This document shows positions 1 to 62,103 of a stretch of 62,103 nt of DNA, piece by piece (the first letter of the stretch is position 1; every line of letters starts with the position of its first letter). The DNA is from Anaerolineaceae bacterium (GTDB lineage Bacteria > Chloroflexota > Anaerolineae > Aggregatilineales > Phototrophicaceae). The DNA lies in NCBI GenBank assembly GCA_002699585.1, contig PABP01000003.1:1-62103 (forward strand), written 5' to 3'. The position numbers were made by a program, and so were the translations under genes. The notes under the pieces are model-generated. The model did not search any database. It saw only the letters and a list, made by a program, of their open reading frames with translations, and had not been told where the DNA came from.

Positions 1-131
1 GTTCATCTCGCACACCTTTTTTGGTTTCGTCGCCTAAAGTGTGCCTGATGAACCTTTTCTTTTCTACTGTCGCCCCCTCAGCCCCGAAGGAGGAAGGATG
101 CCTTGATAACACCTGTGGAAGCCAACACGAG

Positions 132-172
132 ATGGGCCCCTCTCCTTCGGGGAGGGGATTTAGGGGTGGGGT
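132..172. repeat. Dispersed C-rich hairpin repeat
   Basis: A 9-bp C-rich/G-rich stem (one G-T pair, 3-base loop TTC) spans 137-157 and is followed by GATTTAGGGGTGGGG. This arrangement resembles the CCCTCTCC..GGAGAGGG..TTAGGGTGGGG repeats scattered between genes in many bacterial genomes. It lies just beyond the stop of the SGNH hydrolase and could slow transcription there, but no T-run follows on the minus strand. Nothing else is recognisable in bases 1-178. Confidence 0.5.
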
Positions 173-178
173 TGCGCC

Positions 179-1354
179 TTACCACCCTAGCCACGCTTGC
201 AGCAGCTCCACGAGGATGGCATTGCCGTGTGCATTGAGATGCATATCGTCGCTGTGGTAAAGGGCTTCCCCGGCCTGGGCGAGTTCGATGAAGGCCTGGG
301 TCGGATCGTAGCAGCGCAGAGATAGCTCGTCGCATAGGTCGAGCATTGCCATCCGCGCACTAGCCAGCTTGTCAATTGCTTCCTGACCCATCACAGGTTC
401 GGTGATTGAGGCATAGACTTCTTCGCGCGTCGGCATGATGATAACCGCGATTTCGCCATCCCAGCCAGCAACCAGCGCCTGGGCGTCTTCAAACGCTGTG
501 CGCGATAGCTCCAGGCCGATCTGGTTCTGCTCCAGGCTCATATCGAGCGCGCCCTGCTCGTACTCGCCACCGAACTGCAAAACATGTTCGCTATTGGGAC
601 CATAGGTGGCTGTCAGCGGCTTGACGTACAGCGCTTCGCTCTCGGGTGTGCCCAGGTACAGGCCCGTAAACAGCGTTTCGATGACCGCATAGGCGGCACT
701 GTTGTGACGCAGCCATCCGCCCAGGCTGGTATCGTCATTGTCGCCAGATGCAGAATCGTCAGCAGCCACAGGCTCAATTTCATCACGAGATACAGCCAAA
801 CCATAATCGTCATTAAAATCATTGCCGAAGAACTGCCACAGCACCAGCGGCGGCTCCAAGGGTGCGCCGAAATCGGCCAGAATGCGGCCATGGCTGACCG
901 TACCCGTCACAGGCTGGCTGAGGTTGACCAGCTTGCGTCCGGTCTGGTTCGCTAGGACGTCCACCCAGCAATCAACGCGTTCCGTGAAGCAAAAACCGAA
1001 GCTGTCGCCCACGACGACTCCATCCGGCGCGAAATCGATCGGGTCAGTACGGAAACCAATGCCGCCGCCCTCCCACAGTTCAATTGTGCTGACCGTAAAG
1101 CTGACGGTCGGGCTGCCGTACTGCACTTCCTCATCAATACCAGGCCGCAGCGCATAAAAATGCTCACTACTGCGCTGCCAAGCCGGTTCCCAGGCCTGAC
1201 TATAGGGCTGTCCGGTGCTAACATAGCGTGCCGCCACGCCAATCTGCCCCGGTAAATTGGGAGCCATCAGCCGCAGCCCGATTTCCAGCAGCACGGCAAT
1301 CACGATCAAGTTGATGAAGATCAGCAAGGCAACTTGTCCGATTTTCTTACGCAT
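179..1354 (-). CDS. Membrane-anchored SGNH/GDSL-type hydrolase
   Basis: Predicted 391-residue protein with an N-terminal membrane anchor (about residues 5-25) and an extracytoplasmic hydrolase domain. SGNH block I is visible as VVGDSFGF (residues about 114-121, Ser in GDS), and the terminal block with the catalytic Asp and His is DDMHLNAHGN near residue 369. This pair is typical of AlgX/DltD-like or lipase-like esterases acting on cell-envelope sugars; the substrate cannot be read from sequence. A longer start at 1387 is open, but the ATG at 1354 overlaps the end of the upstream Uma2 gene by 8 bases and leads directly into the membrane anchor, so it is preferred. The two genes are probably co-transcribed. 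Confidence 0.75.
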   Translation of the reverse strand: MRKKIGQVALLIFINLIVIAVLLEIGLRLMAPNLPGQIGVAARYVSTGQPYSQAWEPAWQRSSEHFYALRPGIDEEVQYGSPTVSFTVSTIELWEGGGIGFRTDPIDFAPDGVVVGDSFGFCFTERVDCWVDVLANQTGRKLVNLSQPVTGTVSHGRILADFGAPLEPPLVLWQFFGNDFNDDYGLAVSRDEIEPVAADDSASGDNDDTSLGGWLRHNSAAYAVIETLFTGLYLGTPESEALYVKPLTATYGPNSEHVLQFGGEYEQGALDMSLEQNQIGLELSRTAFEDAQALVAGWDGEIAVIIMPTREEVYASITEPVMGQEAIDKLASARMAMLDLCDELSLRCYDPTQAFIELAQAGEALYHSDDMHLNAHGNAILVELLQAWLGW

Positions 1355-1925
1355 CGACTTCCACATCCACGTTACGGTAAATCTCACTCAGGGGCAGGGT
1401 GCATCCAAGCGCATCCAGAGGCACCACATCGCTCAGTTTGGTGTATTCGGTAAACAACCATTCACCCTCACGACGCGAGTAGAGCTGCACATGCGTACGA
1501 TCCTGGTCGATGAGCATATACAGTTGCACCGATTCCAGACTGCGATAATCATGCGCTTTCGCATTGCTATCATAGCCTTTGGAAGAAGGCGACATGACCT
1601 CTGCCACCAGTGTCGGATTCCTGAGCATAGTCCGACCTTCATCAGCAAATTCGGCCCGTCCACATACAACGCTGAAATCAGGATAGACATATTTCAGATC
1701 ATTGATCTTGACGCGCATATCGCTGGAATGAACACGACATTGACTATCCCGTAGTTCATTCGCCAGATGGGCCATACAATTCACCGCAATCGTACTATGT
1801 CGATCTGTACCACCCGACATGGCATAGATTTCGCCGTCGATATACTCGTGCTTGATGCCCGTTTCCTGTTCATAGTCCAGGTATTCCTGGACTGTCCACT
1901 TACGCTTAACCGGTTCCATCGCCAT
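1347..1925 (-). CDS. Uma2 family (DUF820) PD-(D/E)XK endonuclease-like protein
   Basis: A 192-residue protein with the Uma2 pattern: an N-terminal YLDYEQETGIKHEYIDGEI segment, the metal-binding YPDFSVVCG strand, VAEVMSPSS, then a KAHDYRSLESVQLYMLID segment carrying the Lys/Tyr and the hydrophobic strand. The family has a PD-(D/E)XK nuclease fold and is abundant in Cyanobacteria and Chloroflexota, but the cellular role of most members is unknown. Length is usual for the family. The end overlaps the start of the SGNH hydrolase gene, suggesting translational coupling. Confidence 0.85.
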   Translation of the reverse strand: MAMEPVKRKWTVQEYLDYEQETGIKHEYIDGEIYAMSGGTDRHSTIAVNCMAHLANELRDSQCRVHSSDMRVKINDLKYVYPDFSVVCGRAEFADEGRTMLRNPTLVAEVMSPSSKGYDSNAKAHDYRSLESVQLYMLIDQDRTHVQLYSRREGEWLFTEYTKLSDVVPLDALGCTLPLSEIYRNVDVEVDA

Positions 1926-1963
1926 GTTTACGCCTCCATCTACATGAGCCTATTTTAGCACAG

Positions 1964-2719
1964 TCAGCTATCGAGTTTACGGGCGCGCAGTCCTAAAAAC
2001 AGCGGAATTTCCTGCTCGGCCATGCGGCGCGCTTTGTCCTTGTCCTGCTTATAGGTCGTGATTTCGCGCAGAGCGTCGATCACCAGGCCGCCTTCACTGA
2101 GCGCGGTGACGTACTCGCTCAGTGGTCGATGGAAACTGATGGTCTTGCCGGATTGCTTACGACCATAACTTTTCATCGGGACACGCTGCGGCGTCAGGTA
2201 ACGATCCACGCGGCGGAATTGGAGTTTACGGCCTTCGTCATAGCCCCACCCGCTCAGGCGCGGAATGCGAAAGCAAGGGTGCGTCATCAGGATGGCGACA
2301 CGGCCACCGGGTCGCAGGGCGTAAGCCGCACTGCGCACGACATCCGCCAGCGGGTTCATATCCTGAATGCTGAGCAGAAAGGCACAGGCATCATAGGCCG
2401 AGGGTGCTATAGATACGTGCGATGTCAGGCGGCGAGCATCAGCCACGATGAACTGGCCCGGATGCTGCTTACGAGCCAGGGCAATCAAACGGCGGCTGAC
2501 ATCAACGCCTGTGTAATCGGCCTGCTGCACATAGGGCGCAAACACGCCGCTGCCACAGCCGATGTCGAGCAAGGTTTCGCCAGGTTGGAGGTCAAGTAAA
2601 TCGAGAATTGCCGGGATGGCCAATTTGCGATGATGGTCACTGCCGTTTTCGCCGACCCAACCGTGATACCAGTCGGCGACAGCATCCCAGCCCGTGGGGG
2701 AATGGTTCTTTTTAGGCAT
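1964..2719 (-). CDS. Class I SAM-dependent methyltransferase
   Basis: A 251-residue protein with methyltransferase motif I at TLLDIGCGSGVFAPYV, motif II near YTGVDVSRRLIALAR, and a following IVADARR acidic loop, so it binds S-adenosylmethionine in a Rossmann fold. Substrate unknown. An upstream ATG at 2740 exists, but AGAGGA lies 8 bases before the ATG at 2719, which begins a Lys-rich MPKKNHSPTGWD segment. The gene stands alone, with about 290 non-coding bases upstream. Confidence 0.8.
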   Translation of the reverse strand: MPKKNHSPTGWDAVADWYHGWVGENGSDHHRKLAIPAILDLLDLQPGETLLDIGCGSGVFAPYVQQADYTGVDVSRRLIALARKQHPGQFIVADARRLTSHVSIAPSAYDACAFLLSIQDMNPLADVVRSAAYALRPGGRVAILMTHPCFRIPRLSGWGYDEGRKLQFRRVDRYLTPQRVPMKSYGRKQSGKTISFHRPLSEYVTALSEGGLVIDALREITTYKQDKDKARRMAEQEIPLFLGLRARKLDS

Positions 2720-2971
2720 GTTTGGATTCCTCTGGAGCATTGCAAAAACAATCGCGGCGCAGGCTCAATTGTGAGCATACGCAGGCGACGGAATGCGGGG
2801 CATTCCCTTGGTGCTGAAGCACCCGGTTATGGCAATGGCAACAGGGTTAAGGGGAACTTCAGCTTATTTTTGCTGAGGAATCCAAATACGTATCACGACA
2901 CACATGACCTATAAAGACCTTTCATCAATCGCAGATACTATACATGATTAGCTACGGCCTGTCAAAGAGGC

Positions 2972-3008
2972 AAACAAAACAAGCCCCGTTCCATGATTGG
3001 GGCCTGTT
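2972..3008 (-). terminator. Rho-independent terminator of the SRPBCC/hydrolase operon
   Basis: GCCCC (2983-2987) pairs with GGGGC (2999-3003), extended by AAC/GTT flanks. On the minus strand the stem is followed by TTGTTTTGTTTG. It sits 21 bases after the stop of the hydrolase fusion gene. Confidence 0.75.
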
Positions 3009-3028
3009 TCGCGCAGATTTACGAGGAT

Positions 3029-4318
3029 CTAGTTACTGAAGAACGCCGCCAAGACAGGAGCCAAAACAGTCGCATCAACGTCATGCCCTTGCCCTGGCAG
3101 CAGTTGGAACTTACCACTTTGCAGATCATCTGCTAGCGCTGTGCCGCCTGTCTGGAAAAACGGCTCCGTATGTTCGCCAGCGATGACCAGCGTTTCCGCA
3201 TGCACATCTGCCCACGTATCAGCAGGCCAGCGCTCTCCCATCATATAACCCTCTGTAATGAGACCATCGTAAGGCAAGGTATGTGCAACCGCTTCTAGAT
3301 CCGGCCACATGGGACTTTGGCGCATCGGCGCGACATACTCTTCTGGAATCAGCAGTGCAACCTTCATGAAGATATCTACCGCCTTGCTACGATCACCAGC
3401 GGCAAGCGCTGCATTGAGCTGCTCGACATAGTCCGGCGCAAGCGGAGGCCGACTATCGTCAATGAGCAGAGGCGGCTCATACAGTACAAGCTTCGACACT
3501 TTATCACCTAGTTCCTGGGCCGCCAGCAGCGCCAAGATCGCGCCGGAGGACATCCCGTACAGATAGACCGTGCCGCCAGCGGCTTCGATTAACGCATCAA
3601 TGTCTTCGATTTCGCGTTCGATGGCATAGGCATCTGCATCGGTGCTCTGGCCACGCCCACGGCGATCATAACTGTAGACCGTGAACCGCTCTGCCAAGAT
3701 ACTGGCAACCGTCGGTCCCTCGTTCGTAAAGCGACGATACCCCATCGCACCATCGACCAGGATAACAGGAGCACCTGTTCCCCGCGTATCATAGGCGATC
3801 TGTGTGCCATCTTTGGATGTGACCATCAGCGGCAGGGCATCCCCCAGCTTGTCAAAGGACTCATTCCAACCCTGTTTGACGCCCATTTCCATGTAAACAG
3901 CAGGGATGTTGCGCTGGGTCAGCGTCATGCGCGTTTGTTCACCCACTGCTTCAAACATCACGATCACATCCAACTGTTTAGGATGTTCCTCACCTAAGCC
4001 ATAATGCGTAGCCGGGACAATATTGCCATCGGCATCCGAGAAATAATCCGTATAGGCGATTCGCTCATATGGCACGATTTCTTTATAGATACCTGTGCTA
4101 TAAATTCGTTCGCCGTCTGGTCCCTGCATACAGAACAGGTATTTGCCACCAACGCGCAAGTCAATCTGGCACTCTGGCGAAGTGAAGGTATCCGGCCCCC
4201 ACCAGCGCATGAGGTGCTCTGGCTCGGTCCACATCTGCCAGACGAGTTCGGGCGACGCGTTAAACATGCGCTCGATGACGAGATCGGTCGTCGATGGTGC
4301 TGTCGTGCTGTTATTCAT
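3029..4318 (-). CDS. SRPBCC (AHSA1-like) domain fused to alpha/beta hydrolase
   Basis: A 429-residue two-domain protein. Residues 1 to about 158 are an AHSA1-type SRPBCC domain (VIERMFNASPELVWQMWTEP at the start, WNESFDKLGDAL as the closing helix). Residues about 162-429 are an alpha/beta hydrolase: strand VILVDGAMG, nucleophile elbow GMSSG with Ser257, a late acidic residue in VIAGEHTEPFF, and catalytic His in GQGHDV near residue 413. The SRPBCC half is closely similar to the separate SRPBCC protein encoded 38 bases upstream, so it probably arose by duplication followed by joining to a hydrolase gene. It is the last gene of an ArsR-led operon. SRPBCC domains bind hydrophobic ligands; the natural ligand and ester substrate are unknown. 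Confidence 0.85.
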   Translation of the reverse strand: MNNSTTAPSTTDLVIERMFNASPELVWQMWTEPEHLMRWWGPDTFTSPECQIDLRVGGKYLFCMQGPDGERIYSTGIYKEIVPYERIAYTDYFSDADGNIVPATHYGLGEEHPKQLDVIVMFEAVGEQTRMTLTQRNIPAVYMEMGVKQGWNESFDKLGDALPLMVTSKDGTQIAYDTRGTGAPVILVDGAMGYRRFTNEGPTVASILAERFTVYSYDRRGRGQSTDADAYAIEREIEDIDALIEAAGGTVYLYGMSSGAILALLAAQELGDKVSKLVLYEPPLLIDDSRPPLAPDYVEQLNAALAAGDRSKAVDIFMKVALLIPEEYVAPMRQSPMWPDLEAVAHTLPYDGLITEGYMMGERWPADTWADVHAETLVIAGEHTEPFFQTGGTALADDLQSGKFQLLPGQGHDVDATVLAPVLAAFFSN

Positions 4319-4356
4319 GCCATACCCTTCTTATTGGTCGATATTGTGTGTAAATG

Positions 4357-4845
4357 CTAGGCGCGGTCAGCGACAACAGCCGCCAACTTATCGAAGGCCA
4401 TGTTCCAGCCCATTTCGCCAGGGCTACCTGCTGGAATACCTGCGTGAGTCATGGTCATGCGCGTCTTGTCGCCGAGGTCATCCAATATGACCGTGATGAT
4501 CGTTTCCAGCGGTTGGGCATCGGCGGGCATGCCATAGTGATCTGGCCCCACGACGTTACCCTCAGCATCGGCCATACTTTCTGTATAGACCAGTTTGTCT
4601 ATCGGAGAAATTTCCTTATAAGTACCTGTGAACCACATCTGCATACCATCTGGCGACTGCATACAAAACAGACGTTTTCCATCTTCTTGCAAGTCGATCT
4701 CACATATCGGAATGGTAAAGTCAGTCGGGCCATACCACTGGGAGAAGTGCTCCGGCTCAGTCCACATCTGCCAGATAACGACGCGTGGTGCGTCAAACGT
4801 GCGCTCAATCACAATCTGCTCTACTGGTTTCGCTTCACTACTCAT
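4357..4845 (-). CDS. SRPBCC domain protein (AHSA1-like)
   Basis: A 162-residue stand-alone SRPBCC protein: IVIERTFDAPRVVIWQMWTE opens the fold, QWYGPTDFTIPICEIDL follows, and the C-terminal helix is GWNMAFDKLAAVV. It lies 12 bases after the ArsR-type regulator and 38 bases before the fused paralogue. ArsR-SRPBCC pairs are common in bacteria and are usually autoregulated; the bound ligand is not known. Confident as to fold, not as to function. Confidence 0.85.
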   Translation of the reverse strand: MSSEAKPVEQIVIERTFDAPRVVIWQMWTEPEHFSQWYGPTDFTIPICEIDLQEDGKRLFCMQSPDGMQMWFTGTYKEISPIDKLVYTESMADAEGNVVGPDHYGMPADAQPLETIITVILDDLGDKTRMTMTHAGIPAGSPGEMGWNMAFDKLAAVVADRA

Positions 4846-4857
4846 GCCATACCCCTC

Positions 4858-5214
4858 TTATTGGTCGTTATCGTCGTTTTCGTGCTGCTGTTTGTTCTTT
4901 AATTCCTGTAGATAGTCGTCCAACCGATCAAAGCGGCCTTCCCAGATGTGACGATACTGGTCAATCCAGGTGGCGGCATCTTGCAGTGGACCCGCATTGA
5001 GCTGGCAGGGTCGCCATTGGGCCTCTCGTCCGCGTGTAATCAGTCCGGCCTTTTCCAACACTTTGAGATGTTTGGAAACGGCTGGCAGGCTGATGTCAAA
5101 AGGCTCGGCTAGCTCATTGACTGTCGCCTCGCCCTCTGACAACCGTGCCAGGATCGCCCGTCGCGTCGGGTCGGCTAGCGCGGCAAAGGTGGAACTCAGC
5201 GTATCTGTTGACAT
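4858..5214 (-). CDS. ArsR family winged-helix regulator
   Basis: A 118-residue transcription factor. FAALADPTRRAILARLSEG is the standard ArsR opening; the recognition helix lies in DISLPAVSKHLKVLEKAGL, followed by a short wing ITRGREAQWRP. No Cys-rich metal site (no CxC or similar) is present, so it belongs with the SRPBCC-linked, non-metal ArsR group. The C-terminus ends in a charged tail. It heads an operon with two SRPBCC genes and has an AT-rich symmetric element just upstream, consistent with autorepression. Confidence 0.9.
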   Translation of the reverse strand: MSTDTLSSTFAALADPTRRAILARLSEGEATVNELAEPFDISLPAVSKHLKVLEKAGLITRGREAQWRPCQLNAGPLQDAATWIDQYRHIWEGRFDRLDDYLQELKNKQQHENDDNDQ

Positions 5215-5223
5215 GATGCTTTA

Positions 5224-5256
5224 CTTAACTATTTGGTTAATTAACCTATTGGTAAA
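5224..5256 (-). promoter_or_regulatory. Candidate ArsR operator/promoter
   Basis: A perfect 12-bp palindrome GGTTAATTAACC lies at 5235-5246, 20 bases before the arsR-type start. On the coding strand two similar near-dyads follow each other: ACCAATAGGTTA and AACCAAATAGTTA. Tandem ACC-N-GGT-like dyads are what dimeric ArsR repressors of SRPBCC operons bind, so autoregulation is inferred. Not shown experimentally. Confidence 0.55.
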
Positions 5257-5310
5257 ATACAGGACAATAGAACATTTGTCAAGCAGAAACTTGCACAGAT
5301 GTTCTGAATT

Positions 5311-5343
5311 AAAAAAGGCCCTGTCCCCAATATGGGAACAGGG
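5311..5343 (-). terminator. Rho-independent terminator of the phage-like gene pair
   Basis: CCCTGT-CCC (319-327) pairs with GGGAACAGGG (334-343) with one bulged base; on the minus strand the stem is followed by CCTTTTTTAATT. It sits 10 bases past the stop of the 500-residue tail-like gene. Confidence 0.8.
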
Positions 5344-5352
5344 TACAGCGCG

Positions 5353-6855
5353 TTAATACATCGGATAGCGCGTGCCATCCAGGTTGTGCTGGCCGATGAT
5401 GAAGAAACGGTCATCTTCGGCGGGTTCCAGCGTCCATCGCACCCGATGGCGATAGCCACCAACCTCGACGTGGTGTTCCTCGGCGACGATGAAGTAATCA
5501 CCGCTGTGGCCCGTTTGCGTATCACTTAAGCTAATGCGATCAAACAGACTGCGCGCGAGGGCGTGTTCAGCATGGGAACGTGCATTCAGGCCGATCTGAT
5601 GCACAGAGCCGCGTGGCTGCTGACGCCGTACCAACTCATAACGAGCGATCTGGTCGGCTTCGCTTATGTCCGACAGCGCCGGAAGATAGAGTTCAAGCGC
5701 CTGCTTGCCGTAGGTGGTCAGGTTATAGCGATTGCCCCACTCCAACGTCAGCGGGTCGGCGATCATCAAGGGCGTACCGAACAGATCAAGCGTATGCAGA
5801 TAGGCTTCTTCCTCACCAAAGTTACGGACTTCCAGCACAGCTGCGCTCATACCGGCTTCCAGCACACCCACATCCACCTGAGCCGTCAGATCAGGGCCAC
5901 CAGTGGCGGTCGCTTTGGCCGTGAAAGCCACGTTGTCCAGCGACAATGCGCCCATGGGGTTATCCTCAGCATCCCGATAGCGAGCGACGATCTGGCGCGC
6001 ATCCTGGCGCGGCAAGCGCTGCGGTTGGGCCAGCGACCATAACAAGCTGCCGGGGTTACCTATCGTGCGGGGAACGACCGTCACATCGACTTCGCTGAGC
6101 ACCTCATCGCCATAGATATAGGCCAGTCCCTGCATATCATCATCGAAGCTGGCCTGTGATGTGGTCTGTAACAGCGTATGATGCCGATTCAGGAAAACGG
6201 CCTGCCCCTGGCGATTGACATAGAAGCGACCGCGTTCACTATTGGCAAGTTGGCCGATAGCCTCATCGGCGGCAATGCCCGCGCCCCATAGATCGCCAAT
6301 ATAGGCGAAGTGACTGCGCCCTTGCTGCAAGTCCACATCCAGCGGATCACCAAACAGCTTCTGACCGACACGGCTATCAGCCCTCCCAAGCACAATGTAC
6401 CCGGCCAGCACTGGAAAGCGAATCTCGCACTGGTCGATGATGGCAGCAATGGCTTCATCGGCACGGACATCGACCAACGGCGTAACTCGCACCTGGTTCT
6501 GGGCCAGTTCGTGCATGGCATCGCTGGCATGGATGATGGCCAACTTGTGGCCCCAATCGCCGGGAGTCGGTTCGACATGCGTGATGCGCCCGATGAAGTG
6601 GGTGCGCGTGGCCGTGCCGTCATCGCTGGTGATGCGCAGGCGCTTCCCTGGCAGCAGCGGTGTTTGCTCTGGACTAAAAGCCTGGTTCATATTGCGCACC
6701 GTGACCTGGGCTGTGGCTACCTGGGCAATTGGATCATAGGGCGCGGCCATGCCCAGGCGCCAAGTCAGGCTGATGACCGCCTGCGTGAGGGCTTCCTCCG
6801 TTGCGTAGATGCCATTGTCGTTGTGGTCGATGGCGATTGCGAATGTCGTGCTCAT
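5353..6855 (-). CDS. Phage tail/baseplate-like protein
   Basis: A 500-residue protein starting MSTTFAIAIDHN. It contains a hub-like layout: an early beta-rich part (WRLGMAAPYDPIAQ..AQVTVRN, then PGKRLRITSDDG), a middle domain in which RGRFYVNRQGQAVFLNRHH resembles the tail-hub/gpD-like proteins of siphoviruses, and a C-terminal RHRVRWTLEPA segment. No transmembrane or signal segment. The start codon overlaps the stop of the 153-residue gene upstream by one base, so the two are one unit. The assignment as phage tail protein is by overall pattern and by its partner, not by a diagnostic motif. Confidence 0.55.
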   Translation of the reverse strand: MSTTFAIAIDHNDNGIYATEEALTQAVISLTWRLGMAAPYDPIAQVATAQVTVRNMNQAFSPEQTPLLPGKRLRITSDDGTATRTHFIGRITHVEPTPGDWGHKLAIIHASDAMHELAQNQVRVTPLVDVRADEAIAAIIDQCEIRFPVLAGYIVLGRADSRVGQKLFGDPLDVDLQQGRSHFAYIGDLWGAGIAADEAIGQLANSERGRFYVNRQGQAVFLNRHHTLLQTTSQASFDDDMQGLAYIYGDEVLSEVDVTVVPRTIGNPGSLLWSLAQPQRLPRQDARQIVARYRDAEDNPMGALSLDNVAFTAKATATGGPDLTAQVDVGVLEAGMSAAVLEVRNFGEEEAYLHTLDLFGTPLMIADPLTLEWGNRYNLTTYGKQALELYLPALSDISEADQIARYELVRRQQPRGSVHQIGLNARSHAEHALARSLFDRISLSDTQTGHSGDYFIVAEEHHVEVGGYRHRVRWTLEPAEDDRFFIIGQHNLDGTRYPMY

Positions 6856-7316
6856 CAGGCGACCTCCATCAGCCAGGTGTGCCGGAAGGCGCAGCCGTAG
6901 AAATTGCCGCCGCCAAAGGGGAAGATACCCGGCTCAATGCGAACACGAGCCGGTTCCAGCAGGGCATCGGCCAAGGTGGGATCGTCACTGAAAGCGGCGA
7001 TATAGCTATCGATCAAGTCCACTAAATCAGGCAGATGGGCGCTGATGCCCTTGCTACTACCCACAGGCGCGACCAGCAGCAGGTGCGTCACGGTGTAAGT
7101 CACACTGCGTGCCCCATTGCTGAAGCCAATGGCTTCAAAGCCTGCCCCACGCTCGCGGAACAGGCGGTCGTCATTGTTTTCAATCGGCATAACCAGTAGC
7201 AGCGGCAACTGCGCCCGACCGGGTTGGTCGGGAACAGCATCGATGTCGTTGTTCTGGTTGACACCGGGCACACTGAATTCAGACAGGCGTGTGAGGGCCG
7301 TTCGGAAAGTAGTCAT
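6855..7316 (-). CDS. Phage tail-completion-like hypothetical protein
   Basis: A 153-residue soluble protein (FRTALTRLSEFSVPGV at the start, VTYTVTHLLLVAPVGSSKG in the middle, FRHTWLMEVA at the end). The pattern of a short alpha/beta protein with a TVTHLLL strand and an amphipathic helix LPDLVDLIDSYIAAF is like tail-terminator or completion proteins that sit between connector and tail genes in siphoviruses. It is coupled by a one-base overlap to the tail-like gene downstream. No catalytic motif is visible. Confidence 0.5.
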   Translation of the reverse strand: MTTFRTALTRLSEFSVPGVNQNNDIDAVPDQPGRAQLPLLLVMPIENNDDRLFRERGAGFEAIGFSNGARSVTYTVTHLLLVAPVGSSKGISAHLPDLVDLIDSYIAAFSDDPTLADALLEPARVRIEPGIFPFGGGNFYGCAFRHTWLMEVA

Positions 7317-7401
7317 AGGGGATTACTCCTTGTTAATTGTGAGGCTGGTTGTGAGAAATACAGGGGCAAAAATCTGACGTTGCAAGAACAGTGGGCCAAG
7401 T

Positions 7402-7471
7402 GGACGCAGCGTGCTGCGTCCCTACGGCAAGCTATTTTTCGGGCAGCGTAGGTGCGCAACATGTTGTGCCC
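7402..7471. repeat. Two adjacent palindromic hairpin repeats
   Basis: The first element, GGACGCAGCGTGCTGCGTCC (7402-7421), folds into a 9-bp stem and is followed by CTACGG. The second, centred on GCGCAACATGTTGTGC (about 7450-7471), is an imperfect dyad. Both resemble the GTAGGG..CCCTAC hairpins found at 12237 and 19776 in this window. They lie in the 258-base gap between divergently oriented genes. Confidence 0.6.
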
Positions 7472-7574
7472 GACGGCCATATAACAACTTTCTAACTGGA
7501 CAAATCGCTAAAAACTAATATCATTAGCCTTAAAGGTTAACGTTGTTAGCTTTCAGTAAGAGAGGATTGGCGAA

Positions 7575-7988
7575 TTGCAAAACATTATGGAAACGATGCC
7601 AACGAATACAGTGACAAACGAAGCAAAAACGAGACTATCGCAACCGCGCATCTGGCTACATCTCGAAGGGTTGGCCGTGCTGGTCGGCCTGATCGCGCTC
7701 TATGCTAATATCAGCGGAGACTGGCTGCTGTTCATTGTGCTGCTATTCGTGCCGGACATCAGCATGGTGGGGTACCTGGTCAACACATCAGTCGGCGCGA
7801 CCGTCTATAACATCGGCCATTTTGTGGGGCTACCGCTGGCGATGGCAGGCATCGGCGTAGCCAGCGGACAAACGCTGCTAGTGGCTATTGCCCTGATCTG
7901 GATGGCACATATTGCCCTCGACCGCGCTGTGGGCTATGGTTTTAAATATGCGACCGACTTCAAAGACACACACATGCAGCGCGTGTAA
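7575..7988 (+). CDS. DUF4260 family membrane protein
   Basis: A 137-residue protein with three to four hydrophobic segments. The DUF4260 signature is clear: WLHLEGLAVLVGLIALYANI, FVPDISMVGYLVN, VGATVYNIGHFVGLPL, and the end AHIALDRAVGYGFKYATDFKDTHM. The TTG at 7575 has AGAGGA 9 bases upstream; an in-frame ATG at 7587 is the alternative. It is 9 bases ahead of a TetR-type regulator and surely co-transcribed with it. The biochemical function of DUF4260 is unknown. Confidence 0.85.
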   Translation: MQNIMETMPTNTVTNEAKTRLSQPRIWLHLEGLAVLVGLIALYANISGDWLLFIVLLFVPDISMVGYLVNTSVGATVYNIGHFVGLPLAMAGIGVASGQTLLVAIALIWMAHIALDRAVGYGFKYATDFKDTHMQRV

Positions 7989-7997
7989 GGACCATTC

Positions 7998-8552
7998 ATG
8001 CCCTATCCGAGCAAACTCGACAGCGAAACACTCGTCAGCGCCGCCTTCGACATGATTGAGCAGGGCGGCGTTGAGGCTTTTAGTATGCATAAGCTGGCAG
8101 CAGAATTTGGGGTGAAGACAGCTTCGCTCTATCGTTACTTCAATAAAGAAGCGCTCATCCAGGCAGTGAATACGCAGACCTATACGCACATCGTCCAAAC
8201 GATGTACGACGCCGTAGCGGTCGATGCCGACCCGGCGCAGCGGCTGCTAGTGGCAGCGAAGGCCATGTATGCCTATGCGCATCAGCACCCCGTGACTTAT
8301 ATGCTGGCCTTCCGTAATTCAGACGATAACTTGCGCCCGGATGAAGATGCCACTGAGCAGTCCGTCTTGCCTTTGCAGGCCATCATGGCAGAAATCAGCG
8401 GTGAGGCGGATTCATTGGCGGCACTGCGGGGATTGCAGGCGCTGGCACACGGCTTCATCTCACTGACCCTGGCCGGACAGTATCGGCGTGGTGGTGATCT
8501 AGAAGCCCACTTTGAGCAGGCGATTATGGCTTATCTACGAGGTTGGCAATAA
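7998..8552 (+). CDS. TetR family transcriptional regulator (WHG-type C-terminus)
   Basis: A 184-residue regulator. The N-terminal TetR helix-turn-helix covers about residues 8-52 (ETLVSAAFDMIEQGG, then FGVKTASLYRYFNKEALI). The C-terminal ligand domain has the AYAHQHPVTYMLAF and GLQALAHGFISLTLAGQYRR pattern of the TetR_C_33/WHG subgroup. Good Shine-Dalgarno (AAGGA) before the ATG. It probably controls itself and the DUF4260 gene; TTAGC and GTTAAC elements upstream at 7505-7556 are possible sites but no clean dyad was found. Confidence 0.85.
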   Translation: MPYPSKLDSETLVSAAFDMIEQGGVEAFSMHKLAAEFGVKTASLYRYFNKEALIQAVNTQTYTHIVQTMYDAVAVDADPAQRLLVAAKAMYAYAHQHPVTYMLAFRNSDDNLRPDEDATEQSVLPLQAIMAEISGEADSLAALRGLQALAHGFISLTLAGQYRRGGDLEAHFEQAIMAYLRGWQ

Positions 8553-8675
8553 TACTCACACAAATTAGTAAGCTTTTTTGTTAACGTCCCAAAAGCATAG
8601 TAGACTGGGTCTAAGATACATACTTGGAAATAAGCAAAAATCTGCGCGTTTCTCTACAGCTTTGGAATTAGCAAG

Positions 8676-9719
8676 ATGCAGCGTTACAAAAAAGCATTTC
8701 GTAATTCATTAATAGCAGGTGCTATATGGTTTATCATAGCGCTTTTCTTTCTAGAGCCAGAAGAACTTAATGCATCCCAATCAGTTTTTAGTGCTGCTTG
8801 CTCAAATGGTATTATCTGTTCCGGTGGCTGGTTCGTACTTGCTCTTATTTTTCTTCCCAAACACTCAAAGAAAAAAACTGTATCTTCCTCATTACACACT
8901 CAGTACACAAACACCATTCCTAAATCATCTGTTCGATACAAAAAGGCACTTCGAAACTCGCTAATAGCGGGTTCTATAATGTTTGCCATTATGTATTTCG
9001 GTAGCATGGATTTGGAAAAATCTGGGATTATAGAATCTGCGTTTGATATTGCTTTTGGATACGGAACACTCTGTTCAGTAGGATGGTTTGTTCTTGCTCT
9101 CATTTTCCTGCCTAATTCTTTAAATAAAAAAATAGCACATAACAAATCTACAGACACAATTTACAAACCAGATACACCAACATTCGATTTTGACATTCAG
9201 ATATCAGATGAATCCTTTGCCGATATACCTCACAAGAAACAAACACCTACGGAATTTGAGCATGAAGTTGCGGGACTTATTCATCACATTTCAGGAAAAC
9301 GCGCCGAAGTTGTTGGTGGGGCTGGTGATGGTGGTATTGATATAAAAGTATTTAGTAAAAAGAATCGACTTGTTGGCGTTGTGCAATGCAAAATGTATTC
9401 ACCGAATAGGACTGTCAATCCATCTGCTATTCGGGACTTAAACACCGTTCGACATTACAATCACGTCAACATTGCGTATCTTGTCACAACAGGCCGATTC
9501 AGTAACACTAGCTATGAACTAGCCAAAGAACTGGGCATCCAGCTAATAGATGGTGAATCGTTGAATCATATTCGGCATCGAGTAAAGCAACATAAGCCCT
9601 CTACCGAGCATGAACAGTGGATACCATCTGGTAAAAATGAACAGCCGACCTCTATACTCAATATAAGAAAAGTATTTCCAGAGCGTTATCTCAAGTACCG
9701 ACCGTGGAAAGATGAATAA
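8676..9719 (+). CDS. Membrane-anchored Mrr-like restriction endonuclease domain protein
   Basis: A 347-residue protein. The N-terminus has two tandem copies of a 2-TM unit: residues about 1-68 (RYKKAFRNSLIAGAIWF..GGWFVLALIFLPKHSKKK) and about 88-155 (RYKKALRNSLIAGSIMF..VGWFVLALIFLPNSLNKK). After a linker comes an Mrr_cat PD-(D/E)XK domain: TEFEHEVAGLIHHISG, the catalytic GAGDGGIDIKVF with Asp, then VGVVQCKMY providing the Q-x-K residues, and YLVTTGRFSNTSYELAKEL. Mrr-type domains cut modified or foreign DNA; tethering to the membrane is unusual and points to a role at entry of DNA or in stress. Codon use is markedly AT-richer than in neighbours, suggesting acquisition by transfer. No partner specificity gene is adjacent. 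Confidence 0.85.
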   Translation: MQRYKKAFRNSLIAGAIWFIIALFFLEPEELNASQSVFSAACSNGIICSGGWFVLALIFLPKHSKKKTVSSSLHTQYTNTIPKSSVRYKKALRNSLIAGSIMFAIMYFGSMDLEKSGIIESAFDIAFGYGTLCSVGWFVLALIFLPNSLNKKIAHNKSTDTIYKPDTPTFDFDIQISDESFADIPHKKQTPTEFEHEVAGLIHHISGKRAEVVGGAGDGGIDIKVFSKKNRLVGVVQCKMYSPNRTVNPSAIRDLNTVRHYNHVNIAYLVTTGRFSNTSYELAKELGIQLIDGESLNHIRHRVKQHKPSTEHEQWIPSGKNEQPTSILNIRKVFPERYLKYRPWKDE

Positions 9720-9767
9720 GCCATAGTTGCAGTAATCTCAGCTTATCTACGGAGGTGGCAGCACTAG

Positions 9768-10250
9768 CTAAAAAGCATAGCCCTCGGCCTGCATGATGCT
9801 GCGTAGGTCATCCGGCAGCAGCCGATTCATGAGGTCGGCGCGGGCGATGACCTGCCCCAACCAGCTATCGGCAAACTCGGCAACAGCTTCAGCAGCCGTG
9901 ACCCAGCGGTGGGCGTCGTGTTCTTGGCTCAGGATGACCGCATCCGGGTTAGGCGTGGTACAGCAAAAAACTGCACCAATCAGCTCGTTCTCGTCTGAAG
10001 GCGGATCACCGCGGTAAAAGTGCGTCACGCCAATGACGAACGCAATCGTCACCTCGACGCCCAGTTCTTCCCTAACTTCCCGATGCACGGCTTCGATGTA
10101 GCCTTCGCCCTGATCAACGCGGCCTGTGACCGTCTCCCAATTGCCCGCGCCAAAATCCTTCTGGGCGGAGCGGCGCAATATCAAATAGCGATCCTGGTCT
10201 GGTCGCCAGAGCACGGCGGCGATGCCCCCTAAAAAGCGTCCGACTGGCAT
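9768..10250 (-). CDS. Nudix hydrolase
   Basis: A 160-residue protein with a complete Nudix box, starting at Gly43: GRVDQGEGYIEAVHREVREE followed by LGV, matching GX5EX7REUXEEXGU. It hydrolyses a nucleoside diphosphate linked to another moiety, with Mg2+ held by the Glu residues of the box. The exact substrate cannot be assigned; an AHRWVTAAEAV segment resembles MutT/dihydroneopterin-triphosphate-type members. No operon partner. Confidence 0.9.
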   Translation of the reverse strand: MPVGRFLGGIAAVLWRPDQDRYLILRRSAQKDFGAGNWETVTGRVDQGEGYIEAVHREVREELGVEVTIAFVIGVTHFYRGDPPSDENELIGAVFCCTTPNPDAVILSQEHDAHRWVTAAEAVAEFADSWLGQVIARADLMNRLLPDDLRSIMQAEGYAF

Positions 10251-10330
10251 AGATAGCCTTTCCGTAAAAATAATTCATCTCATTCTACTACGTATCATCG
10301 ACTTACAAATCAAGCGAGGTGAGTAGAAAA

Positions 10331-10363
10331 CAAAAAAGACCCGCCACACAGTGACAGGTCTTT
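10331..10363 (-). terminator. Rho-independent terminator of the 68-residue tandem genes
   Basis: AAAGACC (335-341) pairs with GGTCTTT (357-363), and on the minus strand the stem runs into TTTTTTG. It follows the second 68-codon copy by 22 bases, so the duplicated pair is a defined transcript. Confidence 0.75.
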
Positions 10364-10385
10364 CGTTCAGCGAATGGTACCTCAG

Positions 10386-10592
10386 TTAAGACTGAGAGGC
10401 TTGACGGAAATTGCGTTGCTTACCATCGCTGCCAAAGAGGTTCAGCAGCCGCAAAAATAGCGCTTTTTCCGAGGCAGATTGTTCTTCGTTGTTGCTTTGA
10501 TGCTGCCTGGCAGTGCGTTCTTTTGCGATAGCTTCAATGATTTCTTGGTTACGGTCGCGAACAAAACTTGCGACCTCAAGCGTGTTTAGGAC
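10386..10592 (-). pseudogene. Second copy of the 68-residue tandem gene, no normal start codon
   Basis: This 207-base reading frame is exactly as long as the copy upstream (68 codons plus stop) and aligns with it without gaps: LNTLEVASFVRDRNQEIIEA against LSPFEMAQLGKERQQEFIKA, and GKQRNFRQASQS against GKQRKLRRASQS at the end. The position matching the initiator Met is GTC, and no ATG, GTG or TTG occurs early in the frame. It begins 9 bases after the stop of copy 1 and in the same frame, so read-through, a non-standard start or loss of function are all possible. The intact frame argues for recent or continuing selection. Confidence 0.55.
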
Positions 10593-10601
10593 GCTTTGGA
10601 C

Positions 10602-10808
10602 TTAGGACTGTGACGCACGGCGCAGTTTGCGCTGCTTGCCAAAGTTCGCAAACGGGTTCGGCAGTTGGAAGAACGGTGTCTTCTGTTGGGCAGGAATGTC
10701 TTCGTAGCTGATTTCTTCAGCGTTTACACGCCGTGACAGAGCAGCGGCCTTGATGAATTCCTGTTGACGTTCTTTACCGAGTTGTGCCATTTCGAATGGA
10801 CTAAGCAT
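10602..10808 (-). CDS. Small hypothetical protein (68 residues), tandem-duplicated
   Basis: Begins MLSPFEMAQLGKERQQEFIK after an AAGGGA Shine-Dalgarno, with a basic C-terminus GKQRKLRRASQS. An amphipathic, charged N-terminal helix (residues 4-25) is followed by a Pro/Phe-rich stretch FFQLPNPFANFG. No membrane segment or known motif. The same pattern is repeated in the next frame downstream, which supports it as a true gene. Function unknown. Confidence 0.6.
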   Translation of the reverse strand: MLSPFEMAQLGKERQQEFIKAAALSRRVNAEEISYEDIPAQQKTPFFQLPNPFANFGKQRKLRRASQS

Positions 10809-10953
10809 GGTGTTGATTCCCTTTCGTTACAAAGTTATGACTCAACTATCCTTACCCTGGTAGCCTTCAAGGCATCCACGGAATAGATAGTAGATTTCAA
10901 GGTTAATTGCGGTAAGTGTCCCCAAAATGGGAACGCAAAACGCTTTGTATGAT

Positions 10954-11046
10954 TTACCGCGTTGTAAGAAAAGGATAAAAGCTAGTTGCGATATAAGTGA
11001 AGCCGAGGAAGAAGAGAAGACATAAAATTATTGCTCGTTGCTTCAT
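10954..11046 (-). CDS. Candidate 30-residue membrane or signal peptide ORF
   Basis: A minus-strand mini-ORF with start ATG at 11046 and stop TAA at 10954-10956, reading MKQRAIILCLLFFLGFTYIA and ten more residues. It is a short basic start plus one hydrophobic helix, as in small membrane peptides or cut-off signal peptides. Its Shine-Dalgarno is weak. Nothing else was recognised in the 428 bases between 10809 and 11236. Confidence 0.35.
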   Translation of the reverse strand: MKQRAIILCLLFFLGFTYIATSFYPFLTTR

Positions 11047-11236
11047 GCTCTATTGTATGCATTTTTCAGAAAAAGCAACCCTTTGGCATTAAGACTATGG
11101 TAGATTTATTCATTTCTTAACCTGCCTCACATAAACCAGCGCCAACTCCAGGACCATTGGACCAGAAAGGTGCAAAACGAGCGGCTTCATGCCATACTCT
11201 GACTGCGAATGGGTTGTAAAAGAGGCTGTTATATAG

Positions 11237-12220
11237 ATGAGATTTGGGCACAACATCTTACGCATTGGGGTCGCAATAGGCTTTTTTCTGCTGCTGATAC
11301 CATCCAGCCAGGGCCAAAATGTGGATTGTACCGCGCAGGCTATCAACGCCCGTGTGGATGCTGCCCTCAGCCGTTACCTTAGCCAGCGCTCCATCACCGA
11401 TGCCATCGCCGCGCGCGATCAATTACAGTCGCTGCAAAGCGACATCCTGAGCATTATCGCCGCCTGCCCACCGGAATTAGTCGGTGAAGCCGAGTCACAA
11501 ACGGCCACACCGGGTCATACGCTGACACCAACCGTCACTTCTTCGCCCAGCCCAACCGCCACAGCGACCCACACACCCACGGCAACAGCCACACCAACGG
11601 CCACACCGACGCCAACCATCGACCAGACCAACGCTGCCCAGGAAACGGAAACCGCGCGTCCCACAGCGACGGCCACCGATACGCCAACAGCCACCAGCAC
11701 GCCCACAGCGACAGCGACGCCCACGCACACAGCGACTGAAACATCGGCTCCTACGGAAACGCCCGATATGCGCATCACGGCCACACCCACTGACCCGGTG
11801 CCGGTCCCCAGCAGCGTGCTGGCCGATACAGGTGATGGCCTACTGCTGCGGGTTGTCACCGTGCTGCGACCTGCCAATGAAACCATTCTGGCAGCCAATC
11901 GCTTCAATCCAACACCGCAACCCGACAACGAATACTTAATGGTCATGTTGCAGGCCGAATGCAGCGCAAACCGGGCGACCGCCTGTGACCTGACGCCTTT
12001 CCATTTCCGTTTGCAGGCCGATGACACCACGGTCGATCCGCCATTTTTGGTATATCCCAATGAGCTGGATGTGCGCCTGGAACCGGGTGAGGGCGCAGCC
12101 GGAGCAATTGCCTTCCTTGCGCCCCAGGCCGCTGCTGATCTGACGCTACTGTTTTATCCCGATGCCGTTTTTGGCAAAACGCTGCCGATCCTATTCGAAT
12201 TGGGCATGCCTGAGAATTAG
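11237..12220 (+). CDS. Secreted Thr/Pro-rich protein with DUF4352-like C-terminal domain
   Basis: A 327-residue exported protein: signal peptide (ILRIGVAIGFFLLLIPSSQG, cut near residue 26), a short helical domain (residues 27-75) with two Cys, a low-complexity linker of TATPT/TPTAT repeats (about 85-185), and a C-terminal beta-sandwich (about 195-327). The latter has EYLMVMLQAECS and VRLEPGEGAAGAIAFLAP, the layout of DUF4352/telokin-like immunoglobulin domains of Gram-positive and Chloroflexota surface proteins. The linker probably spans the envelope. Function unknown. Confidence 0.8.
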   Translation: MRFGHNILRIGVAIGFFLLLIPSSQGQNVDCTAQAINARVDAALSRYLSQRSITDAIAARDQLQSLQSDILSIIAACPPELVGEAESQTATPGHTLTPTVTSSPSPTATATHTPTATATPTATPTPTIDQTNAAQETETARPTATATDTPTATSTPTATATPTHTATETSAPTETPDMRITATPTDPVPVPSSVLADTGDGLLLRVVTVLRPANETILAANRFNPTPQPDNEYLMVMLQAECSANRATACDLTPFHFRLQADDTTVDPPFLVYPNELDVRLEPGEGAAGAIAFLAPQAAADLTLLFYPDAVFGKTLPILFELGMPEN

Positions 12221-12236
12221 CAACTAGATGCGATAG

Positions 12237-12262
12237 GTAGGGGCATAAATTTATGCCCCTAC
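12237..12262. repeat. Perfect 26-bp palindrome
   Basis: A fully symmetric 26-bp sequence with arms GTAGGGGCATAAA and TTTATGCCCCTAC. It lies between the convergent Thr/Pro-rich protein gene and the phage connector-like gene and could act as a two-way terminator. A degenerate relative is at 19776-19808. Confidence 0.75.
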
Positions 12263-12280
12263 ACATCAGCTTACAGCCCT

Positions 12281-13057
12281 TTACGCCTTCACACGGACGC
12301 GACGCAGCGCCGCCAGCGACGCCTGTACACTCGGCGGCAGCGGCAGCGCCATGTCCGGTTCACGGTACAGCGCGGTGGCGATTTGCAAGCACAAGGCGAC
12401 CACATCTGGCACCGGCTGGAACAGATCCACATAGGCCCCGGCATCATGGCTAACCACAGTCGTTCCATTGACGCCACGCTTGACCGTGACGTAATTGCTG
12501 TCAGTACTGATCTTACGCGCCAGCATATACTCGTCCTCGATGCGCAGGAACTGGCCGACCTTGAAGCGTGGCCCGCTGTCATAGGGTGTGCCGCCATCGA
12601 CATCATCCACGAACAGGACGTTACTGTATTCACTGAGTGGCAATTGCAGCGTATCGATGATGTTCAACCAGGCATTGTCCCAGTCATCATGCCAGCCCCA
12701 GATGCCCGTCACCTGTACCGCCTGTAGCGGTGAGGTTTCATATTGGAAAGATACGCCGGATTGCAGCTTGAGGCTGTCGCCAGGTAGTCGCAGGATATAG
12801 TCGGTATCAATCGGGCCAATGTCGCTAATCGCGATCAATTCCAGCAGATCATCCTGTAGGTCGAGCACGGTCGGCTCATTGGGGTCAATGTCGTGCGGCA
12901 GTGTCGCGTAGCGTGGCGTAAAATGTCGATGGGTCGCGCGTTCGATGCGGCGTGTGGCCGCCCATAGTGCCGCCTGTAGACGGCTGTCTTCGCTGGTATC
13001 CGTCGGCGCGAAGCCGATATGCTGGCGTAAGTCATCCAGCATTGCGATGGTTTCCAT
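12281..13057 (-). CDS. Phage head-tail connector-like protein (gp6-like)
   Basis: A 258-residue protein. Its start, MLDDLRQHIGFAPTDTSEDS then RLQAALWAATRRIERATHRH followed by FTP, is the classic opening of phage gp6/phiE125-gp8-type connector proteins, in which a bundle of helices forms the head-tail ring. The middle is beta-rich and the C-terminus ends in a helix VVALCLQIATALYREPDM. No other virion gene is adjacent; the nearest are the tail-like genes at 5.35-7.3 kb on the same strand, in the order expected for a siphovirus module. Confidence 0.65.
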   Translation of the reverse strand: METIAMLDDLRQHIGFAPTDTSEDSRLQAALWAATRRIERATHRHFTPRYATLPHDIDPNEPTVLDLQDDLLELIAISDIGPIDTDYILRLPGDSLKLQSGVSFQYETSPLQAVQVTGIWGWHDDWDNAWLNIIDTLQLPLSEYSNVLFVDDVDGGTPYDSGPRFKVGQFLRIEDEYMLARKISTDSNYVTVKRGVNGTTVVSHDAGAYVDLFQPVPDVVALCLQIATALYREPDMALPLPPSVQASLAALRRVRVKA

Positions 13058-13126
13058 AGAGGTTTGCTCCTTGTAGGCTTATGGTTATGCGATTGACAAA
13101 TGGATGGATGAATGGATGGAGGCTCA

Positions 13127-13468
13127 GTGAATACGGAAATTCAGGTGCAGCTTGGCCTGCCAGAAGAAGCGGTCATCAGGCTGTTGGATTTGGAAGTCGG
13201 GCGCTGGGGACGTGATTTTGTCTTTGCAGCGCAGGCAGCAGCGAATGAGGCGTCTGTCATACTTTTCAAGCTGGCCTTTTACGATTGCAGCGAAACGCGC
13301 TGGCAGACCTATACCCACATCGACCTGGCAATCGATGCGCCCCTGCCAACGACGACTCTGGTCAGCTACAAACTGGGCCGCGACCAGCAGCGCTCCCCGG
13401 CGCGCTTGCTGACGGAACACTTCGGCTTATCGACCTTTTACGGCGAGCTTGTCATCCAGCAAAGCTAG
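13127..13468 (+). CDS. Hypothetical protein (113-118 residues)
   Basis: A small soluble protein with no recognised motif: VQLGLPEEAVIRLLDLEVGR near the start, FGLSTFYGELVIQQS at the end. GGAGG at 13118-13122 favours the GTG at 13127; an ATG at 13112, inside a run of GGAT/GAAT repeats, would add five residues. It stands alone between the divergent connector-like gene and the glycosyltransferase. Confidence 0.55.
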   Translation: MNTEIQVQLGLPEEAVIRLLDLEVGRWGRDFVFAAQAAANEASVILFKLAFYDCSETRWQTYTHIDLAIDAPLPTTTLVSYKLGRDQQRSPARLLTEHFGLSTFYGELVIQQS

Positions 13469-13551
13469 CCACACGAAGGACATTCTCTAGGTTCCGCTGG
13501 CGCATTGCCGTGTTACGATGACTGCATACAGATCACAATCACACGAACACC

Positions 13552-15762
13552 ATGACCGAAACGGTTAAATCAACGGGTTCATCCCAACAAAAGAACACGC
13601 TATGGCGCTGGCTGCTGTTTTTAGGGGCACTGGTCGGCATCACTGTGCTGCTGCTAGATACCCCCGTGACGCTGCGCGGCCTTATAGTGGCGGGGTTGGG
13701 GTTGCCTGTGCTGGCATTGATCGGACAGGGGGTTCGTCAGCGCCAACCAGGGGCATGGGTGCGCAAACGCCAACCCGGAGCGCGTGTGCGTATGATTCCC
13801 TGGCTGCATACACGTGCCGCCACACTCAGCCAATGGACGATGGTCATCGCGCTGGTGTGCATGGTGCTGGCGGCTATCCAACTGCGCCCCGGAACCGAAC
13901 CACATCATGTTTTGTGGCTGATACCAGGGGTCCTTTTGCTGATCCTGGCCACTGAACTGCGAGCATCGACACAGCAATCACAGGTCATACTCAGCCCAAT
14001 GAAACGAACCGTCTCAGCCCCTATCCGCTGGCCGTGGCTGATTTTCAGTACGCTGGCGCTGTTCATGGCGCTGCAAGCCAACCTCATCGACAAGCTGCTG
14101 CCGCTGGACGCCTATGCTCAGGGTGGGATGATATTGGCAGGCACAATTGGAATTGCGCTGGCCTTCCGAGAAAAACGCATCCGTCGGCAGGCGATCAGGG
14201 CCAACTGGCACTGGGTTGCCCTGGTAGGGATTTTGCTGCTGGCGGCCGTTTTGCGCTTGTGGAACCTCGAATGGTGGACGACACGCTGGCTGGATGAGAT
14301 GATCTATGCTGATGCCACCATCAATCTGCGCACCCCGGCGGATGTCATGATCCTGACGCAGTTCAACGGCGTGACGGCCTTCGCCTGGGTGTATCCGCTG
14401 TTGCAGATGCCCTTGACGATCATGCTGGGGCCGGGCCTGTTGCCTCTGCGCCTACTGAGCGCTTTCGTCGGCTTGCTGACCGTAGCCGCCACGTATCGAC
14501 TGGGATGCACCCTGTTCGACCGCCGCATTGGCTTGCTGGCTGCGCTCATCCTGGCGACACTGCCCGTGCATCTGCATTTCAGCCGCATTGGCATCGCCAA
14601 CATCGCCGACCCACTCTTCGGCGTGTTGATGTTGTGGTTCATAGCACGTGCCACGCGCTGGGGCCGTCAGAGCGACTATACACTGGCAGGCATCATGTTG
14701 GGCCTGACACAGTACTTTTATGAAGGCGGGCGCATCTTCTTCCCGCTTATGGCCATCGGTTGGCTGATGATGATGGCCTTTTTCACGCGGCGTGATGCGC
14801 GTTACCAGCAACCAACGCGTCGCCAGCTTCTCGTCTTTTTCGGCGTTGCGCTCTTATTGGCCGCACCGCTGTACTTGACCTGGGCACAGTACAAACTGCC
14901 CTTGCTGCCGCGATATGAGATGATGCAGGCTGCCAAAGCCAGCGAACCGGCACCGCTGATCGCGCGTTGGCTCATGCGCGTTCCCCAGGTGATGCGCGCC
15001 TTCGTCCACACGCCGGATTTCAGTTGGTTCTATCGCGGGGAACAACCGATTCTGCTACTGCCGCTGGTGCCCTTTTTCTTGTTGGGCATCGGCCACAGCC
15101 TGACGCGGCTGGCGCGGCCATCGGGGTTGCTGCTGATGGTGTGGATCGGCGGCGCTGTGGCTGGCATTTCGCTTATTGTCGATGCCACCAGCTATCCGCG
15201 TTATCTGGTGGTGGTGCCTGGGCTGGCACTGGCAACCAGCCTGGGGATGATCGCTACCTGGGATTTTTTGCGCCGCCAACGACCTATTCCGACCTGGGCA
15301 TGGGGCCTGGTTGCCAGTGGCATCATCGTTTTGCAAGTCGGTTATTATTTTGGCGTACATCTGCCCAACTTCTACGAATATCAGGTGGGGCGCAAAACCA
15401 GTGAGGGCATCGTTTACAACTATGATGTCGATAATGCGCTGTGGCGAGCCTTAGACATGCGCGCCGGGACGTATGTCATGATCATCACCTATGAACCACC
15501 CTTTGACTTCGATGGCGATGTGATGCGCCGTTATTTTGGTCGCCATGACCTCCAGATCAAAGGCGTACGCGCCAATCGCCTGGAGGTGCAACTACAAAAT
15601 GTACCCGAAGACCATCGGCTGGCTTTCTTCGTGGAACCCGACAACGAACTGACTATGCAAATTCTGGAATATTATTACGACCTGGAATACCAACCCTATG
15701 ACAACCCCTTTGAGCTGCCGGAGTCTGCTCTGCTTGACCTGTATCTCGTAGTCGATGACTAA
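13552..15762 (+). CDS. GT39-like (ArnT/PMT-type) membrane glycosyltransferase
   Basis: A 736-residue polytopic protein with about 12-14 hydrophobic segments. The catalytic first loop shows WTTRWLDEMIYADA, with an Asp-Glu pair near residues 248-249 that matches the DE motif of dolichol/undecaprenyl-phosphate sugar transferases. The multi-TM core LPLRLLSAFVGLLTVAATYR and GCTLFDRRIGLLAALILATL fits family PF13231/GT39. The C-terminal 130 residues form an outside soluble domain. It transfers a sugar from a lipid carrier to an envelope acceptor; sugar and acceptor are unknown. The N-terminal 200 residues add extra TM helices beyond the core. Confidence 0.85.
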   Translation: MTETVKSTGSSQQKNTLWRWLLFLGALVGITVLLLDTPVTLRGLIVAGLGLPVLALIGQGVRQRQPGAWVRKRQPGARVRMIPWLHTRAATLSQWTMVIALVCMVLAAIQLRPGTEPHHVLWLIPGVLLLILATELRASTQQSQVILSPMKRTVSAPIRWPWLIFSTLALFMALQANLIDKLLPLDAYAQGGMILAGTIGIALAFREKRIRRQAIRANWHWVALVGILLLAAVLRLWNLEWWTTRWLDEMIYADATINLRTPADVMILTQFNGVTAFAWVYPLLQMPLTIMLGPGLLPLRLLSAFVGLLTVAATYRLGCTLFDRRIGLLAALILATLPVHLHFSRIGIANIADPLFGVLMLWFIARATRWGRQSDYTLAGIMLGLTQYFYEGGRIFFPLMAIGWLMMMAFFTRRDARYQQPTRRQLLVFFGVALLLAAPLYLTWAQYKLPLLPRYEMMQAAKASEPAPLIARWLMRVPQVMRAFVHTPDFSWFYRGEQPILLLPLVPFFLLGIGHSLTRLARPSGLLLMVWIGGAVAGISLIVDATSYPRYLVVVPGLALATSLGMIATWDFLRRQRPIPTWAWGLVASGIIVLQVGYYFGVHLPNFYEYQVGRKTSEGIVYNYDVDNALWRALDMRAGTYVMIITYEPPFDFDGDVMRRYFGRHDLQIKGVRANRLEVQLQNVPEDHRLAFFVEPDNELTMQILEYYYDLEYQPYDNPFELPESALLDLYLVVDD

Positions 15763-15912
15763 CCTCCGCAAAAGGCCATATTTACATCTACGGATGCCTC
15801 CCAATTGGTCAAACCAACCGACTACGACCCATTCGAATCGTGCTTATTGGACATCGTATCTCCAAAATGCGACGCCTATAATAGGCGCATTCATCCACAG
15901 GAGCCATTCATC

Positions 15913-16752
15913 ATGAGCGTGTATTACGTCAACGGCGCGTTCGTTGATAAAGACGATGCGTTGTTACCCGTCACCGACCTGGCCATTTTGCGCGGCTACG
16001 GCGTCTTCGACTATTTGCGGACTTACAACGGCCAACCCGTCAGCCTGGATGCCAATGTGGCCCGACTGCGCCAGTCCGCGCGGTTGATCGGCCTGGGCTA
16101 TCCCTGGTCCGATGGTGAAATTGCGGCTATCGTCAACGAGACAATCCAGCGTAATGGCTATGACGAAAGCAGCATCCGTATCGTGGTCACAGGCGGCAGC
16201 AGCCCGGATAACATCACCCCCAATGGCGAGCCTTCGCTCATCGTCATGGTCGAAGAGATGCAGCCTTACCCGGATTGGTGGTACAACCGGGGTGTCAAGA
16301 TCGTTACGGCCAATATCGCCCGCCTGTACCCAGGCGCCAAAAGCATCAACTACATTCCGGCGATCCTGGCACGTCAGCAGGCCGATGCCGACGCTGTCGA
16401 AGTCATCTATTCCACTGAAACAGGCCACGTCCTGGAAGGCACTACCAGCAATTTATTCCTGGTGAAAGACGGCACACTCATCACGCCCCACCTGGAGCGC
16501 GTCTTACCAGGCATCACCCGCCGCACCGTGATTGATGCGGTTAAAGTCGAGTTCGCTATTAAAGAGCGCGATATCAGCCTGGATGAGCTTTACGGCGCCG
16601 ATGAGGTGTTCATCACCGCCGCCAACAAGCGTGTCGTACCCGTCATCACAGTTGATGACCGGACCATCAGCAGCGGCCAACCCGGCCCGGTCACCCAGCG
16701 CGTGATGCAGCTCTTTGATGCTGTGACTTATGGAGTCGCCAAGCAAGTATAA
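15913..16752 (+). CDS. Class IV PLP aminotransferase (branched-chain/D-amino acid type)
   Basis: A 279-residue fold-type IV PLP enzyme. YYVNGAFVDKDDALLPVTDL and RGYGVFDYLRTYNGQP form the standard start; the PLP lysine is likely Lys143 in GAKSINYIPAILARQQA; the phosphate-cup segment is LEGTTSNLFLVKDG and the end has VFITAANKRVVPV. It is an aminotransferase (IlvE-like or D-alanine transaminase-like) or aminodeoxychorismate lyase; the YIPAILARQQA segment suggests a transaminase. The start at 15913 has ACAGGAG 7 bases upstream; a longer frame from 15805 lacks one. Confidence 0.85.
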   Translation: MSVYYVNGAFVDKDDALLPVTDLAILRGYGVFDYLRTYNGQPVSLDANVARLRQSARLIGLGYPWSDGEIAAIVNETIQRNGYDESSIRIVVTGGSSPDNITPNGEPSLIVMVEEMQPYPDWWYNRGVKIVTANIARLYPGAKSINYIPAILARQQADADAVEVIYSTETGHVLEGTTSNLFLVKDGTLITPHLERVLPGITRRTVIDAVKVEFAIKERDISLDELYGADEVFITAANKRVVPVITVDDRTISSGQPGPVTQRVMQLFDAVTYGVAKQV

Positions 16753-16890
16753 ATAGCTCCCACATCACAAGCAAAATAACCCAAGTAAACGCGCCTTTGC
16801 AATCTGGATTGTAAGGCAAGTTTTGTGCTTCCGTAGGCCATTGTGCTGTACTGTTAATAGCAGGTGACAATAGGTCGAGGTCGTACATAC

Positions 16891-17694
16891 ATGGACTTTA
16901 TTTTCTTACTTCCGATTGTTTTTGGGACCGTTACCTGGGTGCTGATGCTCCTTGGCTTGCTCCAGGCTCGCAGCCATGCTCAGGATAGGCAGGAGCATCC
17001 CGAAAACTATGTTTACCGTGATGTCAGCACAGCGAATCCAGCACTGCCCAAAGCCGCCAAAAAAATGGCATCTCAGTTGGAGCAAATGGGTTTCCATCAT
17101 ATGGGGACCATCCAGCGTGGGCCGAGCGACAACCTACATAACGAGTGGGTCTACATCGACCAGACGGCAACCATCATCACGACCGTAGAGCCGCTTGCTG
17201 GCAAGTACGTCGTCGCTTTTGGCAACGTCTTCGCAGATGGCTTTGCATTCCACACAGCCCATCCCAATGCCGCCAACTGCAAAACCGAGAACTTCGAGTT
17301 CAACAGCCTGAGCAGCAGCCTGGAAGATGCCTACGAGTATCATCTGGCCAAGAGCACCCGCTATGCACGTGCACGCGGCGCAGCCGCCACCTTCCGCAAA
17401 ATGGACAGCGTCGTCAGATGGGCCAACTGGCACTCCCGCAAGAACAATCCCATTTTGTTGGACATGATTCAGCAGCAGTTGCGCAAAACGCTGTTCTTCG
17501 ATGGCATCTTTACTATTTTGTGCCTCGTTCCCTGGATTTTGCCCTACGGTGGTGCCTTTGAAGTCATCAAGCTGGCGACCTTCGGCGGGGTCATGGTGAT
17601 GCTGTTCTTCCATGAAAAATGGGGGCGTCCGCAGCATACGATCACCGTCGATAAAGAGTGGCGCAAGCGCAAAAAGCATCTGGCCCGTATATGA
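16891..17694 (+). CDS. Membrane protein, first of three tandem paralogues
   Basis: A 267-residue protein with an N-terminal TM helix (IFLLPIVFGTVTWVLMLLGLL), a soluble middle domain and a C-terminal hairpin of two hydrophobic segments before a basic tail KEWRKRKKHLARI. The middle contains the shared signature of the trio: YIDQTATI, VFADGFAFHTAHP, EFNSLSSSLEDAYEYH. Start at 16891 chosen for GAGGT upstream. No database family is recognised from the sequence alone. It probably sits in the membrane with the domain on one side; function unknown. Confidence 0.7.
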   Translation: MDFIFLLPIVFGTVTWVLMLLGLLQARSHAQDRQEHPENYVYRDVSTANPALPKAAKKMASQLEQMGFHHMGTIQRGPSDNLHNEWVYIDQTATIITTVEPLAGKYVVAFGNVFADGFAFHTAHPNAANCKTENFEFNSLSSSLEDAYEYHLAKSTRYARARGAAATFRKMDSVVRWANWHSRKNNPILLDMIQQQLRKTLFFDGIFTILCLVPWILPYGGAFEVIKLATFGGVMVMLFFHEKWGRPQHTITVDKEWRKRKKHLARI

Positions 17695-17761
17695 GCACAG
17701 CCAAGAGAAATCATCTATAGTAATAACCAGAGTGTAATAAACAGTATTGGTGATGTTATAT

Positions 17762-18625
17762 ATGGAATTCCCAACGTATTTACTCCTGATAACATTGTTG
17801 CTCAGCGGATTTGCTATTCTTTGGGCGTCTAAGCTGTCTAAGTGGTATAAGCTCATTCATGTCGACGAACAGCGCTATCGTGGTATCCTGACGACCCCAG
17901 AGCGATTCATCGAAAAAGTCCACACAACCGCGACTGATCCGCTCCCCGTTCATGGAAAAGCAAGCCCTCTTATTGAGGCTGCGGATAGCCTCGATCTCAT
18001 TTACCTTGGGTCTGGTACAAGTGAAGAAGCTATACAGCGCGAATTATCGCCAATGCGTGTCTATATTGATGAAAGCCGTGTGATTCTGTTCACGATTGAG
18101 CAGGCCGGCGACCTATTTATCGCAACAATGAACACCTACTTTGAGGATGGGTTCTGGTTACAAACGGCATATCCGTATGCGATTTGCCTACAGGACAACA
18201 GCTACGAAATCAACGGTTTAAAGACAAGCTTTGAGCAAGCCTATGCTTTTCACCAAGATACCCTCAACGGCCACTTAGACGAGCATGGCCAACCCAAACT
18301 CGTGACGCACTTGGAAGCCAGCCTCGATCTAATGAATGAGCAAATGATCGCAGATCATCCCCGCATCATCCAAGTGGGATTGAAGCACTTCAAACGGCTT
18401 GTGTGGGCGCAGTTTGCAATTTGGATCTATCTTGTCTTCATGTTAATAACCTTAGCGTGGCCTGCGGTTCTATTTGGGCAGTTTTTATACTCGCCCTATT
18501 CACTCATACTACCATTTATCCTAGTGGCGATCTTCGCCGTCATTTGGGAACGCTCGTCGATATTCACTACGGCTGAAATACGCAAGAAGAAGAAACACGG
18601 CAGCCATCCATTCGAGGATGCATGA
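17762..18625 (+). CDS. Membrane protein, second of three tandem paralogues
   Basis: A 287-residue paralogue of the preceding protein: N-terminal TM helix (TYLLLITLLLSGFAILWAS), middle domain with YIDESRVILFTIE, YFEDGFWLQTAYP and YEINGLKTSFEQAYAFH, two C-terminal hydrophobic segments and a basic KKKKHGSHP tail. TTG (17747) and ATG (17753) upstream are alternative starts; GGTGAT favours 17762. Codon use is slightly AT-richer than in the flanking copies. Confidence 0.65.
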   Translation: MEFPTYLLLITLLLSGFAILWASKLSKWYKLIHVDEQRYRGILTTPERFIEKVHTTATDPLPVHGKASPLIEAADSLDLIYLGSGTSEEAIQRELSPMRVYIDESRVILFTIEQAGDLFIATMNTYFEDGFWLQTAYPYAICLQDNSYEINGLKTSFEQAYAFHQDTLNGHLDEHGQPKLVTHLEASLDLMNEQMIADHPRIIQVGLKHFKRLVWAQFAIWIYLVFMLITLAWPAVLFGQFLYSPYSLILPFILVAIFAVIWERSSIFTTAEIRKKKKHGSHPFEDA

Positions 18626-18707
18626 CCAAGTGTTTATCCTCAAACAGGCGATTATCCGCTAAGGTAGGGATATCGACATGCCGTGACAGCGGCAAACGGA
18701 GATCGCT

Positions 18708-19544
18708 ATGGAATGGACGGCGCTAGGCCAGACAACCGACCTGCTCAGCAACTTGATTATTATCCTGATGGTGATACTCGTGGGTGTGCTGGCGCTGCTG
18801 ACGCTAGTGCATTTGCTCATGGTTGTACAGGCAGTCATCGGCCAGCGGCGCAACAAAAACGCCACACAAGCTACTCCGCATGATCTCAGCGGCGATGCTC
18901 CTCCCCAAAAAGCCCACGCCCTCGTTACCAGAGCACAACAGCTTGGTTTTGAGTACCTCGGCGCAGCGGGCTTTAAGCGTGACAACGGGTTGCGTATCGA
19001 CTGGATTTATGTCGATGAAGAGCAAACCACTCTCATGCTGATCGTGCCCAATGGCAAGCGCTACGCGGCCTTGTTCTATAGCGTGTTCGGCGATGGCTTC
19101 ACCCTGCAAACAGTCTATCCGCAGGGGATCAGCGTCCAAACAGACACGCTGGAAACCAACAGCATCAAAACCAGCCTGGAAGCCGCCTTCGACTTCCATA
19201 TGACGCACCGCCTCAGCCATCGGTTGATGCACGGCAAGCTGCAATCCTTCCCGGATATGGTAGCTGTGCTGCCCTGGCTGGCCGATCACGTTCAGCAGCA
19301 GGTGCCCTTGCAGCTCCAGCAAATGCGCGACCAGAGCCTGCAAACGCTAGCCTTCTTCGCTACGTCGCTAATCATCGCCACAATCGGCCTGTATGCGCTG
19401 CTCACACAGGGCATCAGCCTGGGATTGCTGGTCGTTTTCATCCTGGTAGCGATAGGGGGCATTTTCGTGGGGCGTAACCATGTCCTGCCCAATTACCTCA
19501 AGACGATTGAACAGCGCAAGAAGAAAAAACGCGAGGCCCAATAG
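18708..19544 (+). CDS. Membrane protein, third of three tandem paralogues
   Basis: A 278-residue third copy: N-terminal TM helix (LIIILMVILVGVLALLTLVH), middle domain with YVDEEQTTLMLI, VFGDGFTLQTVYP and LETNSIKTSLEAAFDFH, two C-terminal hydrophobic segments and a KKKKREAQ tail. Spacing from copy 2 is 82 bases, so the trio may be one transcript ending at the terminator near 19760. Function unknown. Confidence 0.7.
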   Translation: MEWTALGQTTDLLSNLIIILMVILVGVLALLTLVHLLMVVQAVIGQRRNKNATQATPHDLSGDAPPQKAHALVTRAQQLGFEYLGAAGFKRDNGLRIDWIYVDEEQTTLMLIVPNGKRYAALFYSVFGDGFTLQTVYPQGISVQTDTLETNSIKTSLEAAFDFHMTHRLSHRLMHGKLQSFPDMVAVLPWLADHVQQQVPLQLQQMRDQSLQTLAFFATSLIIATIGLYALLTQGISLGLLVVFILVAIGGIFVGRNHVLPNYLKTIEQRKKKKREAQ

Positions 19545-19629
19545 CCACGCGGAAAGCCGTCTGCGATTCGATTGGGTCATTAAGGGCGTTTTAAGGTCAC
19601 TTTTTGAAAAACGGAATTGTACGCGATAT

Positions 19630-19663
19630 AAAAAAGGAGGCAAGTTGTCGTCATCCTTGCCTC
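19630..19663 (-). terminator. Terminator downstream of the pentapeptide gene
   Basis: GAGGCAAG (637-644) pairs with CTTGCCTC (656-663); on the minus strand the stem runs into CTTTTTTAT. It is 160 bases beyond the stop of the pentapeptide-repeat gene, the nearest minus-strand gene upstream. Confidence 0.6.
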
Positions 19664-19743
19664 GTGCATGTTGTTCGCAGGATGGGGTCCTGTCTGAAGC
19701 GGTAGACAAAGTGGGCCCCAGCTGCAAACCTAGATTGTTAGAC

Positions 19744-19770
19744 AAACCCGACTTATACAGTCGGGTTTTT
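19744..19770 (+). terminator. Rho-independent terminator of the three-paralogue unit
   Basis: AAACCCGAC (744-752) pairs with GTCGGGTTT (760-768), followed by TTG. It may work in both directions, since A residues flank the 5' arm. Confidence 0.75.
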
Positions 19771-19775
19771 GTGTG

Positions 19776-19808
19776 TAGGGACGAGGGCATAATATATTAT
19801 GCTCCTAC
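19776..19808. repeat. Imperfect palindrome related to the 12237 repeat
   Basis: An element with outer arms GTAGG (776-780) and CCTAC (804-808) around a GCATAATA/TATTATGC core (787-802). It shares the GTAGGG..CCTAC frame and the GCATAA core style with the palindrome at 12237-12262. Confidence 0.5.
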
Positions 19809-19825
19809 GCCATCCCTCGATGTGT

Positions 19826-21907
19826 TTAAAGATTCGTCACGCTGCCAAACTGACTGAGGTCAGTATCTGGCCCATAGGGCGAGCCGTCGGGCATGGTCGC
19901 GCCCTCTAGGCCCGCGCCATCGAGATTGGCCCCGCCCAGGTTGGCATTGCGTAGGTTCGCCCCACGCAGGTCAGCATTTTGCAGATTGGCCCCGGCCAGG
20001 TTCGCCCCGGTCAGGTCAGCCTGACTGAGGTTGGCTGCGCGCAGGTCGGCACCGATTAGGAGTGCCCCTGTGAAATGCGCCTGCTGCAAATCCGCATAGC
20101 TGAGGTTAGCCTGTACCAGAATGGCGCCACTCATATTGCGACCACCCAACTCACGTCCGCTCAAATCCTGGCCACGCAGGTTAGCTCCACGCCAATCATC
20201 CAGGTCATCCGGGTTATCCAGCGGACCTTCACCCGGCACTTTGACCTTGCGCTTGGGCTTTTCCTCGTCTTGCTTGAACGCGCCGAAGACACTCAGATCA
20301 TCACCCTCGCGATAACGGCGACGGTCGGGCATGGTCGCATCTTCCAGATTGGCCCCGGTGAAATCCACCTGATTTATATTGGCGCCGGTGAAGTCGGCAT
20401 CGGCCAGGTTGGCATCGTGGAAAGTCGCGCCTACCAAATTCGCATGTTTAAAGCTGGCATCTTCCAGATTGGCTCCGACAAAACGCGCCTGGGCCAGATT
20501 AGCCGCTGTCAGGCTGGCATCATCCATGTTGGCCCCATTGAACACAGCTTGGTCGGCCATGACGGACTTCATATTGGCATCGTCCAGATTGGCATCCGTG
20601 AAATCTGCCTGGGAGATATGCGCGCCCGCCAATTTCGCATCGGACAAATTAGCGGCGACAAAATTAGCTTGATTGAGTTGGGCACCCGTCAAATCGACAT
20701 CTTCCAAGTTGGCATTGGCGAAGTTTGCTTTATGGCCATTCACGCCGCTCATCGAGGCATCTTCCAGGTTGGCATTGGCGAAATTGGCATCGGCCATCTG
20801 TGCCCCGACTAGCACCGCATTCTCCAAATTGGCTTCCTGGAAGTTGGCATTTTGCAAATTGGCTCCGGTCATATTGGCATTTTCCAGGTTATGACCGCTG
20901 TAGTCGCCATCGTGCATATCCGCCCCAACCAGGTTCTCGCCTTCCAGATTGGTGTAGCGCTTGCCGTTGACTTCCAGATCATAATGCACATTGACGTTAT
21001 CCAGCGCTCGCACAATCGACCCCTTGGCAATCGACAGAATTTCGTCCTGCAAACGCTGGCCCAGGCTGCGAAGATCTCCACCCAGGCTGCCCGTGCTTTG
21101 ATGGCGACGGCGACGCTCCGCTTTCAACATCTCTTCAATATAAGATGAAAGCTGGTCTACCAATGCCTTGAGTTGTTTGATGAAGATTTTTTCGTCGTCC
21201 AGCTCAAAATCGATGCCCAGATCAACAATCACCTCATCATCTGGCAGAATATCAAGCGCGCGTTGGTGCAGGCGCTGATACTGCTTGCCAAAGAGTTCAC
21301 CCATACCTTCATATTGATGGCCAAGAGTGGCTGGTCCCACCATTGAGCGCTCCAAAGCAGCCAATGCCCGGTAGAGCTTCACCAGCGCTTTGACATCATA
21401 TTCTGGCTGCTCGTCATCCACCTCAAAGGAATACGCAAAGCCCATTTGCGGTGTTGGTGGTGTCGGAGGAGTGGGCGGTGACGGTGGGGTTGGCGGTGTT
21501 GGCGGCGCGACATAAGATTCACCGTGCTTGCGTTTGCGTTTGGCACCCATCGCAGAATTGACCGCGTCATTAACCAGGCCACTGATCTGATCGCCTAAAT
21601 TACTCAAATTACCACCAGTACGGATGGCTTCTTCTACTGTGCGGTTGACGGACTCGCGGATGTCCGCTTCGGTAGCGCGAATGTCTTCTTTGGCAGCGCG
21701 CATCTGTTCCTTGGCTGCCCGAAGCTGCTCTTTGGCAGCCCGCATTTCCGCTTTGATGTCTTCCTTGGTACTTTCGTCAAGCACTTCCTCGGTACTTTCG
21801 TCAAGCACTTCCTCGAAGTCTCGGTCGAAAGTTTCATCGAAGTCTTCACCAAAGCCTTCGTCATCAAATTCATGCTCGAATTCAAAATCATCTTGGTTAT
21901 GGTTCAT
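19826..21907 (-). CDS. Pentapeptide-repeat protein with acidic coiled-coil N-terminus
   Basis: A 693-residue protein. Residues 1-50 are very acidic and Phe-rich; 50-90 form a charged helix with three AAKEQ(L/M)R units; a PPTPPTP linker follows near 135-155; then a helical domain (about 160-320). Two pentapeptide blocks follow (about 320-535 and 575-690), split by a charged spacer. They consist of A(N/D)(L/M/F)xx repeats and would form right-handed quadrilateral beta-helices. The repeats group into a clear 20-residue period (ANLEDA..). The start overlaps the sigma-factor stop by 4 bases (ATGA). No signal peptide, so it is probably cytoplasmic, possibly binding the sigma factor, DNA-mimicking or scaffolding; none of this is shown. 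Confidence 0.9.
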   Translation of the reverse strand: MNHNQDDFEFEHEFDDEGFGEDFDETFDRDFEEVLDESTEEVLDESTKEDIKAEMRAAKEQLRAAKEQMRAAKEDIRATEADIRESVNRTVEEAIRTGGNLSNLGDQISGLVNDAVNSAMGAKRKRKHGESYVAPPTPPTPPSPPTPPTPPTPQMGFAYSFEVDDEQPEYDVKALVKLYRALAALERSMVGPATLGHQYEGMGELFGKQYQRLHQRALDILPDDEVIVDLGIDFELDDEKIFIKQLKALVDQLSSYIEEMLKAERRRRHQSTGSLGGDLRSLGQRLQDEILSIAKGSIVRALDNVNVHYDLEVNGKRYTNLEGENLVGADMHDGDYSGHNLENANMTGANLQNANFQEANLENAVLVGAQMADANFANANLEDASMSGVNGHKANFANANLEDVDLTGAQLNQANFVAANLSDAKLAGAHISQADFTDANLDDANMKSVMADQAVFNGANMDDASLTAANLAQARFVGANLEDASFKHANLVGATFHDANLADADFTGANINQVDFTGANLEDATMPDRRRYREGDDLSVFGAFKQDEEKPKRKVKVPGEGPLDNPDDLDDWRGANLRGQDLSGRELGGRNMSGAILVQANLSYADLQQAHFTGALLIGADLRAANLSQADLTGANLAGANLQNADLRGANLRNANLGGANLDGAGLEGATMPDGSPYGPDTDLSQFGSVTNL

Positions 21908-22629
21908 GATCTGGGTACTCCTTCAAAGAGTGGCTCTTTAGCTTCTTCTGATGTGTCTTGTTTGTCTGGTTTGGTTAGCGGCTCCTCAGCCGATTTTTCC
22001 TCTGGTTGGGACGTTTTTTTTACGGGTGCAGGCGTGTCATTGAACTCTTCGTCAATGAGTTCGACCGTTTCCGGCCTCAATAGACCGCGCAGGTTCTTTT
22101 TGGCATAAAACAACCTGGATTTGACGGTGCCCACACTGCACTCCATGATCTCCGCAATTTCCGCATAAGACATTTGCTCCTCACTGTATAAGATCAATGC
22201 CTCGCGCTGGGTATCCGGCAGGTTGTCGATGGCCTCGCGCACTTCGAGCTGCACCAATATCCAGTGGGTGATGTCATCCGGGTTGGGGACGCGGTGCGCC
22301 TCGGTAAAGGACACGCGCATCTGCACCGGTTCATCATCCAAGGATAAATCGCCATCTTTATAGCCATATCCTCGGAATTCATCGTAGCAACGATTACGCG
22401 CGATGCGGAAGATATACGGGCGCAATTTGCTAACTGGATCAATACTGCTCATATTCAGATAGAAGCGGATGAACACGTCTTGCAGAATGTCATCCTCGAC
22501 GTAGGGATTGTTGACCATACGCCGGACATAACGCCGAATATCCGGTTCGAGCAGGAGCTGCAAATCCTCATAGGCGTTCATATCACCCGACTGGGCTTGT
22601 TGCAGCAATTCATGTTCCAGTTCGTTCAC
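21904..22629 (-). CDS. ECF-type RNA polymerase sigma factor
   Basis: A 241-residue sigma factor. Region 2 covers YVEDDILQDVFIRFYLNMSS and ARNRCYDEFRGYGYK; region 4 is AIDNLPDTQREALILYSEEQ, then MSYAEIAEIMECSVGTVKSR and LFYAKKNLRGLL. After region 4 it carries a 60-residue Lys/Glu/Pro-rich extension, unusual for ECF factors, which could contact the coupled pentapeptide protein. GTG start at 22629 has GGAAGGA upstream. No classical anti-sigma (zinc-binding or membrane) gene is adjacent. Confidence 0.9.
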   Translation of the reverse strand: MNELEHELLQQAQSGDMNAYEDLQLLLEPDIRRYVRRMVNNPYVEDDILQDVFIRFYLNMSSIDPVSKLRPYIFRIARNRCYDEFRGYGYKDGDLSLDDEPVQMRVSFTEAHRVPNPDDITHWILVQLEVREAIDNLPDTQREALILYSEEQMSYAEIAEIMECSVGTVKSRLFYAKKNLRGLLRPETVELIDEEFNDTPAPVKKTSQPEEKSAEEPLTKPDKQDTSEEAKEPLFEGVPRS

Positions 22630-22819
22630 GCCGTGCTTTTCCTTCCGCTTCGTACAGTCTTACGCACCAACTGACGAAGTTGTTCAAAATTCGGCAGATT
22701 TGCCCTAAAAATCGGCCAATTTAGGAGAATTTAGCCTGACCTTAGCACAATCGAATTTTGTTGGTCATATTTCTTGGAAAATTGCGCCGTAAAGATTGTT
22801 ATACAATTAAGAAAATCAA

Positions 22820-22848
22820 TTGACCGATTCATAAATCTATATTACATT
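22820..22848 (+). promoter_or_regulatory. Promoter of the candidate small RNA
   Basis: TTGACC (22820-22825) and TACATT (22843-22848) are spaced by 17 bases, a fair match to the vegetative -35/-10 consensus. Transcription would start near 22856. Confidence 0.5.
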
Positions 22849-22855
22849 ATGTTTG

Positions 22856-22974
22856 TGAGCTGTAGTAAATGGGGCGAACCTCTCAATCTCTTCTCTCCTT
22901 GATGATATGACCGTGCGAATTCTATGTGATCGCCCCATTAGCCGGAACTGACAAGGTTCCGGCTTTTCTTTTTC
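22856..22974 (+). ncRNA. Candidate small RNA with closing helix and terminator
   Basis: AATGGGGCGA (868-877) is the exact complement of TCGCCCCATT (930-939), closing a 52-base loop rich in CTCT/TTCTCTCCTT, complementary to Shine-Dalgarno sequences. Immediately after comes a terminator, AGCCGGAAC (940-948) with GTTCCGGCT (956-964), then TTTCTTTTTC. With the promoter at 22820 this defines a transcript of about 119 bases. No ORF or known RNA family (SRP, RNase P, tmRNA) was recognised. It fills part of the 22630-23168 gap, where nothing else is seen. Confidence 0.55.
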
Positions 22975-23180
22975 CCAACTCCACATATGATGGCCACTTT
23001 TTTGATGGCCCACTTTTTGTCTGATATTCCGCTAATTATGATGACATTGCTCAATAAAATAGGCGGAAGACGGCACATTCTTTGGCGCGCACTCAAAACT
23101 TATCATAAACTACTCTGAGGGGAACTATCCTGAGGGCACATTATTGGCCCGATCCGATTTTATGAGCAGTGAGGAATAGC

Positions 23181-24362
23181 ATGTCGGTAAAGGCCCAACT
23201 GGCTGAAGCAAAGGACCTCATCTCGCAGAAGCGCTTTGACGAGGCGCGTTATATTCTGTCCAATCTTGAGCATCCGGTGGCTAAAGAGTGGCTGGCCAAA
23301 CTGGATAAGGTCGCCCCCGCATCATCTGTGGACCTGCCACAGGACGATGAATGGGCGCGTACCGCACATAAGAATCGCAACAAGCAGCGCAAAACCTACA
23401 CACCTACTAAATCCAAGAAAAGCGCCCAGGGTGGCATCAGCATGACGATGGTCGCCATTGTTGGCGTGGCCCTACTGGCTGTTGGCGGTTTGGTCGCTTT
23501 CGTCTTCCTCAACCCGGACATCAGCCCTATAGCCCCGTCCGATGAAACGGGCTGCGGCGCCCAGGATTGGTACAACCCATTCAATGGCACAATTGGCGAT
23601 ATTATTTACAGCAACCCCTGGGACATTGTTGATGACGAGCAGATGGCCGAGACATTGGGTGTCGTCGTATTTGAAGATGCGGCCAATAACCGACGCTATG
23701 ATCTCCATCAGCGCATCCGCGCGATTGAGAATAGCCCGGCACCAGACTGTATCGCCGGGGCAGACGATGCCCTGCTTGAGGCCTTGCAAGCTCAGGTCAA
23801 CGTGGTAGATCGCCTGTCAGCAGATAACCCCAATGCTGCCTTCTATAACATCGGCGTCAGCGTCGATAAGGCTAAAGAAGCATTCAACGAGATGTTGGCC
23901 GTCGGGGTACAGTTCCGGGGCAGCGATAATCGTGCAATTACCCAACTGACGGACCCGGTATGTCCAGCGTTGGATTGGGCCTTCCGCGTGATGTATACTG
24001 AAAATCAATTCCTGGTGCTGGTACTCAACACCGATGACCTGATCACAGCTACCAGTGTGCGCGATGCCATTATCAATTTCAGCGCGGATTTTTCCCAACA
24101 GGAAGTGCAGTTGAAGTACAACATCGCCACACCACCTTGTATGCAAGAAGCCAAGGCGCAGATGTTGACCATCATGGAGTCTTATCGTGGGGCGTTGGAT
24201 TCCCTCAGAGGGGATTTATACAACTCTTTGCTAACGGCCATGCCCTATCATCAGGATCGTATTAACGCCGCGCTGGACGCCTTTTATGCTGAATTGAGAA
24301 ATGCCGGGGTTGATGAAGCCCAGTTTGGTGGCGGCGGTGCCTATACCTTCGGCATCCGCTAA
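23181..24362 (+). CDS. Single-pass membrane protein with helical N-terminal domain
   Basis: A 393-residue protein. Residues 1-50 hold TPR-like paired helices (LAEAKDLISQKRFDEARYIL), a basic linker follows (about 60-80), then one TM helix (MTMVAIVGVALLAVGGLVAF, about 88-110), and an exported domain of about 280 residues with paired Cys residues (GCGAQDW, PDCIAG, DPVCPA, TPPCMQ). No known catalytic motif. ATG at 23181 follows GTGAGGA; a GTG at 23169 overlaps that site. It looks like a stand-alone gene closed by the terminator at 24382. Confidence 0.7.
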   Translation: MSVKAQLAEAKDLISQKRFDEARYILSNLEHPVAKEWLAKLDKVAPASSVDLPQDDEWARTAHKNRNKQRKTYTPTKSKKSAQGGISMTMVAIVGVALLAVGGLVAFVFLNPDISPIAPSDETGCGAQDWYNPFNGTIGDIIYSNPWDIVDDEQMAETLGVVVFEDAANNRRYDLHQRIRAIENSPAPDCIAGADDALLEALQAQVNVVDRLSADNPNAAFYNIGVSVDKAKEAFNEMLAVGVQFRGSDNRAITQLTDPVCPALDWAFRVMYTENQFLVLVLNTDDLITATSVRDAIINFSADFSQQEVQLKYNIATPPCMQEAKAQMLTIMESYRGALDSLRGDLYNSLLTAMPYHQDRINAALDAFYAELRNAGVDEAQFGGGGAYTFGIR

Positions 24363-24381
24363 CAACAACATTTGCTTAAAG

Positions 24382-24408
24382 AAAAAGGGGCTTGCTGCCC
24401 CTTTTTTG
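24382..24408 (+). terminator. Rho-independent terminator
   Basis: AAAAAGGGGC (382-391), loop TTGCT, GCCCC then TTTTTTG. Serves the gene ending at 24362; the A-rich 5' arm means it could also serve the convergent 24420 gene. Confidence 0.85.
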
Positions 24409-24419
24409 TTTCTATATGT

Positions 24420-24827
24420 CTAGCCAATGGTCAGGCGGGTTTGGCTGCCATCATCATCGACTACCCGCATGCGCTGGCCATCGACCGTCTCAAAATATTC
24501 ATCATCGGCATAGGCCGTCTGGTAATCATCGACATACTCGTCGGCATAATCATAGGATGGAATGCCTTTTTCTTTCGCGTCGACGACTTCGGCTTGATTC
24601 TCACTCACTGCGCCCAGAATCATCGGCAGCAGCCAGAACAGCAGGATAATGCCTAGCGGGAACATCCAGAAGCCACCGCCCCAGATGAACCAGAAGAACA
24701 TCGGGAACAGGAACCAGCTAAAGCCCCAGCCTGGGCGTCTGCCATAGGGACGGCCATAGGACATCCCATACGGGGAGCGATAATGCCGAGGGTATGATCT
24801 ATGGTGATGTCTATTGTCGTGCCTCAT
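24420..24827 (-). CDS. Small membrane protein with His/Tyr-rich N-terminus
   Basis: A 135-residue protein: N-terminal HHHRSYPRHYRSPYG-type basic, Tyr-rich segment (residues 3-32), two aromatic-rich hydrophobic segments (FSWFLFPMFFWFIWG and FPLGIILLFWLLPMILG, about 36-72) and an acidic Tyr/Asp-rich tail (DYADEYVDDYQTAYADDEYF). No known family. Both tails probably lie on the same side of the membrane. Confidence 0.65.
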   Translation of the reverse strand: MRHDNRHHHRSYPRHYRSPYGMSYGRPYGRRPGWGFSWFLFPMFFWFIWGGGFWMFPLGIILLFWLLPMILGAVSENQAEVVDAKEKGIPSYDYADEYVDDYQTAYADDEYFETVDGQRMRVVDDDGSQTRLTIG

Positions 24828-25009
24828 TATGATCTCTTTCTCGCTTACATATACCTACTATACGCGCAAAATCATCAGACCTTCCTTAGATAAGGTGCCT
24901 TCTAATGGCGATTTAATAAATCTGTTAAGGAAAGGTCGTAATCGCTTGACAAGGCGTTCCGTCGCGGCTGATAGTTAAAGGAGATACAGAGAACGATAAG
25001 GAGCGAGAG

Positions 25010-25453
25010 ATGGATTTACACACGGTCATCAGGCAACTGCTGCCCATCATACAGGATGTCATCGGTGGGGCACTCAAGACAAGTGGTGCGGGGGTGTTTG
25101 GCAAAATGCGCGAAGTCGGTTCCCTGGCTGGTTTTCTACGGTCGGCCCCGCAGGTCTTTGCTGGCAGTGAACTGATTAAGGGACTGGTCAGCAGCCTGGG
25201 CGACCTCGACTTCAGCAATATGGACCTGGATGACCTGGATACCGGCAGCGTCATGGATGAAGTCAGCAACCTGGATGATTTGCTCAGCAGTGCCGGACTT
25301 GCTGACGAGGCCGAAAATGTCAAACGGTTCATCTTTGGCCTAGCGGAAAATGTAGCGGCGGCATCCGGCAGCGGCGTCTTTGGCTCCGGGGAAAAAGTCA
25401 GCAGCGATGAAGCCAGCTATTTAGAAAACCTCAAGAGTACGCTTGGGCTGTAA
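25010..25453 (+). CDS. Hypothetical 147-residue protein
   Basis: A soluble, helical protein with an AAGGAGCGAGAG ribosome site directly before the ATG. It contains LLPIIQDVIGGALKTSG and an acidic middle (DLDFSNMDLDDLDTG). A Gly/Ser turn, SGAGVFGK / SGSGVFGSGE, appears twice (about residues 25 and 120), hinting at an internal duplication. No signal peptide or known motif. Confidence 0.65.
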   Translation: MDLHTVIRQLLPIIQDVIGGALKTSGAGVFGKMREVGSLAGFLRSAPQVFAGSELIKGLVSSLGDLDFSNMDLDDLDTGSVMDEVSNLDDLLSSAGLADEAENVKRFIFGLAENVAAASGSGVFGSGEKVSSDEASYLENLKSTLGL

Positions 25454-25465
25454 CCGATATAACGA

Positions 25466-25500
25466 GGCTCCATTTTTGGGCAAAGAGCAAAAATGGAGCC
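25466..25500 (+). terminator. Strong hairpin terminator
   Basis: A perfect 12-bp stem, GGCTCCATTTTT (466-477) with AAAAATGGAGCC (489-500), starts 12 bases after the stop of the gene before. The arms supply T-runs in both directions. Confidence 0.8.
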
Positions 25501-25589
25501 TTCATCGATCTGTCATAGGGTAGGCGTCCATGTCAAAGCCATTACGCGGATTGTATACTGAGCTTATATAGCCGATTCAGGGGAACAAT

Positions 25590-26225
25590 ATGCGCCGATT
25601 TCTGACCGTTTTTGTCTTCTTGCTGATGGCGACCAGTGCTGCCTATGCTCAAGAGACGCAGGCTTCGCCTTATGACATCGCCCTGGCACGCATCGAGGAA
25701 GCGGCGCAGACAGACGCGACAACGTTGGATTTAAGCAATCTGGGCTTAACTGCGCTGCCGCCGGAAATCGGCCTGCTTACGAACTTGAGGGGGCTGTATA
25801 TCGGACATAATGCGCTGACCGCACTGCCGCCGGAAATCGGTAAACTGACGCAGCTCACCATACTCTACGCGATGGACAATGCACTGAGTAGCCTGCCCGC
25901 ACAAATCAGCAATCTGAAAAATCTATGCGCCTTGGAACTGGGCGACAATCAGCTTACGGACCTGCCCTATGAACTGCTGGTCGAGATGCAAGCGCAGTTC
26001 GACAGGCCCAACTGCTATCTGTTCGTGTTGCAAAATCCACTGTTCCCGCCCGGCATCGAGATGTCGTCATCGTCGGAGGCATGGCTCGATCAACTACGAG
26101 AACAAACCAAGCGCGACCAAGACTTACGTCAGGCCACGCTTATCCTCGTTCGTGTCATAGCCATGATTGGCGCACTTGTATTGGTCGCTCGACGTTTACG
26201 CGGCCCTAAGAAGAAACAACGTTAA
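25590..26225 (+). CDS. Secreted leucine-rich-repeat protein with C-terminal membrane anchor
   Basis: A 211-residue protein: signal peptide (LTVFVFLLMATSAAYA), about four LRR units (LDLSNLGLTALPPEIG, LYIGHNALTALPPEIG, LYAMDNALSSLPAQIS, LELGDNQLTDLPYELL; residues about 48-140), then a C-terminal TM helix (TLILVRVIAMIGALVLVARR) and a basic tail. LRR domains bind proteins or glycans; this one would face outward, held by its tail. The end overlaps the convergent MFS gene by 4 bases. Confidence 0.8.
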   Translation: MRRFLTVFVFLLMATSAAYAQETQASPYDIALARIEEAAQTDATTLDLSNLGLTALPPEIGLLTNLRGLYIGHNALTALPPEIGKLTQLTILYAMDNALSSLPAQISNLKNLCALELGDNQLTDLPYELLVEMQAQFDRPNCYLFVLQNPLFPPGIEMSSSSEAWLDQLREQTKRDQDLRQATLILVRVIAMIGALVLVARRLRGPKKKQR

Positions 26226-28294
26226 ACCCCGACCTCGCCATAGACCTCGGCGTCTTCTTCGCGGGCGAGCTGTTTACCCGCTTCGATGTCCACCCGCGTC
26301 AGCAGGTAAGCACCCAGCAGGAACAGCACCAGCAGGCTAAGGATGGCCGGACGGCTGCTATCGAAGAGCAGGGCAGCCCCGGCAAACAAGCCTGACCCGA
26401 CCACGGCTGCGCCCTTGCTCAGGATGCTGAACAGGCCAAAGAATTCGCCGGATTTGGAAGACGGTGAGAGCGCCGCGTACAGGCTGCGACTAAGCGCCTG
26501 ACTGCCGCCCTGGACTGTCGCCACCATCCAGGCCAGGAACCAGAATTCAATCGTGCTGTTGAGCACAAAGCCCCACACCGCGATGATGCAGTACATGGCG
26601 ATAGCGATCAAGATCGCACGGCGGGTGGTCATATGCTCGGCCATACCTTTGAACAGGCGACCAAACACCACGGCGAAGATCACGCCAATGACCTGCACCA
26701 CCGCCAGCAGGCCGATAATCACAGGCAGGCTGTTGACGCGCTGCGGCGGCTGCACTTCCAGGCTGGTGATGCCGATTAGCGAGCCAGTGCTGAGGGCATT
26801 CGGTGTGCCATTGACCAGCGTCAGCGCCGTGATACCCGCTTCCGGCAGATCAATATCGGTGGTTTCGTTGTAGCGCAGCACATCGTTATACATGTCGATC
26901 ACGACCGGAACGGCAACTTCTTCGCCATCGACCGTTTCCGTGACCGTTAGCGGTTGGCCATCAGCCCACACTTCGAGCACGCCATGATCCGGGCCAATAT
27001 CGTGCTTGAGCGTCACCTGCTGCCCATTGACCACGATCTCATAGGATGCCCCGGTGACGTCTGTACGCAGATAATCCACTGGCTCTGGAATACCCGTAAT
27101 CGCATTCAGCCAGCTATCCCCGGCCTGATCCTCGCCGCTGATTGTGACCTGTTCCCAATCTAATGCCGGGAGAAAGGCCTCATTGGCAAGCGCATAAACG
27201 CCTTGGCCGTAAGCCTCGGCAGTCGTGACATACGGTGCGGGCTGCTGCCCGGTGATGTCCTGCGGCAAAACCTGCGAGCCGACAATCGCCACCAACGGCA
27301 GCGCGACCATATTGAACACAATGTATGCCAGATTGTGATGCCGCCGCTTGTTTTCCGCTGAGGTGATGCCCCCGAAAATGAGCGTAAAGGGCACGCCCAC
27401 GAACTGCACTAGCAGCAGCGCCAGCACCAGTTCCAACGTGCCAAAGCCCAGTTCCGCGCCATAGATGACCGCCAGCCCAATAATGGTATTAATCGGGTCG
27501 TTGTATACCAAAAAGGCCACCAGATACTTGAATAGCTCACGGTATTGGCGCAGATCGCGGAAGGTCTGCACGATGCGTTTGCTGCTGACGCCAATGAGCG
27601 TCTGGCCCGGTTTGAGGCTTTCAGTCGCTGCTGGTGGTTCGGGAACCTGCCGTAGGATCGGGATAGAGAACACCGCCCACCAGATGGCCACGCTCAGGAA
27701 TGAGAGACGGATACCCGCAAATTCAAACAGCACGTCATCGGGAATGAACAGGAACATGGCGACGTTAATCGCCAGCAGGATACCACCGCCCAGGTAACCC
27801 AGGGCAAAGCCGCGCGCCGATACCGCATCCTGGTCTTTTTCTTCCGCGACATGCGGCAGCAAAGCATCATAAAACACATTGGCCCCACTGAAGCCAATAC
27901 GCCCCAGCACCAGGAAAATCGAGGCGATGAACCAGTCACCCGTGCCAACCAGCACCAACAGCGCCGAGCCGATGATACCGATCAGGATGAAGATCGCCAG
28001 GAACTTTTTCTTGCCGCGCATGACATCGGAAATCGTGCCCAGGATGGGCGAGAGGATCGCCACAATGAAGATGGAGAAGCTAAGGGTGATGCTCCAATAA
28101 GCCGTTGCGGTCGCTTCAGAAGGCAGGGTAGCCCCGGCGACGCTGCTGTAATACGCAGGTAAAAAGGCCGCAATGACCGTGGTTACGAAGGCGCTGTTAG
28201 CCCAGTCATACAATACCCAGGCCCGGACGCGCTTGCGGCGCGTAGCTTCATCCAAATGCTCTTTCCCGCGACCGGGAACGGCAGCACTCGCCAT
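26222..28294 (-). CDS. Atg22/UMF1-like MFS transporter with large extracytoplasmic insert
   Basis: A 690-residue membrane protein. It opens with RAWVLYDWANSAFVTTVIAA and has LGRIGFSGANVFYDALLPHV, the signature of the MFS subgroup related to yeast Atg22 and bacterial UMF1 proteins. Usual members have about 430-480 residues; here about 180 residues (341-520), beta-rich and without TM segments (SYEIVVNGQQVTLKHDIG, VLRYNETTDIDLPEAG), are inserted between TM helices at mid-protein. Transport substrate unknown; amino acid export is suggested by family precedent only. Confidence 0.85.
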   Translation of the reverse strand: MASAAVPGRGKEHLDEATRRKRVRAWVLYDWANSAFVTTVIAAFLPAYYSSVAGATLPSEATATAYWSITLSFSIFIVAILSPILGTISDVMRGKKKFLAIFILIGIIGSALLVLVGTGDWFIASIFLVLGRIGFSGANVFYDALLPHVAEEKDQDAVSARGFALGYLGGGILLAINVAMFLFIPDDVLFEFAGIRLSFLSVAIWWAVFSIPILRQVPEPPAATESLKPGQTLIGVSSKRIVQTFRDLRQYRELFKYLVAFLVYNDPINTIIGLAVIYGAELGFGTLELVLALLLVQFVGVPFTLIFGGITSAENKRRHHNLAYIVFNMVALPLVAIVGSQVLPQDITGQQPAPYVTTAEAYGQGVYALANEAFLPALDWEQVTISGEDQAGDSWLNAITGIPEPVDYLRTDVTGASYEIVVNGQQVTLKHDIGPDHGVLEVWADGQPLTVTETVDGEEVAVPVVIDMYNDVLRYNETTDIDLPEAGITALTLVNGTPNALSTGSLIGITSLEVQPPQRVNSLPVIIGLLAVVQVIGVIFAVVFGRLFKGMAEHMTTRRAILIAIAMYCIIAVWGFVLNSTIEFWFLAWMVATVQGGSQALSRSLYAALSPSSKSGEFFGLFSILSKGAAVVGSGLFAGAALLFDSSRPAILSLLVLFLLGAYLLTRVDIEAGKQLAREEDAEVYGEVGV

Positions 28295-28375
28295 GACGTT
28301 TTACTCCTGTGGAGATCTCCCATAAGAGCGTGATTGTAGCGTGTCTGGCCTGTTTTTACTTTCAATGTTTCTTAA

Positions 28376-28408
28376 CAAAAAAGCCAGGAGAGTATATCCT
28401 CCTGGCTT
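28376..28408 (-). terminator. Rho-independent terminator of the multidomain surface protein gene
   Basis: AGCCAGGAG (382-390) pairs with CTCCTGGCT (399-407); minus-strand T-run follows. It is 21 bases after the stop at 28429. Confidence 0.85.
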
Positions 28409-28428
28409 TTGCTTGGTTTACAACTCGC

Positions 28429-31400
28429 CTAGTCTGCAGAGCCACTTGTGGAGTACGATGTGATTAAAACAGGCTTCAATTTATAGGCTAAGGGCACAGC
28501 CGGCTCACCCTCTGTGGGGATCCTGAAAATGCTAGCCCCATCATTGAAGTAGATCATGCCATCTGTTTCGTCCGGCATCGGATCACGTGCGCCTTCGATA
28601 CCCGTATCAATCGGGTTGATGCCATCCAGCCCGTAGCGATACATCTGTAGCTGGCCGTTGTACTCACAATTGAAGTAAATCTTGAGGGACGTTGGCCCAA
28701 ACTGCGGCGCATAGCAGGCCGCACCTTGCATCTGCTGCGTGATCGGGTTCTCTTGCAGGCGATTGAGTTCCAACGCGTAGATATTACGCCCGGTCGGGTC
28801 ATTGCGGACGAATGCCAGGTAACGGCCATTCGGCGCAACAGCCGGATCAAACGCATTGTCTGCGACCAGCAACGGCACCTGGACATCACGGCCATTGCCG
28901 ATTTGCAGCGCATAGATCGACGGCGTGCCGTTGGCATCGGCCAGCGTCATAAACAGGGTGCTGCCATCGGCTGACCAGGAAGGAGCCGACATGACGGGCG
29001 TTAGGCTTGGTGGGAAGCTGATGATCGTGTCTATAGACAATGCCTCATCATTCCCATAGGTGGTTTCAATCCGGGTAAAGTTGAGCGAAACGTGTTCCCT
29101 CGGGGCAGTGTCTGTTTGCGAACTACCATCCGGGCCAGCAACCTGTATCCGGCGAACAGTCGACGGTAAACCAGCCGGGTCTATCCCCTGCGCAAAGAAG
29201 CCAAAAGTCTTGCCATCTGGCGAAAGCACAACGGGCGAATCGGGCATGGGTTGGCTCATTGGGTCGAGCGGTAACTGGACCAGGCCCAGTGACCCATTCT
29301 CAGGATTCGGGTTGGCCGATGATGGCAGCGCGAATATCCCGGCAAAGTTGCCGTTCTCATCAGCGCCAATCATGATCACGCGGGCACGGCCACTGGGCAA
29401 AATCGGATCATCAGGAACACAGCCGAAGCATGTACCCAAGTCTGTCGGCTGGCCCTCGCCGACGCCGGGGCCTTCTGTTGGCGGGACCGCAGTCGGTGGT
29501 ACGACTTCCGCCAGCGGCGTGGCTGTTGGCAAGAGCGCTGGTGTATTCGTCGGCAGGGCCTGCTCCGGCGGCGATTCTGTTGGCGTAAAGGTCGGCGTGG
29601 CGACGACACCATCGGCTGCTGTGGGGTTCGCGATCAAGCCCAGCTCAGTTGCCGTTGCTTCTGAGGTAGGGTTCGCGATGATCACCGGCGGGGTGTTGGT
29701 CGGTAGGGGCGTTGATGTCGGCAACACGCCGATTTGTGGCAAAGTCGCGGTTGGGTTGGCGACGAAAGCGCCCTGGGTTGGCGTCGGCAAAACGGTGAAT
29801 CCATCATTGCCTTGCCCCACTGGCGCACATAGCTCATTGGTGGGACGGTCCAGCGCGGCGATTTTGATATACCAGGGCGAACTGGCATCCACTTCGGTCT
29901 GATTGAAAATAGCCGCACCCAGGGTCATCGTATCACCTTGAATACACTCTGGCGGGGCAGGCACATTATTGGGGACGCTGCCATCCGCCGCGTATTCAAT
30001 GGCCGCGCCACAGGGATCAATGCTCTTCAGAATGCGATAGAGTGTTTCCATACCCAGGCTCGGATTATGAGTCGCCAGAATGCGGAAGTTACCCGTACAT
30101 TGGCCGTTACCATTGGCGACCTGCGGCAAAGCAGGCTGCAAATCTTGCGAGAGCGGGTAGTTTTCCAACAGTTGGAAGCCAGGGCACCCCTGGGCTGCTG
30201 CCGCACCGGCATCAAACGCGCCGCGCACCGCATCAGAGAAAGCCCGGTTGCTTACCTCGTCAACCTGGCCACCACAGCTATTCACCAGCATATTGAAGTA
30301 ATCTACATTGGCCTGGGTTGTGGTCCCCAGCAAGCCAATATCTTCATAAAAGCCACACGTCGACGAAAGACTAGAAAACTCGACGGGGTCAACGTTGACA
30401 GCAGCGATTTTTGCCAGCATATCGTCTGTATCCGGCACATCGCAGTAGGCCATACTCATCGGAATATTGTGCTCCGCGACCGGGCTGGAGGTACTCGTCA
30501 CACCGCCATGGGCCAGGTCAAACAGCAGCAGGCAATAATCCCCGATTTCACCCTGGGCGATGCTGGCCAGGTAATCACGCGTTTCTACGGGAACCCGACT
30601 GTAAATCGAGAAGAAGGTATCTGACCCCAGGGTACCGATCTCTTCGCCCAGGACGCTTGTGCAGCTAGGGAAGCTCACGTCTTGTACAGGTTGTGGATTG
30701 AAAAACAGGTCATCAATCTGGGATTGGGCCGCAGCACAGGGGTCCGCCTGGTTGATGATGCTCAGTGCCAGGAAAGTGGGCAGCGCATTCACCTGGGGGA
30801 TCAAGCCCTGGCAACCCTCCATACGGGCGGCGGCTTCTCGCGCCTGCTGAACGGCAGGCAGCAGTAGACCTACCTGTGTTGACCCATCATCAGGCGCGGT
30901 CAGTTGCGCTTGCGTTGGGACAAGCTCTGGCTGGGTTGGGACAAGCTCGACGCCATCGGTCTGGGGCAAAGTGCTGCAATTACCGCCCTGGCGCGTCACA
31001 AAGGCCGCTACCCAGCCCCCATTGATCTGTAACCAGGAGCTATCGGCATTGCGACCGATCACACTATAGATTTCAAAGGGATTGAGGGAGCCAACGATAG
31101 CTGTGTCAGTTGATGTACCCTGACGAACATTCACGGCATCCGGTCCCAGGGTCGCCAACACACAAGCCCCATCAGTCGGCAGTACGGGCAGCGGAATCGG
31201 CGTAGCGGTTGGGGCACACCCGTTGAGTTCACGCGGGCCAAATGCATTCGGGCAAGCATCGATATTATCCGTCAGGCCATCCCCATCACTATCAACGGGC
31301 GCTGGACAGCCGCCATTATCAACCGGGCCGACTTCCCTGGGGCAATTATCGCGCGCATCAGGGACGCCATCGCCGTCACTATCGACATCCGGGGAGCCTG

Positions 31401-31746
31401 TCACAGTAAACTGGGCGATATTCGAACGAGCCGGACCACCCGCTTCTCCACCACACCAGAACGAAACGAACGTACCGGGGGCAGACGTCGACGGCACAAC
31501 ATAGGTGAGCTGGCCAGCCATCGTACCCAGTAGCTGGGCCTGACTGCCACTCGGTTGTGCGTAGCAATTGTTGCTGCGATTGCCACCCAAATCATTTATC
31601 AGCACGGTGGTGCCCACCGGGCCGTTATTCGGCAGGATTTCGATTATTGGAGATGTACTTTGGGCAAGTACGGGAACAAAACAAAGGACCAGGATCAAAA
31701 CAATAATACCAACTCTAAGGTGATACCTACTTCGCCATAACGACAT
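28429..31746 (-). CDS. Large secreted multidomain protein (IPT-like, Tsp3, SH3b, TolB-like)
   Basis: A 1105-residue exported protein: signal/anchor (VGIIVLILVLCFVPVLA), a beta domain opening IIEILPNNGPVGTTVLINDL, two thrombospondin-3-like calcium loops (DSDGDGVPDARDNCP and DSDGDGLTDNIDACP, about residues 125-180), a bacterial SH3 domain (VNVRQGTSTDTAIVGSLNP..WLQINGGWVAAF, about 200-260), a Cys-rich helical central part, a long TP/NPT-rich linker (about 650-775) and a TolB-like beta-propeller (VVLSPDGKTFGFFA, APSWSADGSTLFMT, AVAPNGRYLAFVRN; about 785-1105). The start at 31746 follows AGGAGA; the frame runs open to 31806 without one. Probably a wall-associated binding protein. Confidence 0.85.
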   Translation of the reverse strand: MSLWRSRYHLRVGIIVLILVLCFVPVLAQSTSPIIEILPNNGPVGTTVLINDLGGNRSNNCYAQPSGSQAQLLGTMAGQLTYVVPSTSAPGTFVSFWCGGEAGGPARSNIAQFTVTGSPDVDSDGDGVPDARDNCPREVGPVDNGGCPAPVDSDGDGLTDNIDACPNAFGPRELNGCAPTATPIPLPVLPTDGACVLATLGPDAVNVRQGTSTDTAIVGSLNPFEIYSVIGRNADSSWLQINGGWVAAFVTRQGGNCSTLPQTDGVELVPTQPELVPTQAQLTAPDDGSTQVGLLLPAVQQAREAAARMEGCQGLIPQVNALPTFLALSIINQADPCAAAQSQIDDLFFNPQPVQDVSFPSCTSVLGEEIGTLGSDTFFSIYSRVPVETRDYLASIAQGEIGDYCLLLFDLAHGGVTSTSSPVAEHNIPMSMAYCDVPDTDDMLAKIAAVNVDPVEFSSLSSTCGFYEDIGLLGTTTQANVDYFNMLVNSCGGQVDEVSNRAFSDAVRGAFDAGAAAAQGCPGFQLLENYPLSQDLQPALPQVANGNGQCTGNFRILATHNPSLGMETLYRILKSIDPCGAAIEYAADGSVPNNVPAPPECIQGDTMTLGAAIFNQTEVDASSPWYIKIAALDRPTNELCAPVGQGNDGFTVLPTPTQGAFVANPTATLPQIGVLPTSTPLPTNTPPVIIANPTSEATATELGLIANPTAADGVVATPTFTPTESPPEQALPTNTPALLPTATPLAEVVPPTAVPPTEGPGVGEGQPTDLGTCFGCVPDDPILPSGRARVIMIGADENGNFAGIFALPSSANPNPENGSLGLVQLPLDPMSQPMPDSPVVLSPDGKTFGFFAQGIDPAGLPSTVRRIQVAGPDGSSQTDTAPREHVSLNFTRIETTYGNDEALSIDTIISFPPSLTPVMSAPSWSADGSTLFMTLADANGTPSIYALQIGNGRDVQVPLLVADNAFDPAVAPNGRYLAFVRNDPTGRNIYALELNRLQENPITQQMQGAACYAPQFGPTSLKIYFNCEYNGQLQMYRYGLDGINPIDTGIEGARDPMPDETDGMIYFNDGASIFRIPTEGEPAVPLAYKLKPVLITSYSTSGSAD

Positions 31747-31903
31747 TGGCTGTCTCCTATTTGTGCAACTCGGAAATCGTATTGCAAAATAAAGATTGAG
31801 AACCATTCCCCCATTAGCTCAATCATCGTAAGGGTTTCACTTAGCATCCGTCAATAAAAGTGGATCAAAAAGTGGTAAAAATCTAAACAAAAAATGAAGC
31901 ATT

Positions 31904-31939
31904 AAAACAAACAGCCTCTATTTCGCAATAGAAGCTGTT
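31904..31939 (-). terminator. Terminator of the fructan-locus distal gene
   Basis: AACAGC-TCTATT pairs with AATAGA-GCTGTT across a 4-base loop (910-939), and the minus strand continues TTTGTTTTAA. It is 46 bases past the secreted GH32 stop. Confidence 0.7.
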
Positions 31940-31984
31940 ACCAGGGTACTAATTGTTCAATTCAGTTCGGTGGCACTGCCCTAA

Positions 31985-33502
31985 TTACTGGCAAAAATCA
32001 TAGTCAGCTATTTCCGCGCCTTCCCAGATGCTAGGGACTGCATCGATCTCCATGTGGCGGACGGTGGCTGTGCCGCCATTGGCAAACAGCGTGATGCCCG
32101 TGTTCTGCGGATCGCTAAAAGTCTGGTTGCTGATGACGAGCATGCCATCATTGGCGAAAATCTCTACAGAAGATTCATCGACGAAGATGCGCAGTGTCAC
32201 CGTGTCACCTTCTATGGGCAGCGGCCCGCGTGTGACGCGCGTGAAGTCGCTGATATATTCGCCGGGTCCAGTCTGGTCGGTACGGCGCACCACCAGTTCG
32301 GATGTGGCTTGTTCGATAGCAATCGTGGTCGGTTCATTGGCGCCATCATGCACACGCAAGCCAACTTCGCTGGCGGTTCCCGGCTCAATCTCAAGGGTGA
32401 TGTCGAGCAAGCGGCCTTCGATACCCTCCAGGGGGTAGTCACCATCCAGCACAATATCATCCCAGACGCCAAGCGGCGTATTCTGGGCGCGGTCCGGTGC
32501 GATGGGCGTTTGCTGCAAGCGAATACCCTCGCTTGTATGGACCAAAGTTAGTTCGCGGACCAGGGTGTTGGCGCCACGCCAGGTCGATGTTGGCGTACGG
32601 TCGGCATACTTCCAGTTGCTCATCCAGCCGATGTAGAGGATGCGGCCATCAGGTGCATTGCTCCAGGTGGTCCCGGCGTAGTTATCCGAGCCATAATCCA
32701 TCCACAGGATTTGCTCAGAGTCTTCGACCGAGAAGCGCTCACCATCAAAATCACCGATGAAATACTGGATGCCATTGCCCCCGGCTGGCGAATAATCGCC
32801 GACGCTGACCAGCAGCACCCATTTGGTTTCACCATCAATGGTTAAGGGGAACAGGTCCGGCACCTCCCAGATGCTCATCTGGTGCCCACCGGAGAAGTTG
32901 CTGGCATAGTCCCACTTGGTCAGGTTAGTCGATGTGAAGAACAGCACTTCGCGCCCCGCAGAGATAACCATCGCCCAACGGCCTGTTGGCTCATGCCAGA
33001 ACACCTTCGGATCACGGAAATCGTGATGCACGGCAGGCAGTACCGGGTTGCCTTCGTACTTCGTCCAGGTGCGCCCGTTATCGTGGCTGTAGGCGACACC
33101 CTGCGTCTGGTTCTGGAAGGAGAAGATAGCAACCATCGCATTTTCGCCAAAGCCCGACGTATTATTGACATCGATAACTGCACTTCCCGACCAGATCGGA
33201 CCGTTGTCATCCGGGTAAAGGGCGATGGGCAGCGTTTCCCAGTGAATCAAATCCGGCGAGACAGCATGTCCCCAGTGCATGGGTCCCCAGGTCTCACTAA
33301 ATGGGTGGAACTGGTAAAACAAGTGATACTCACCATCGACATAGACCATGCCATTAGGATCGTTCATCCAGCGGCAGGGTGGACTATAGTGAAATTGGGG
33401 ACGAAAAGGTTCTTTGTACATATCATGGGCATCCTGGGCAACTAGGGCCAATACGCTGAAGAATAGGACAATAAAGAGAATACGCGATATGAGTCGAGAC
33501 AT
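31985..33502 (-). CDS. Secreted GH32 fructan hydrolase (levanase/inulinase type)
   Basis: A 505-residue exported GH32 enzyme: signal peptide (ILFIVLFFSVLALVA), five-blade propeller with nucleophile Asp48 in RWMNDPNG, transition-state stabiliser Asp164 in DFRDPKVFW, and acid/base Glu213 in WEVPDLF. A C-terminal beta-sandwich follows (FVDESSVEIFAND, about 370-495). It would hydrolyse fructan or sucrose outside the membrane, feeding the ABC importer encoded upstream. It is separated from the BNR gene by 118 bases with no obvious own promoter and belongs to the same strand cluster. Confidence 0.9.
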   Translation of the reverse strand: MSRLISRILFIVLFFSVLALVAQDAHDMYKEPFRPQFHYSPPCRWMNDPNGMVYVDGEYHLFYQFHPFSETWGPMHWGHAVSPDLIHWETLPIALYPDDNGPIWSGSAVIDVNNTSGFGENAMVAIFSFQNQTQGVAYSHDNGRTWTKYEGNPVLPAVHHDFRDPKVFWHEPTGRWAMVISAGREVLFFTSTNLTKWDYASNFSGGHQMSIWEVPDLFPLTIDGETKWVLLVSVGDYSPAGGNGIQYFIGDFDGERFSVEDSEQILWMDYGSDNYAGTTWSNAPDGRILYIGWMSNWKYADRTPTSTWRGANTLVRELTLVHTSEGIRLQQTPIAPDRAQNTPLGVWDDIVLDGDYPLEGIEGRLLDITLEIEPGTASEVGLRVHDGANEPTTIAIEQATSELVVRRTDQTGPGEYISDFTRVTRGPLPIEGDTVTLRIFVDESSVEIFANDGMLVISNQTFSDPQNTGITLFANGGTATVRHMEIDAVPSIWEGAEIADYDFCQ

Positions 33503-33620
33503 AATTCAGTCAATTCTACTAAATAAAAACAAAGCGATAGACAATCGGCCACCGACGCAGTGCCGACACGCTGAAAACCACTATTTTGCTGTTTAGCGAT
33601 CAGTGACAAGTGATGAACGA

Positions 33621-34490
33621 CTATAGATTGAACGCCATGAGATCACCTTCAGCAAAGCCCACAATCACACCACCCGGACGAGGTAACATCGCCAACGGCG
33701 TCTGCTGTAGGAATGCCTCTACCCGTGTTGCTTCTGTCAGGTCAGGACCCAAGCGCAGCAAGGCATCTTCGGCCAACACATAGACGGCATCCATCGCCAC
33801 AATCTGGTTGATAGCTTTACCCTGCCACTGGCCTAGATCAACCGCTTGCCAACTTTCGCCCAGGTCATCGGATTGTAGCAGGTCGCCATTCTCGCTACCC
33901 ACAAGCAGGGTGCCATCAAAGAAGGCCAACGCCAACCAGGGCGCTTGCCCTGTCGACAGTACCAGCCGCTGCCAGGAACGCCCGCCGTTGGCGCTGCGGT
34001 ACAGTCCCGTTTCCGTCGCAGCGAAGATCGTCTGGTCGCCGCTGAAATTGGGCGAAATCGCTACCGCATGCACGTCCAGGTCGATAAGGCCGTAATTCCA
34101 GGGCACCCAGGTAAGCCCACCATCGCCCGTGACGAACACGCCATCCTCGGCAGTACCCGCCACAGCCACACCAGCGGCGTCAAAGGTGGGTGAGAGCGCC
34201 AGGGCTGTCACCAGCGGCGCAGGCTTCGCCAACCCAATCAACGACCAGGATTGACCGTCATCTTCAGAGCGCATGATGGCGCCATGGGTTCCCGCGAATA
34301 CCGTATTCCCGCTTGTGGCAACAGCAGTTGCGACATAATTTGCCACATCCGCTACCGGGACAAGCTGCCAGCTCGCGCCATTATCATCGGAGCCATACAG
34401 ACCTGTCGCGCGAGCAGCATATAACCGCCCCGCCTCCGATGAAGCCAGCGCATAAACTACACCTACATCAATGCGTTCGTTAGCCATCAT
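33621..34490 (-). CDS. BNR/YCF48-like beta-propeller protein
   Basis: A 289-residue protein without signal peptide, made of about six propeller blades with BNR/Asp-box units: GLYGSDDNGASWQLV, AIMRSEDDGQSWSLI, GVFVTGDGGLTWVPW, GLYRSANGGRSWQRL, DLLQSDDLGESWQAV. Such propellers bind sugars or act as assembly factors. Its ATG overlaps the stop of the chaperonin-like gene (ATGA), so translation is coupled. Cytoplasmic by prediction. A link of propeller and chaperonin to sugar transport is inferred from gene order only. Confidence 0.8.
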   Translation of the reverse strand: MMANERIDVGVVYALASSEAGRLYAARATGLYGSDDNGASWQLVPVADVANYVATAVATSGNTVFAGTHGAIMRSEDDGQSWSLIGLAKPAPLVTALALSPTFDAAGVAVAGTAEDGVFVTGDGGLTWVPWNYGLIDLDVHAVAISPNFSGDQTIFAATETGLYRSANGGRSWQRLVLSTGQAPWLALAFFDGTLLVGSENGDLLQSDDLGESWQAVDLGQWQGKAINQIVAMDAVYVLAEDALLRLGPDLTEATRVEAFLQQTPLAMLPRPGGVIVGFAEGDLMAFNL

Positions 34491-36121
34491 TCGGGTTTGC
34501 CTATCATTTCTGGGTTGGAGACATGCACCAGCACATCCACCGTCAGGGCCAGGGCTGCTGTGCTGATAGCATTGCGCACACAGCTTTGCATCAATAGCAA
34601 ACTATCAACAATGCCCTCGTCAGCCATATTGATCATCAAGCCGCTGCGAGCATCAAACCCGATTGCAGGGCGTTTGTGTTGCAGCTTGGCCATGACTTCA
34701 CTGGGGTCATACCCGGCATTGCACCAGATGGTGCGGGCCGGTGCAGCCAGCGCTTCGATCAAGATATTATAGGCGGCGCGTTCGTCGGTATCGCGCGTGG
34801 ATTTTGCCTGCTGCTGCAAAGCTTGGCGACAGGCCAACAGGCCGATGCCACCACCGGGAACAACCCCACCTTGCATCGCCAGATACATGGCCTGACGGGT
34901 GCGTTCAGCCAAACTTTTCTGAAGGGCGATTTCCGTTTCTGTAAAGCCGCCCACCCACAGCGTCACCGAGCCACCCTGTAGGTTGCCGATGCGTTTACGA
35001 GCGCGTTCGCGCTCCTCATGATCGTGGGTCGTGTGGTAAAAGCGCTGCAATCGCTCCAGATGCGCGATCAGTTTGCGCTTGTCGCCACGGCCACCGACCA
35101 GCCCGAAGGTGCGCTTATCCACCCAGATGCGGCGTGCCTTACCAAAATGCCCGGTCGTGACCCGTTCCAGAGTATCCCCAGCTTCTTTAATGAGGGGCGT
35201 CGCGCCCGTCAGCAGGCTGATGTCCTCCATCGCCTGGATGCGATCCGTCGCATTCAGGCCAGGTAACTTGACGGCCATCACCTTAAACGTATCCATACGG
35301 CTGTTGTTGGTCGTCAGCAGCGAAACAGCGGCATCCGACATATTGGTCGTGATGATCAGCAGCGACGAGATGCCTGCTTCGTGGGCCGCTTTGAGTACCG
35401 GGAACAATTCGCGGTGGTCGTTGATTTCAAAGTTGCAGATAAAGACCGACGTATTGTCCATGTCGGAGCGGTTGGCTGACCCTTCCGGGAACAAGGCGCT
35501 GGACACCGCGCCGGAATAGTAGTATGTGCCCTGGACGTATTCCCGGCGCAAAGTCCGGCCATAATCCTCACGAATTTCCAGGCGACCGTATTCACCGATC
35601 AAGTCGAACGATTCGCCGATCAGATCAGCCATCTCATCGTCATTGCATAACGATGCCGCGACCCGCTTGAGCTGCTCCTCACCAGCGATCCGGAAGCTGT
35701 TCTCGGCGAGGGCATCCTGCAAGTTGGGAATGGCACTCTCCAAATGACGGCGCAGCTTCATGGCGTTGCCGCCTGCTGCGATGTAACGCACGCCAGCCTG
35801 GAAGATCGCCTCTAACAGCACAGCCGTCGTGGCGGTGCCATCACCCATATCTTCACTCTGACGGACCAGCAGCGAGCGCACCAGCATGGCGCCCATATCC
35901 ACATCCCGGTTTCGCAGCTCAATGATACGCCGCGCAATGAGGCCACCATCGTCCAAAAACTCTGGCAACGATTCCGTCGTATGGATCGGGTCGATAGCCA
36001 CGCCCCCAGCGGTCGGGCCGAGGGTGGGCCGGATGGCATCGACCATTTGCTGGATGCCACGTTGCATGGCGTGATATACATTTGGCTGGAAGACCAGCCC
36101 AGGAGTTTGCGAGCCTCTCAT
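34487..36121 (-). CDS. Divergent GroEL-like (group I) chaperonin paralogue
   Basis: A 544-residue cpn60 homologue. Conserved: VDAIRPTLGPTAGGVAID near the start, FLDDGGLIARRIIEL (Asp52-type residue), EDMGDGTATTAVLL (ATP loop, residues 93-100), and GGVVPGGGIG. The stretch aligned with the GroEL ATPase Asp398 reads AERTRQAMYLAMQGGVV, with no Asp, and the Gly/Met C-tail is missing. It may thus bind but hydrolyse ATP poorly. The apical part is strongly changed. No groES neighbour. It sits between sugar permeases and a BNR propeller in one operon, which is unusual and suggests a dedicated folding or scaffold role. Confidence 0.85.
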   Translation of the reverse strand: MRGSQTPGLVFQPNVYHAMQRGIQQMVDAIRPTLGPTAGGVAIDPIHTTESLPEFLDDGGLIARRIIELRNRDVDMGAMLVRSLLVRQSEDMGDGTATTAVLLEAIFQAGVRYIAAGGNAMKLRRHLESAIPNLQDALAENSFRIAGEEQLKRVAASLCNDDEMADLIGESFDLIGEYGRLEIREDYGRTLRREYVQGTYYYSGAVSSALFPEGSANRSDMDNTSVFICNFEINDHRELFPVLKAAHEAGISSLLIITTNMSDAAVSLLTTNNSRMDTFKVMAVKLPGLNATDRIQAMEDISLLTGATPLIKEAGDTLERVTTGHFGKARRIWVDKRTFGLVGGRGDKRKLIAHLERLQRFYHTTHDHEERERARKRIGNLQGGSVTLWVGGFTETEIALQKSLAERTRQAMYLAMQGGVVPGGGIGLLACRQALQQQAKSTRDTDERAAYNILIEALAAPARTIWCNAGYDPSEVMAKLQHKRPAIGFDARSGLMINMADEGIVDSLLLMQSCVRNAISTAALALTVDVLVHVSNPEMIGKPE

Positions 36122-36131
36122 CTTTGTCTCG

Positions 36132-37019
36132 CTAACCCTTCAACCCGCCGACCTGCAAACCTTCCAGCAAGTAGCGTTGGCCAAAGATATACATAATGAT
36201 GACCGGAAGCGTCGACAGGACGATACCCGCCAAAACCACCGAGATGCTGCCTGTCCCCATGTAGCCCTGTAACCGCACGATACCCAGCGTAATCGGGAAG
36301 CGCTCTTCCGTATTCATGAAGATGAGCGGCGTCAGATAATCGTTCCACTTGGCGTTGAAGGTCAACACAGCCAGAATCGCCATACCGGGCGATGCCAGCG
36401 GCAGGTAAATCCGCCGGAAAATTTGCCATTGATTGGCCCCATCGATCATGGCCGCTTCTTCATAATCATCGGGTATCTGTAAGAAGTATTGGCGCAGCAA
36501 GAACGTCCCAAAGGCCGTCGCTAAGCTGGGTACGATCAAAGCGCCGAGTGTATCCCCCAGTCCCAGTACGCGCGTCACCAGGATAAAGACCGGGATCAAC
36601 GTCGCCTGACCAGGGATCATCAAGGTCGCCAGCACAATCCAGAAGATCAGATTACGACCGGGGAACTTGAGACGGGCAAACGCATAGCCCGCCAGTGAGG
36701 CAGTGAACACCTGGCCAATCACAACCGACATCGTAATGATGAAGCTGTTCGCCATCTGATCCCAAAATGGGATTTCTTCAAAGACTTCTTCGTAGTTACT
36801 GACGTCAAAATCGACCGGAATCCACTCCGGGGGCACAGTGAAGGACTCCGCCGGGGTACGCAGCGATGTCGAAACGACCCAGACGTAGGGCATGATCATA
36901 AAGAAAGCGATGACGGTCAGTAAGCCAAAGCCCAGGAACTTGTTGATACGGTTGCGTAGCTGCTGGAACTCATGGGATGCGAAGTAGGATTGGTTTTCGT
37001 TTTTGCTCAAAGTAGCCAT
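36132..37019 (-). CDS. CUT1 ABC transporter permease (MalG-type)
   Basis: A 295-residue inner-membrane permease with six TM segments. The EAA loop that contacts the ATPase is DDYEEAAMIDGANQWQIFRR followed by IYLPLASPG. The N-terminal half has MIMPYVWVVSTSLRTPAE typical of the MalG partner. Start at 37019 has TAGGAG 6 bases upstream; an ATG at 37025 would abut it. Gap to the partner permease is 9 bases. Confidence 0.9.
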   Translation of the reverse strand: MATLSKNENQSYFASHEFQQLRNRINKFLGFGLLTVIAFFMIMPYVWVVSTSLRTPAESFTVPPEWIPVDFDVSNYEEVFEEIPFWDQMANSFIITMSVVIGQVFTASLAGYAFARLKFPGRNLIFWIVLATLMIPGQATLIPVFILVTRVLGLGDTLGALIVPSLATAFGTFLLRQYFLQIPDDYEEAAMIDGANQWQIFRRIYLPLASPGMAILAVLTFNAKWNDYLTPLIFMNTEERFPITLGIVRLQGYMGTGSISVVLAGIVLSTLPVIIMYIFGQRYLLEGLQVGGLKG

Positions 37020-37028
37020 TGTCATCTC

Positions 37029-37982
37029 CTATCCGTAGAATACCCAGCGGCGGCTGAGATAGAATTGAATGCCCGTGACAATCATGATGATGGCGAAAAG
37101 AACCAGCGCAATCGCAGAGCCATAGCCCAGTTCCAAATTGCCGAATGCCGAGTCATACATCATCATCACGACGGTACGACTGGCATCACCAGGCCCACCG
37201 CGCGTCATGATGAATGGCTCATCGAAGAATTGCAGCATCTTGATGACATCGGTTACGGTGGCAAATAGTATCGTCGGGCTAAGCAGCGGGATGGTGATCG
37301 ACCATAATTTGCGCCACCCCTTAGCGCCATCGACATCAGCCGCTTCCAAGATCTCTTCCGGCAAGGCGCTGACACCGCCCAGATAAATGATGAAAGTGAA
37401 GCCCAGGTTACGCCAAACCGTCGTCAGCGCGATGGTAATCAGCACGACATTGCTGCTGGTCAACCAGGGTATTTTCTCCATACCAAGCTGGCTCAAATAG
37501 TAGTTGATGACGCCAAATTCCTGGTGGAACATGTAGCCCAGCATCACTGCTACAGACGCGCCGGAAAGCAATACCGGGAAGAAATAGACCGTTCTATAAA
37601 AATAGCCTAATAAGCCACCCGTCAGTCGCTTGACGAGGATGGCCAACGCCATAGCCAGCACTTCTAAGATGGCGACCGTCATAAACATCAGGATGAACGT
37701 ATTCTTGAAACTGACAAAAACACGGGAATCCCCGGCCAACCGTTCAAAATTGGCAAAGCCAACGTACTCCGGCGGGCGAAACACGTTCCATTCATGAAAA
37801 CTAAGTACAAACGAATAGAGCATCGGCCCCACGATGAAGATCAACAGGCCAATGACCGTCGGCGCAATGAATAAGAATCCCATCAGGGCACGTTGGCGTT
37901 TGATGCCGTTCATCGTATCGGCAGCAAGCCAACGTGCTATGGCATTACGCTTCGGCTTCTCATCATAAGTTGCTGTAGTCAC
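37029..37982 (-). CDS. CUT1 ABC transporter permease (MalF-type)
   Basis: A 317-residue permease with about six TM helices; the EAA loop is EILEAADVDGAKGWRKLWSI followed by TIPLLSP. LLIFIVGPMLYSFVLSFHEW is the usual first helix of the UgpA/MalF group. GTG start at 37982 with AGAGGTGA upstream. It forms the channel with the MalG-type partner; an ATPase is not encoded nearby, so a shared MsiK/MalK-type ATPase is likely. Confidence 0.9.
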   Translation of the reverse strand: MTTATYDEKPKRNAIARWLAADTMNGIKRQRALMGFLFIAPTVIGLLIFIVGPMLYSFVLSFHEWNVFRPPEYVGFANFERLAGDSRVFVSFKNTFILMFMTVAILEVLAMALAILVKRLTGGLLGYFYRTVYFFPVLLSGASVAVMLGYMFHQEFGVINYYLSQLGMEKIPWLTSSNVVLITIALTTVWRNLGFTFIIYLGGVSALPEEILEAADVDGAKGWRKLWSITIPLLSPTILFATVTDVIKMLQFFDEPFIMTRGGPGDASRTVVMMMYDSAFGNLELGYGSAIALVLFAIIMIVTGIQFYLSRRWVFYG

Positions 37983-38053
37983 AAATCACCTCTTTTATCC
38001 TGGGAAAGGGACTCAGAGAGTCCCTTTCCTTGTGATCTGCAGATTGATAGGCG

Positions 38054-39460
38054 TTATGCGTTCCGTGCGTAGAGGGCTTCTAGCTCGGCTTGCATGCCAT
38101 CAAGTGCTTCTTGCGGGGTTTGTTCACCGCTGGTTGCAAGGCTGGTGAAGCGCGTGTAGATATTCGTCATTTCGATTGAGAACACTGGCGCTGGGATCGG
38201 ACCGGTATCCGGGCGATCATCCAACGCTGAGTAGAAGACTTCCCAGTTCTCAAGGCCGGTCTGGCCCCAATATTCTGCGGTATTCATCGAACGACGTACT
38301 GGGGTTGTCGAGGCCGAGGCCATCCACGGGATCATCAGCATGACATCAGGATCGGTGTTGAACTTGAGGAATTCCCAGGCTTCATCTTCACCGCCGCCCC
38401 CATTGAGGATCCAGGCACCACCGGTACCGAACTGGTGACGTTGTGATTTCCACTCTGGCCAGAACTGAACTTCGAACGAACCCGGTTCCAGGCCCTGGTT
38501 AATCAGCGAGCCAGCCCAGAAGCCACCTGCAATCGACATACCTAGCTTGCCGGAGACGAAGAAACCTTCCAGCGTGCTACCGCCGCCGATTTCAGCTTGC
38601 GGGGCATAGCCACGGTCCGTCAAGGAAATGACATATTCCAGGGCTTCAACCATCGCCGGGTTATTGGCTTGGGGTGCGGGCCAACGCCAGCCACCACCAC
38701 GCCCTTCGGCCAGTGGTTCATCAGCATAGAACGTATCCCAGATGGCTTCGCCGCCGGGTGCCCGTTCTTCGGTCAGCAGGTTAGTGTCGTTGACGAAGAA
38801 CCAGGGCGTCCAGCTACCCCAAAGACGGTTGGTCCAACCAAAGCCGAACGAATCGCCCTCAGAGCCGAGGCCCGTTAAGGCAGCCGCATATTCGTCAAAG
38901 TCATCCTTGGTCCACTCGGCACCCGGGACTTCCAGGCCAGCTTCTGCAAGCAATTCTTTATTAAAGTAAATGTGCGCCGCATTGAAGTCTCGGGGGATCT
39001 GATACAGATCGCCTTCGTACATCATGCCTTCGATCAAAGTCGGGCTGACGTCGGCAAAGTATTCGGCCATTTCTTCCTGATCGTCCAGTGCACGCTGGGT
39101 CAGCGGCAGTGCCAGACCTTCACCCGCGTAAAGCTGGGTCGCTTCGGTAGCGGCATAACCGATGTTGACGGGTTGACCAGCAGCCATCTGTGTCAGAATC
39201 TTGCTGGCGATTTCAGCATGGTCAACGCCTTCTACCGAAACGAATTCTATATTGACGTTCGGGTACAGTTCGGTAAATGCGTTAACAATATCGGTGTAGT
39301 TATCCGGGCTTTCCTGGAAGCGCAGGGTCACAGATTCACCCTGTGCTGCCGGTTGTGCGAAGACCTTTACCCCCGGGATGAGGTTCACACCCATTGCAGC
39401 CGCGCCAGTAGCCGTAAGCTTAATCAGATCACGGCGGCTCAGTTTCTTATTTTCACTCAT
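38054..39460 (-). CDS. ABC sugar-binding protein, Tat-exported
   Basis: A 468-residue extracellular solute-binding protein, family 1. The N-terminus has a Tat motif, LSRRDLIKLTATGAAAMGVN, with cleavage near KVFAQPAA. VTLRFQESPDNYTDIVNAFT opens the mature domain and IYFNKELLAEAGLEVPG is the standard mid-segment. Start at 39460 follows GGAGG; the frame is open to 39481. It would capture fructo-oligosaccharide or sucrose and hand it to the two permeases. Specificity is inferred from the flanking GH32 genes. Confidence 0.9.
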   Translation of the reverse strand: MSENKKLSRRDLIKLTATGAAAMGVNLIPGVKVFAQPAAQGESVTLRFQESPDNYTDIVNAFTELYPNVNIEFVSVEGVDHAEIASKILTQMAAGQPVNIGYAATEATQLYAGEGLALPLTQRALDDQEEMAEYFADVSPTLIEGMMYEGDLYQIPRDFNAAHIYFNKELLAEAGLEVPGAEWTKDDFDEYAAALTGLGSEGDSFGFGWTNRLWGSWTPWFFVNDTNLLTEERAPGGEAIWDTFYADEPLAEGRGGGWRWPAPQANNPAMVEALEYVISLTDRGYAPQAEIGGGSTLEGFFVSGKLGMSIAGGFWAGSLINQGLEPGSFEVQFWPEWKSQRHQFGTGGAWILNGGGGEDEAWEFLKFNTDPDVMLMIPWMASASTTPVRRSMNTAEYWGQTGLENWEVFYSALDDRPDTGPIPAPVFSIEMTNIYTRFTSLATSGEQTPQEALDGMQAELEALYARNA

Positions 39461-39565
39461 TAGGGCCTCCAAGAGTAACATGTGTACTAATTACGGAATC
39501 CAACAAAAAGAGCGTTTGCATTTCTCCTTCTCTCTTCACCGGCCTCCTAACACTAAAGACTGGCT

Positions 39566-40990
39566 TTATTGCCAGATTGACGGCATTTTCCAAATATCGA
39601 GCGACATCAGCCCGGTAGAAGGGCCGTAAAGTCGGACTTGCTGTTGGCTTTGATGATGGGGATAAACACGAGCAGTCAGGCTGGTACGCTCATTAGCGAT
39701 GACTTCTAACACGGAGCCATCGAGCAAAATACGCAGGGTCAAATCTTCATCGGCGGCAAGGGGATGGACAGCAGCCCGAGTATAGGTAGAAATAGCACCG
39801 TTTGTTTCTGTTGTCAGGGTATAGACCATCAATTGCTGGCGGTCGCTATCATAAACAACACGGGTGCATTCATCGCCATCAGGCGCACCTAGCACCGTCA
39901 AGCCAAATGTTCCACTGGCATCAGCTGAATAAGTGGCTTCAATATCGACATTGTGAGATTCAGCAATCAGTTGGTCTTCGTTTATAGTGCTGGCCGTGTA
40001 GTGGAAGTGCTCGCCCCGGATAGATGCCAATTCCGGTACGGGCTGCATATGCAGCCGATTCTGGTCGTCTAATGTGAGCACACGCGGAATCGATTGGACG
40101 CCTGACCAACCTGCGAAGCTTTGATCGCGATCAGAGCGATTCTCGCGCAACCAACCGAACAAAATACGTCGATCCTGACCATCGACAAAGGTCAGGGGTG
40201 CATAGAGCGTGCCATAGTCCAGTACATCAACATGCTCTGGCACAAACCGATGATCGACATAATCGCCGACAAAATAATGCACCGTGTCGGTAGAGTGGCC
40301 CGTATGCGAGGAAATAATCAGCACCCATTTATCGCCCAGCTTAAAGAAATTCGGGCACTCCCACATCAAGCCGTAGCGCTCCTCGGTGCCTTCCAGCAGC
40401 GGGTTCAGGTATTCCCAATCCACCAGGTTCTGCGAGCGATAGAGGAAAATGACGCCAGCTTTGCCTTCAATGCGAGAGCCGACGACCATGTACCAGCCAT
40501 CATCCTCACGCCATACATACGGATCACGGAAGTCGCGCGTCTGATTAGAGACAGCCGGGACCTCGCTGATGACCGGGTTCTGCGGGTGTTTTTGCCAGGT
40601 GATCATATCGTCATCACTGGTGGCGATACACTGCGTCTGGATGTTGGCGCGGTCGCGCGTCCCTGTGTAGATCAACGTCGGTGTGCCATCATTATCAACT
40701 GCCGAACCAGAGTAGCAACCAAATTCATCTGGCCCACCTGAGGTAGGCCTGATCGCAATCGGCAAGTCCTGCCAATGAATCAAGTCATCGCTGACAGCAT
40801 GGCCCCAACTCATATTGCCCCACAGCGGGCCAAACGGATTGTGTTGATAGAAAAGATGGGTCTGGCCCTTCCAGAACAACAACCCGTTGGGGTCATTCAT
40901 CCAATTGGAAGGGGGCAAAAAATGGTACTGAGGACGTTGAAAGTCTTCGCTAAATGATTGCCTAATAGCCGTAGGATTCTGTTCATTCAT
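39566..40990 (-). CDS. Cytoplasmic GH32 beta-fructosidase
   Basis: A 474-residue GH32 enzyme without signal peptide. Nucleophile Asp33 in NWMNDPNG, stabiliser Asp156 in DFRDPYVW, acid/base Glu211 in MWECPNFF; C-terminal beta-sandwich ends at LRILLDGSVLEVIANER. Unlike the secreted enzyme it keeps the canonical EC(P) motif. It would split imported fructo-oligosaccharides or sucrose. First gene of the long minus-strand operon and divergent from the LacI gene, sharing its control region. Confidence 0.9.
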   Translation of the reverse strand: MNEQNPTAIRQSFSEDFQRPQYHFLPPSNWMNDPNGLLFWKGQTHLFYQHNPFGPLWGNMSWGHAVSDDLIHWQDLPIAIRPTSGGPDEFGCYSGSAVDNDGTPTLIYTGTRDRANIQTQCIATSDDDMITWQKHPQNPVISEVPAVSNQTRDFRDPYVWREDDGWYMVVGSRIEGKAGVIFLYRSQNLVDWEYLNPLLEGTEERYGLMWECPNFFKLGDKWVLIISSHTGHSTDTVHYFVGDYVDHRFVPEHVDVLDYGTLYAPLTFVDGQDRRILFGWLRENRSDRDQSFAGWSGVQSIPRVLTLDDQNRLHMQPVPELASIRGEHFHYTASTINEDQLIAESHNVDIEATYSADASGTFGLTVLGAPDGDECTRVVYDSDRQQLMVYTLTTETNGAISTYTRAAVHPLAADEDLTLRILLDGSVLEVIANERTSLTARVYPHHQSQQQVRLYGPSTGLMSLDIWKMPSIWQ

Positions 40991-41026
40991 AAGAAAAATC
41001 GCTGGATACTATTATTTAAATACCAT

Positions 41027-41044
41027 TATGGGATCGATCCCATA
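41027..41044. promoter_or_regulatory. LacI-type operator
   Basis: A perfect 18-bp palindrome TATGGGATCGATCCCATA with central CG, the hallmark of LacI-family sites. It lies between the divergent GH32 start (40990) and the LacI gene start (41159), so one site could control both the fructan operon and the regulator. Confidence 0.8.
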
Positions 41045-41158
41045 CGCAAAACTTTACCACACAGCGCGGCTCATCGCAAATTTTCCTGTCGAAGTTGCAC
41101 AAACTATGATCTAATGATTGAATTGATTTTAGAAACAGGTTACGAGTTATTGCGAGAT

Positions 41159-42181
41159 ATGCCTCAGAAATATACGATTCTCGACATCGCTAAAACAGCG
41201 GGCGTTAGTCGGGGCACCGTGTCGCGTGTCCTGAACAATCACCCATCCGTAAGCGACCAGACACGCCAGAAAGTTCTGGAAGTCATTAAACGCCTGGATT
41301 ACAGCCCCAACTTCAGTGCGCGCTCTTTACGGACAGCCGCATCCAACATGGTCGGCTTTGCAACGGATGAAGTGATTACGACGCCATTTGCCGTCGATAT
41401 CATCCGCGGCGCTCAAGATACCTTATCGCAATATGGCAAGGTCATGATCGCCATCAACACGGGTTATGACAGCCAAGCTATGCAAAAGTCTATGGAAGTT
41501 TTGCTAGAACGCCGCGTTGAGGGCATTGTTTACGCGGCTATGTTCCATCGTGAAATCGATATTCCGGCGCAACTCGTCGAACGCATCCCTGTTGTGCTGG
41601 CCAACTGCTTTTCTAAAGACCAGTTGCTGCCCTCGGTCGTACCAGATGAGGTATCCGGCGGCTATAACGCGACCAAAGCACTGCTTGATGCCGGCCATAC
41701 GCGGATTGGGTTCATCAATCTATCGCGCGCCTGGGGAGAACCTATTGCGCCACTACCTGCCTCCGATGGCCGCTTAAAAGGGTATAAAAAAGCACTCGCA
41801 GAAGCAGATGTTCCCTATGATGAGGACTTATTGCATTACACGGACCAACGCCCTACTAGCAGCTATGACAAAACGCTAGAAATCATGCAAAAGGATGACC
41901 CGCCAACGGCCATTTTCTGTGGTAATGACCGCACGGCAATGGGTTGCTATAACGCGCTCATGTCACTTTCGCTACGTATCCCGGATGATGTGGCTGTGGT
42001 GGGGTTTGATAACCAGTCCAATCTTTGCGAAGCACTCTATCCATCCCTAACGACGGTGCAACTGCCACACTATGAAATGGGCCAATGGGCTGTCGAGTAT
42101 TTGCTCAATCATGCAGATGACTCTGTTGATCCGCCGCAGCATAAACTGAATTGTCCCCTGGTCACACGTGATTCCGTATAA
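41159..42181 (+). CDS. LacI family transcriptional regulator
   Basis: A 340-residue regulator. The HTH opens YTILDIAKTAGVSRGTVSRV with hinge helix YSPNFSARSLRT; the periplasmic-binding-protein-like core has VGFATDEVITTPFAVDII and PTAIFCGNDRTAMGCYNAL, and ends VVGFDNQSN..LTTVQLPHYEMG. The frame is open from 40958, but the family start is MPQKYT at 41159; its ribosome site is weak. It most likely represses the fructan operon in the absence of inducer sugar. Confidence 0.9.
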   Translation: MPQKYTILDIAKTAGVSRGTVSRVLNNHPSVSDQTRQKVLEVIKRLDYSPNFSARSLRTAASNMVGFATDEVITTPFAVDIIRGAQDTLSQYGKVMIAINTGYDSQAMQKSMEVLLERRVEGIVYAAMFHREIDIPAQLVERIPVVLANCFSKDQLLPSVVPDEVSGGYNATKALLDAGHTRIGFINLSRAWGEPIAPLPASDGRLKGYKKALAEADVPYDEDLLHYTDQRPTSSYDKTLEIMQKDDPPTAIFCGNDRTAMGCYNALMSLSLRIPDDVAVVGFDNQSNLCEALYPSLTTVQLPHYEMGQWAVEYLLNHADDSVDPPQHKLNCPLVTRDSV

Positions 42182-42235
42182 TCAGATACATCTAGTCAGG
42201 TACATCTGGCAAAAATTCGTAGGAACGAGCCTAGT

Positions 42236-42264
42236 CAAAAAGTCCCCGATAGTGGGGACTTTTT
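42236..42264 (+). terminator. Rho-independent terminator of the LacI gene
   Basis: GTCCCC (242-247) with GGGGAC (254-259), preceded by AAAAA and followed by TTTTTCG; usable in both directions, so it may also end the minus-strand rRNA methyltransferase transcript. Confidence 0.85.
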
Positions 42265-42313
42265 CGTTACTCAGCACCTGAGTTGATACCTCAGAATTGT
42301 GTGAAGTCAGGCA

Positions 42314-43117
42314 TTACGCTTTCTGGGCAATGACTTCATACAGAAGTACGCCTGTTGCCACAGCCAGGTTCAGAGAATCGTTCTGACCATGCATCGGGAT
42401 GGCTACCAGCCTATCACACAGGTCACGCTGCACTTGACTGAGACCATACCCCTCATTGCCCATCATCAAGATCAGGGGCAGGGTATAGTCCGTGTCTCGG
42501 TAGTGCTGTGTGCCATCTGCGGAGGCCCCGACGACCCCATAGTGGCTCTCTCGCAACCAATCTGCGAACGTCTCATGATCCGTCTGCACGAGGTTCTGAG
42601 TGAAGTAAGCACTCAACCCGGCCCGTACAGCCGTCGGATGGTAGGGGTCGGTTGCATTACCCAGCACGATCACCCCGGCAGCACCAACTGCGTCACAGGT
42701 GCGCAGAATCGTACCCAGGTTGCCCGGATACTGCACATCGCAGAGCGCAACCCATAAGCCTTCATCCGGTAGAGAATCCTGCGCATCAGGAATACAACCC
42801 AACGAAAGCCAATGTTGCCGCACGACTGCGGCGATTCCCTGTGGCTTAGCACAGGTCATGATGCTGCTAAACAGTGCCACATCCAGTTCCAGCACCGGAA
42901 TGCTAGCCGATACGCGGTTGAGGGCATCACAGCCACGGGCACTTTTGAGCAGGTCATAGCACACGACGATCATCTCAATGCGCTCAGGGTGATTCAACGC
43001 TTCTATAACGCCGTGTAATCCTTCAACAACGAACAGCCCCGTTTGCGTTCTGTATTTGCGCTGATGGAGGCTCCGTATCAGTTTGATCTTTGAATTGTTT
43101 TTGCTTGTCACTCGCAT
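42314..43117 (-). CDS. SpoU/TrmH family RNA 2'-O-ribose methyltransferase
   Basis: A 267-residue enzyme with an N-terminal substrate-binding domain (KIKLIRSLHQRKYRTQTGLFVVEG) and SPOUT motifs: QYPGNLGTILRTCDAVGA (motif 1), LILMMGNEGYGLS (motif 2), IPMHGQNDSLNLAVATGVLL (motif 3), forming the trefoil-knot SAM site. It methylates a 23S rRNA (RlmB-like) or tRNA ribose. The start region overlaps a possible small upstream ORF (43023-43226). Confidence 0.9.
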   Translation of the reverse strand: MRVTSKNNSKIKLIRSLHQRKYRTQTGLFVVEGLHGVIEALNHPERIEMIVVCYDLLKSARGCDALNRVSASIPVLELDVALFSSIMTCAKPQGIAAVVRQHWLSLGCIPDAQDSLPDEGLWVALCDVQYPGNLGTILRTCDAVGAAGVIVLGNATDPYHPTAVRAGLSAYFTQNLVQTDHETFADWLRESHYGVVGASADGTQHYRDTDYTLPLILMMGNEGYGLSQVQRDLCDRLVAIPMHGQNDSLNLAVATGVLLYEVIAQKA

Positions 43118-43226
43118 GATGTTCTCGCCATATCTGGTTTGCTACGTGAATAGCGGAAGCGATAAAAGTCCAGATATGGCGCAGACCCAGCGGGGTGAGT
43201 TGCAATACGGTGATATGCCGTAACAT
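43023..43226 (-). CDS. Candidate 67-residue ORF upstream of the rRNA methyltransferase
   Basis: Reads MLRHITVLQLTPLGLRHIWT and on through HVANQIWREHHASDKQKQ in a frame different from the methyltransferase, which it overlaps by 95 bases. An AAGGG-type site precedes the ATG. It might be a leader peptide whose translation affects the downstream start. No homologue recognised; could also be spurious. Confidence 0.3.
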   Translation of the reverse strand: MLRHITVLQLTPLGLRHIWTFIASAIHVANQIWREHHASDKQKQFKDQTDTEPPSAQIQNANGAVRC

Positions 43227-43270
43227 GCCTTTTCCCTTTCTGCTCAACTGTTTCTATTCAATACGTTCGT

Positions 43271-43454
43271 AACAAAAAACACCGCATAGGCAACCTATAC
43301 GGTGAAATTTGACTATTCAACGTTCAAGGGCTGCACAACAGGCCAATCCAGGGCGCCCTTCACAAGAGAATCCTTTGTAGGATCTTATCGACTTAGATTG
43401 ACCAATACTATGGTTATGCGCTGAACATTGTAACCTCTATTAAACCACTATGAC
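43271..43454 (-). ncRNA. Structured leader or 6S-like RNA with own promoter and terminator
   Basis: The transcript would begin near 43454 and end at the hairpin CACCG-ATAGG/CCTAT-CGGTG (43280-43304; loop CAA) followed by TTTTTTGTT, giving about 184 bases. A 9-bp long-range helix joins CAATGTTCA near the 5' end with TGAACGTTG near the 3' end. Inside are smaller stems (ATCC..GGAT) and a GCGCA/TGTGC pairing that continues the rod. Length, strong promoter and rod-like shape resemble 6S RNA; a transcription attenuator for the methyltransferase gene is the alternative. No known riboswitch consensus was recognised. Confidence 0.6.
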
Positions 43455-43460
43455 CCTTTA

Positions 43461-43489
43461 ATTAGACCATAGTCCATACGTGATGTCAA
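43461..43489 (-). promoter_or_regulatory. Near-consensus vegetative promoter
   Basis: On the minus strand TTGACA (plus 43484-43489) and TCTAAT (plus 43461-43466) are separated by exactly 17 bases: 6/6 and 5/6 matches to the consensus. The best promoter seen in the window. Confidence 0.75.
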
Positions 43490-43840
43490 TTAGTCTGATA
43501 TTTGAAAATGTTAGGCGCACAGTCGACTTCGGGCGTCATGAATGTTTGAATACTTCCGATGAAAAGGTGTATGCAAGAAGTGTTTTGGTCTGAATTTGAC
43601 TCCGATAGGCCCCTAAGCGATAGTGTTGACCGGAGCCTCACATATGCACATTATCTCCTGTGATCTCGATACAATGAGCAACGCATGATTGACCCCAAGG
43701 GATAACTAATACCACATTCATAGACTGTTTACGCGCGCCTCACTCATCATTCCTATTTCCCTTATCAAGACCAAATACGCTTGCAATCGTAACTTTATCG
43801 TAATTTTCCTTCCCAGATATCAAGTTGGAGTTGTATAAAC
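43490..43840. other. Non-coding gap before the FAS1 gene
   Basis: About 350 bases without a convincing gene. A 30-codon open frame (start ATGCAAGAAG near 43571) has no supporting features. The promoter of the FAS1 gene must lie here; no clear hexamers were picked out. Confidence 0.4.
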
Positions 43841-44866
43841 ATGAAACGAGTTGTTGGTATCCTGTTCGTCCTTTTGTTGTTAGCTTTCCCGACCTTTGCT
43901 CAGGATCAGACTATCGCTGACATCGTTGTCGCATCTGCAGAAGCCGAAGACGCCGAATTCACAACGTTGCTGGCTGCTGTGAGTGCTGCCGATGCGTCGA
44001 TCCTTGAAGCCCTTGCTGATCCTGAAGCAGAACTTACCGTCTTTGCCCCCACTGATGCAGCATTCGCCGCCCTTGTTGAAGCACTTGGTGAAGAAGCCTT
44101 CAACGAGATTCTCACCGAAGAGGACACACCCCGTTTGAATGAAATTCTGCTCTACCATGTTTTACCGGGTATCGTCCCCTCCGCCGATGTCGTGGCGGGT
44201 CTTGAAGGTGCTGAAGCTGATGACATGGGTGCCGTAAGCTTCCCTGTGGTCACACTGAGCGGCCAGTCCTTTGATGTTGCAGGGTCACTTGCCGAAGAGG
44301 GTAGTGTGGATCTGGAAGCGGGTATTACCGTTGCCGAAGCCAACCTCGTCCTAGACATGATCGATATTGAAGCCAGCAACGGTGTGGTTCACGTTATTGA
44401 TGCCGTCATCGTTCCCGAATTGCGCACGATTGCTGACATTGTTGTTGAATCAACCGAAGCGGATTCACCCGAGTTCACAACCTTGCTGACCGCCGTCGGT
44501 GCTGCTGATCCGGCTGTCCTTGAGCTGCTGTCAGATCCCGCTGCGGATATTACTGTATTTGCCCCGACAGATGCTGCTTTCGCCGATGTTGAAGGCCTGG
44601 ATGATATCGTCGCTGATACCGCACTGTTGACAACGATTCTCCAGTATCATGTCTTTGCAGGTAGCGTCTTCAGCTTCCAGCTGGGTGACCTGGTAGACGA
44701 TATGGGTGATGCAGTGGTCGAAATGGCCAATGGGTCCAATGCTACCATCACCGTCGATGATATGGGTGTCACGATCAACGATGCCAATATCATTGCAGTA
44801 GACATTGAAGCCATCAACGGTGTGATTCACGTCATTGACGGTGTGATTGTCCCACCCACTGAGTAA
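43841..44866 (+). CDS. Secreted protein with two fasciclin (FAS1) domains
   Basis: A 341-residue exported protein: signal peptide (VGILFVLLLLAFPTFA) and two FAS1 domains, about residues 22-195 and 196-341. Each has the H1 motif (ELTVFAPTDAAFAALV; DITVFAPTDAAFADVE) and the H2-type end (NGVVHVIDAVIVP; NGVIHVIDGVIVP). FAS1 domains mediate adhesion at cell surfaces. No LPXTG or TM anchor is visible, so it is released or loosely bound. Confidence 0.9.
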   Translation: MKRVVGILFVLLLLAFPTFAQDQTIADIVVASAEAEDAEFTTLLAAVSAADASILEALADPEAELTVFAPTDAAFAALVEALGEEAFNEILTEEDTPRLNEILLYHVLPGIVPSADVVAGLEGAEADDMGAVSFPVVTLSGQSFDVAGSLAEEGSVDLEAGITVAEANLVLDMIDIEASNGVVHVIDAVIVPELRTIADIVVESTEADSPEFTTLLTAVGAADPAVLELLSDPAADITVFAPTDAAFADVEGLDDIVADTALLTTILQYHVFAGSVFSFQLGDLVDDMGDAVVEMANGSNATITVDDMGVTINDANIIAVDIEAINGVIHVIDGVIVPPTE

Positions 44867-44904
44867 TCGTTCCGACGAGCGTATGTCTCCTTCCCCTTTG
44901 CAGA

Positions 44905-44929
44905 AGCCCCGACCGAAGTCGGGGTTTTT
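44905..44929 (+). terminator. Rho-independent terminator of the FAS1 gene
   Basis: CCCCGAC (907-913) with GTCGGGG (918-924) then TTTTTG. Confidence 0.9.
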
Positions 44930-45052
44930 GTATTCAAGGCTGATGTAGAGAAAGATTCACTTGATCATTATTCAAACAGGTTCCAGGTCGACCTGATATT
45001 ATTCTGTCTTGCAAGCCGAAAATAATTGATCCCTAAGTTGCCACACACAAAA

Positions 45053-45076
45053 GCGACGATGATTGTTCATCGTCGC
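45053..45076 (-). terminator. Terminator downstream of the P-type ATPase operon
   Basis: A 10-bp stem GCGACGATGA/TCATCGTCGC, loop TTGT, with TTTTGTG after it on the minus strand. It ends the transcript containing the ATPase, the 179-residue protein and the TPR fragment. Confidence 0.75.
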
Positions 45077-45108
45077 CTTACTAAAGATATGCGTTTGTGT
45101 TGTTCATC

Positions 45109-45342
45109 TCAATTTCCCATTGCCACCTGCTGTGCTTCACAGGCGCCAGACTGCGCCGTGACGACGGCTTCGTAATTTGTTCCCTCTAACCGCTCGACCA
45201 GGGCATTTTCATAGGCTTTGCTCGCAGCGGCTGCAACCAGGTAAGCCTCATAGTTCTTTTTGGCTTCAACGTAGTTGCCTGTTGCGAAGTGAGCTTCAGC
45301 CAGCACGTAATAAGCGGATACCTCAGGCGCAACCTGTTTCAA
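45109..45342 (-). pseudogene. TPR-protein C-terminal fragment
   Basis: A 77-residue frame with one good tetratricopeptide unit, YYVLAEAHFATGNYVEAKKN followed by YEAYL, then an Ala-rich helix and a short Cys-containing tail. It opens with TTG, lacks a ribosome site, and is cut on its 5' side by stops. Probably the 3' remnant of a larger TPR protein, although expression by coupling to the gene 20 bases upstream is conceivable. Confidence 0.45.
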
Positions 45343-45362
45343 AATAGACTGTGCCTACAGCA

Positions 45363-45902
45363 TTAGTCTAAGAAATCCTTGACTTTCTCCAGCAGCTCTT
45401 TGACATTGAATTCATCTGTATCATCGTCTTTGCGACGCCGCTTTTTCTCGTTCTTCCGCGATCTACTTTTCTCATCATCCCGTCGCTGATACTCCGATGC
45501 GCTGCTATCGTTTTTACCCTTCTCAAAGACACCAGCGGTAGGGGCTGAGTAGGTTTCGATCTCGCCATCATCCGTAAGCCGAAAACGCTTTGAAGACTGC
45601 ATGCCTTCTGGATAGCGCTTACGCTTATTCAATGGATAAGCGTCGTTGTCTGACGCTGAATGGCCTAGTTCGCGATCTATTTTCCTTTCTAGCCAATCAC
45701 GATATTCAAGGTACGCCACATAGATGAGATGTGGAATGAGTGCCAGGAGGCCCAAAGCCAACACTATCTGAAGTGCTGGCAACAACCCGAGCAATAGCAC
45801 GCATGCAATGAGCGTTCCCACATGAACAGCCAGGAAGAAGCGCCGATTGTATCGCTGCCTGATTTGCTTTCGCATTTGTTCCTCGCGATGGTCAGGATAC
45901 AT
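45363..45902 (-). CDS. Membrane protein with 2TM domain and highly charged tail
   Basis: A 179-residue protein: basic start (RKQIRQRYNRRFFLAVHVGT), two TM helices (LIACVLLLGLLPALQIVLALGLL region, about 30-65), then a 110-residue hydrophilic tail dominated by Lys/Arg/Asp/Glu. AAGGAGA precedes the ATG and it follows the P-type ATPase by 11 bases, so the two are co-expressed. The arrangement resembles 2TM domains attached to regulators; a modulating role on the pump is speculative. Confidence 0.7.
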   Translation of the reverse strand: MYPDHREEQMRKQIRQRYNRRFFLAVHVGTLIACVLLLGLLPALQIVLALGLLALIPHLIYVAYLEYRDWLERKIDRELGHSASDNDAYPLNKRKRYPEGMQSSKRFRLTDDGEIETYSAPTAGVFEKGKNDSSASEYQRRDDEKSRSRKNEKKRRRKDDDTDEFNVKELLEKVKDFLD

Positions 45903-45913
45903 GCACAGTCTCC

Positions 45914-48769
45914 TTATGACAGCCAGCCACGACGCATGGCCAATTTCTCAAGCTCTACTCCCCAGAACACAATCGTGCTGAGGACTATGCACAGCACAAG
46001 CTGTTGCAATGTCAGCGGATTGGTACCGAAAATGTTGTTGAAGAACGGCGTGTAAATGGCCAGCAATTGTACGATGATCGTAAACACTACCGAAGCCAGT
46101 AGCATCTTATTGCCCAAGAAATTCAGGCTGAAAAAGCTCTCTCGGTGTGAACGCAGGCCCAACGCGTGGCCCATCTGCGCAATGGTCAAAAACATGAAAA
46201 CCATCGTATTCCAGGCCGGGGCGCCGTTCGCCGCCCGCAAGTCATTCGACCAAGACCAATAGGCAAGTGCAACGCCTGTTAGACCTAGAAGCGCCCCAAT
46301 AATGAGGATATGCCGACCCAGGCCCTGGCCGAATAAGCTCTCATCAGGATCATAGGGCTTGCGACGCATCACCCCTTTTTCTGATTGTTCGACACCCAGC
46401 GCCAGCGCTGGTACGCCGTCTGTAATCAGGTTCATCCACAGGATTTGTAATGTCGTCAGCGGGATGGTCATACCCTGAATCAGTTGTGTGACCAGCAAGA
46501 CGATTAATTCACCGGTATTGCTAGCCAGCAGATACTTTATGAAACGCCGTGCATTATCATAAATGGTACGACCTTCTTCTACGGCACTAACAATGGTGGC
46601 AAAGTTATCATCGGTGATAACCATATTCGATGCTTCTTTTGAGACAGCCGTACCCGTGATGCCCATCGCCACGCCAATATTGCTGCGCCTGAGCGCGGGT
46701 GCATCGTTGATCCCATCTCCGGTCATAGCTGCGATGTGCCCCCTGGACTGAATCGCCTGCACGATATTCAGCTTGTGTTCAGGTGTGACACGCGCATAGA
46801 CAGACACATCTTCCACCACGGCTTCGAGATCTTCTTTGCTCATTTGGCTCAGATCGTGACCTGTCAGGATGCGGTCGCCCTCATGCACAATGCCGATGTC
46901 GCGAGCAATTGCATACGCTGTCAACGGATGATCACCCGTGATCATGACGGGTCGGATACCTGCTTCTTTGGCAACGTGCACAGCTTCTTTCACTTCTATA
47001 CGAGGTGGATCAATGATGCCGACCATGCCCACAAATGTGAGATTGTGCTCAAGGGCCGTGTCACCTGCTGTGTGCTGACGATAAGCTAGACCCAGAACGC
47101 GCAAACCATTCTGAGCGAGATTGTCGTTGGCATCAGCAATACGCTTATGTAGCTCTGGTGTCATAGGTGTGATAGTTCCATTCAACCAGACATGTGTACT
47201 GATACCCAACAGGGAATCGACAGCACCTTTGGTGAATGAAATCGCTTCGCCCTCTTGCATACCAAACAAGCGTACGATCTGTTCCATAGTGCTCGTTGTG
47301 TCCGATGAGGAGGCCATTTGGTGAACAGTCGTCATACGTTTGCGGTCCGAGTCAAACGGCAGTTCGTCAACACGCGGCAATGTGTTGTCGAGATCAAACT
47401 TATACAATCCCAACCGGGTGCCAGCTATCGCAAGTGCAGTTTCAGTCGGATCACCAATGGCCTTGTAACCCTGGCCCTCTGACTCTATTACGACGTCTGT
47501 ACACAAGATGCTGCCTGCCAACACCATCGCTTGTGCCCCCAGTGTCGATTCTCGCGCATCGCCATTCATACGGCTCAAGGCGATCAGGCTATCAGCATCC
47601 ACCTCACTGAATTCACTGGTGTTACCCGCGACATCGATCACCGTAACAGTCATCTTGTTTTCTGTGAGCGTGCCTGTCTTGTCGGAGCATATCGTTGTAA
47701 CTGAACCAAGTGTTTCTACAGCAGGCAGGCTACGGATGAGGGCATTGCGACGTAACATACGTTGTGCGCCCAGGGCCAAAGCGACAGTGATCACCGCAGG
47801 GAGTCCTTCTGGCACCACGGCTACGGCAATCGCGACAGCATTCAAGAGAACATCCTCAAGCGCCATTTCCGTCAGCAGGCCAATGCCAAACGATATGCCC
47901 ATAACGACAAGTGCAGCTATGATCAGAACCCGTCCGAGTTCGGCAATCCGTCGCTGTAATGGCGTCTTTTCAGTTTCAACAGACTGAATCAGTTCAGCGA
48001 TACGACCCAATTCAGTTTCCATACCTGTCTTGACGACGACAGCGGTGCCACGTCCGTAGGTCACTGAGGTGCCCAGATAGACCATATTGTGGCGGTCACC
48101 AAGAGGCGCGTTTTTATCAGCAATCGCCTGGATTGACTTATTGACGGGTTCGCTTTCACCAGTTAGCGAGGCTTCTTCCAGCCGCAAGTTGGCTGATTCA
48201 ATCACTCGCGCATCGGCTGGCACAATGCTGCCAGCCTCTAGCAGCACAATATCACCAGGAACCAACTCACGCGCTGGAATATCTACGAGTTGGCCGTCGC
48301 GTCGCACACGGACCAGCGGCGCAGCCATTTTCTTAAGCTCAGACATGGCTTTTTCAGCACGATATTCTTGCACAACGCCCAGAACCGCATTCAACACGAC
48401 AATGGCGATGATCGCGATCAGCTCGATGACTTTGCCCAATAATGCGGAAACGATTGCCGCTGCAATCAGGAGCAGAACAAGGGGATTGGTCAATTGTTCC
48501 CACAGAATCGCCCAGGCGCTCTTGATGGGCTGTTCTTTGAGTTCATTGTAGCCAAATTTCACATGACGCTCGTCAACCTCAGTTCTGTTGAGACCACGCT
48601 TACCATCGACCGCCAGCCGATTGAGCGCGGCATCGACGGAAAGTGCATGCCAGTCTGCTTGGGCAATTTCGGCCAAGCTAATATTGTCGAGCGTTCTCTC
48701 ATCGGTCGGAGCGGCTTTTGCTGAAACAGTTTCCGTTGGAGTTTCTGTCAATGTCATATGTCCTACCAT
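45914..48769 (-). CDS. P-type ATPase, calcium/cation type (P2A-like)
   Basis: A 951-residue pump. N-terminal cation-ATPase segment (VDAALNRLAVDGKRGLNRTE), actuator SLTGESEPVNK, M4 VAVVPEGLPAVITVALALGA, phosphorylation site CSDKTGTLTENKMTV with Asp363, hinge MTGDGINDAPALRRSNIGVA, and M6 NLITDGVPALALGVE. The PEGLP and N..TD residues match Ca2+-binding positions of SERCA/PMR1-type pumps. It would export Ca2+ (or Mn2+) from the cytoplasm. ATG at 48757 is an alternative start. A structured leader lies upstream, suggesting control at the RNA level. Confidence 0.92.
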   Translation of the reverse strand: MVGHMTLTETPTETVSAKAAPTDERTLDNISLAEIAQADWHALSVDAALNRLAVDGKRGLNRTEVDERHVKFGYNELKEQPIKSAWAILWEQLTNPLVLLLIAAAIVSALLGKVIELIAIIAIVVLNAVLGVVQEYRAEKAMSELKKMAAPLVRVRRDGQLVDIPARELVPGDIVLLEAGSIVPADARVIESANLRLEEASLTGESEPVNKSIQAIADKNAPLGDRHNMVYLGTSVTYGRGTAVVVKTGMETELGRIAELIQSVETEKTPLQRRIAELGRVLIIAALVVMGISFGIGLLTEMALEDVLLNAVAIAVAVVPEGLPAVITVALALGAQRMLRRNALIRSLPAVETLGSVTTICSDKTGTLTENKMTVTVIDVAGNTSEFSEVDADSLIALSRMNGDARESTLGAQAMVLAGSILCTDVVIESEGQGYKAIGDPTETALAIAGTRLGLYKFDLDNTLPRVDELPFDSDRKRMTTVHQMASSSDTTSTMEQIVRLFGMQEGEAISFTKGAVDSLLGISTHVWLNGTITPMTPELHKRIADANDNLAQNGLRVLGLAYRQHTAGDTALEHNLTFVGMVGIIDPPRIEVKEAVHVAKEAGIRPVMITGDHPLTAYAIARDIGIVHEGDRILTGHDLSQMSKEDLEAVVEDVSVYARVTPEHKLNIVQAIQSRGHIAAMTGDGINDAPALRRSNIGVAMGITGTAVSKEASNMVITDDNFATIVSAVEEGRTIYDNARRFIKYLLASNTGELIVLLVTQLIQGMTIPLTTLQILWMNLITDGVPALALGVEQSEKGVMRRKPYDPDESLFGQGLGRHILIIGALLGLTGVALAYWSWSNDLRAANGAPAWNTMVFMFLTIAQMGHALGLRSHRESFFSLNFLGNKMLLASVVFTIIVQLLAIYTPFFNNIFGTNPLTLQQLVLCIVLSTIVFWGVELEKLAMRRGWLS

Positions 48770-48815
48770 TATTCTCAGTGATGTACGAATGGAATGGGCA
48801 TGCCTGTGTCGAACT

Positions 48816-48945
48816 AAAAAACCGACGAACGCCTCAGCCCTTCTGGCTAAAGTGAACGTCGGCTTGCTTTACAACCTGTCGGTCGGAAGATCGACACTTT
48901 GTTCGGCCTGCCTTTGCAGGTATTTGATTTACGAATCAGTTCATG
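48816..48945 (-). promoter_or_regulatory. Structured 5' leader with terminator before the P-type ATPase
   Basis: On the minus strand three hairpins occur in order: CCTGC/GCAGG (907-920), TGTCG/CGACA, and a long GCCGACG/CGTCGG stem (822-862) holding an inner AGCC/GGCT stem, followed by TTTTTT at 48816-48821. The terminator precedes the ATPase start by about 50 bases. This is the layout of a transcription-attenuating leader or riboswitch; it does not match the yybP-ykoY manganese consensus (no GGGGAGUAG seen). TATACT (951-956) could be the -10 element. Confidence 0.5.
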
Positions 48946-49010
48946 AGATTAGTATATGCAGAAATCACAATCGAACTTACCCCCAAGAATTGGGGGGTTT
49001 TGCATCTGTT

Positions 49011-49379
49011 TTAAGAAAATTTCTTGTCAAGATTAACGTCTGCGGTCAACACAATGATGCGCTCACCCGTATGGGTGCTGATATCCGTGTGCATACTAAT
49101 GATATTGCAGTCAAGAATATTCTTGACTGCCACCTCAATCAATGGCCGTGCTGATTCAAATAACCTGCGACGGGTCTCTTTAATGAGTTCACGTCCATCC
49201 TGTGTTTCTGAGAGTTTGTTCTCCGCCTGCGTTAAAATGCCACGAAGTCGTACAACAATGAGGTCCTCAAGAAAGAATGTGCGCACTTCATGGGGCCCAC
49301 GGCCCAGGAATTCCTTTTCGATACGTATGATTTCCCGTGTAAATGCAGCTTCGCTTTCGCCTCGTGTTTTGTTAATCAC
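49011..49379 (-). CDS. DUF2294 family protein
   Basis: A 122-residue protein with the DUF2294 pattern: FLGRGPHEVRTFFLEDLIVV, then LRGILTQAENKLSE, a long helix, and IISMHTDISTHTGERIIVLT. Usual length for the family. Family function is unsettled (older annotations mention Na+ translocation). It is 240 bases upstream of the P-type ATPase on the same strand. Confidence 0.8.
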   Translation of the reverse strand: MINKTRGESEAAFTREIIRIEKEFLGRGPHEVRTFFLEDLIVVRLRGILTQAENKLSETQDGRELIKETRRRLFESARPLIEVAVKNILDCNIISMHTDISTHTGERIIVLTADVNLDKKFS

Positions 49380-49564
49380 TTTGGCTCACTCTCATATTTT
49401 CAATCAGACTAGGGTTAATGTAGTTGTTTTTCCAACTATGATACCTAGTTTCAAGCGGTACTAAAAACCGTAGAAAACCGCTAAAAATGCTCCTGAAAAT
49501 ATGAGTCTTTCTCTACAGCTTCTTTTCTCTAGCTTCTTTTCACAACCTCATAAGGACAAGCCCT

Positions 49565-49642
49565 ATGCAACACATTTCTCTTGTTCGCGGTACAGTTGCC
49601 ATTGTCGACGATGCTGACTTCCCCACTAAACATTTAGTCTAA
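49565..49642 (+). pseudogene. N-terminal remnant resembling an AP2/HNH-type DNA-binding protein
   Basis: A 25-codon frame after a TAAGGACA ribosome-like site: MQHISLVRGTVAIVDDADFP and five more residues, then TAA. The pattern 'I.L..G..AIVDD.DF' is the standard opening of AP2-domain HNH homing-endonuclease-like proteins, normally followed by a Trp-rich segment, which is absent. Likely a truncated mobile gene. Confidence 0.5.
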
Positions 49643-49955
49643 AAGCGGTGCCGATCATGCGAGCAAGTGATATGAACCAAATAACGGGTTGGTACCAAAA
49701 GGGATGAATGACTCGCATAGACCTTTTCCGCCGATTGTCTTTCTCTATGGCAGCAACTTCCCGGCGTACTTTCCAATTAGCCGGGTTAATGTACAACACT
49801 CTCTGTAGACAATACCTACGTTCCTGCTGGTTATCGACAATATCTGCCACCCACAACCACATTTGTTCCCTGTTGGAATCCTCCTCGATGGCTGTACGCA
49901 ATGTGTCGCTAAGCGGCTTCGATGGTATGCTTGGATACTGCGGTACATGTTTCAT
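49626..49955 (-). CDS. Hypothetical protein with conserved TPR-like helix pair
   Basis: A 109-residue protein starting at 49955, chosen because GAAGGAGA precedes it (ATGs at 49979 and 49958 are possible). The central block NREQMWLWVADIVDNQQERR and CLQRVLYINPANWKVRREVA looks like the recurring 'W.W.A......R..CL..VL.INP.N..A' helix pair common in Chloroflexota proteins. The C-terminus has a hydrophobic stretch, FWYQPVIWFISLARMIG, which may touch the membrane. Function unknown. Confidence 0.6.
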   Translation of the reverse strand: MKHVPQYPSIPSKPLSDTLRTAIEEDSNREQMWLWVADIVDNQQERRYCLQRVLYINPANWKVRREVAAIEKDNRRKRSMRVIHPFWYQPVIWFISLARMIGTAFRLNV

Positions 49956-49992
49956 CATATCTCCTTCACGCTTCTCCATGCGAATTTACGTG

Positions 49993-50946
49993 TCAAAAAG
50001 CCTTGATGGTGACATAGTCAGGAACGGTTGAGTTCAGGAATTGCAGCATTTTCTGATGAATACAGGTATCTCGAAGTATGTGGCGGTGCCCCAGCCCGCG
50101 CGTTATCAGGAGCTTAGTTTTAGGGCTAGAGGCAACCATCATTTCACTGGTCACAACAGGGATTAGACGATCACTAGCGTCATGAATGATCATTGAATCC
50201 GTCTCTATCGATGCAAGAGCTTTTGCCACATCACATTGAGCCAGGGGTATCGGCAACCTCAATCGAATACTGTCTTCGAACTGCTTATGAAAAGCAGGTG
50301 GAAAGCCGACTATATTCATAAAAATATCAATCTGTTGCTTGATATGGTTCAGAGGAGAGACCAACATCAGTTTGCTGACACGGATATGAGATGCCCGTGC
50401 GAGCATCAAGGCGGCAGCCGATGCCCCTAGACTATTGGCCACAATCGCACAGACTGGACCATGTTGCTCGATCACACTCAGAATGGCATCGCCGAAGTCC
50501 ATCATATGGGTGTAAGCCTGCGGCGAACGCCCATGCCCAGGCGCGTCTACCGCAATAACAGAGTAACCAGCAGCCAAAAGCGGTTCAATAAACGCAGCCA
50601 TTGACCCCATGTGCGATTCCCAGCCATGCACAAGCAGGACCGTTGGACCCGTTGTCCCCCAACGATAGGCGGCCAACTTTTTCAAATTATGGTAGACACA
50701 AATGGGTTGATACCCTGCGGGCAGCTTACTTATGCTAGATTGTGAACGACGTCGAGGATAAAAGAATCGGTCCGTTGCCAGTCGAATCGCGAGCGAAGGA
50801 TTTACCTTCAAGAGTGCACCTAGGCTCTTGCGGTAGACTTCTAGCCAACCCTTTGCTCTAAAAGTATCCAGACCATGCTGAGGTGATGGTTTATCATGCG
50901 TTCCAGCACGTATTGCAGGAATTGCAGATTGTGACACGGTATACAT
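49993..50946 (-). CDS. Alpha/beta hydrolase
   Basis: A 317-residue enzyme. TVLLVHGWESHMGSM gives the oxyanion strand, YSVIAVDAPGHGRSPQ the next strand, and CAIVANSLGASAAALML the nucleophile elbow (Ser, with Asn in place of the first Gly). Acid is likely Asp in MIIHDASDRLIPV and His in TRGLGHRHIL. Esterase or lipase-like; substrate unknown. AAGGGGG lies before the ATG. It is divergent from the BTAD regulator, 270 bases apart, so control by that regulator is possible. Confidence 0.85.
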   Translation of the reverse strand: MYTVSQSAIPAIRAGTHDKPSPQHGLDTFRAKGWLEVYRKSLGALLKVNPSLAIRLATDRFFYPRRRSQSSISKLPAGYQPICVYHNLKKLAAYRWGTTGPTVLLVHGWESHMGSMAAFIEPLLAAGYSVIAVDAPGHGRSPQAYTHMMDFGDAILSVIEQHGPVCAIVANSLGASAAALMLARASHIRVSKLMLVSPLNHIKQQIDIFMNIVGFPPAFHKQFEDSIRLRLPIPLAQCDVAKALASIETDSMIIHDASDRLIPVVTSEMMVASSPKTKLLITRGLGHRHILRDTCIHQKMLQFLNSTVPDYVTIKAF

Positions 50947-51216
50947 CTCAAATCCCCCTTCGTAATGTATTTCGTATTTTTTGTTTTCATGCTAAGGGGG
51001 ATGCGTGTGCGTACGCGTGTGCAGGTATATGGAACATAAGCATCTTTACAGTCTTTTAATAGGTATTAAAAACTTATATTGAATCGTGAGATATTCATCT
51101 CAAAAGATGATAAGTCTGCTTTTTCCATACTATGATGGTGATGGAATAACGGTAGATGTAAATAAATTGACCTGTGGAATCATCACATTCTTCAGCTGTT
51201 GAGAGAGAAGTGCGCG

Positions 51217-54200
51217 ATGTTCAACATACAATTATTTGGCGGTATTGAGCTTGAACCCCCAAATGGAGCCATTGCGGAACGCACTTTTAGACGCAAGTCC
51301 CGCATTATCCTGGCCTATATTGCCCTCACACAAAAACCGGTCTCACGCGATGCATTAAGTCGACTGTTCTTCCATGATTCAAACGACCCTGCTGGTAACT
51401 TACGCTGGCATATCAGCCGGATCCGGCGCAGTCTAAGCCCTGACATACTTCACCTTAAAGGTGATACGGTCGCACTCAACTTAGATAAAGCTTCTGTAGA
51501 TGCCTTACAGTTTGCTGCGGCACTCAAACAAAAGCAGCAAGGTAACGTCCAATTTCTTGAGGAGACGCTTTCGCTGTATCGCGGAGAACTACTCGCAGGA
51601 TTCTCTTTGTCGCAGTTAGATGACTTTGGATTCTGGCTGTTGGGGCAGCGTGCCCAATACAGTCAAATGTACGAGTCGTACACAATGACACTCATCAAAC
51701 AACTAGCCAAGAACTCTGCTTACGACAAAGCTTTAACGTGGGCACAGACACTAGTCGATCATAATTCAACTTTGGAAGACGCACATTATTGGCTTATCTG
51801 GCTGTATGCTCGACAGAGACAAGCTACGGTCGCCTTAAAGCAATACGAGCTATACGAACAGCTCATTCAAAGCGAGTTTGGCAACCAACCCAGCGAGAAG
51901 ATGACCCAACTCAAACAGCACATTCTGAATGACAACTTACCCGATTTGTGGCAAAAGACGGTAATCGAGGTTCCCAGTGCACTGCATCCAGATCGCTTTT
52001 TTATGGGACGTACCAGAGAGCTTGAACAGCTACAGCAAGGATATCGCTACTTGTCCAGAGGAACGGGCCAGTTTCACCTGTTAGAAGGCGACGCGGGCAT
52101 GGGGAAATCAGCGCTAATCGGCCAATTCCTCAAACAAACTGACATCAACGCACTGGCGTTTTACGGGACTTTTTACGAGAGCACTGCCTCGTCGGCGCTG
52201 GCCCCATGGATTAAAATCCTGCGCGACTGCCTGAGCTGGACGCAAGAAAACAAACCATCTCTCATACCGCAGTCCTTGCACGAGAAGCTAATACATATCG
52301 CTCCAGATTTTTTCAATATTCAATCTGACGAAAGCAAAACCAAAGAGTCCGAGCCACTGGATGCTGCTCTTCTACTGAATGCCCTCGCTGATGTTTTTTC
52401 TCTCGTCGCTAAGCATAACAAGTTGATGATCGTTCTAGAGAACATCCATTTTGCAGATGAAACCAGTGTCCAATTGCTCTCATTACTTCTAAATCGACTA
52501 TCAACGACACCCATGTTGCTTTTGGCATCGCAGCGCATACAGGAATCAGAAAACAATCGCTTTCTCAAACGTGCCCTAGACGAGTGGGACTCACATTCTG
52601 CCTACAAGCGGATGACTTTGAAGAATCTCGACGTCTCAGCCATTAATGAAATGATTCAAAAACAGTGGCCACAATTATCTCAGCAAGTTGACCTGACCAC
52701 AAAACTTGTTGACCATACATCAGGTATAACGCTGCATATCATCGAGATTCTTCATGAACTAGAGCAAATAGGCGCTATCCCTCCAGAATTACCTGCACCA
52801 CCAAGCCTATCGAAAATCATCGTACAGCGCCTTGAACGCATGCCAGCAAATCATCTCAATGCACTCGAAACACTCGCCATTGTGAATTATCCTTCGACGC
52901 TCGCGGAAATCATTGCGTCCACAGGTGAAGCCGATGAACAAATCATAAATTCGATGGACAACGCGCTACAATCACGGCTAGTCATGACAATGCAGGATAA
53001 TGGTCATCTCCGTTATGACTTCGCTCATTCTCTGATCCAGCAAATCGTACAGGACCAGACCCCGGATCATCGTAAGCAATCCATCAATCGTCGCGTGGTT
53101 GAACTCCTTGAGAAGCGCGCTCTCATCCTGGCTGATAGTGACCGCTCAGAACTCATCAATCGCCTTGTCTATCATGCTCAGCAAGCAGATGATGTATCCC
53201 GACTCCTTCGCTGGACACCCATCGCAGCAGATGCAGCAAAAAATGCGTTCGCCTACCGACAAGCGCTTAAGCTATATGAAAGACTCGATCGGTCACTACA
53301 GAATACGCCCACCATTACCTATGATGAATATGCTCAAATTCTGCTAGATATGGTTTCGATTCTTGACTATCTGGGAGACTGGAATTATCAGGACACACTT
53401 TTGTCGCGCATCTGTCGATGGGAGGAGATGCTCTTGTTGGAAGACGAATCTATTCTGGTAGCCTATCATGTTGCCTATGGGACAACGAAGTTTCGTCTTG
53501 GGGATTATGGCATTGCCAAGGAGTATCTAGAGCATGCTGTCGCAAATGCCAAGCGACTGAAGAAAGATAATATATTGTCAAAAGCCTATAACTCACTTGG
53601 GAATATTGCCTATTCTCAAGCCGAATGGGGCATAGCAACTCAGTATTATCATAAGAGCATCGATATACGGCAACAGTTGGGTGATGAAGTTGCCATTGGC
53701 ATAGCATATAACAACCTTGGTTCTGTGGCCTTCCGTCAGGGCCAATACAAGCAAGCAATTGAATACTTTCAGAAAAATCTCACGATTCGAGAAGCGCACG
53801 GTGATCAGCACGGTATCGCCACATCGAATAACAATATCGGCGCAGTTTATATGATACAGGGTCAATGGGATGCGGCTTCTGAATGCTATGAAAAATCGCT
53901 GAACATACGGCGCGAACTAGGGGACCAACATGGCATTGCCAGTACACTCAGCAATCTCGCTCAGTTGTCGGTGAATCTGAATGACCCCTTGCGAGCCATT
54001 GAGCTATATGAAGAAAGCCTAGCTATCCGCACTGCCATCAATGACCAAGCCAGTATTGCACATAGTCTTATGGCCATTGGCAGTCTCTATTCCCAGCTGG
54101 AAGATTACAGCAAAGCCGAGCCATACCTTTTACGCAGCCTGGAAATAAACCACGCGTTGGATATCAAAACACAACATGCTGAAACTCTGCTCGAATTATC

Positions 54201-54534
54201 GTACATAAAAGCGATGCGCAATCGCTCAATGCCCGATGAGACTTTTTACCAAGCCCTGGAGCAAAGCCAGGCAATAAGCTCAAATCTCAATATTGATATT
54301 GCAATCAAACGATTTAGCCAGATCCTGATTCATATCGGCAAGCCTCTACTAGCCGCAAAGTATGTGGGCTTCCTATATGAGCAAATTGAAATTGCCAAAC
54401 GGGACAGGCTGAAGCCGATCATTGATATCCTGCGCGCAAATCTGACCGAAGATGAACTTTTTGGAAGCATGCACGATGGTTCCCAGCAGTCATACGAAGA
54501 AATCATAAATGAGATCATGCAACATCATCCCTGA
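51217..54534 (+). CDS. BTAD/AAA/TPR transcriptional regulator (SARP/LuxR-giant type)
   Basis: A 1105-residue regulator. Residues 1-95: OmpR-like winged helix (FNIQLFGGIEL, LAYIALTQKPVSRDALSRLF); 95-245: bacterial transcriptional activation domain (LYRGELLAGFS..ALTWAQTLVDHNSTLEDAHY); about 265-480: AAA_16 ATPase with Walker A GDAGMGKSA near residue 294 and Walker B-like MIVLENIHFADE; about 670-1085: TPR superhelix with 40-residue units (NNLGSVAFRQGQYKQAIEYF, NNIGAVYMIQGQWDAASECY). ATG 51217 is preferred over TTG 51199. It senses an unknown signal through the TPR array. Confidence 0.9.
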   Translation: MFNIQLFGGIELEPPNGAIAERTFRRKSRIILAYIALTQKPVSRDALSRLFFHDSNDPAGNLRWHISRIRRSLSPDILHLKGDTVALNLDKASVDALQFAAALKQKQQGNVQFLEETLSLYRGELLAGFSLSQLDDFGFWLLGQRAQYSQMYESYTMTLIKQLAKNSAYDKALTWAQTLVDHNSTLEDAHYWLIWLYARQRQATVALKQYELYEQLIQSEFGNQPSEKMTQLKQHILNDNLPDLWQKTVIEVPSALHPDRFFMGRTRELEQLQQGYRYLSRGTGQFHLLEGDAGMGKSALIGQFLKQTDINALAFYGTFYESTASSALAPWIKILRDCLSWTQENKPSLIPQSLHEKLIHIAPDFFNIQSDESKTKESEPLDAALLLNALADVFSLVAKHNKLMIVLENIHFADETSVQLLSLLLNRLSTTPMLLLASQRIQESENNRFLKRALDEWDSHSAYKRMTLKNLDVSAINEMIQKQWPQLSQQVDLTTKLVDHTSGITLHIIEILHELEQIGAIPPELPAPPSLSKIIVQRLERMPANHLNALETLAIVNYPSTLAEIIASTGEADEQIINSMDNALQSRLVMTMQDNGHLRYDFAHSLIQQIVQDQTPDHRKQSINRRVVELLEKRALILADSDRSELINRLVYHAQQADDVSRLLRWTPIAADAAKNAFAYRQALKLYERLDRSLQNTPTITYDEYAQILLDMVSILDYLGDWNYQDTLLSRICRWEEMLLLEDESILVAYHVAYGTTKFRLGDYGIAKEYLEHAVANAKRLKKDNILSKAYNSLGNIAYSQAEWGIATQYYHKSIDIRQQLGDEVAIGIAYNNLGSVAFRQGQYKQAIEYFQKNLTIREAHGDQHGIATSNNNIGAVYMIQGQWDAASECYEKSLNIRRELGDQHGIASTLSNLAQLSVNLNDPLRAIELYEESLAIRTAINDQASIAHSLMAIGSLYSQLEDYSKAEPYLLRSLEINHALDIKTQHAETLLELSYIKAMRNRSMPDETFYQALEQSQAISSNLNIDIAIKRFSQILIHIGKPLLAAKYVGFLYEQIEIAKRDRLKPIIDILRANLTEDELFGSMHDGSQQSYEEIINEIMQHHP

Positions 54535-54709
54535 AAACGTGCATCGGTAACGTAGGAAACTCATCTATTAAGTCCTGGAAAGTATTCCATTTTTCGTGTC
54601 ACTTGCGGTCTGTTTGTTCATGACAGCAATTCCCGAAGTTGTTGACGAACTATCGCAATTGGCTCGCAGAGAAATACCTCTGATACTATTTGGGGTGGCA
54701 TTTATGTAT

Positions 54710-55183
54710 CTACGGCTCTACCTCCGACCGAGGAGTTGGAGCCGACCTTCGCCTGGGATTATACGTGATTAAGTTGTGTAAGTTATGTTGATCCCTTACT
54801 CCATACGGATGTAAGTTCTCCTTCAAAAAGCGAGATAAGACTCATTCCCAAAGCTTGTTCATATCGAAGAGAAAACCGGGAAGAATAGTCGTCGTGTCAT
54901 CCTCATTCTGCAAACTGACACTTCTGCCTTGCATCAACATTAAGACCAAAATGAACGCAGGCTCGTATACTTTGGTTAACCTAGAGAGATTCCAGTGAAC
55001 TTGATTCGAAACCTGGCCATTGAGCCTCAATGGTCTGACTGTTTCTTCGAACAAAGCATCTAAGCGTCTTACCGAAGCCCTAAGTTCAGTATTCTCTGTC
55101 AATGCCAGAGAGAGATGAAGACCGGATAGAATGACTTGGTCATCTCCAACTAGCAAACTACATATTATAAAAGAAAGGTACAT
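54710..55183 (-). pseudogene. McrC restriction component remnant, in-frame stop
   Basis: The frame from about 55183 encodes LSLALTENTELRASVRRLDA, SRLTKVYEPAFILVLMLMQG and LPGFLFDMNKLWE, the conserved core of McrC of the McrBC 5-methylcytosine restriction system (family pattern: R.T..Y.PAL..A..LL.G.......FLFDMN.L.E). A TGA follows at 54844, but the same frame continues with family-like residues VLSRFLKENLHPYGVRDQ down to a TAG at 54710. The N-terminal part and the nuclease PD-(D/E)XK region are missing, and no mcrB lies nearby. A dead gene. Confidence 0.75.
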
Positions 55184-55203
55184 CCGCTTATGGATGTACC
55201 TTT
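55169..55203 (-). terminator. Terminator of the secreted WD40 operon
   Basis: A 12-bp stem AAAGGTACATCC (174-185) with GGATGTACCTTT (192-203), running into CTTTCTTTTATAA on the minus strand. It lies 60 bases after the stop of the WD40 gene and inside the 5' side of the McrC frame. Confidence 0.8.
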
Positions 55204-55262
55204 GCCCAACAACCACCATTAAAACATCAGTTGGCTAATCGTTGATCTTCGAGAGATGTAAA

Positions 55263-57653
55263 TTACCTCGGCGATATACCCCATATTCTGGTCGTACCAT
55301 CACCACCTGTTGAAGCGAGCATTGTTCCATCCGGTGAAATTGCCAAATCAACAATGGAGAGATGTCCTGTAAGTTGGGCAAGGAACTGGCCCATTTCGAC
55401 ATCATATAGGTCGATGACACCGCTACCTCTTGCACTATACGCATATGCGAGGATACGACCATCGTTACTGTAAACAAGCTTACGTGCGCCTCCAGGTGGT
55501 AAATCAATGGCTGATACGACGCTACCTGACATCAGATCATATATGACGATTTGATTGTTAACTATTGATGCGTAGGTTTTCCCATCAGGAGCAATAGCGA
55601 ATCCAGAGTGATAAGAACCATCGATAGAGTATTCACTCACCGTTTGTCCAGTCTCACCATCCCAAACTTGTATCTGGTACATCTCTGCTTCAACTTCGTC
55701 GGTTGCATGTCCTACAGTCAGGATTTCGCCTGTGGATGACCATCCGATCAATTGGCGGAAGCGTCTACCAGGGGGTTCCAAAATATGGAGCACCTGCCCA
55801 CTTGCCATATCATAGATATGGGCTGCATGTGTCCAATAACCACCTTCTACCACCACACGCTGGCCATCTGGAGATAGAGCGAAAAGATTGTCTTCGTGTG
55901 AGGTGATTTCGGGAAGTGTGCGTGTCAGTGCACCTGTTTCAGGATTCCATATCTCACCACCGTTGGTGCCAAGCCACAAAACTTCATCAGCATTCATCCA
56001 GACTAGATTATCGGGCGTCAGATTGGAGCGAGGATTGCCGAAAACTGCTGGTTGGTCGGGTTCTCCTAATGACCAGACCAGCGCGCGTTGTCCTATACAG
56101 CTTATGGCTATGCTATCGCTATTTGGCGACCATGATAGAGCTTTGCTGTCGCAAGTATACGGTGAGGCTACTTCGAGTATCATGCCATCTTCTGTGGAAA
56201 TGCGTTCCAGGTCGCCGTTATAAGTAATCCCAACTAACTCAGTTCCATCTGGTGAAATATCTGCACTGTTAACAGCCCTAGCAATAGTCCATCCTACCCC
56301 ATCTATATCGTTGTAATTCAACATAGGCTCTTCAAGTGCTTTAGACCCGCTGAGTACTGCATAACCCTGTTGTACATCCAGAATCCAATACGTTGGTACA
56401 TCGTCTAGACGACCGACTAGGTCTTGGTCACCTGTTTGAAAATTGAATCGAAGAATCTCGATGTCTGAGAAGTGCCCGAGATAATAGATCATCTCATGAT
56501 TGCTCACAAACTCTGCGCTGCTTGCCGTTCTGTCTTCATATATCCACGGAAACATATCCGGGTTCGGCGTTATTGACGAGTCAAACAGAAAGCCCGTATC
56601 AAATAATTGGAACGTGAGCATGGAGGTATCTTGCTGATTTAGAGCCACGACGACTGTCTGGCTATCAGGACTTATATTGATTCTGCTTATTGTGCCCTGG
56701 TCAAAGGAGTAATCAACGATTGTTGGTGAGGTCGTGTGCCAGTCGATGAGGAACCTCAATCCTTTATAGGTTGACTCCGCTGTGGCATATACGAGAAAAC
56801 GACCGTCAGGTGACAACGTGATAAATAGGCCTAAAACTTCGTGTCGTACGCGCTCAGTGCCACTGTTCAAGTCGTAAACGATCAGCGATCCTTCGCTGTA
56901 ATTACGCCCAAGAAGGAATTGGTCATCAGGGCTGAACATCAACTGCAGCACCGGACCATATCCTCGCAATGTCTGGATGGGTTCAGTCAGATCATTGGCG
57001 TCAAATATGAACAAACCCGCAGCACCTCCGACAGCTATACGCTGCCCATCATGTGACCATACCGCGCCTGATATAGATCCGTTTCCTAGCGTGAGTAGTT
57101 CTTCAACTAAGTCAGCATTTTGTACCGTGATGACTTCTGACGCTAGTCCTGTTACGCTAGCGGTTGATGGTATAGTGCTGTTTTGTGTAGTGCTGTTTTG
57201 CGTATTGCCACTTTGATTGTTGCCATTTTGTGAATTGCTACCAGTAGCACTGCCACTTTGCGGCGCCCCACCTTGTGGCAGCAAAATACCTTGCGGCTCA
57301 CTCTCTTCGTCAGGTGCTTCATCATCCTGGGCTAAATCTGCGTCACAGCTTGTAATCAGGGTGTGAACACTGTCGATTAACGCATCTGCTCCTTCAATGT
57401 TCTCAGCCGCACTGACCTGTGATAGGAGTGCCTGGGCACCTGCCAGAGCCGGACATGTTGTGATCAAATCTTCCGTAATCAGGGCGTTGGCACCTACGGC
57501 AAGAGACTGTGCTGTAGTAAGGTCGTCGTTATCAAGTGCTTCAGCCGCTTGTTCAACCAGTGTAGCAGCAGCAGCCAAAGTGGATTGACTGTGAATCGGA
57601 ACAGAGAATATGACAACTAGCGAGAGTAAACTAAGCCATCTTAAAAGAGACAT
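55263..57653 (-). CDS. Secreted WD40-repeat protein with shared N-terminal helical domain
   Basis: A 796-residue exported protein: signal peptide (LSLLSLVVIFSVPIHS), an N-terminal helical domain (about 24-110: ALDNDDLTTAQSLAVGANAL, then ITTCPALAGAQALLSQV), a Gln/Ser/Asn-rich linker (about 115-165), then WD40 beta-propeller blades to the end (GAVWSHDGQRIAVGGAAGLF; LSPDGRFLVYATAE; VDLAISPDGTMLASTGGDGT; TRIWGIS). The N-terminal domain recurs in the FGE-like protein encoded next. It would bind partners outside the membrane. No enzyme motif. Confidence 0.85.
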   Translation of the reverse strand: MSLLRWLSLLSLVVIFSVPIHSQSTLAAAATLVEQAAEALDNDDLTTAQSLAVGANALITEDLITTCPALAGAQALLSQVSAAENIEGADALIDSVHTLITSCDADLAQDDEAPDEESEPQGILLPQGGAPQSGSATGSNSQNGNNQSGNTQNSTTQNSTIPSTASVTGLASEVITVQNADLVEELLTLGNGSISGAVWSHDGQRIAVGGAAGLFIFDANDLTEPIQTLRGYGPVLQLMFSPDDQFLLGRNYSEGSLIVYDLNSGTERVRHEVLGLFITLSPDGRFLVYATAESTYKGLRFLIDWHTTSPTIVDYSFDQGTISRINISPDSQTVVVALNQQDTSMLTFQLFDTGFLFDSSITPNPDMFPWIYEDRTASSAEFVSNHEMIYYLGHFSDIEILRFNFQTGDQDLVGRLDDVPTYWILDVQQGYAVLSGSKALEEPMLNYNDIDGVGWTIARAVNSADISPDGTELVGITYNGDLERISTEDGMILEVASPYTCDSKALSWSPNSDSIAISCIGQRALVWSLGEPDQPAVFGNPRSNLTPDNLVWMNADEVLWLGTNGGEIWNPETGALTRTLPEITSHEDNLFALSPDGQRVVVEGGYWTHAAHIYDMASGQVLHILEPPGRRFRQLIGWSSTGEILTVGHATDEVEAEMYQIQVWDGETGQTVSEYSIDGSYHSGFAIAPDGKTYASIVNNQIVIYDLMSGSVVSAIDLPPGGARKLVYSNDGRILAYAYSARGSGVIDLYDVEMGQFLAQLTGHLSIVDLAISPDGTMLASTGGDGTTRIWGISPR

Positions 57654-57677
57654 CCCTACATCCTGTCATTTAAACCT

Positions 57678-58835
57678 TCATTGTGAGTCAAGCGCACAGC
57701 GTAATCCTGTACTACCTGGAATGGCTGTATCTAAGTTCTCAGACCACCCGCGTCTGTCAGCCCGAAAATTGATCTCATGTAGGTCCCAGCTTCCGCCACG
57801 TGCAACACGGGTCAGATCATTGGGGTCGCTTTCACGGCCATCATCAGCGTCGTAAGGATATGATTGGTAACGCGATGAGGTCCATTCCATGACATTGCCA
57901 GCCATATCCAGGGCACCAACCCAAGACGCGCCAGATGGAATGCTGCCCACAGGCGCTGTACCGAGGAGCTTTTGCGGATCTGCCCAGACGACATTGTCTG
58001 AATTGTATGTATCACCCCAGGGATATAGCCACGACTCGGGCCCACGGGCGGCGTATTCCCATTCAGCTTCGGTAGGTAGTCGGGCGCCCCGAAGTCTGCA
58101 AAAGGCATCAGCCTCTGACCACGTGATATTGTCCCGAGGTAGTTCGGCTTCGGTCCATTGACTTGCATTAGTGGCTTCACCACCAAATGTCGTGAACTGT
58201 GCGTTACTCACCTCATACTTGTCGATCCAAAAAGGCGATTCAAAGCAAATTTGTGTAGATGGTGTCGGCATGGGTTTGGATTGATCGCTCATCATAAAGC
58301 AGCCAGCAGGAACCAGGACCATAGCTACCCTTTCGAAATCGTACTCAAAGGGCTGCCAATCGTGGTTCTGGTCGCTGTCAAAAGTACGAGCGAGCTGCAA
58401 TGCATCTTGAAGTGAGGGCACTACTGCAGATGGTGTGCCGATGGGGTTTGCACTCCCCCCTAACGGAAGCACGCCTTGTGGACTCGCGACTTGTCGATTG
58501 CCACTCGTCGAGGTTGATTTACAATTTGCGAGCAAATTGCCTACGCTGTTGAGAAGCGTAGTAGCTACTGTGACATCCTGCGAATCCTCAATTTGAGCAA
58601 GTAGTGCCTGAACACCGGCTAACGAGGGACAGCCTTCAATTAAGTCGCCTGTGATGATGTTGCTTGCGCTCATGGACAGTGCTTGAGCGCTTGCTAAATC
58701 GTTTTCAGCGAGCGCAGCTGATGCATCATCATACAGTGCGATAATCGTATCGAGGATCGTGTCTTGTGCAGAATAGGATGTGGCAAGGCCGATCAAAACA
58801 ATAGTAAGCATTAACCATCGGTTAGTCTTCAACAC
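57678..58835 (-). CDS. Secreted FGE/SUMF1-fold protein with shared N-terminal domain
   Basis: A 385-residue exported protein: signal peptide, the same helical domain as the WD40 protein (ALAENDLASAQALSMSASNI, CPSLAGVQALLAQI; about 25-110), a linker with PQGVLPLGG, and a C-terminal formylglycine-generating-enzyme fold (about 165-385: DKYEVSNAQFTTF, RLPTEAEWEYAARGPESWLY, DMAGNVMEWT, RGGSWDLHEINFRADRR, STGLRCAL). The two catalytic Cys of true FGE (GGSxLCx4C) are replaced by Leu and Phe, so it is likely a binding domain, not a sulfatase activator. It precedes the WD40 gene by 24 bases. Confidence 0.85.
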   Translation of the reverse strand: MLKTNRWLMLTIVLIGLATSYSAQDTILDTIIALYDDASAALAENDLASAQALSMSASNIITGDLIEGCPSLAGVQALLAQIEDSQDVTVATTLLNSVGNLLANCKSTSTSGNRQVASPQGVLPLGGSANPIGTPSAVVPSLQDALQLARTFDSDQNHDWQPFEYDFERVAMVLVPAGCFMMSDQSKPMPTPSTQICFESPFWIDKYEVSNAQFTTFGGEATNASQWTEAELPRDNITWSEADAFCRLRGARLPTEAEWEYAARGPESWLYPWGDTYNSDNVVWADPQKLLGTAPVGSIPSGASWVGALDMAGNVMEWTSSRYQSYPYDADDGRESDPNDLTRVARGGSWDLHEINFRADRRGWSENLDTAIPGSTGLRCALDSQ

Positions 58836-58848
58836 AGGCTCCTAAGTT

Positions 58849-59763
58849 CTATCCTATACGCACTGGCGTACTTGGACGGGCAAAAAACGGTGCCCACTCG
58901 ACCAGTGGTGCAAAGTGTTCATCCTGTTGCGCCAAAGTGCGCAGCATCGGGCGCGTCCATTGCAGATTAAACAGATCAGTATCGGGCGACTCCCCGATGA
59001 AGACATGGCTGGGATGGAGCCATTTACCTATCAAAGATCCAGCACAATCCTCAAAGTGGAATGTAAATACAGCCTTGTTGCCGATATAAAGATCAGGTGG
59101 GTCAAAGTGGCCGACAAAGACATCGGTTCCGGCGCAGAAAGGTAGATGACTCCATGCATGGTTGTTGCTGCCAAAGAAATCCTGGGCTAGAGATTGCCTA
59201 GAGAATGGATTGTAGGGTGCATACATCTCACCCACATTGTGTTCAAAGGGGGCATTGAGTATCCAATATTCGTGGTCAGGGTCGTCAGCACAGTCTTCAA
59301 TATTAAACGAGCAACCTGTAGGCAGGCCAAGCACTGGCACATGAATATCATGGCTATAGTCTTCACACTGGTCTTTGCTCGTATACATGCCGTGCTTGGA
59401 TTCGGATGCCATCACCAGCACATGGTATCCTGTCTCGTCCTGGATGATGCGCTCAAATTCATTCAGTTCGACCTCCTCCCAGGGATCAAAATGGCGCTTC
59501 ATCTCGAGATGATCGAGTGCCCATCCACCATCTTCTGAGCGCAAGAATAACCGGATAGATTCACTATCCCCCAGATGCGCATCATAACCGTTGTTGCCTA
59601 TCCATGCGGCCACGTCTCCCAGACCACCTAGGCACGTAAGATGGTTGACACCATCAACATCCATCGCAGTGATGCCATAGTCGTAGCGATACAACACAGC
59701 GATAGCCAACCAGACGCCTGTCATGCCGTTTGATCTACCGGGAGAGACCTGATACAACATCAC
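58849..59763 (-). CDS. Vps62-like exported protein, probably the C-terminal half of a frameshifted gene
   Basis: A 304-residue frame starting at GTG 59763 with [16 protein letters not shown] and [13 protein letters not shown]. Later [20 protein letters not shown] and VPTGC/EDCADD segments recall the Vps62-like fold (H..Y..KH..Y pattern). It has no signal peptide, ribosome site or separate promoter and begins 29 bases inside the upstream frame. A single indel near 59762-59775 would join it to the end of the 652-residue protein, so it probably belongs to one exported protein. Contains many Cys, expected outside the cell. Confidence 0.6.
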
Positions 59764-61693
59764 AATTTACATCAGCCGGTTCATCTTCATCAAACTCAAA
59801 ATAAGGTTTGAAGAAATCGACGATGCTCTGTTCGTCAGCATCACTCACACCATCACAATCGTGATCGCTGGTGCATCCACCAATAGAAATCGCTGGCGAA
59901 CCGTTCTCTTTGACAAAGTATCCAATCATGTAGCCATCTGTTGTTTGAACTTCCACAACCGGATAGACAGTGGTTCCACCCACCAGAGTGCCGTATGGGA
60001 CACCTATAAAGATGGCTTGGTCGTTTTCAAAGGTGTAAATTGTGCTTTCGCAGCAGGGATGTATCTGGACTAACTGGAAGAAAATATCTGCGCTTGTCGC
60101 CAGGGATGGGTCGCTTACGGCAGTTGTATAAACGGTATTGCCATTACCATCTTTGAAATACAGGAAAACATTCAATTCCTGATTAGCGTAGCCATCCACT
60201 TCCAGGTCAATCTGGAAACCAAGCCCTCCCAGATAGTACTCATACCGAATGCCAAGTACGCGCGCTGGCCCTTCCGGCGTAGGCGAAGGACTTGGCGTTC
60301 GTGTGAACGTCGGACTTGGTGTGCGCGACGGCGTTGGTGTCTTAGAAGGAGTCGGAGATAGTGTTGGCGTTGGCGTGTTACTTGGCGTATAGGTTGGTGA
60401 GGGCGTAAAGGTCATCGACGGTGTCGGCGTGAATGCTATCGTAGGCGTAATCATGTCATCTCTGTAGAGCCAAGCTTCTCGGTTGCCACCATCAACCGTC
60501 CAGCCGACCAAACCACTATCTTTTCGGATTTGCCACCAGCGATATCCTCCATCGCAGATCGGACCAGCCAAGATAGTTGCCCACTCGCCCCCATTGAGTT
60601 GCCCCGTCTTTTCAGCATAGATGCCAGGTAGGGAACGAATATTGTGCAGAATGCTAACCACGTTGAGCAGGGCACCGAGTTGCCATGCGACATGATTCAT
60701 TGTCAGATTTCCATATGTCCTGTAGACCAACGCACCATGTAACAGCAAAAGATGCCCATAGAATACAGGCGTATAGTTGAGCTTCAAGCCTGTTAGTGCA
60801 GGAAGAATAATGGGAGCGTGCCCAAATATCATGGAGAAGACAAAGCCCAACAAGAAAGCATGCAGAACAACAGCGTAGTCTGGTCCAGCAATTACTGCGC
60901 CTTTCCAGATAGCCAGAATGCCGCCGAATGCTAGCCACGCATAGCCAGCTAGCAGGCAGCTAGCAATATAGCGTGGCAGTCCCGTCTGAAGAACGGTTCG
61001 GCGCGCAATATCATAGCGAAACAGCCAGATAGCCATCAGCACAGCACCAACCCCCAGCAATCGGATACCCATATCAAGATGAAAGATTGTGAATACGACA
61101 CCACTCAAATAGATGGCTGTTAGCAACTCAAGGGCTTTTTCTTTACGTTGGCTAAGTCGCCGCACACGTGATAATTCAAGTCGCTCACCGACGATCGTCA
61201 GAATCAGAAAGGCCGTCCATAAGTGCACAACCTGGTAAATAGGTTGGCCACTCAACCATAGAAGATTACCGACCAGCCAACATAACGCCCCAGCTGCCAT
61301 GATCCGCATGTCCCTAGACGGATGTAGTTTCAGCATCAGCCCGAACAACACGACTAAGCCTAGGCTACCAATCGTTAGCAGTAGTTTCGCTACGACAACG
61401 TCATCTGAGATGAGGAGCGCGGCTGCCCCAATTGCGTTTATCACAGGGACCACTATGCTCCAGCGATAACGAGATGCAAGTGCAACAGCACGCTCTAGAC
61501 AAATGAGTGTGCCCATAAAGCCGCCAATCATCAGCGGTCCATGTACAAGAATCCAGCTTTGGCTGAGTGCATCCATCTGAAAACCGAGTCGAGCTAAGCC
61601 TGATCCCAGCCCTCCCAGGAGGGCCAAGGCCACAACAAACATCATCAAAGCGCGTGGAATACTACGTAAAGCGAATATGGTCTGACGCTTCAT
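59735..61693 (-). CDS. Polytopic membrane protein fused to SH3b, Thr/Pro linker and calcium-loop domain
   Basis: A 652-residue chimeric protein. Residues 1 to about 345 have 9-10 TM helices ([60 protein letters not shown]), a family not recognised. At about 350 it switches abruptly to a bacterial SH3 domain ([38 protein letters not shown]), then a TPSPTPT linker (about 430-480), a beta domain and a calcium loop [11 protein letters not shown]. The SH3 domain would lose its usual signal peptide. The join right after TM helix LLNVVSIL looks like a deletion between two genes. ATG overlaps the cupin stop (ATGA). Confidence 0.75.
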
Positions 61694-61922
61694 CCTTTAC
61701 CTAACATGAGCAAAAGCATCTTTACGGGGTTTTGGCATAAATACTGTGCTGTAAATCCGGTGGCATATGCACCCAGCCACCCGGTTTTAGATCATGTGTA
61801 TGCTCACCCAGGCTAACCCGCGCTTCACCTTCAATAATATGGATTATGGCCGTCTGGCTATTGTGCACTCATACCCCATCGACAATCAATCAACGATTCA
61901 TACGAGTAAAGTTTGGATGCAT
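61690..61922 (-). pseudogene. Cupin-domain gene broken by two frameshifts
   Basis: Three frames together spell a small cupin: KLYSYESLID..RWGMSAQ, then NSQTAIIHIIEGEARVSLGE and LKPGGWVHMPPDLQHSIYAK, then [11 protein letters not shown] with a TGA overlapping the next ATG. The breaks lie near 61860 and in the CGGGG run near 61726. The middle has the cupin His and Pro-Gly turns. It stands between a membrane-protein gene and the polytopic gene in one operon. Confidence 0.7.
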
Positions 61923-61946
61923 GTACCGTCTTGCAAGACGAACGAA

Positions 61947-62103
61947 CTATGTACTCTCCTCCTCGGTTATTGTTGGTGACTCAATTGGTGCGTCGATCAT
62001 CGTAATCAATCCGAAAGAACCCATAATCGCGAACAGCATAGGAGCCATCACAGGCGCGCCACGAATGAATCGTTCGACTTGAATACCTGGCTCACCTTCT
62101 GGA
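61947..62103 (-). CDS. C-terminus of a membrane protein, cut by the window edge
   Basis: Minus-strand frame open from the right edge to a TAG at 61947-61949; readable end: PEGEPGIQVERFIRGAPVMA, then PMLFAIMGSFGLITMID, and an acidic end ITEEEST. One TM helix is visible. It is upstream of the cupin on the same strand and likely starts the operon. Family not recognised. Confidence 0.6.
   Translation of the reverse strand, partial: PEGEPGIQVERFIRGAPVMAPMLFAIMGSFGLITMIDAPIESPTITEEEST

Follow-up and report, generated by a model that had tools for sequence, protein, structure and literature searches.

A conserved gene pair for a divergent GroEL paralogue and a BNR propeller in a sugar-uptake locus of a Chloroflexota bacterium

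Chaperonins are usually seen as general-purpose protein folders that have a lid and run on an ATP clock. What, then, are a chaperonin gene and a BNR-propeller gene doing inside a row of sugar-uptake genes? To address this question, we analyzed a 62,103-nucleotide stretch of an Anaerolineaceae bacterium genome (contig PABP01000003.1; hereafter the window), in which the initial annotation had described a fructan import path with these two genes embedded, and had proposed that they serve the exported GH32 enzyme or binding protein, or act as a sensor.

Organization of the locus and its counterparts in other genomes

Profile matches bear out all eight annotated genes, in both position and type: two GH32 enzymes, a binding protein with a Tat-like motif, two permeases, the chaperonin, the BNR protein, and a LacI regulator. 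The locus contains the following features.

31910..31939, minus strand: terminator-like hairpin of 13 pairs after the last gene (from sequence)
31985..33502, minus strand: GH32 enzyme with a signal-peptide-like start (PF00251/PF08244; signal judged by eye)
33621..34490, minus strand: BNR/Asp-box beta-propeller, 289 aa, no signal peptide, probably seven blades (PF02012 and PF14870 over cut-off; AF2 model; structural matches)
34487..34490, minus strand: ATGA, chaperonin stop overlapping BNR start (from sequence)
34487..36121, minus strand: GroEL-like (Group I) chaperonin paralogue, 544 aa, Arg at the Asp398 equivalent, no Gly-Met tail (PF00118; residue and tail tallies)
36132..37025, minus strand: CUT1-type ABC permease 2 (BPD_transp_1; Pfam profile match)
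37029..37982, minus strand: CUT1-type ABC permease 1 (BPD_transp_1; Pfam profile match)
38054..39481, minus strand: sugar-binding protein (SBP_bac_8/SBP_bac_1) with a Tat-like RR motif, by eye
39566..40990, minus strand: GH32 enzyme without signal peptide (PF00251/PF08244; WMNDPNG, RDP, and EC motifs by eye)
41027..41044, no strand: perfect 18-bp palindrome between the LacI and GH32 genes, a likely operator
41159..42181, plus strand: divergent LacI-family regulator (ORF 40958-42181; start probably 41159, from comparison with L032)

The seven minus-strand genes form a single row, running from the GH32 enzyme through the binding protein, the two permeases, the chaperonin, and the BNR protein to the signal-bearing GH32 enzyme. 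As annotated, the pair lies inside this row and is coupled: the chaperonin and BNR genes overlap by four bases (ATGA), and 10 bases separate the preceding permease stop from the chaperonin start. The row is more than a chance arrangement, since its gene order repeats in other genomes. Locus L032 contains all eight genes, pair included, L063 and L064 keep the locus from LacI through BNR, and L075 keeps part of it, again with the pair. The order kept in L032, L063, and L064 also rules out an insertion or a chance neighbourhood.

A binding protein with two BPD_transp_1 permeases, together with MalK-type ATPases in the genome, identifies a CUT1 importer, which probably draws on a shared genomic MalK-type ATPase. 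Pfam TAT_signal gave no match to the binding protein at E 0.001. The nine proteins profile-scanned at the locus include no ATPase or fructokinase, as first noted, but this is no anomaly: because the genome encodes three MalK-type and 21 PfkB-family matches elsewhere, the local absence is ordinary. The locus thus resembles CUT1 ABC sugar operons with GH32 in its binding protein, two permeases, GH32 enzymes, LacI regulator, and MalK-type ATPases encoded elsewhere, and differs from them in additionally holding a chaperonin and a propeller.

Sequence features of the chaperonin and the propeller

The window chaperonin matches PF00118 (Cpn60_TCP1) at 131.6 bits (cut-off 34.3) over residues 28-532, placing it in the superfamily, and its GroEL homology spans approximately residues 9-533. 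It falls short of NCBIfam cut-offs for GroEL proper (TIGR02348, the equivalog model, 327.9 versus 582.1 bits) and scores weakly on the models for chlamydial GroEL2 and GroEL3 (124 and 111 versus 600). Most ATP-pocket residues of GroEL are retained: the Mg/ATP-binding Asp87 (GDGT) is present in the window protein and in all 53 readable family members, and Thr30, Gly32, Asp87, Gly414/415, and Asp495 are kept with single exceptions, although Asp52 is often missing. The catalytic Asp398, in contrast, is replaced by Arg in the window protein and in 45 of 54 members of the chaperonin family, none of which has Asp, whereas it is present in all 21 canonical GroELs (20 rows near 428-443 bits from the class scan plus the genome's own copy, L002). 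In GroEL itself, the D398A substitution leaves ≈2% of ATPase activity and slows release (PMC3813556).

The face that binds GroES and substrate is also changed, with Tyr199 replaced by Leu, Val, or Ala in 49/54 members and Tyr203 by Glu or Asp in 31/54. The Gly-Met tail is found in none of the 52 full-length members versus 13 of 21 canonical controls; its loss is a weak family mark, as the other 8 controls also lack it. The only Cpn10 match in the genome (G000:C28:788995-789273) adjoins the ordinary groEL, and no groES lies in the row with the window chaperonin. An AF2 monomer model of the chaperonin was unusable (pLDDT 38). Chlamydial GroEL2/GroEL3 and other atypical paralogues are likewise divergent extra chaperonin genes distant from groES, and section 9 of the paper describing them names five phyla in which multiple chaperonins abound, without listing Chloroflexota, and makes no mention of a propeller partner (PMC5904260).

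Loss of Asp398 and pairing with a BNR protein are not strictly linked, because three chaperonins with a long BNR partner (L035, L036, and L038) retain Asp398 and 23 of 35 chaperonins without a BNR have lost it. On a FastTree tree, from which the columns around Asp398 and five partial or broken sequences were left out and in which some long branches are joined, Asp398 accounts for 2 changes and BNR pairing for 13.

The BNR protein matches PF02012 at 33.9 bits (cut-off 27), identifying it as a BNR protein, and PF14870 above cut-off. Its AF2 model (pLDDT 78.9, pTM 0.81) is matched by propeller structures across residues 4-289, and the predicted fold is probably seven-bladed. Foldseek matches include GH74 sugar-active enzymes and a heparin-sensing propeller, with 5oj3 and 5ojr among the top ones. 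In this fold and in PF14870, the protein resembles the BNR-type propeller YCF48/HCF136, a photosystem II assembly factor for which we know of no chaperonin connection, but it lies far below the NCBIfam YCF48 cut-off (NF010237, 40.6 versus 326 bits). Some BNR partners are about double the size, at ≈620-710 aa; these would probably not fit a GroEL-size chamber.

Distribution and genomic context of the pair

Across 396 genomes of the class, with up to three chaperonin candidates scored per genome so that all counts are lower bounds, we found at least 52 close chaperonin relatives in at least 12 family-level groups. Among the matches listed, the BNR gene is next downstream in 47 of 52, a figure biased upward by the A1 profile having been built mostly from BNR-paired chaperonins. 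For loci selected on chaperonin score alone (L103-L123), the count is 16 of 21, and for canonical GroEL loci, 0 of 21. The gap is 20 bases or less in 42 of 46 intact pairs among the matches listed. The partners are also found apart: 5 of the 52 close relatives among the matches listed lack an adjacent BNR (one of the five at a contig edge), 19 of 40 more remote chaperonins of the class lack it too, some having PhyH or a membrane protein instead, and BNR relatives occur without a neighbouring chaperonin in L085, L090, L092, and L093.

Pairs hold together down to ≈36% (chaperonin) and ≈33% (BNR) identity while flanking genes change. Pairing next to CUT1/GH32 genes, proposed as a check on the initial annotation, was found in the nearest relatives (L032, L063, L064, and partly L075), whereas in far relatives the pair adjoins other sugar ABC transporters, fucosidases, aldehyde ferredoxin oxidoreductase (AFOR), DUF2330, and others. 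The outcome named as refuting it, unrelated contexts in all relatives, is thus not what we see. Using neighbours called by a simple longest-ORF caller, some possibly miscalled in far loci, we found an ABC permease as the same-strand upstream neighbour in 14 of 29 loci versus 6 of 90 far genes. LacI relatives are present in some of the compared loci only. The pair is conserved, but it is not fructan-specific.

Both genes are under purifying selection: over ten pairs, dN/dS is 0.03-0.23 for the chaperonin and 0.07-0.38 for the BNR protein, with several dS above 1. These values (0.03-0.38 overall) rule out pseudogene decay. Chaperonin and BNR distances correlate across 32 loci (r = 0.855; 0 of 5000 permutations), a parallel divergence that mere co-inheritance would also produce.

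Our profile searches covered the phylum, and the pattern scan of genome contigs used exact peptides of the window protein, making it blind to relatives near the 40% level. One A1 profile scan of viral contigs returned no chaperonin relative, and plasmid tblastn matches all fell below 60% identity, the best 15 of 1309 lying at 30-33%, as for ordinary GroEL; on these two scans we reject a phage or plasmid origin. We found no description of a chaperonin-propeller pair in the open-access PMC literature.

Possible roles of the pair

We favor, with moderate confidence, a conserved two-gene module in which a GroEL paralogue lacking Asp398 would bind a dedicated seven-bladed propeller and, at this locus, assist sugar uptake. 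The chaperonin would assemble as a ring, bind ATP with very slow turnover, and not use GroES in the usual manner. It may bind the nascent propeller and aid closure of its ends, retain it docked on the seven-fold ring, or both. In the window, LacI would control production of the pair together with that of the fructan importer, and the pair could help the uptake machinery, for example by assembling or holding the binding protein or permeases, with the binding protein possibly exported folded through the Tat route. A parallel, by analogy only, is CCT/TRiC with its WD40 clients, in which a chaperonin also has a beta-propeller partner: propellers are known CCT clients, and closure of the last blade is a proposed folding problem (PMC6599039). 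CCT, however, is a eukaryotic hetero-oligomer of Group II that serves many clients, whereas the paralogue described here belongs to Group I and has a single propeller coupled to it at the gene level.

Is the pair instead devoted to folding or assembling this locus's exported GH32 enzyme or binding protein? Its place inside the gene row, its persistence beside GH32/CUT1 genes in the closest relatives, and the Tat-like signal seen by eye would fit, as the Tat route exports folded proteins. Such a locus-specific role is nonetheless quite unlikely, and the annotation's proposal lacks support on this point, as the same pair adjoins unrelated genes elsewhere. In addition, binding-protein relatives of at least 50% identity (up to four candidates scored per genome, making counts lower bounds) lie on contigs without a chaperonin relative among the matches listed (G468:C107, G543:C20, G679:C110, G708:C62, G712:C178, G650:C79, and G582:C21), a comparison limited by contig breaks; in G650, a link could be concealed by such a break, and on another contig of G582 (L075) binding proteins of this kind do adjoin the pair. 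We likewise think it unlikely that the propeller takes the place of GroES as lid or co-chaperonin, capping a seven-fold ring with its seven-bladed disc. The missing groES neighbour, the altered Tyr199/Tyr203 positions, a propeller model compatible with seven blades, and the frequency of pairing are consistent with this idea; against it stand the double-size BNR partners, the paralogues without BNR, a symmetry match that may be coincidence, and the lack of an identified binding motif.

A sensor or regulatory complex, with the locked chaperonin as a mere scaffold and the propeller binding sugar or a regulator (LacI or the shared ATPase), would suit the pair's frequent position behind sugar ABC permeases and the Foldseek matches to GH74 enzymes and a heparin-sensing propeller. 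Fold similarity does not demonstrate function, however, and with LacI relatives at some loci only, we judge this very unlikely. If each gene were useful by itself and the two were inherited side by side with no interaction, this might explain why each also occurs alone, yet their persistence in so many family-level groups, at such low identities and amid changing neighbours, makes such an arrangement highly improbable. Returning to the two-gene module, a bolder version of it, which we hold only tentatively and consider doubtful, would have an ATP-locked, GroEL-derived seven-fold ring with the propeller as plug, lid, or cargo in place of GroES, serving carbohydrate importers in part of the Chloroflexota as an accessory specific to the operon.

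Dozens of related genomes share this pair, which suggests a dedicated chaperonin machine that is still little known, in which a chaperonin without its catalytic aspartate has been maintained over a wide range of genomes and is linked to a single propeller through gene order. If the two proteins bind, they would offer a bacterial parallel to the way CCT serves its propeller clients and a naturally occurring equivalent of the D398A mutant made in the laboratory, and chaperonin-propeller recognition could be dissected in a small system of two genes. Such a pair would also bring an unforeseen element into the way environmental bacteria take up sugars.

Gene row in the window and its near relatives

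The initial annotation described a fructan uptake row with two GH32 enzymes (one of secreted type), a binding protein and two permeases, in which a chaperonin paralogue and a BNR propeller are embedded and closely coupled. All of these genes are present, with 10 bases between the permease stop and the chaperonin start and an ATGA overlap of the chaperonin stop and the BNR start:

Plus strand, divergent from the row: LacI gene
41027-41044: perfect 18-base palindrome with central CG, between LacI and GH32
40990 to 31985, minus strand: GH32 without signal peptide, binding protein, permease 1, permease 2, chaperonin, BNR, GH32 with signal peptide (judged by eye)
31939-31910: terminator-like hairpin of 13 pairs, 3' of the last gene
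28429-31806: large protein immediately 3' of the operon, with TSP3 repeats, an SH3_3 domain and PD40-type repeats

The row is likely transcribed together, and the palindrome is a plausible LacI operator. Because the whole scan counted 16 terminator-like sites (10.4 in shuffled sequence) and 11 promoter-like sites (10.3 in shuffled sequence), single weak sites of either kind mean little. The locus indeed lacks an ATPase and a fructokinase, as first noted, but this is not strange, since the 6.7-Mb genome (42 contigs) has three MalK-type and 21 PfkB-family matches elsewhere. Its ordinary groEL lies at C28:789460-791025, directly preceded by the sole Cpn10 match.

A groundwater Chloroflexi MAG (L032) has every gene of the locus, LacI through second GH32, in the window's order, with 60% identity in the chaperonin, 44% in BNR and the 4-base overlap kept. 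Two loci from the same order as the window's genome, L063 and L064, carry LacI through BNR, the L063 sequence ending soon after BNR, and in L075, from the same family, related binding protein, permeases and GH32-like genes flank the pair. The pair is thus conserved beside CUT1/GH32 genes in these relatives. Tandem arrays were also seen, of four GH32-like genes in L075 (1699-8788) and of four copies of a sugar-binding protein at G582:C21:109246-116063.

Extent and strictness of the pairing

The pair is common beyond fructan loci too. With a profile built from 32 chaperonins we searched 396 genomes of the class, counting as close relatives those at 683 bits or more plus L074, one copy broken by a stop. 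Among the matches listed, close relatives occur in at least 52 places, spread over 43 genomes and 12 family-level groups. BNR follows directly on the same strand in 47 of the 52, versus 0 of 21 canonical GroEL loci (Fisher p 6e-14, relatedness ignored), and the gap is at most 20 bases in 42 of 46 intact pairs. As 28 of the 32 profile members had been found through BNR, a fairer figure comes from L103-L123, retrieved on chaperonin score only, where BNR is next downstream in 16 of 21 and one miss falls at a contig edge. Across 32 loci, pairwise distances between chaperonins correlate with those between BNR proteins (r = 0.855; 0 of 5000 permutations), as co-inheritance predicts, and ten pairs indicate purifying selection (dN/dS 0.03-0.23 for the chaperonin and 0.07-0.38 for BNR, several dS exceeding 1).

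Of 40 remoter class members (458-670 bits), 21 are accompanied by BNR, which in 15 of these cases is long, at about 620-710 aa. Elsewhere in the phylum, the pair occurs in L034 and a chaperonin with long BNR in L035, L036, L038 and L050-L052, and BNR is absent beside the other chaperonins fetched there (L037, L040-L049). BNR proteins of about 620-710 aa, perhaps double propellers, accompany chaperonin paralogues with Glu, Arg, His or Ala for Asp398 in L134, L135, L137 and L149-L160.

Adjacent BNR is absent for the close relatives L104 (neighbor, a large protein with NHL repeats), L105, L110 (neighbor, an alcohol dehydrogenase) and L120. Asp398-less paralogues are followed 3' by a PhyH-type dioxygenase gene rather than BNR in L130 (8581-9423), L141 (11014-11913) and L147 (10866-11720), and other paralogues by a membrane-protein-like gene in L124 (10753-11640), L125 (2510-3499) and L127 (3185-4132), the L125 and L127 products having no Pfam match. 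The chaperonin's partner can therefore be absent or different. Genes upstream in L130 and L147 are permease-like by size and spacing only. In L092 (9411-10334) and L093 (10224-11156), BNR lies directly 3' of two CUT1 permeases with no adjacent chaperonin, a variant chaperonin lying ~8 kb upstream.

Across 53 close-relative loci, an upstream neighbor was called in 49, on the same strand in 29; that same-strand neighbor is an ABC permease in 14 of 29, versus 6 of 90 genes at a distance of at least six places (Fisher p 2e-6; 8e-4 if 49 is taken as the denominator; relatedness ignored). The 49 called downstream genes, on either strand, include 10 fucosidases (all in one genus), three GH32, two AFOR and many single cases. 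Proteins sharing 50% or more identity with the window's binding protein occur in at least 12 of the 396 genomes, and within the limits of short contigs, seven of their contigs (G468:C107, G543:C20, G679:C110, G708:C62, G712:C178, G650:C79, G582:C21) show no chaperonin relative among the matches listed. In G677, the only same-genus genome searched, the binding protein has no match at E 1e-60 and BNR has none at E 0.001; among the matches listed there is a single chaperonin, at canonical level. From these varied contexts, the contigs with no chaperonin relative listed and the G677 result, this transporter can probably do without the pair, and the pair without this transporter.

Chaperonin residues, the propeller and a possible role

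The chaperonin is catalytically altered. At the position that we take, by motif, to be the catalytic Asp398 (E. coli numbering), the alignment has Asp in 21 of 21 canonical GroELs and in 0 of 54 family members, which have Arg (45), Ala (4), Tyr (3), Glu (1) or Gln (1). Asp87 is retained in all 53 readable members. Thr30, Gly32, Pro33 (one Ala), Gly414/415 (one Ala) and Asp495 are kept as well; at position 52, 25 of 53 members carry Asp, 16 Asn and 10 Ser. On the GroES/substrate face, Tyr203 is replaced by Glu or Asp in 31 of 54 members and Tyr199 by Leu, Val or Ala in 49 of 54, and binding-face positions 237, 259 and 262 are still largely hydrophobic. A Gly-Met tail is absent from all 52 full-length members, but only 13 of 21 canonical controls carry one. 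Among 132 tree proteins, Asp398 is lost in 55 of 55 with short BNR, 18 of 21 with long BNR, 23 of 35 without BNR and 0 of 21 canonical; the loss thus marks the wider paralogue group, not pairing alone. PMC3813556 reports that E. coli GroEL D398A keeps about 2% of its ATPase, with slowed release; by that account, the paralogue would be expected to bind ATP with very slow turnover.

BNR N-termini, inspected by eye, have no signal peptide, so BNR is expected in the cytoplasm together with the chaperonin. In an AF2 model from two sequences (pLDDT 78.9), six blades are confident and the seventh is weak. A designed seven-blade protein, virginiamycin B lyase, RACK1 and WDR5 are among the best structural matches over residues 4-289. 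That the propeller would match a GroEL ring in seven-fold symmetry is no more than suggestive.

The chaperonin superfamily and BNR propellers are already known; searches of the open-access literature gave no description of a coupled pair with Asp398 loss. Most likely, the chaperonin would be a dedicated ring, slow or ATP-locked, that serves its propeller by folding, holding or displaying it. CCT, which has β-propeller clients according to PMC6599039, offers a likeness by analogy only. Our best guess is that the chaperonin/BNR complex may help in assembling or holding importer parts.
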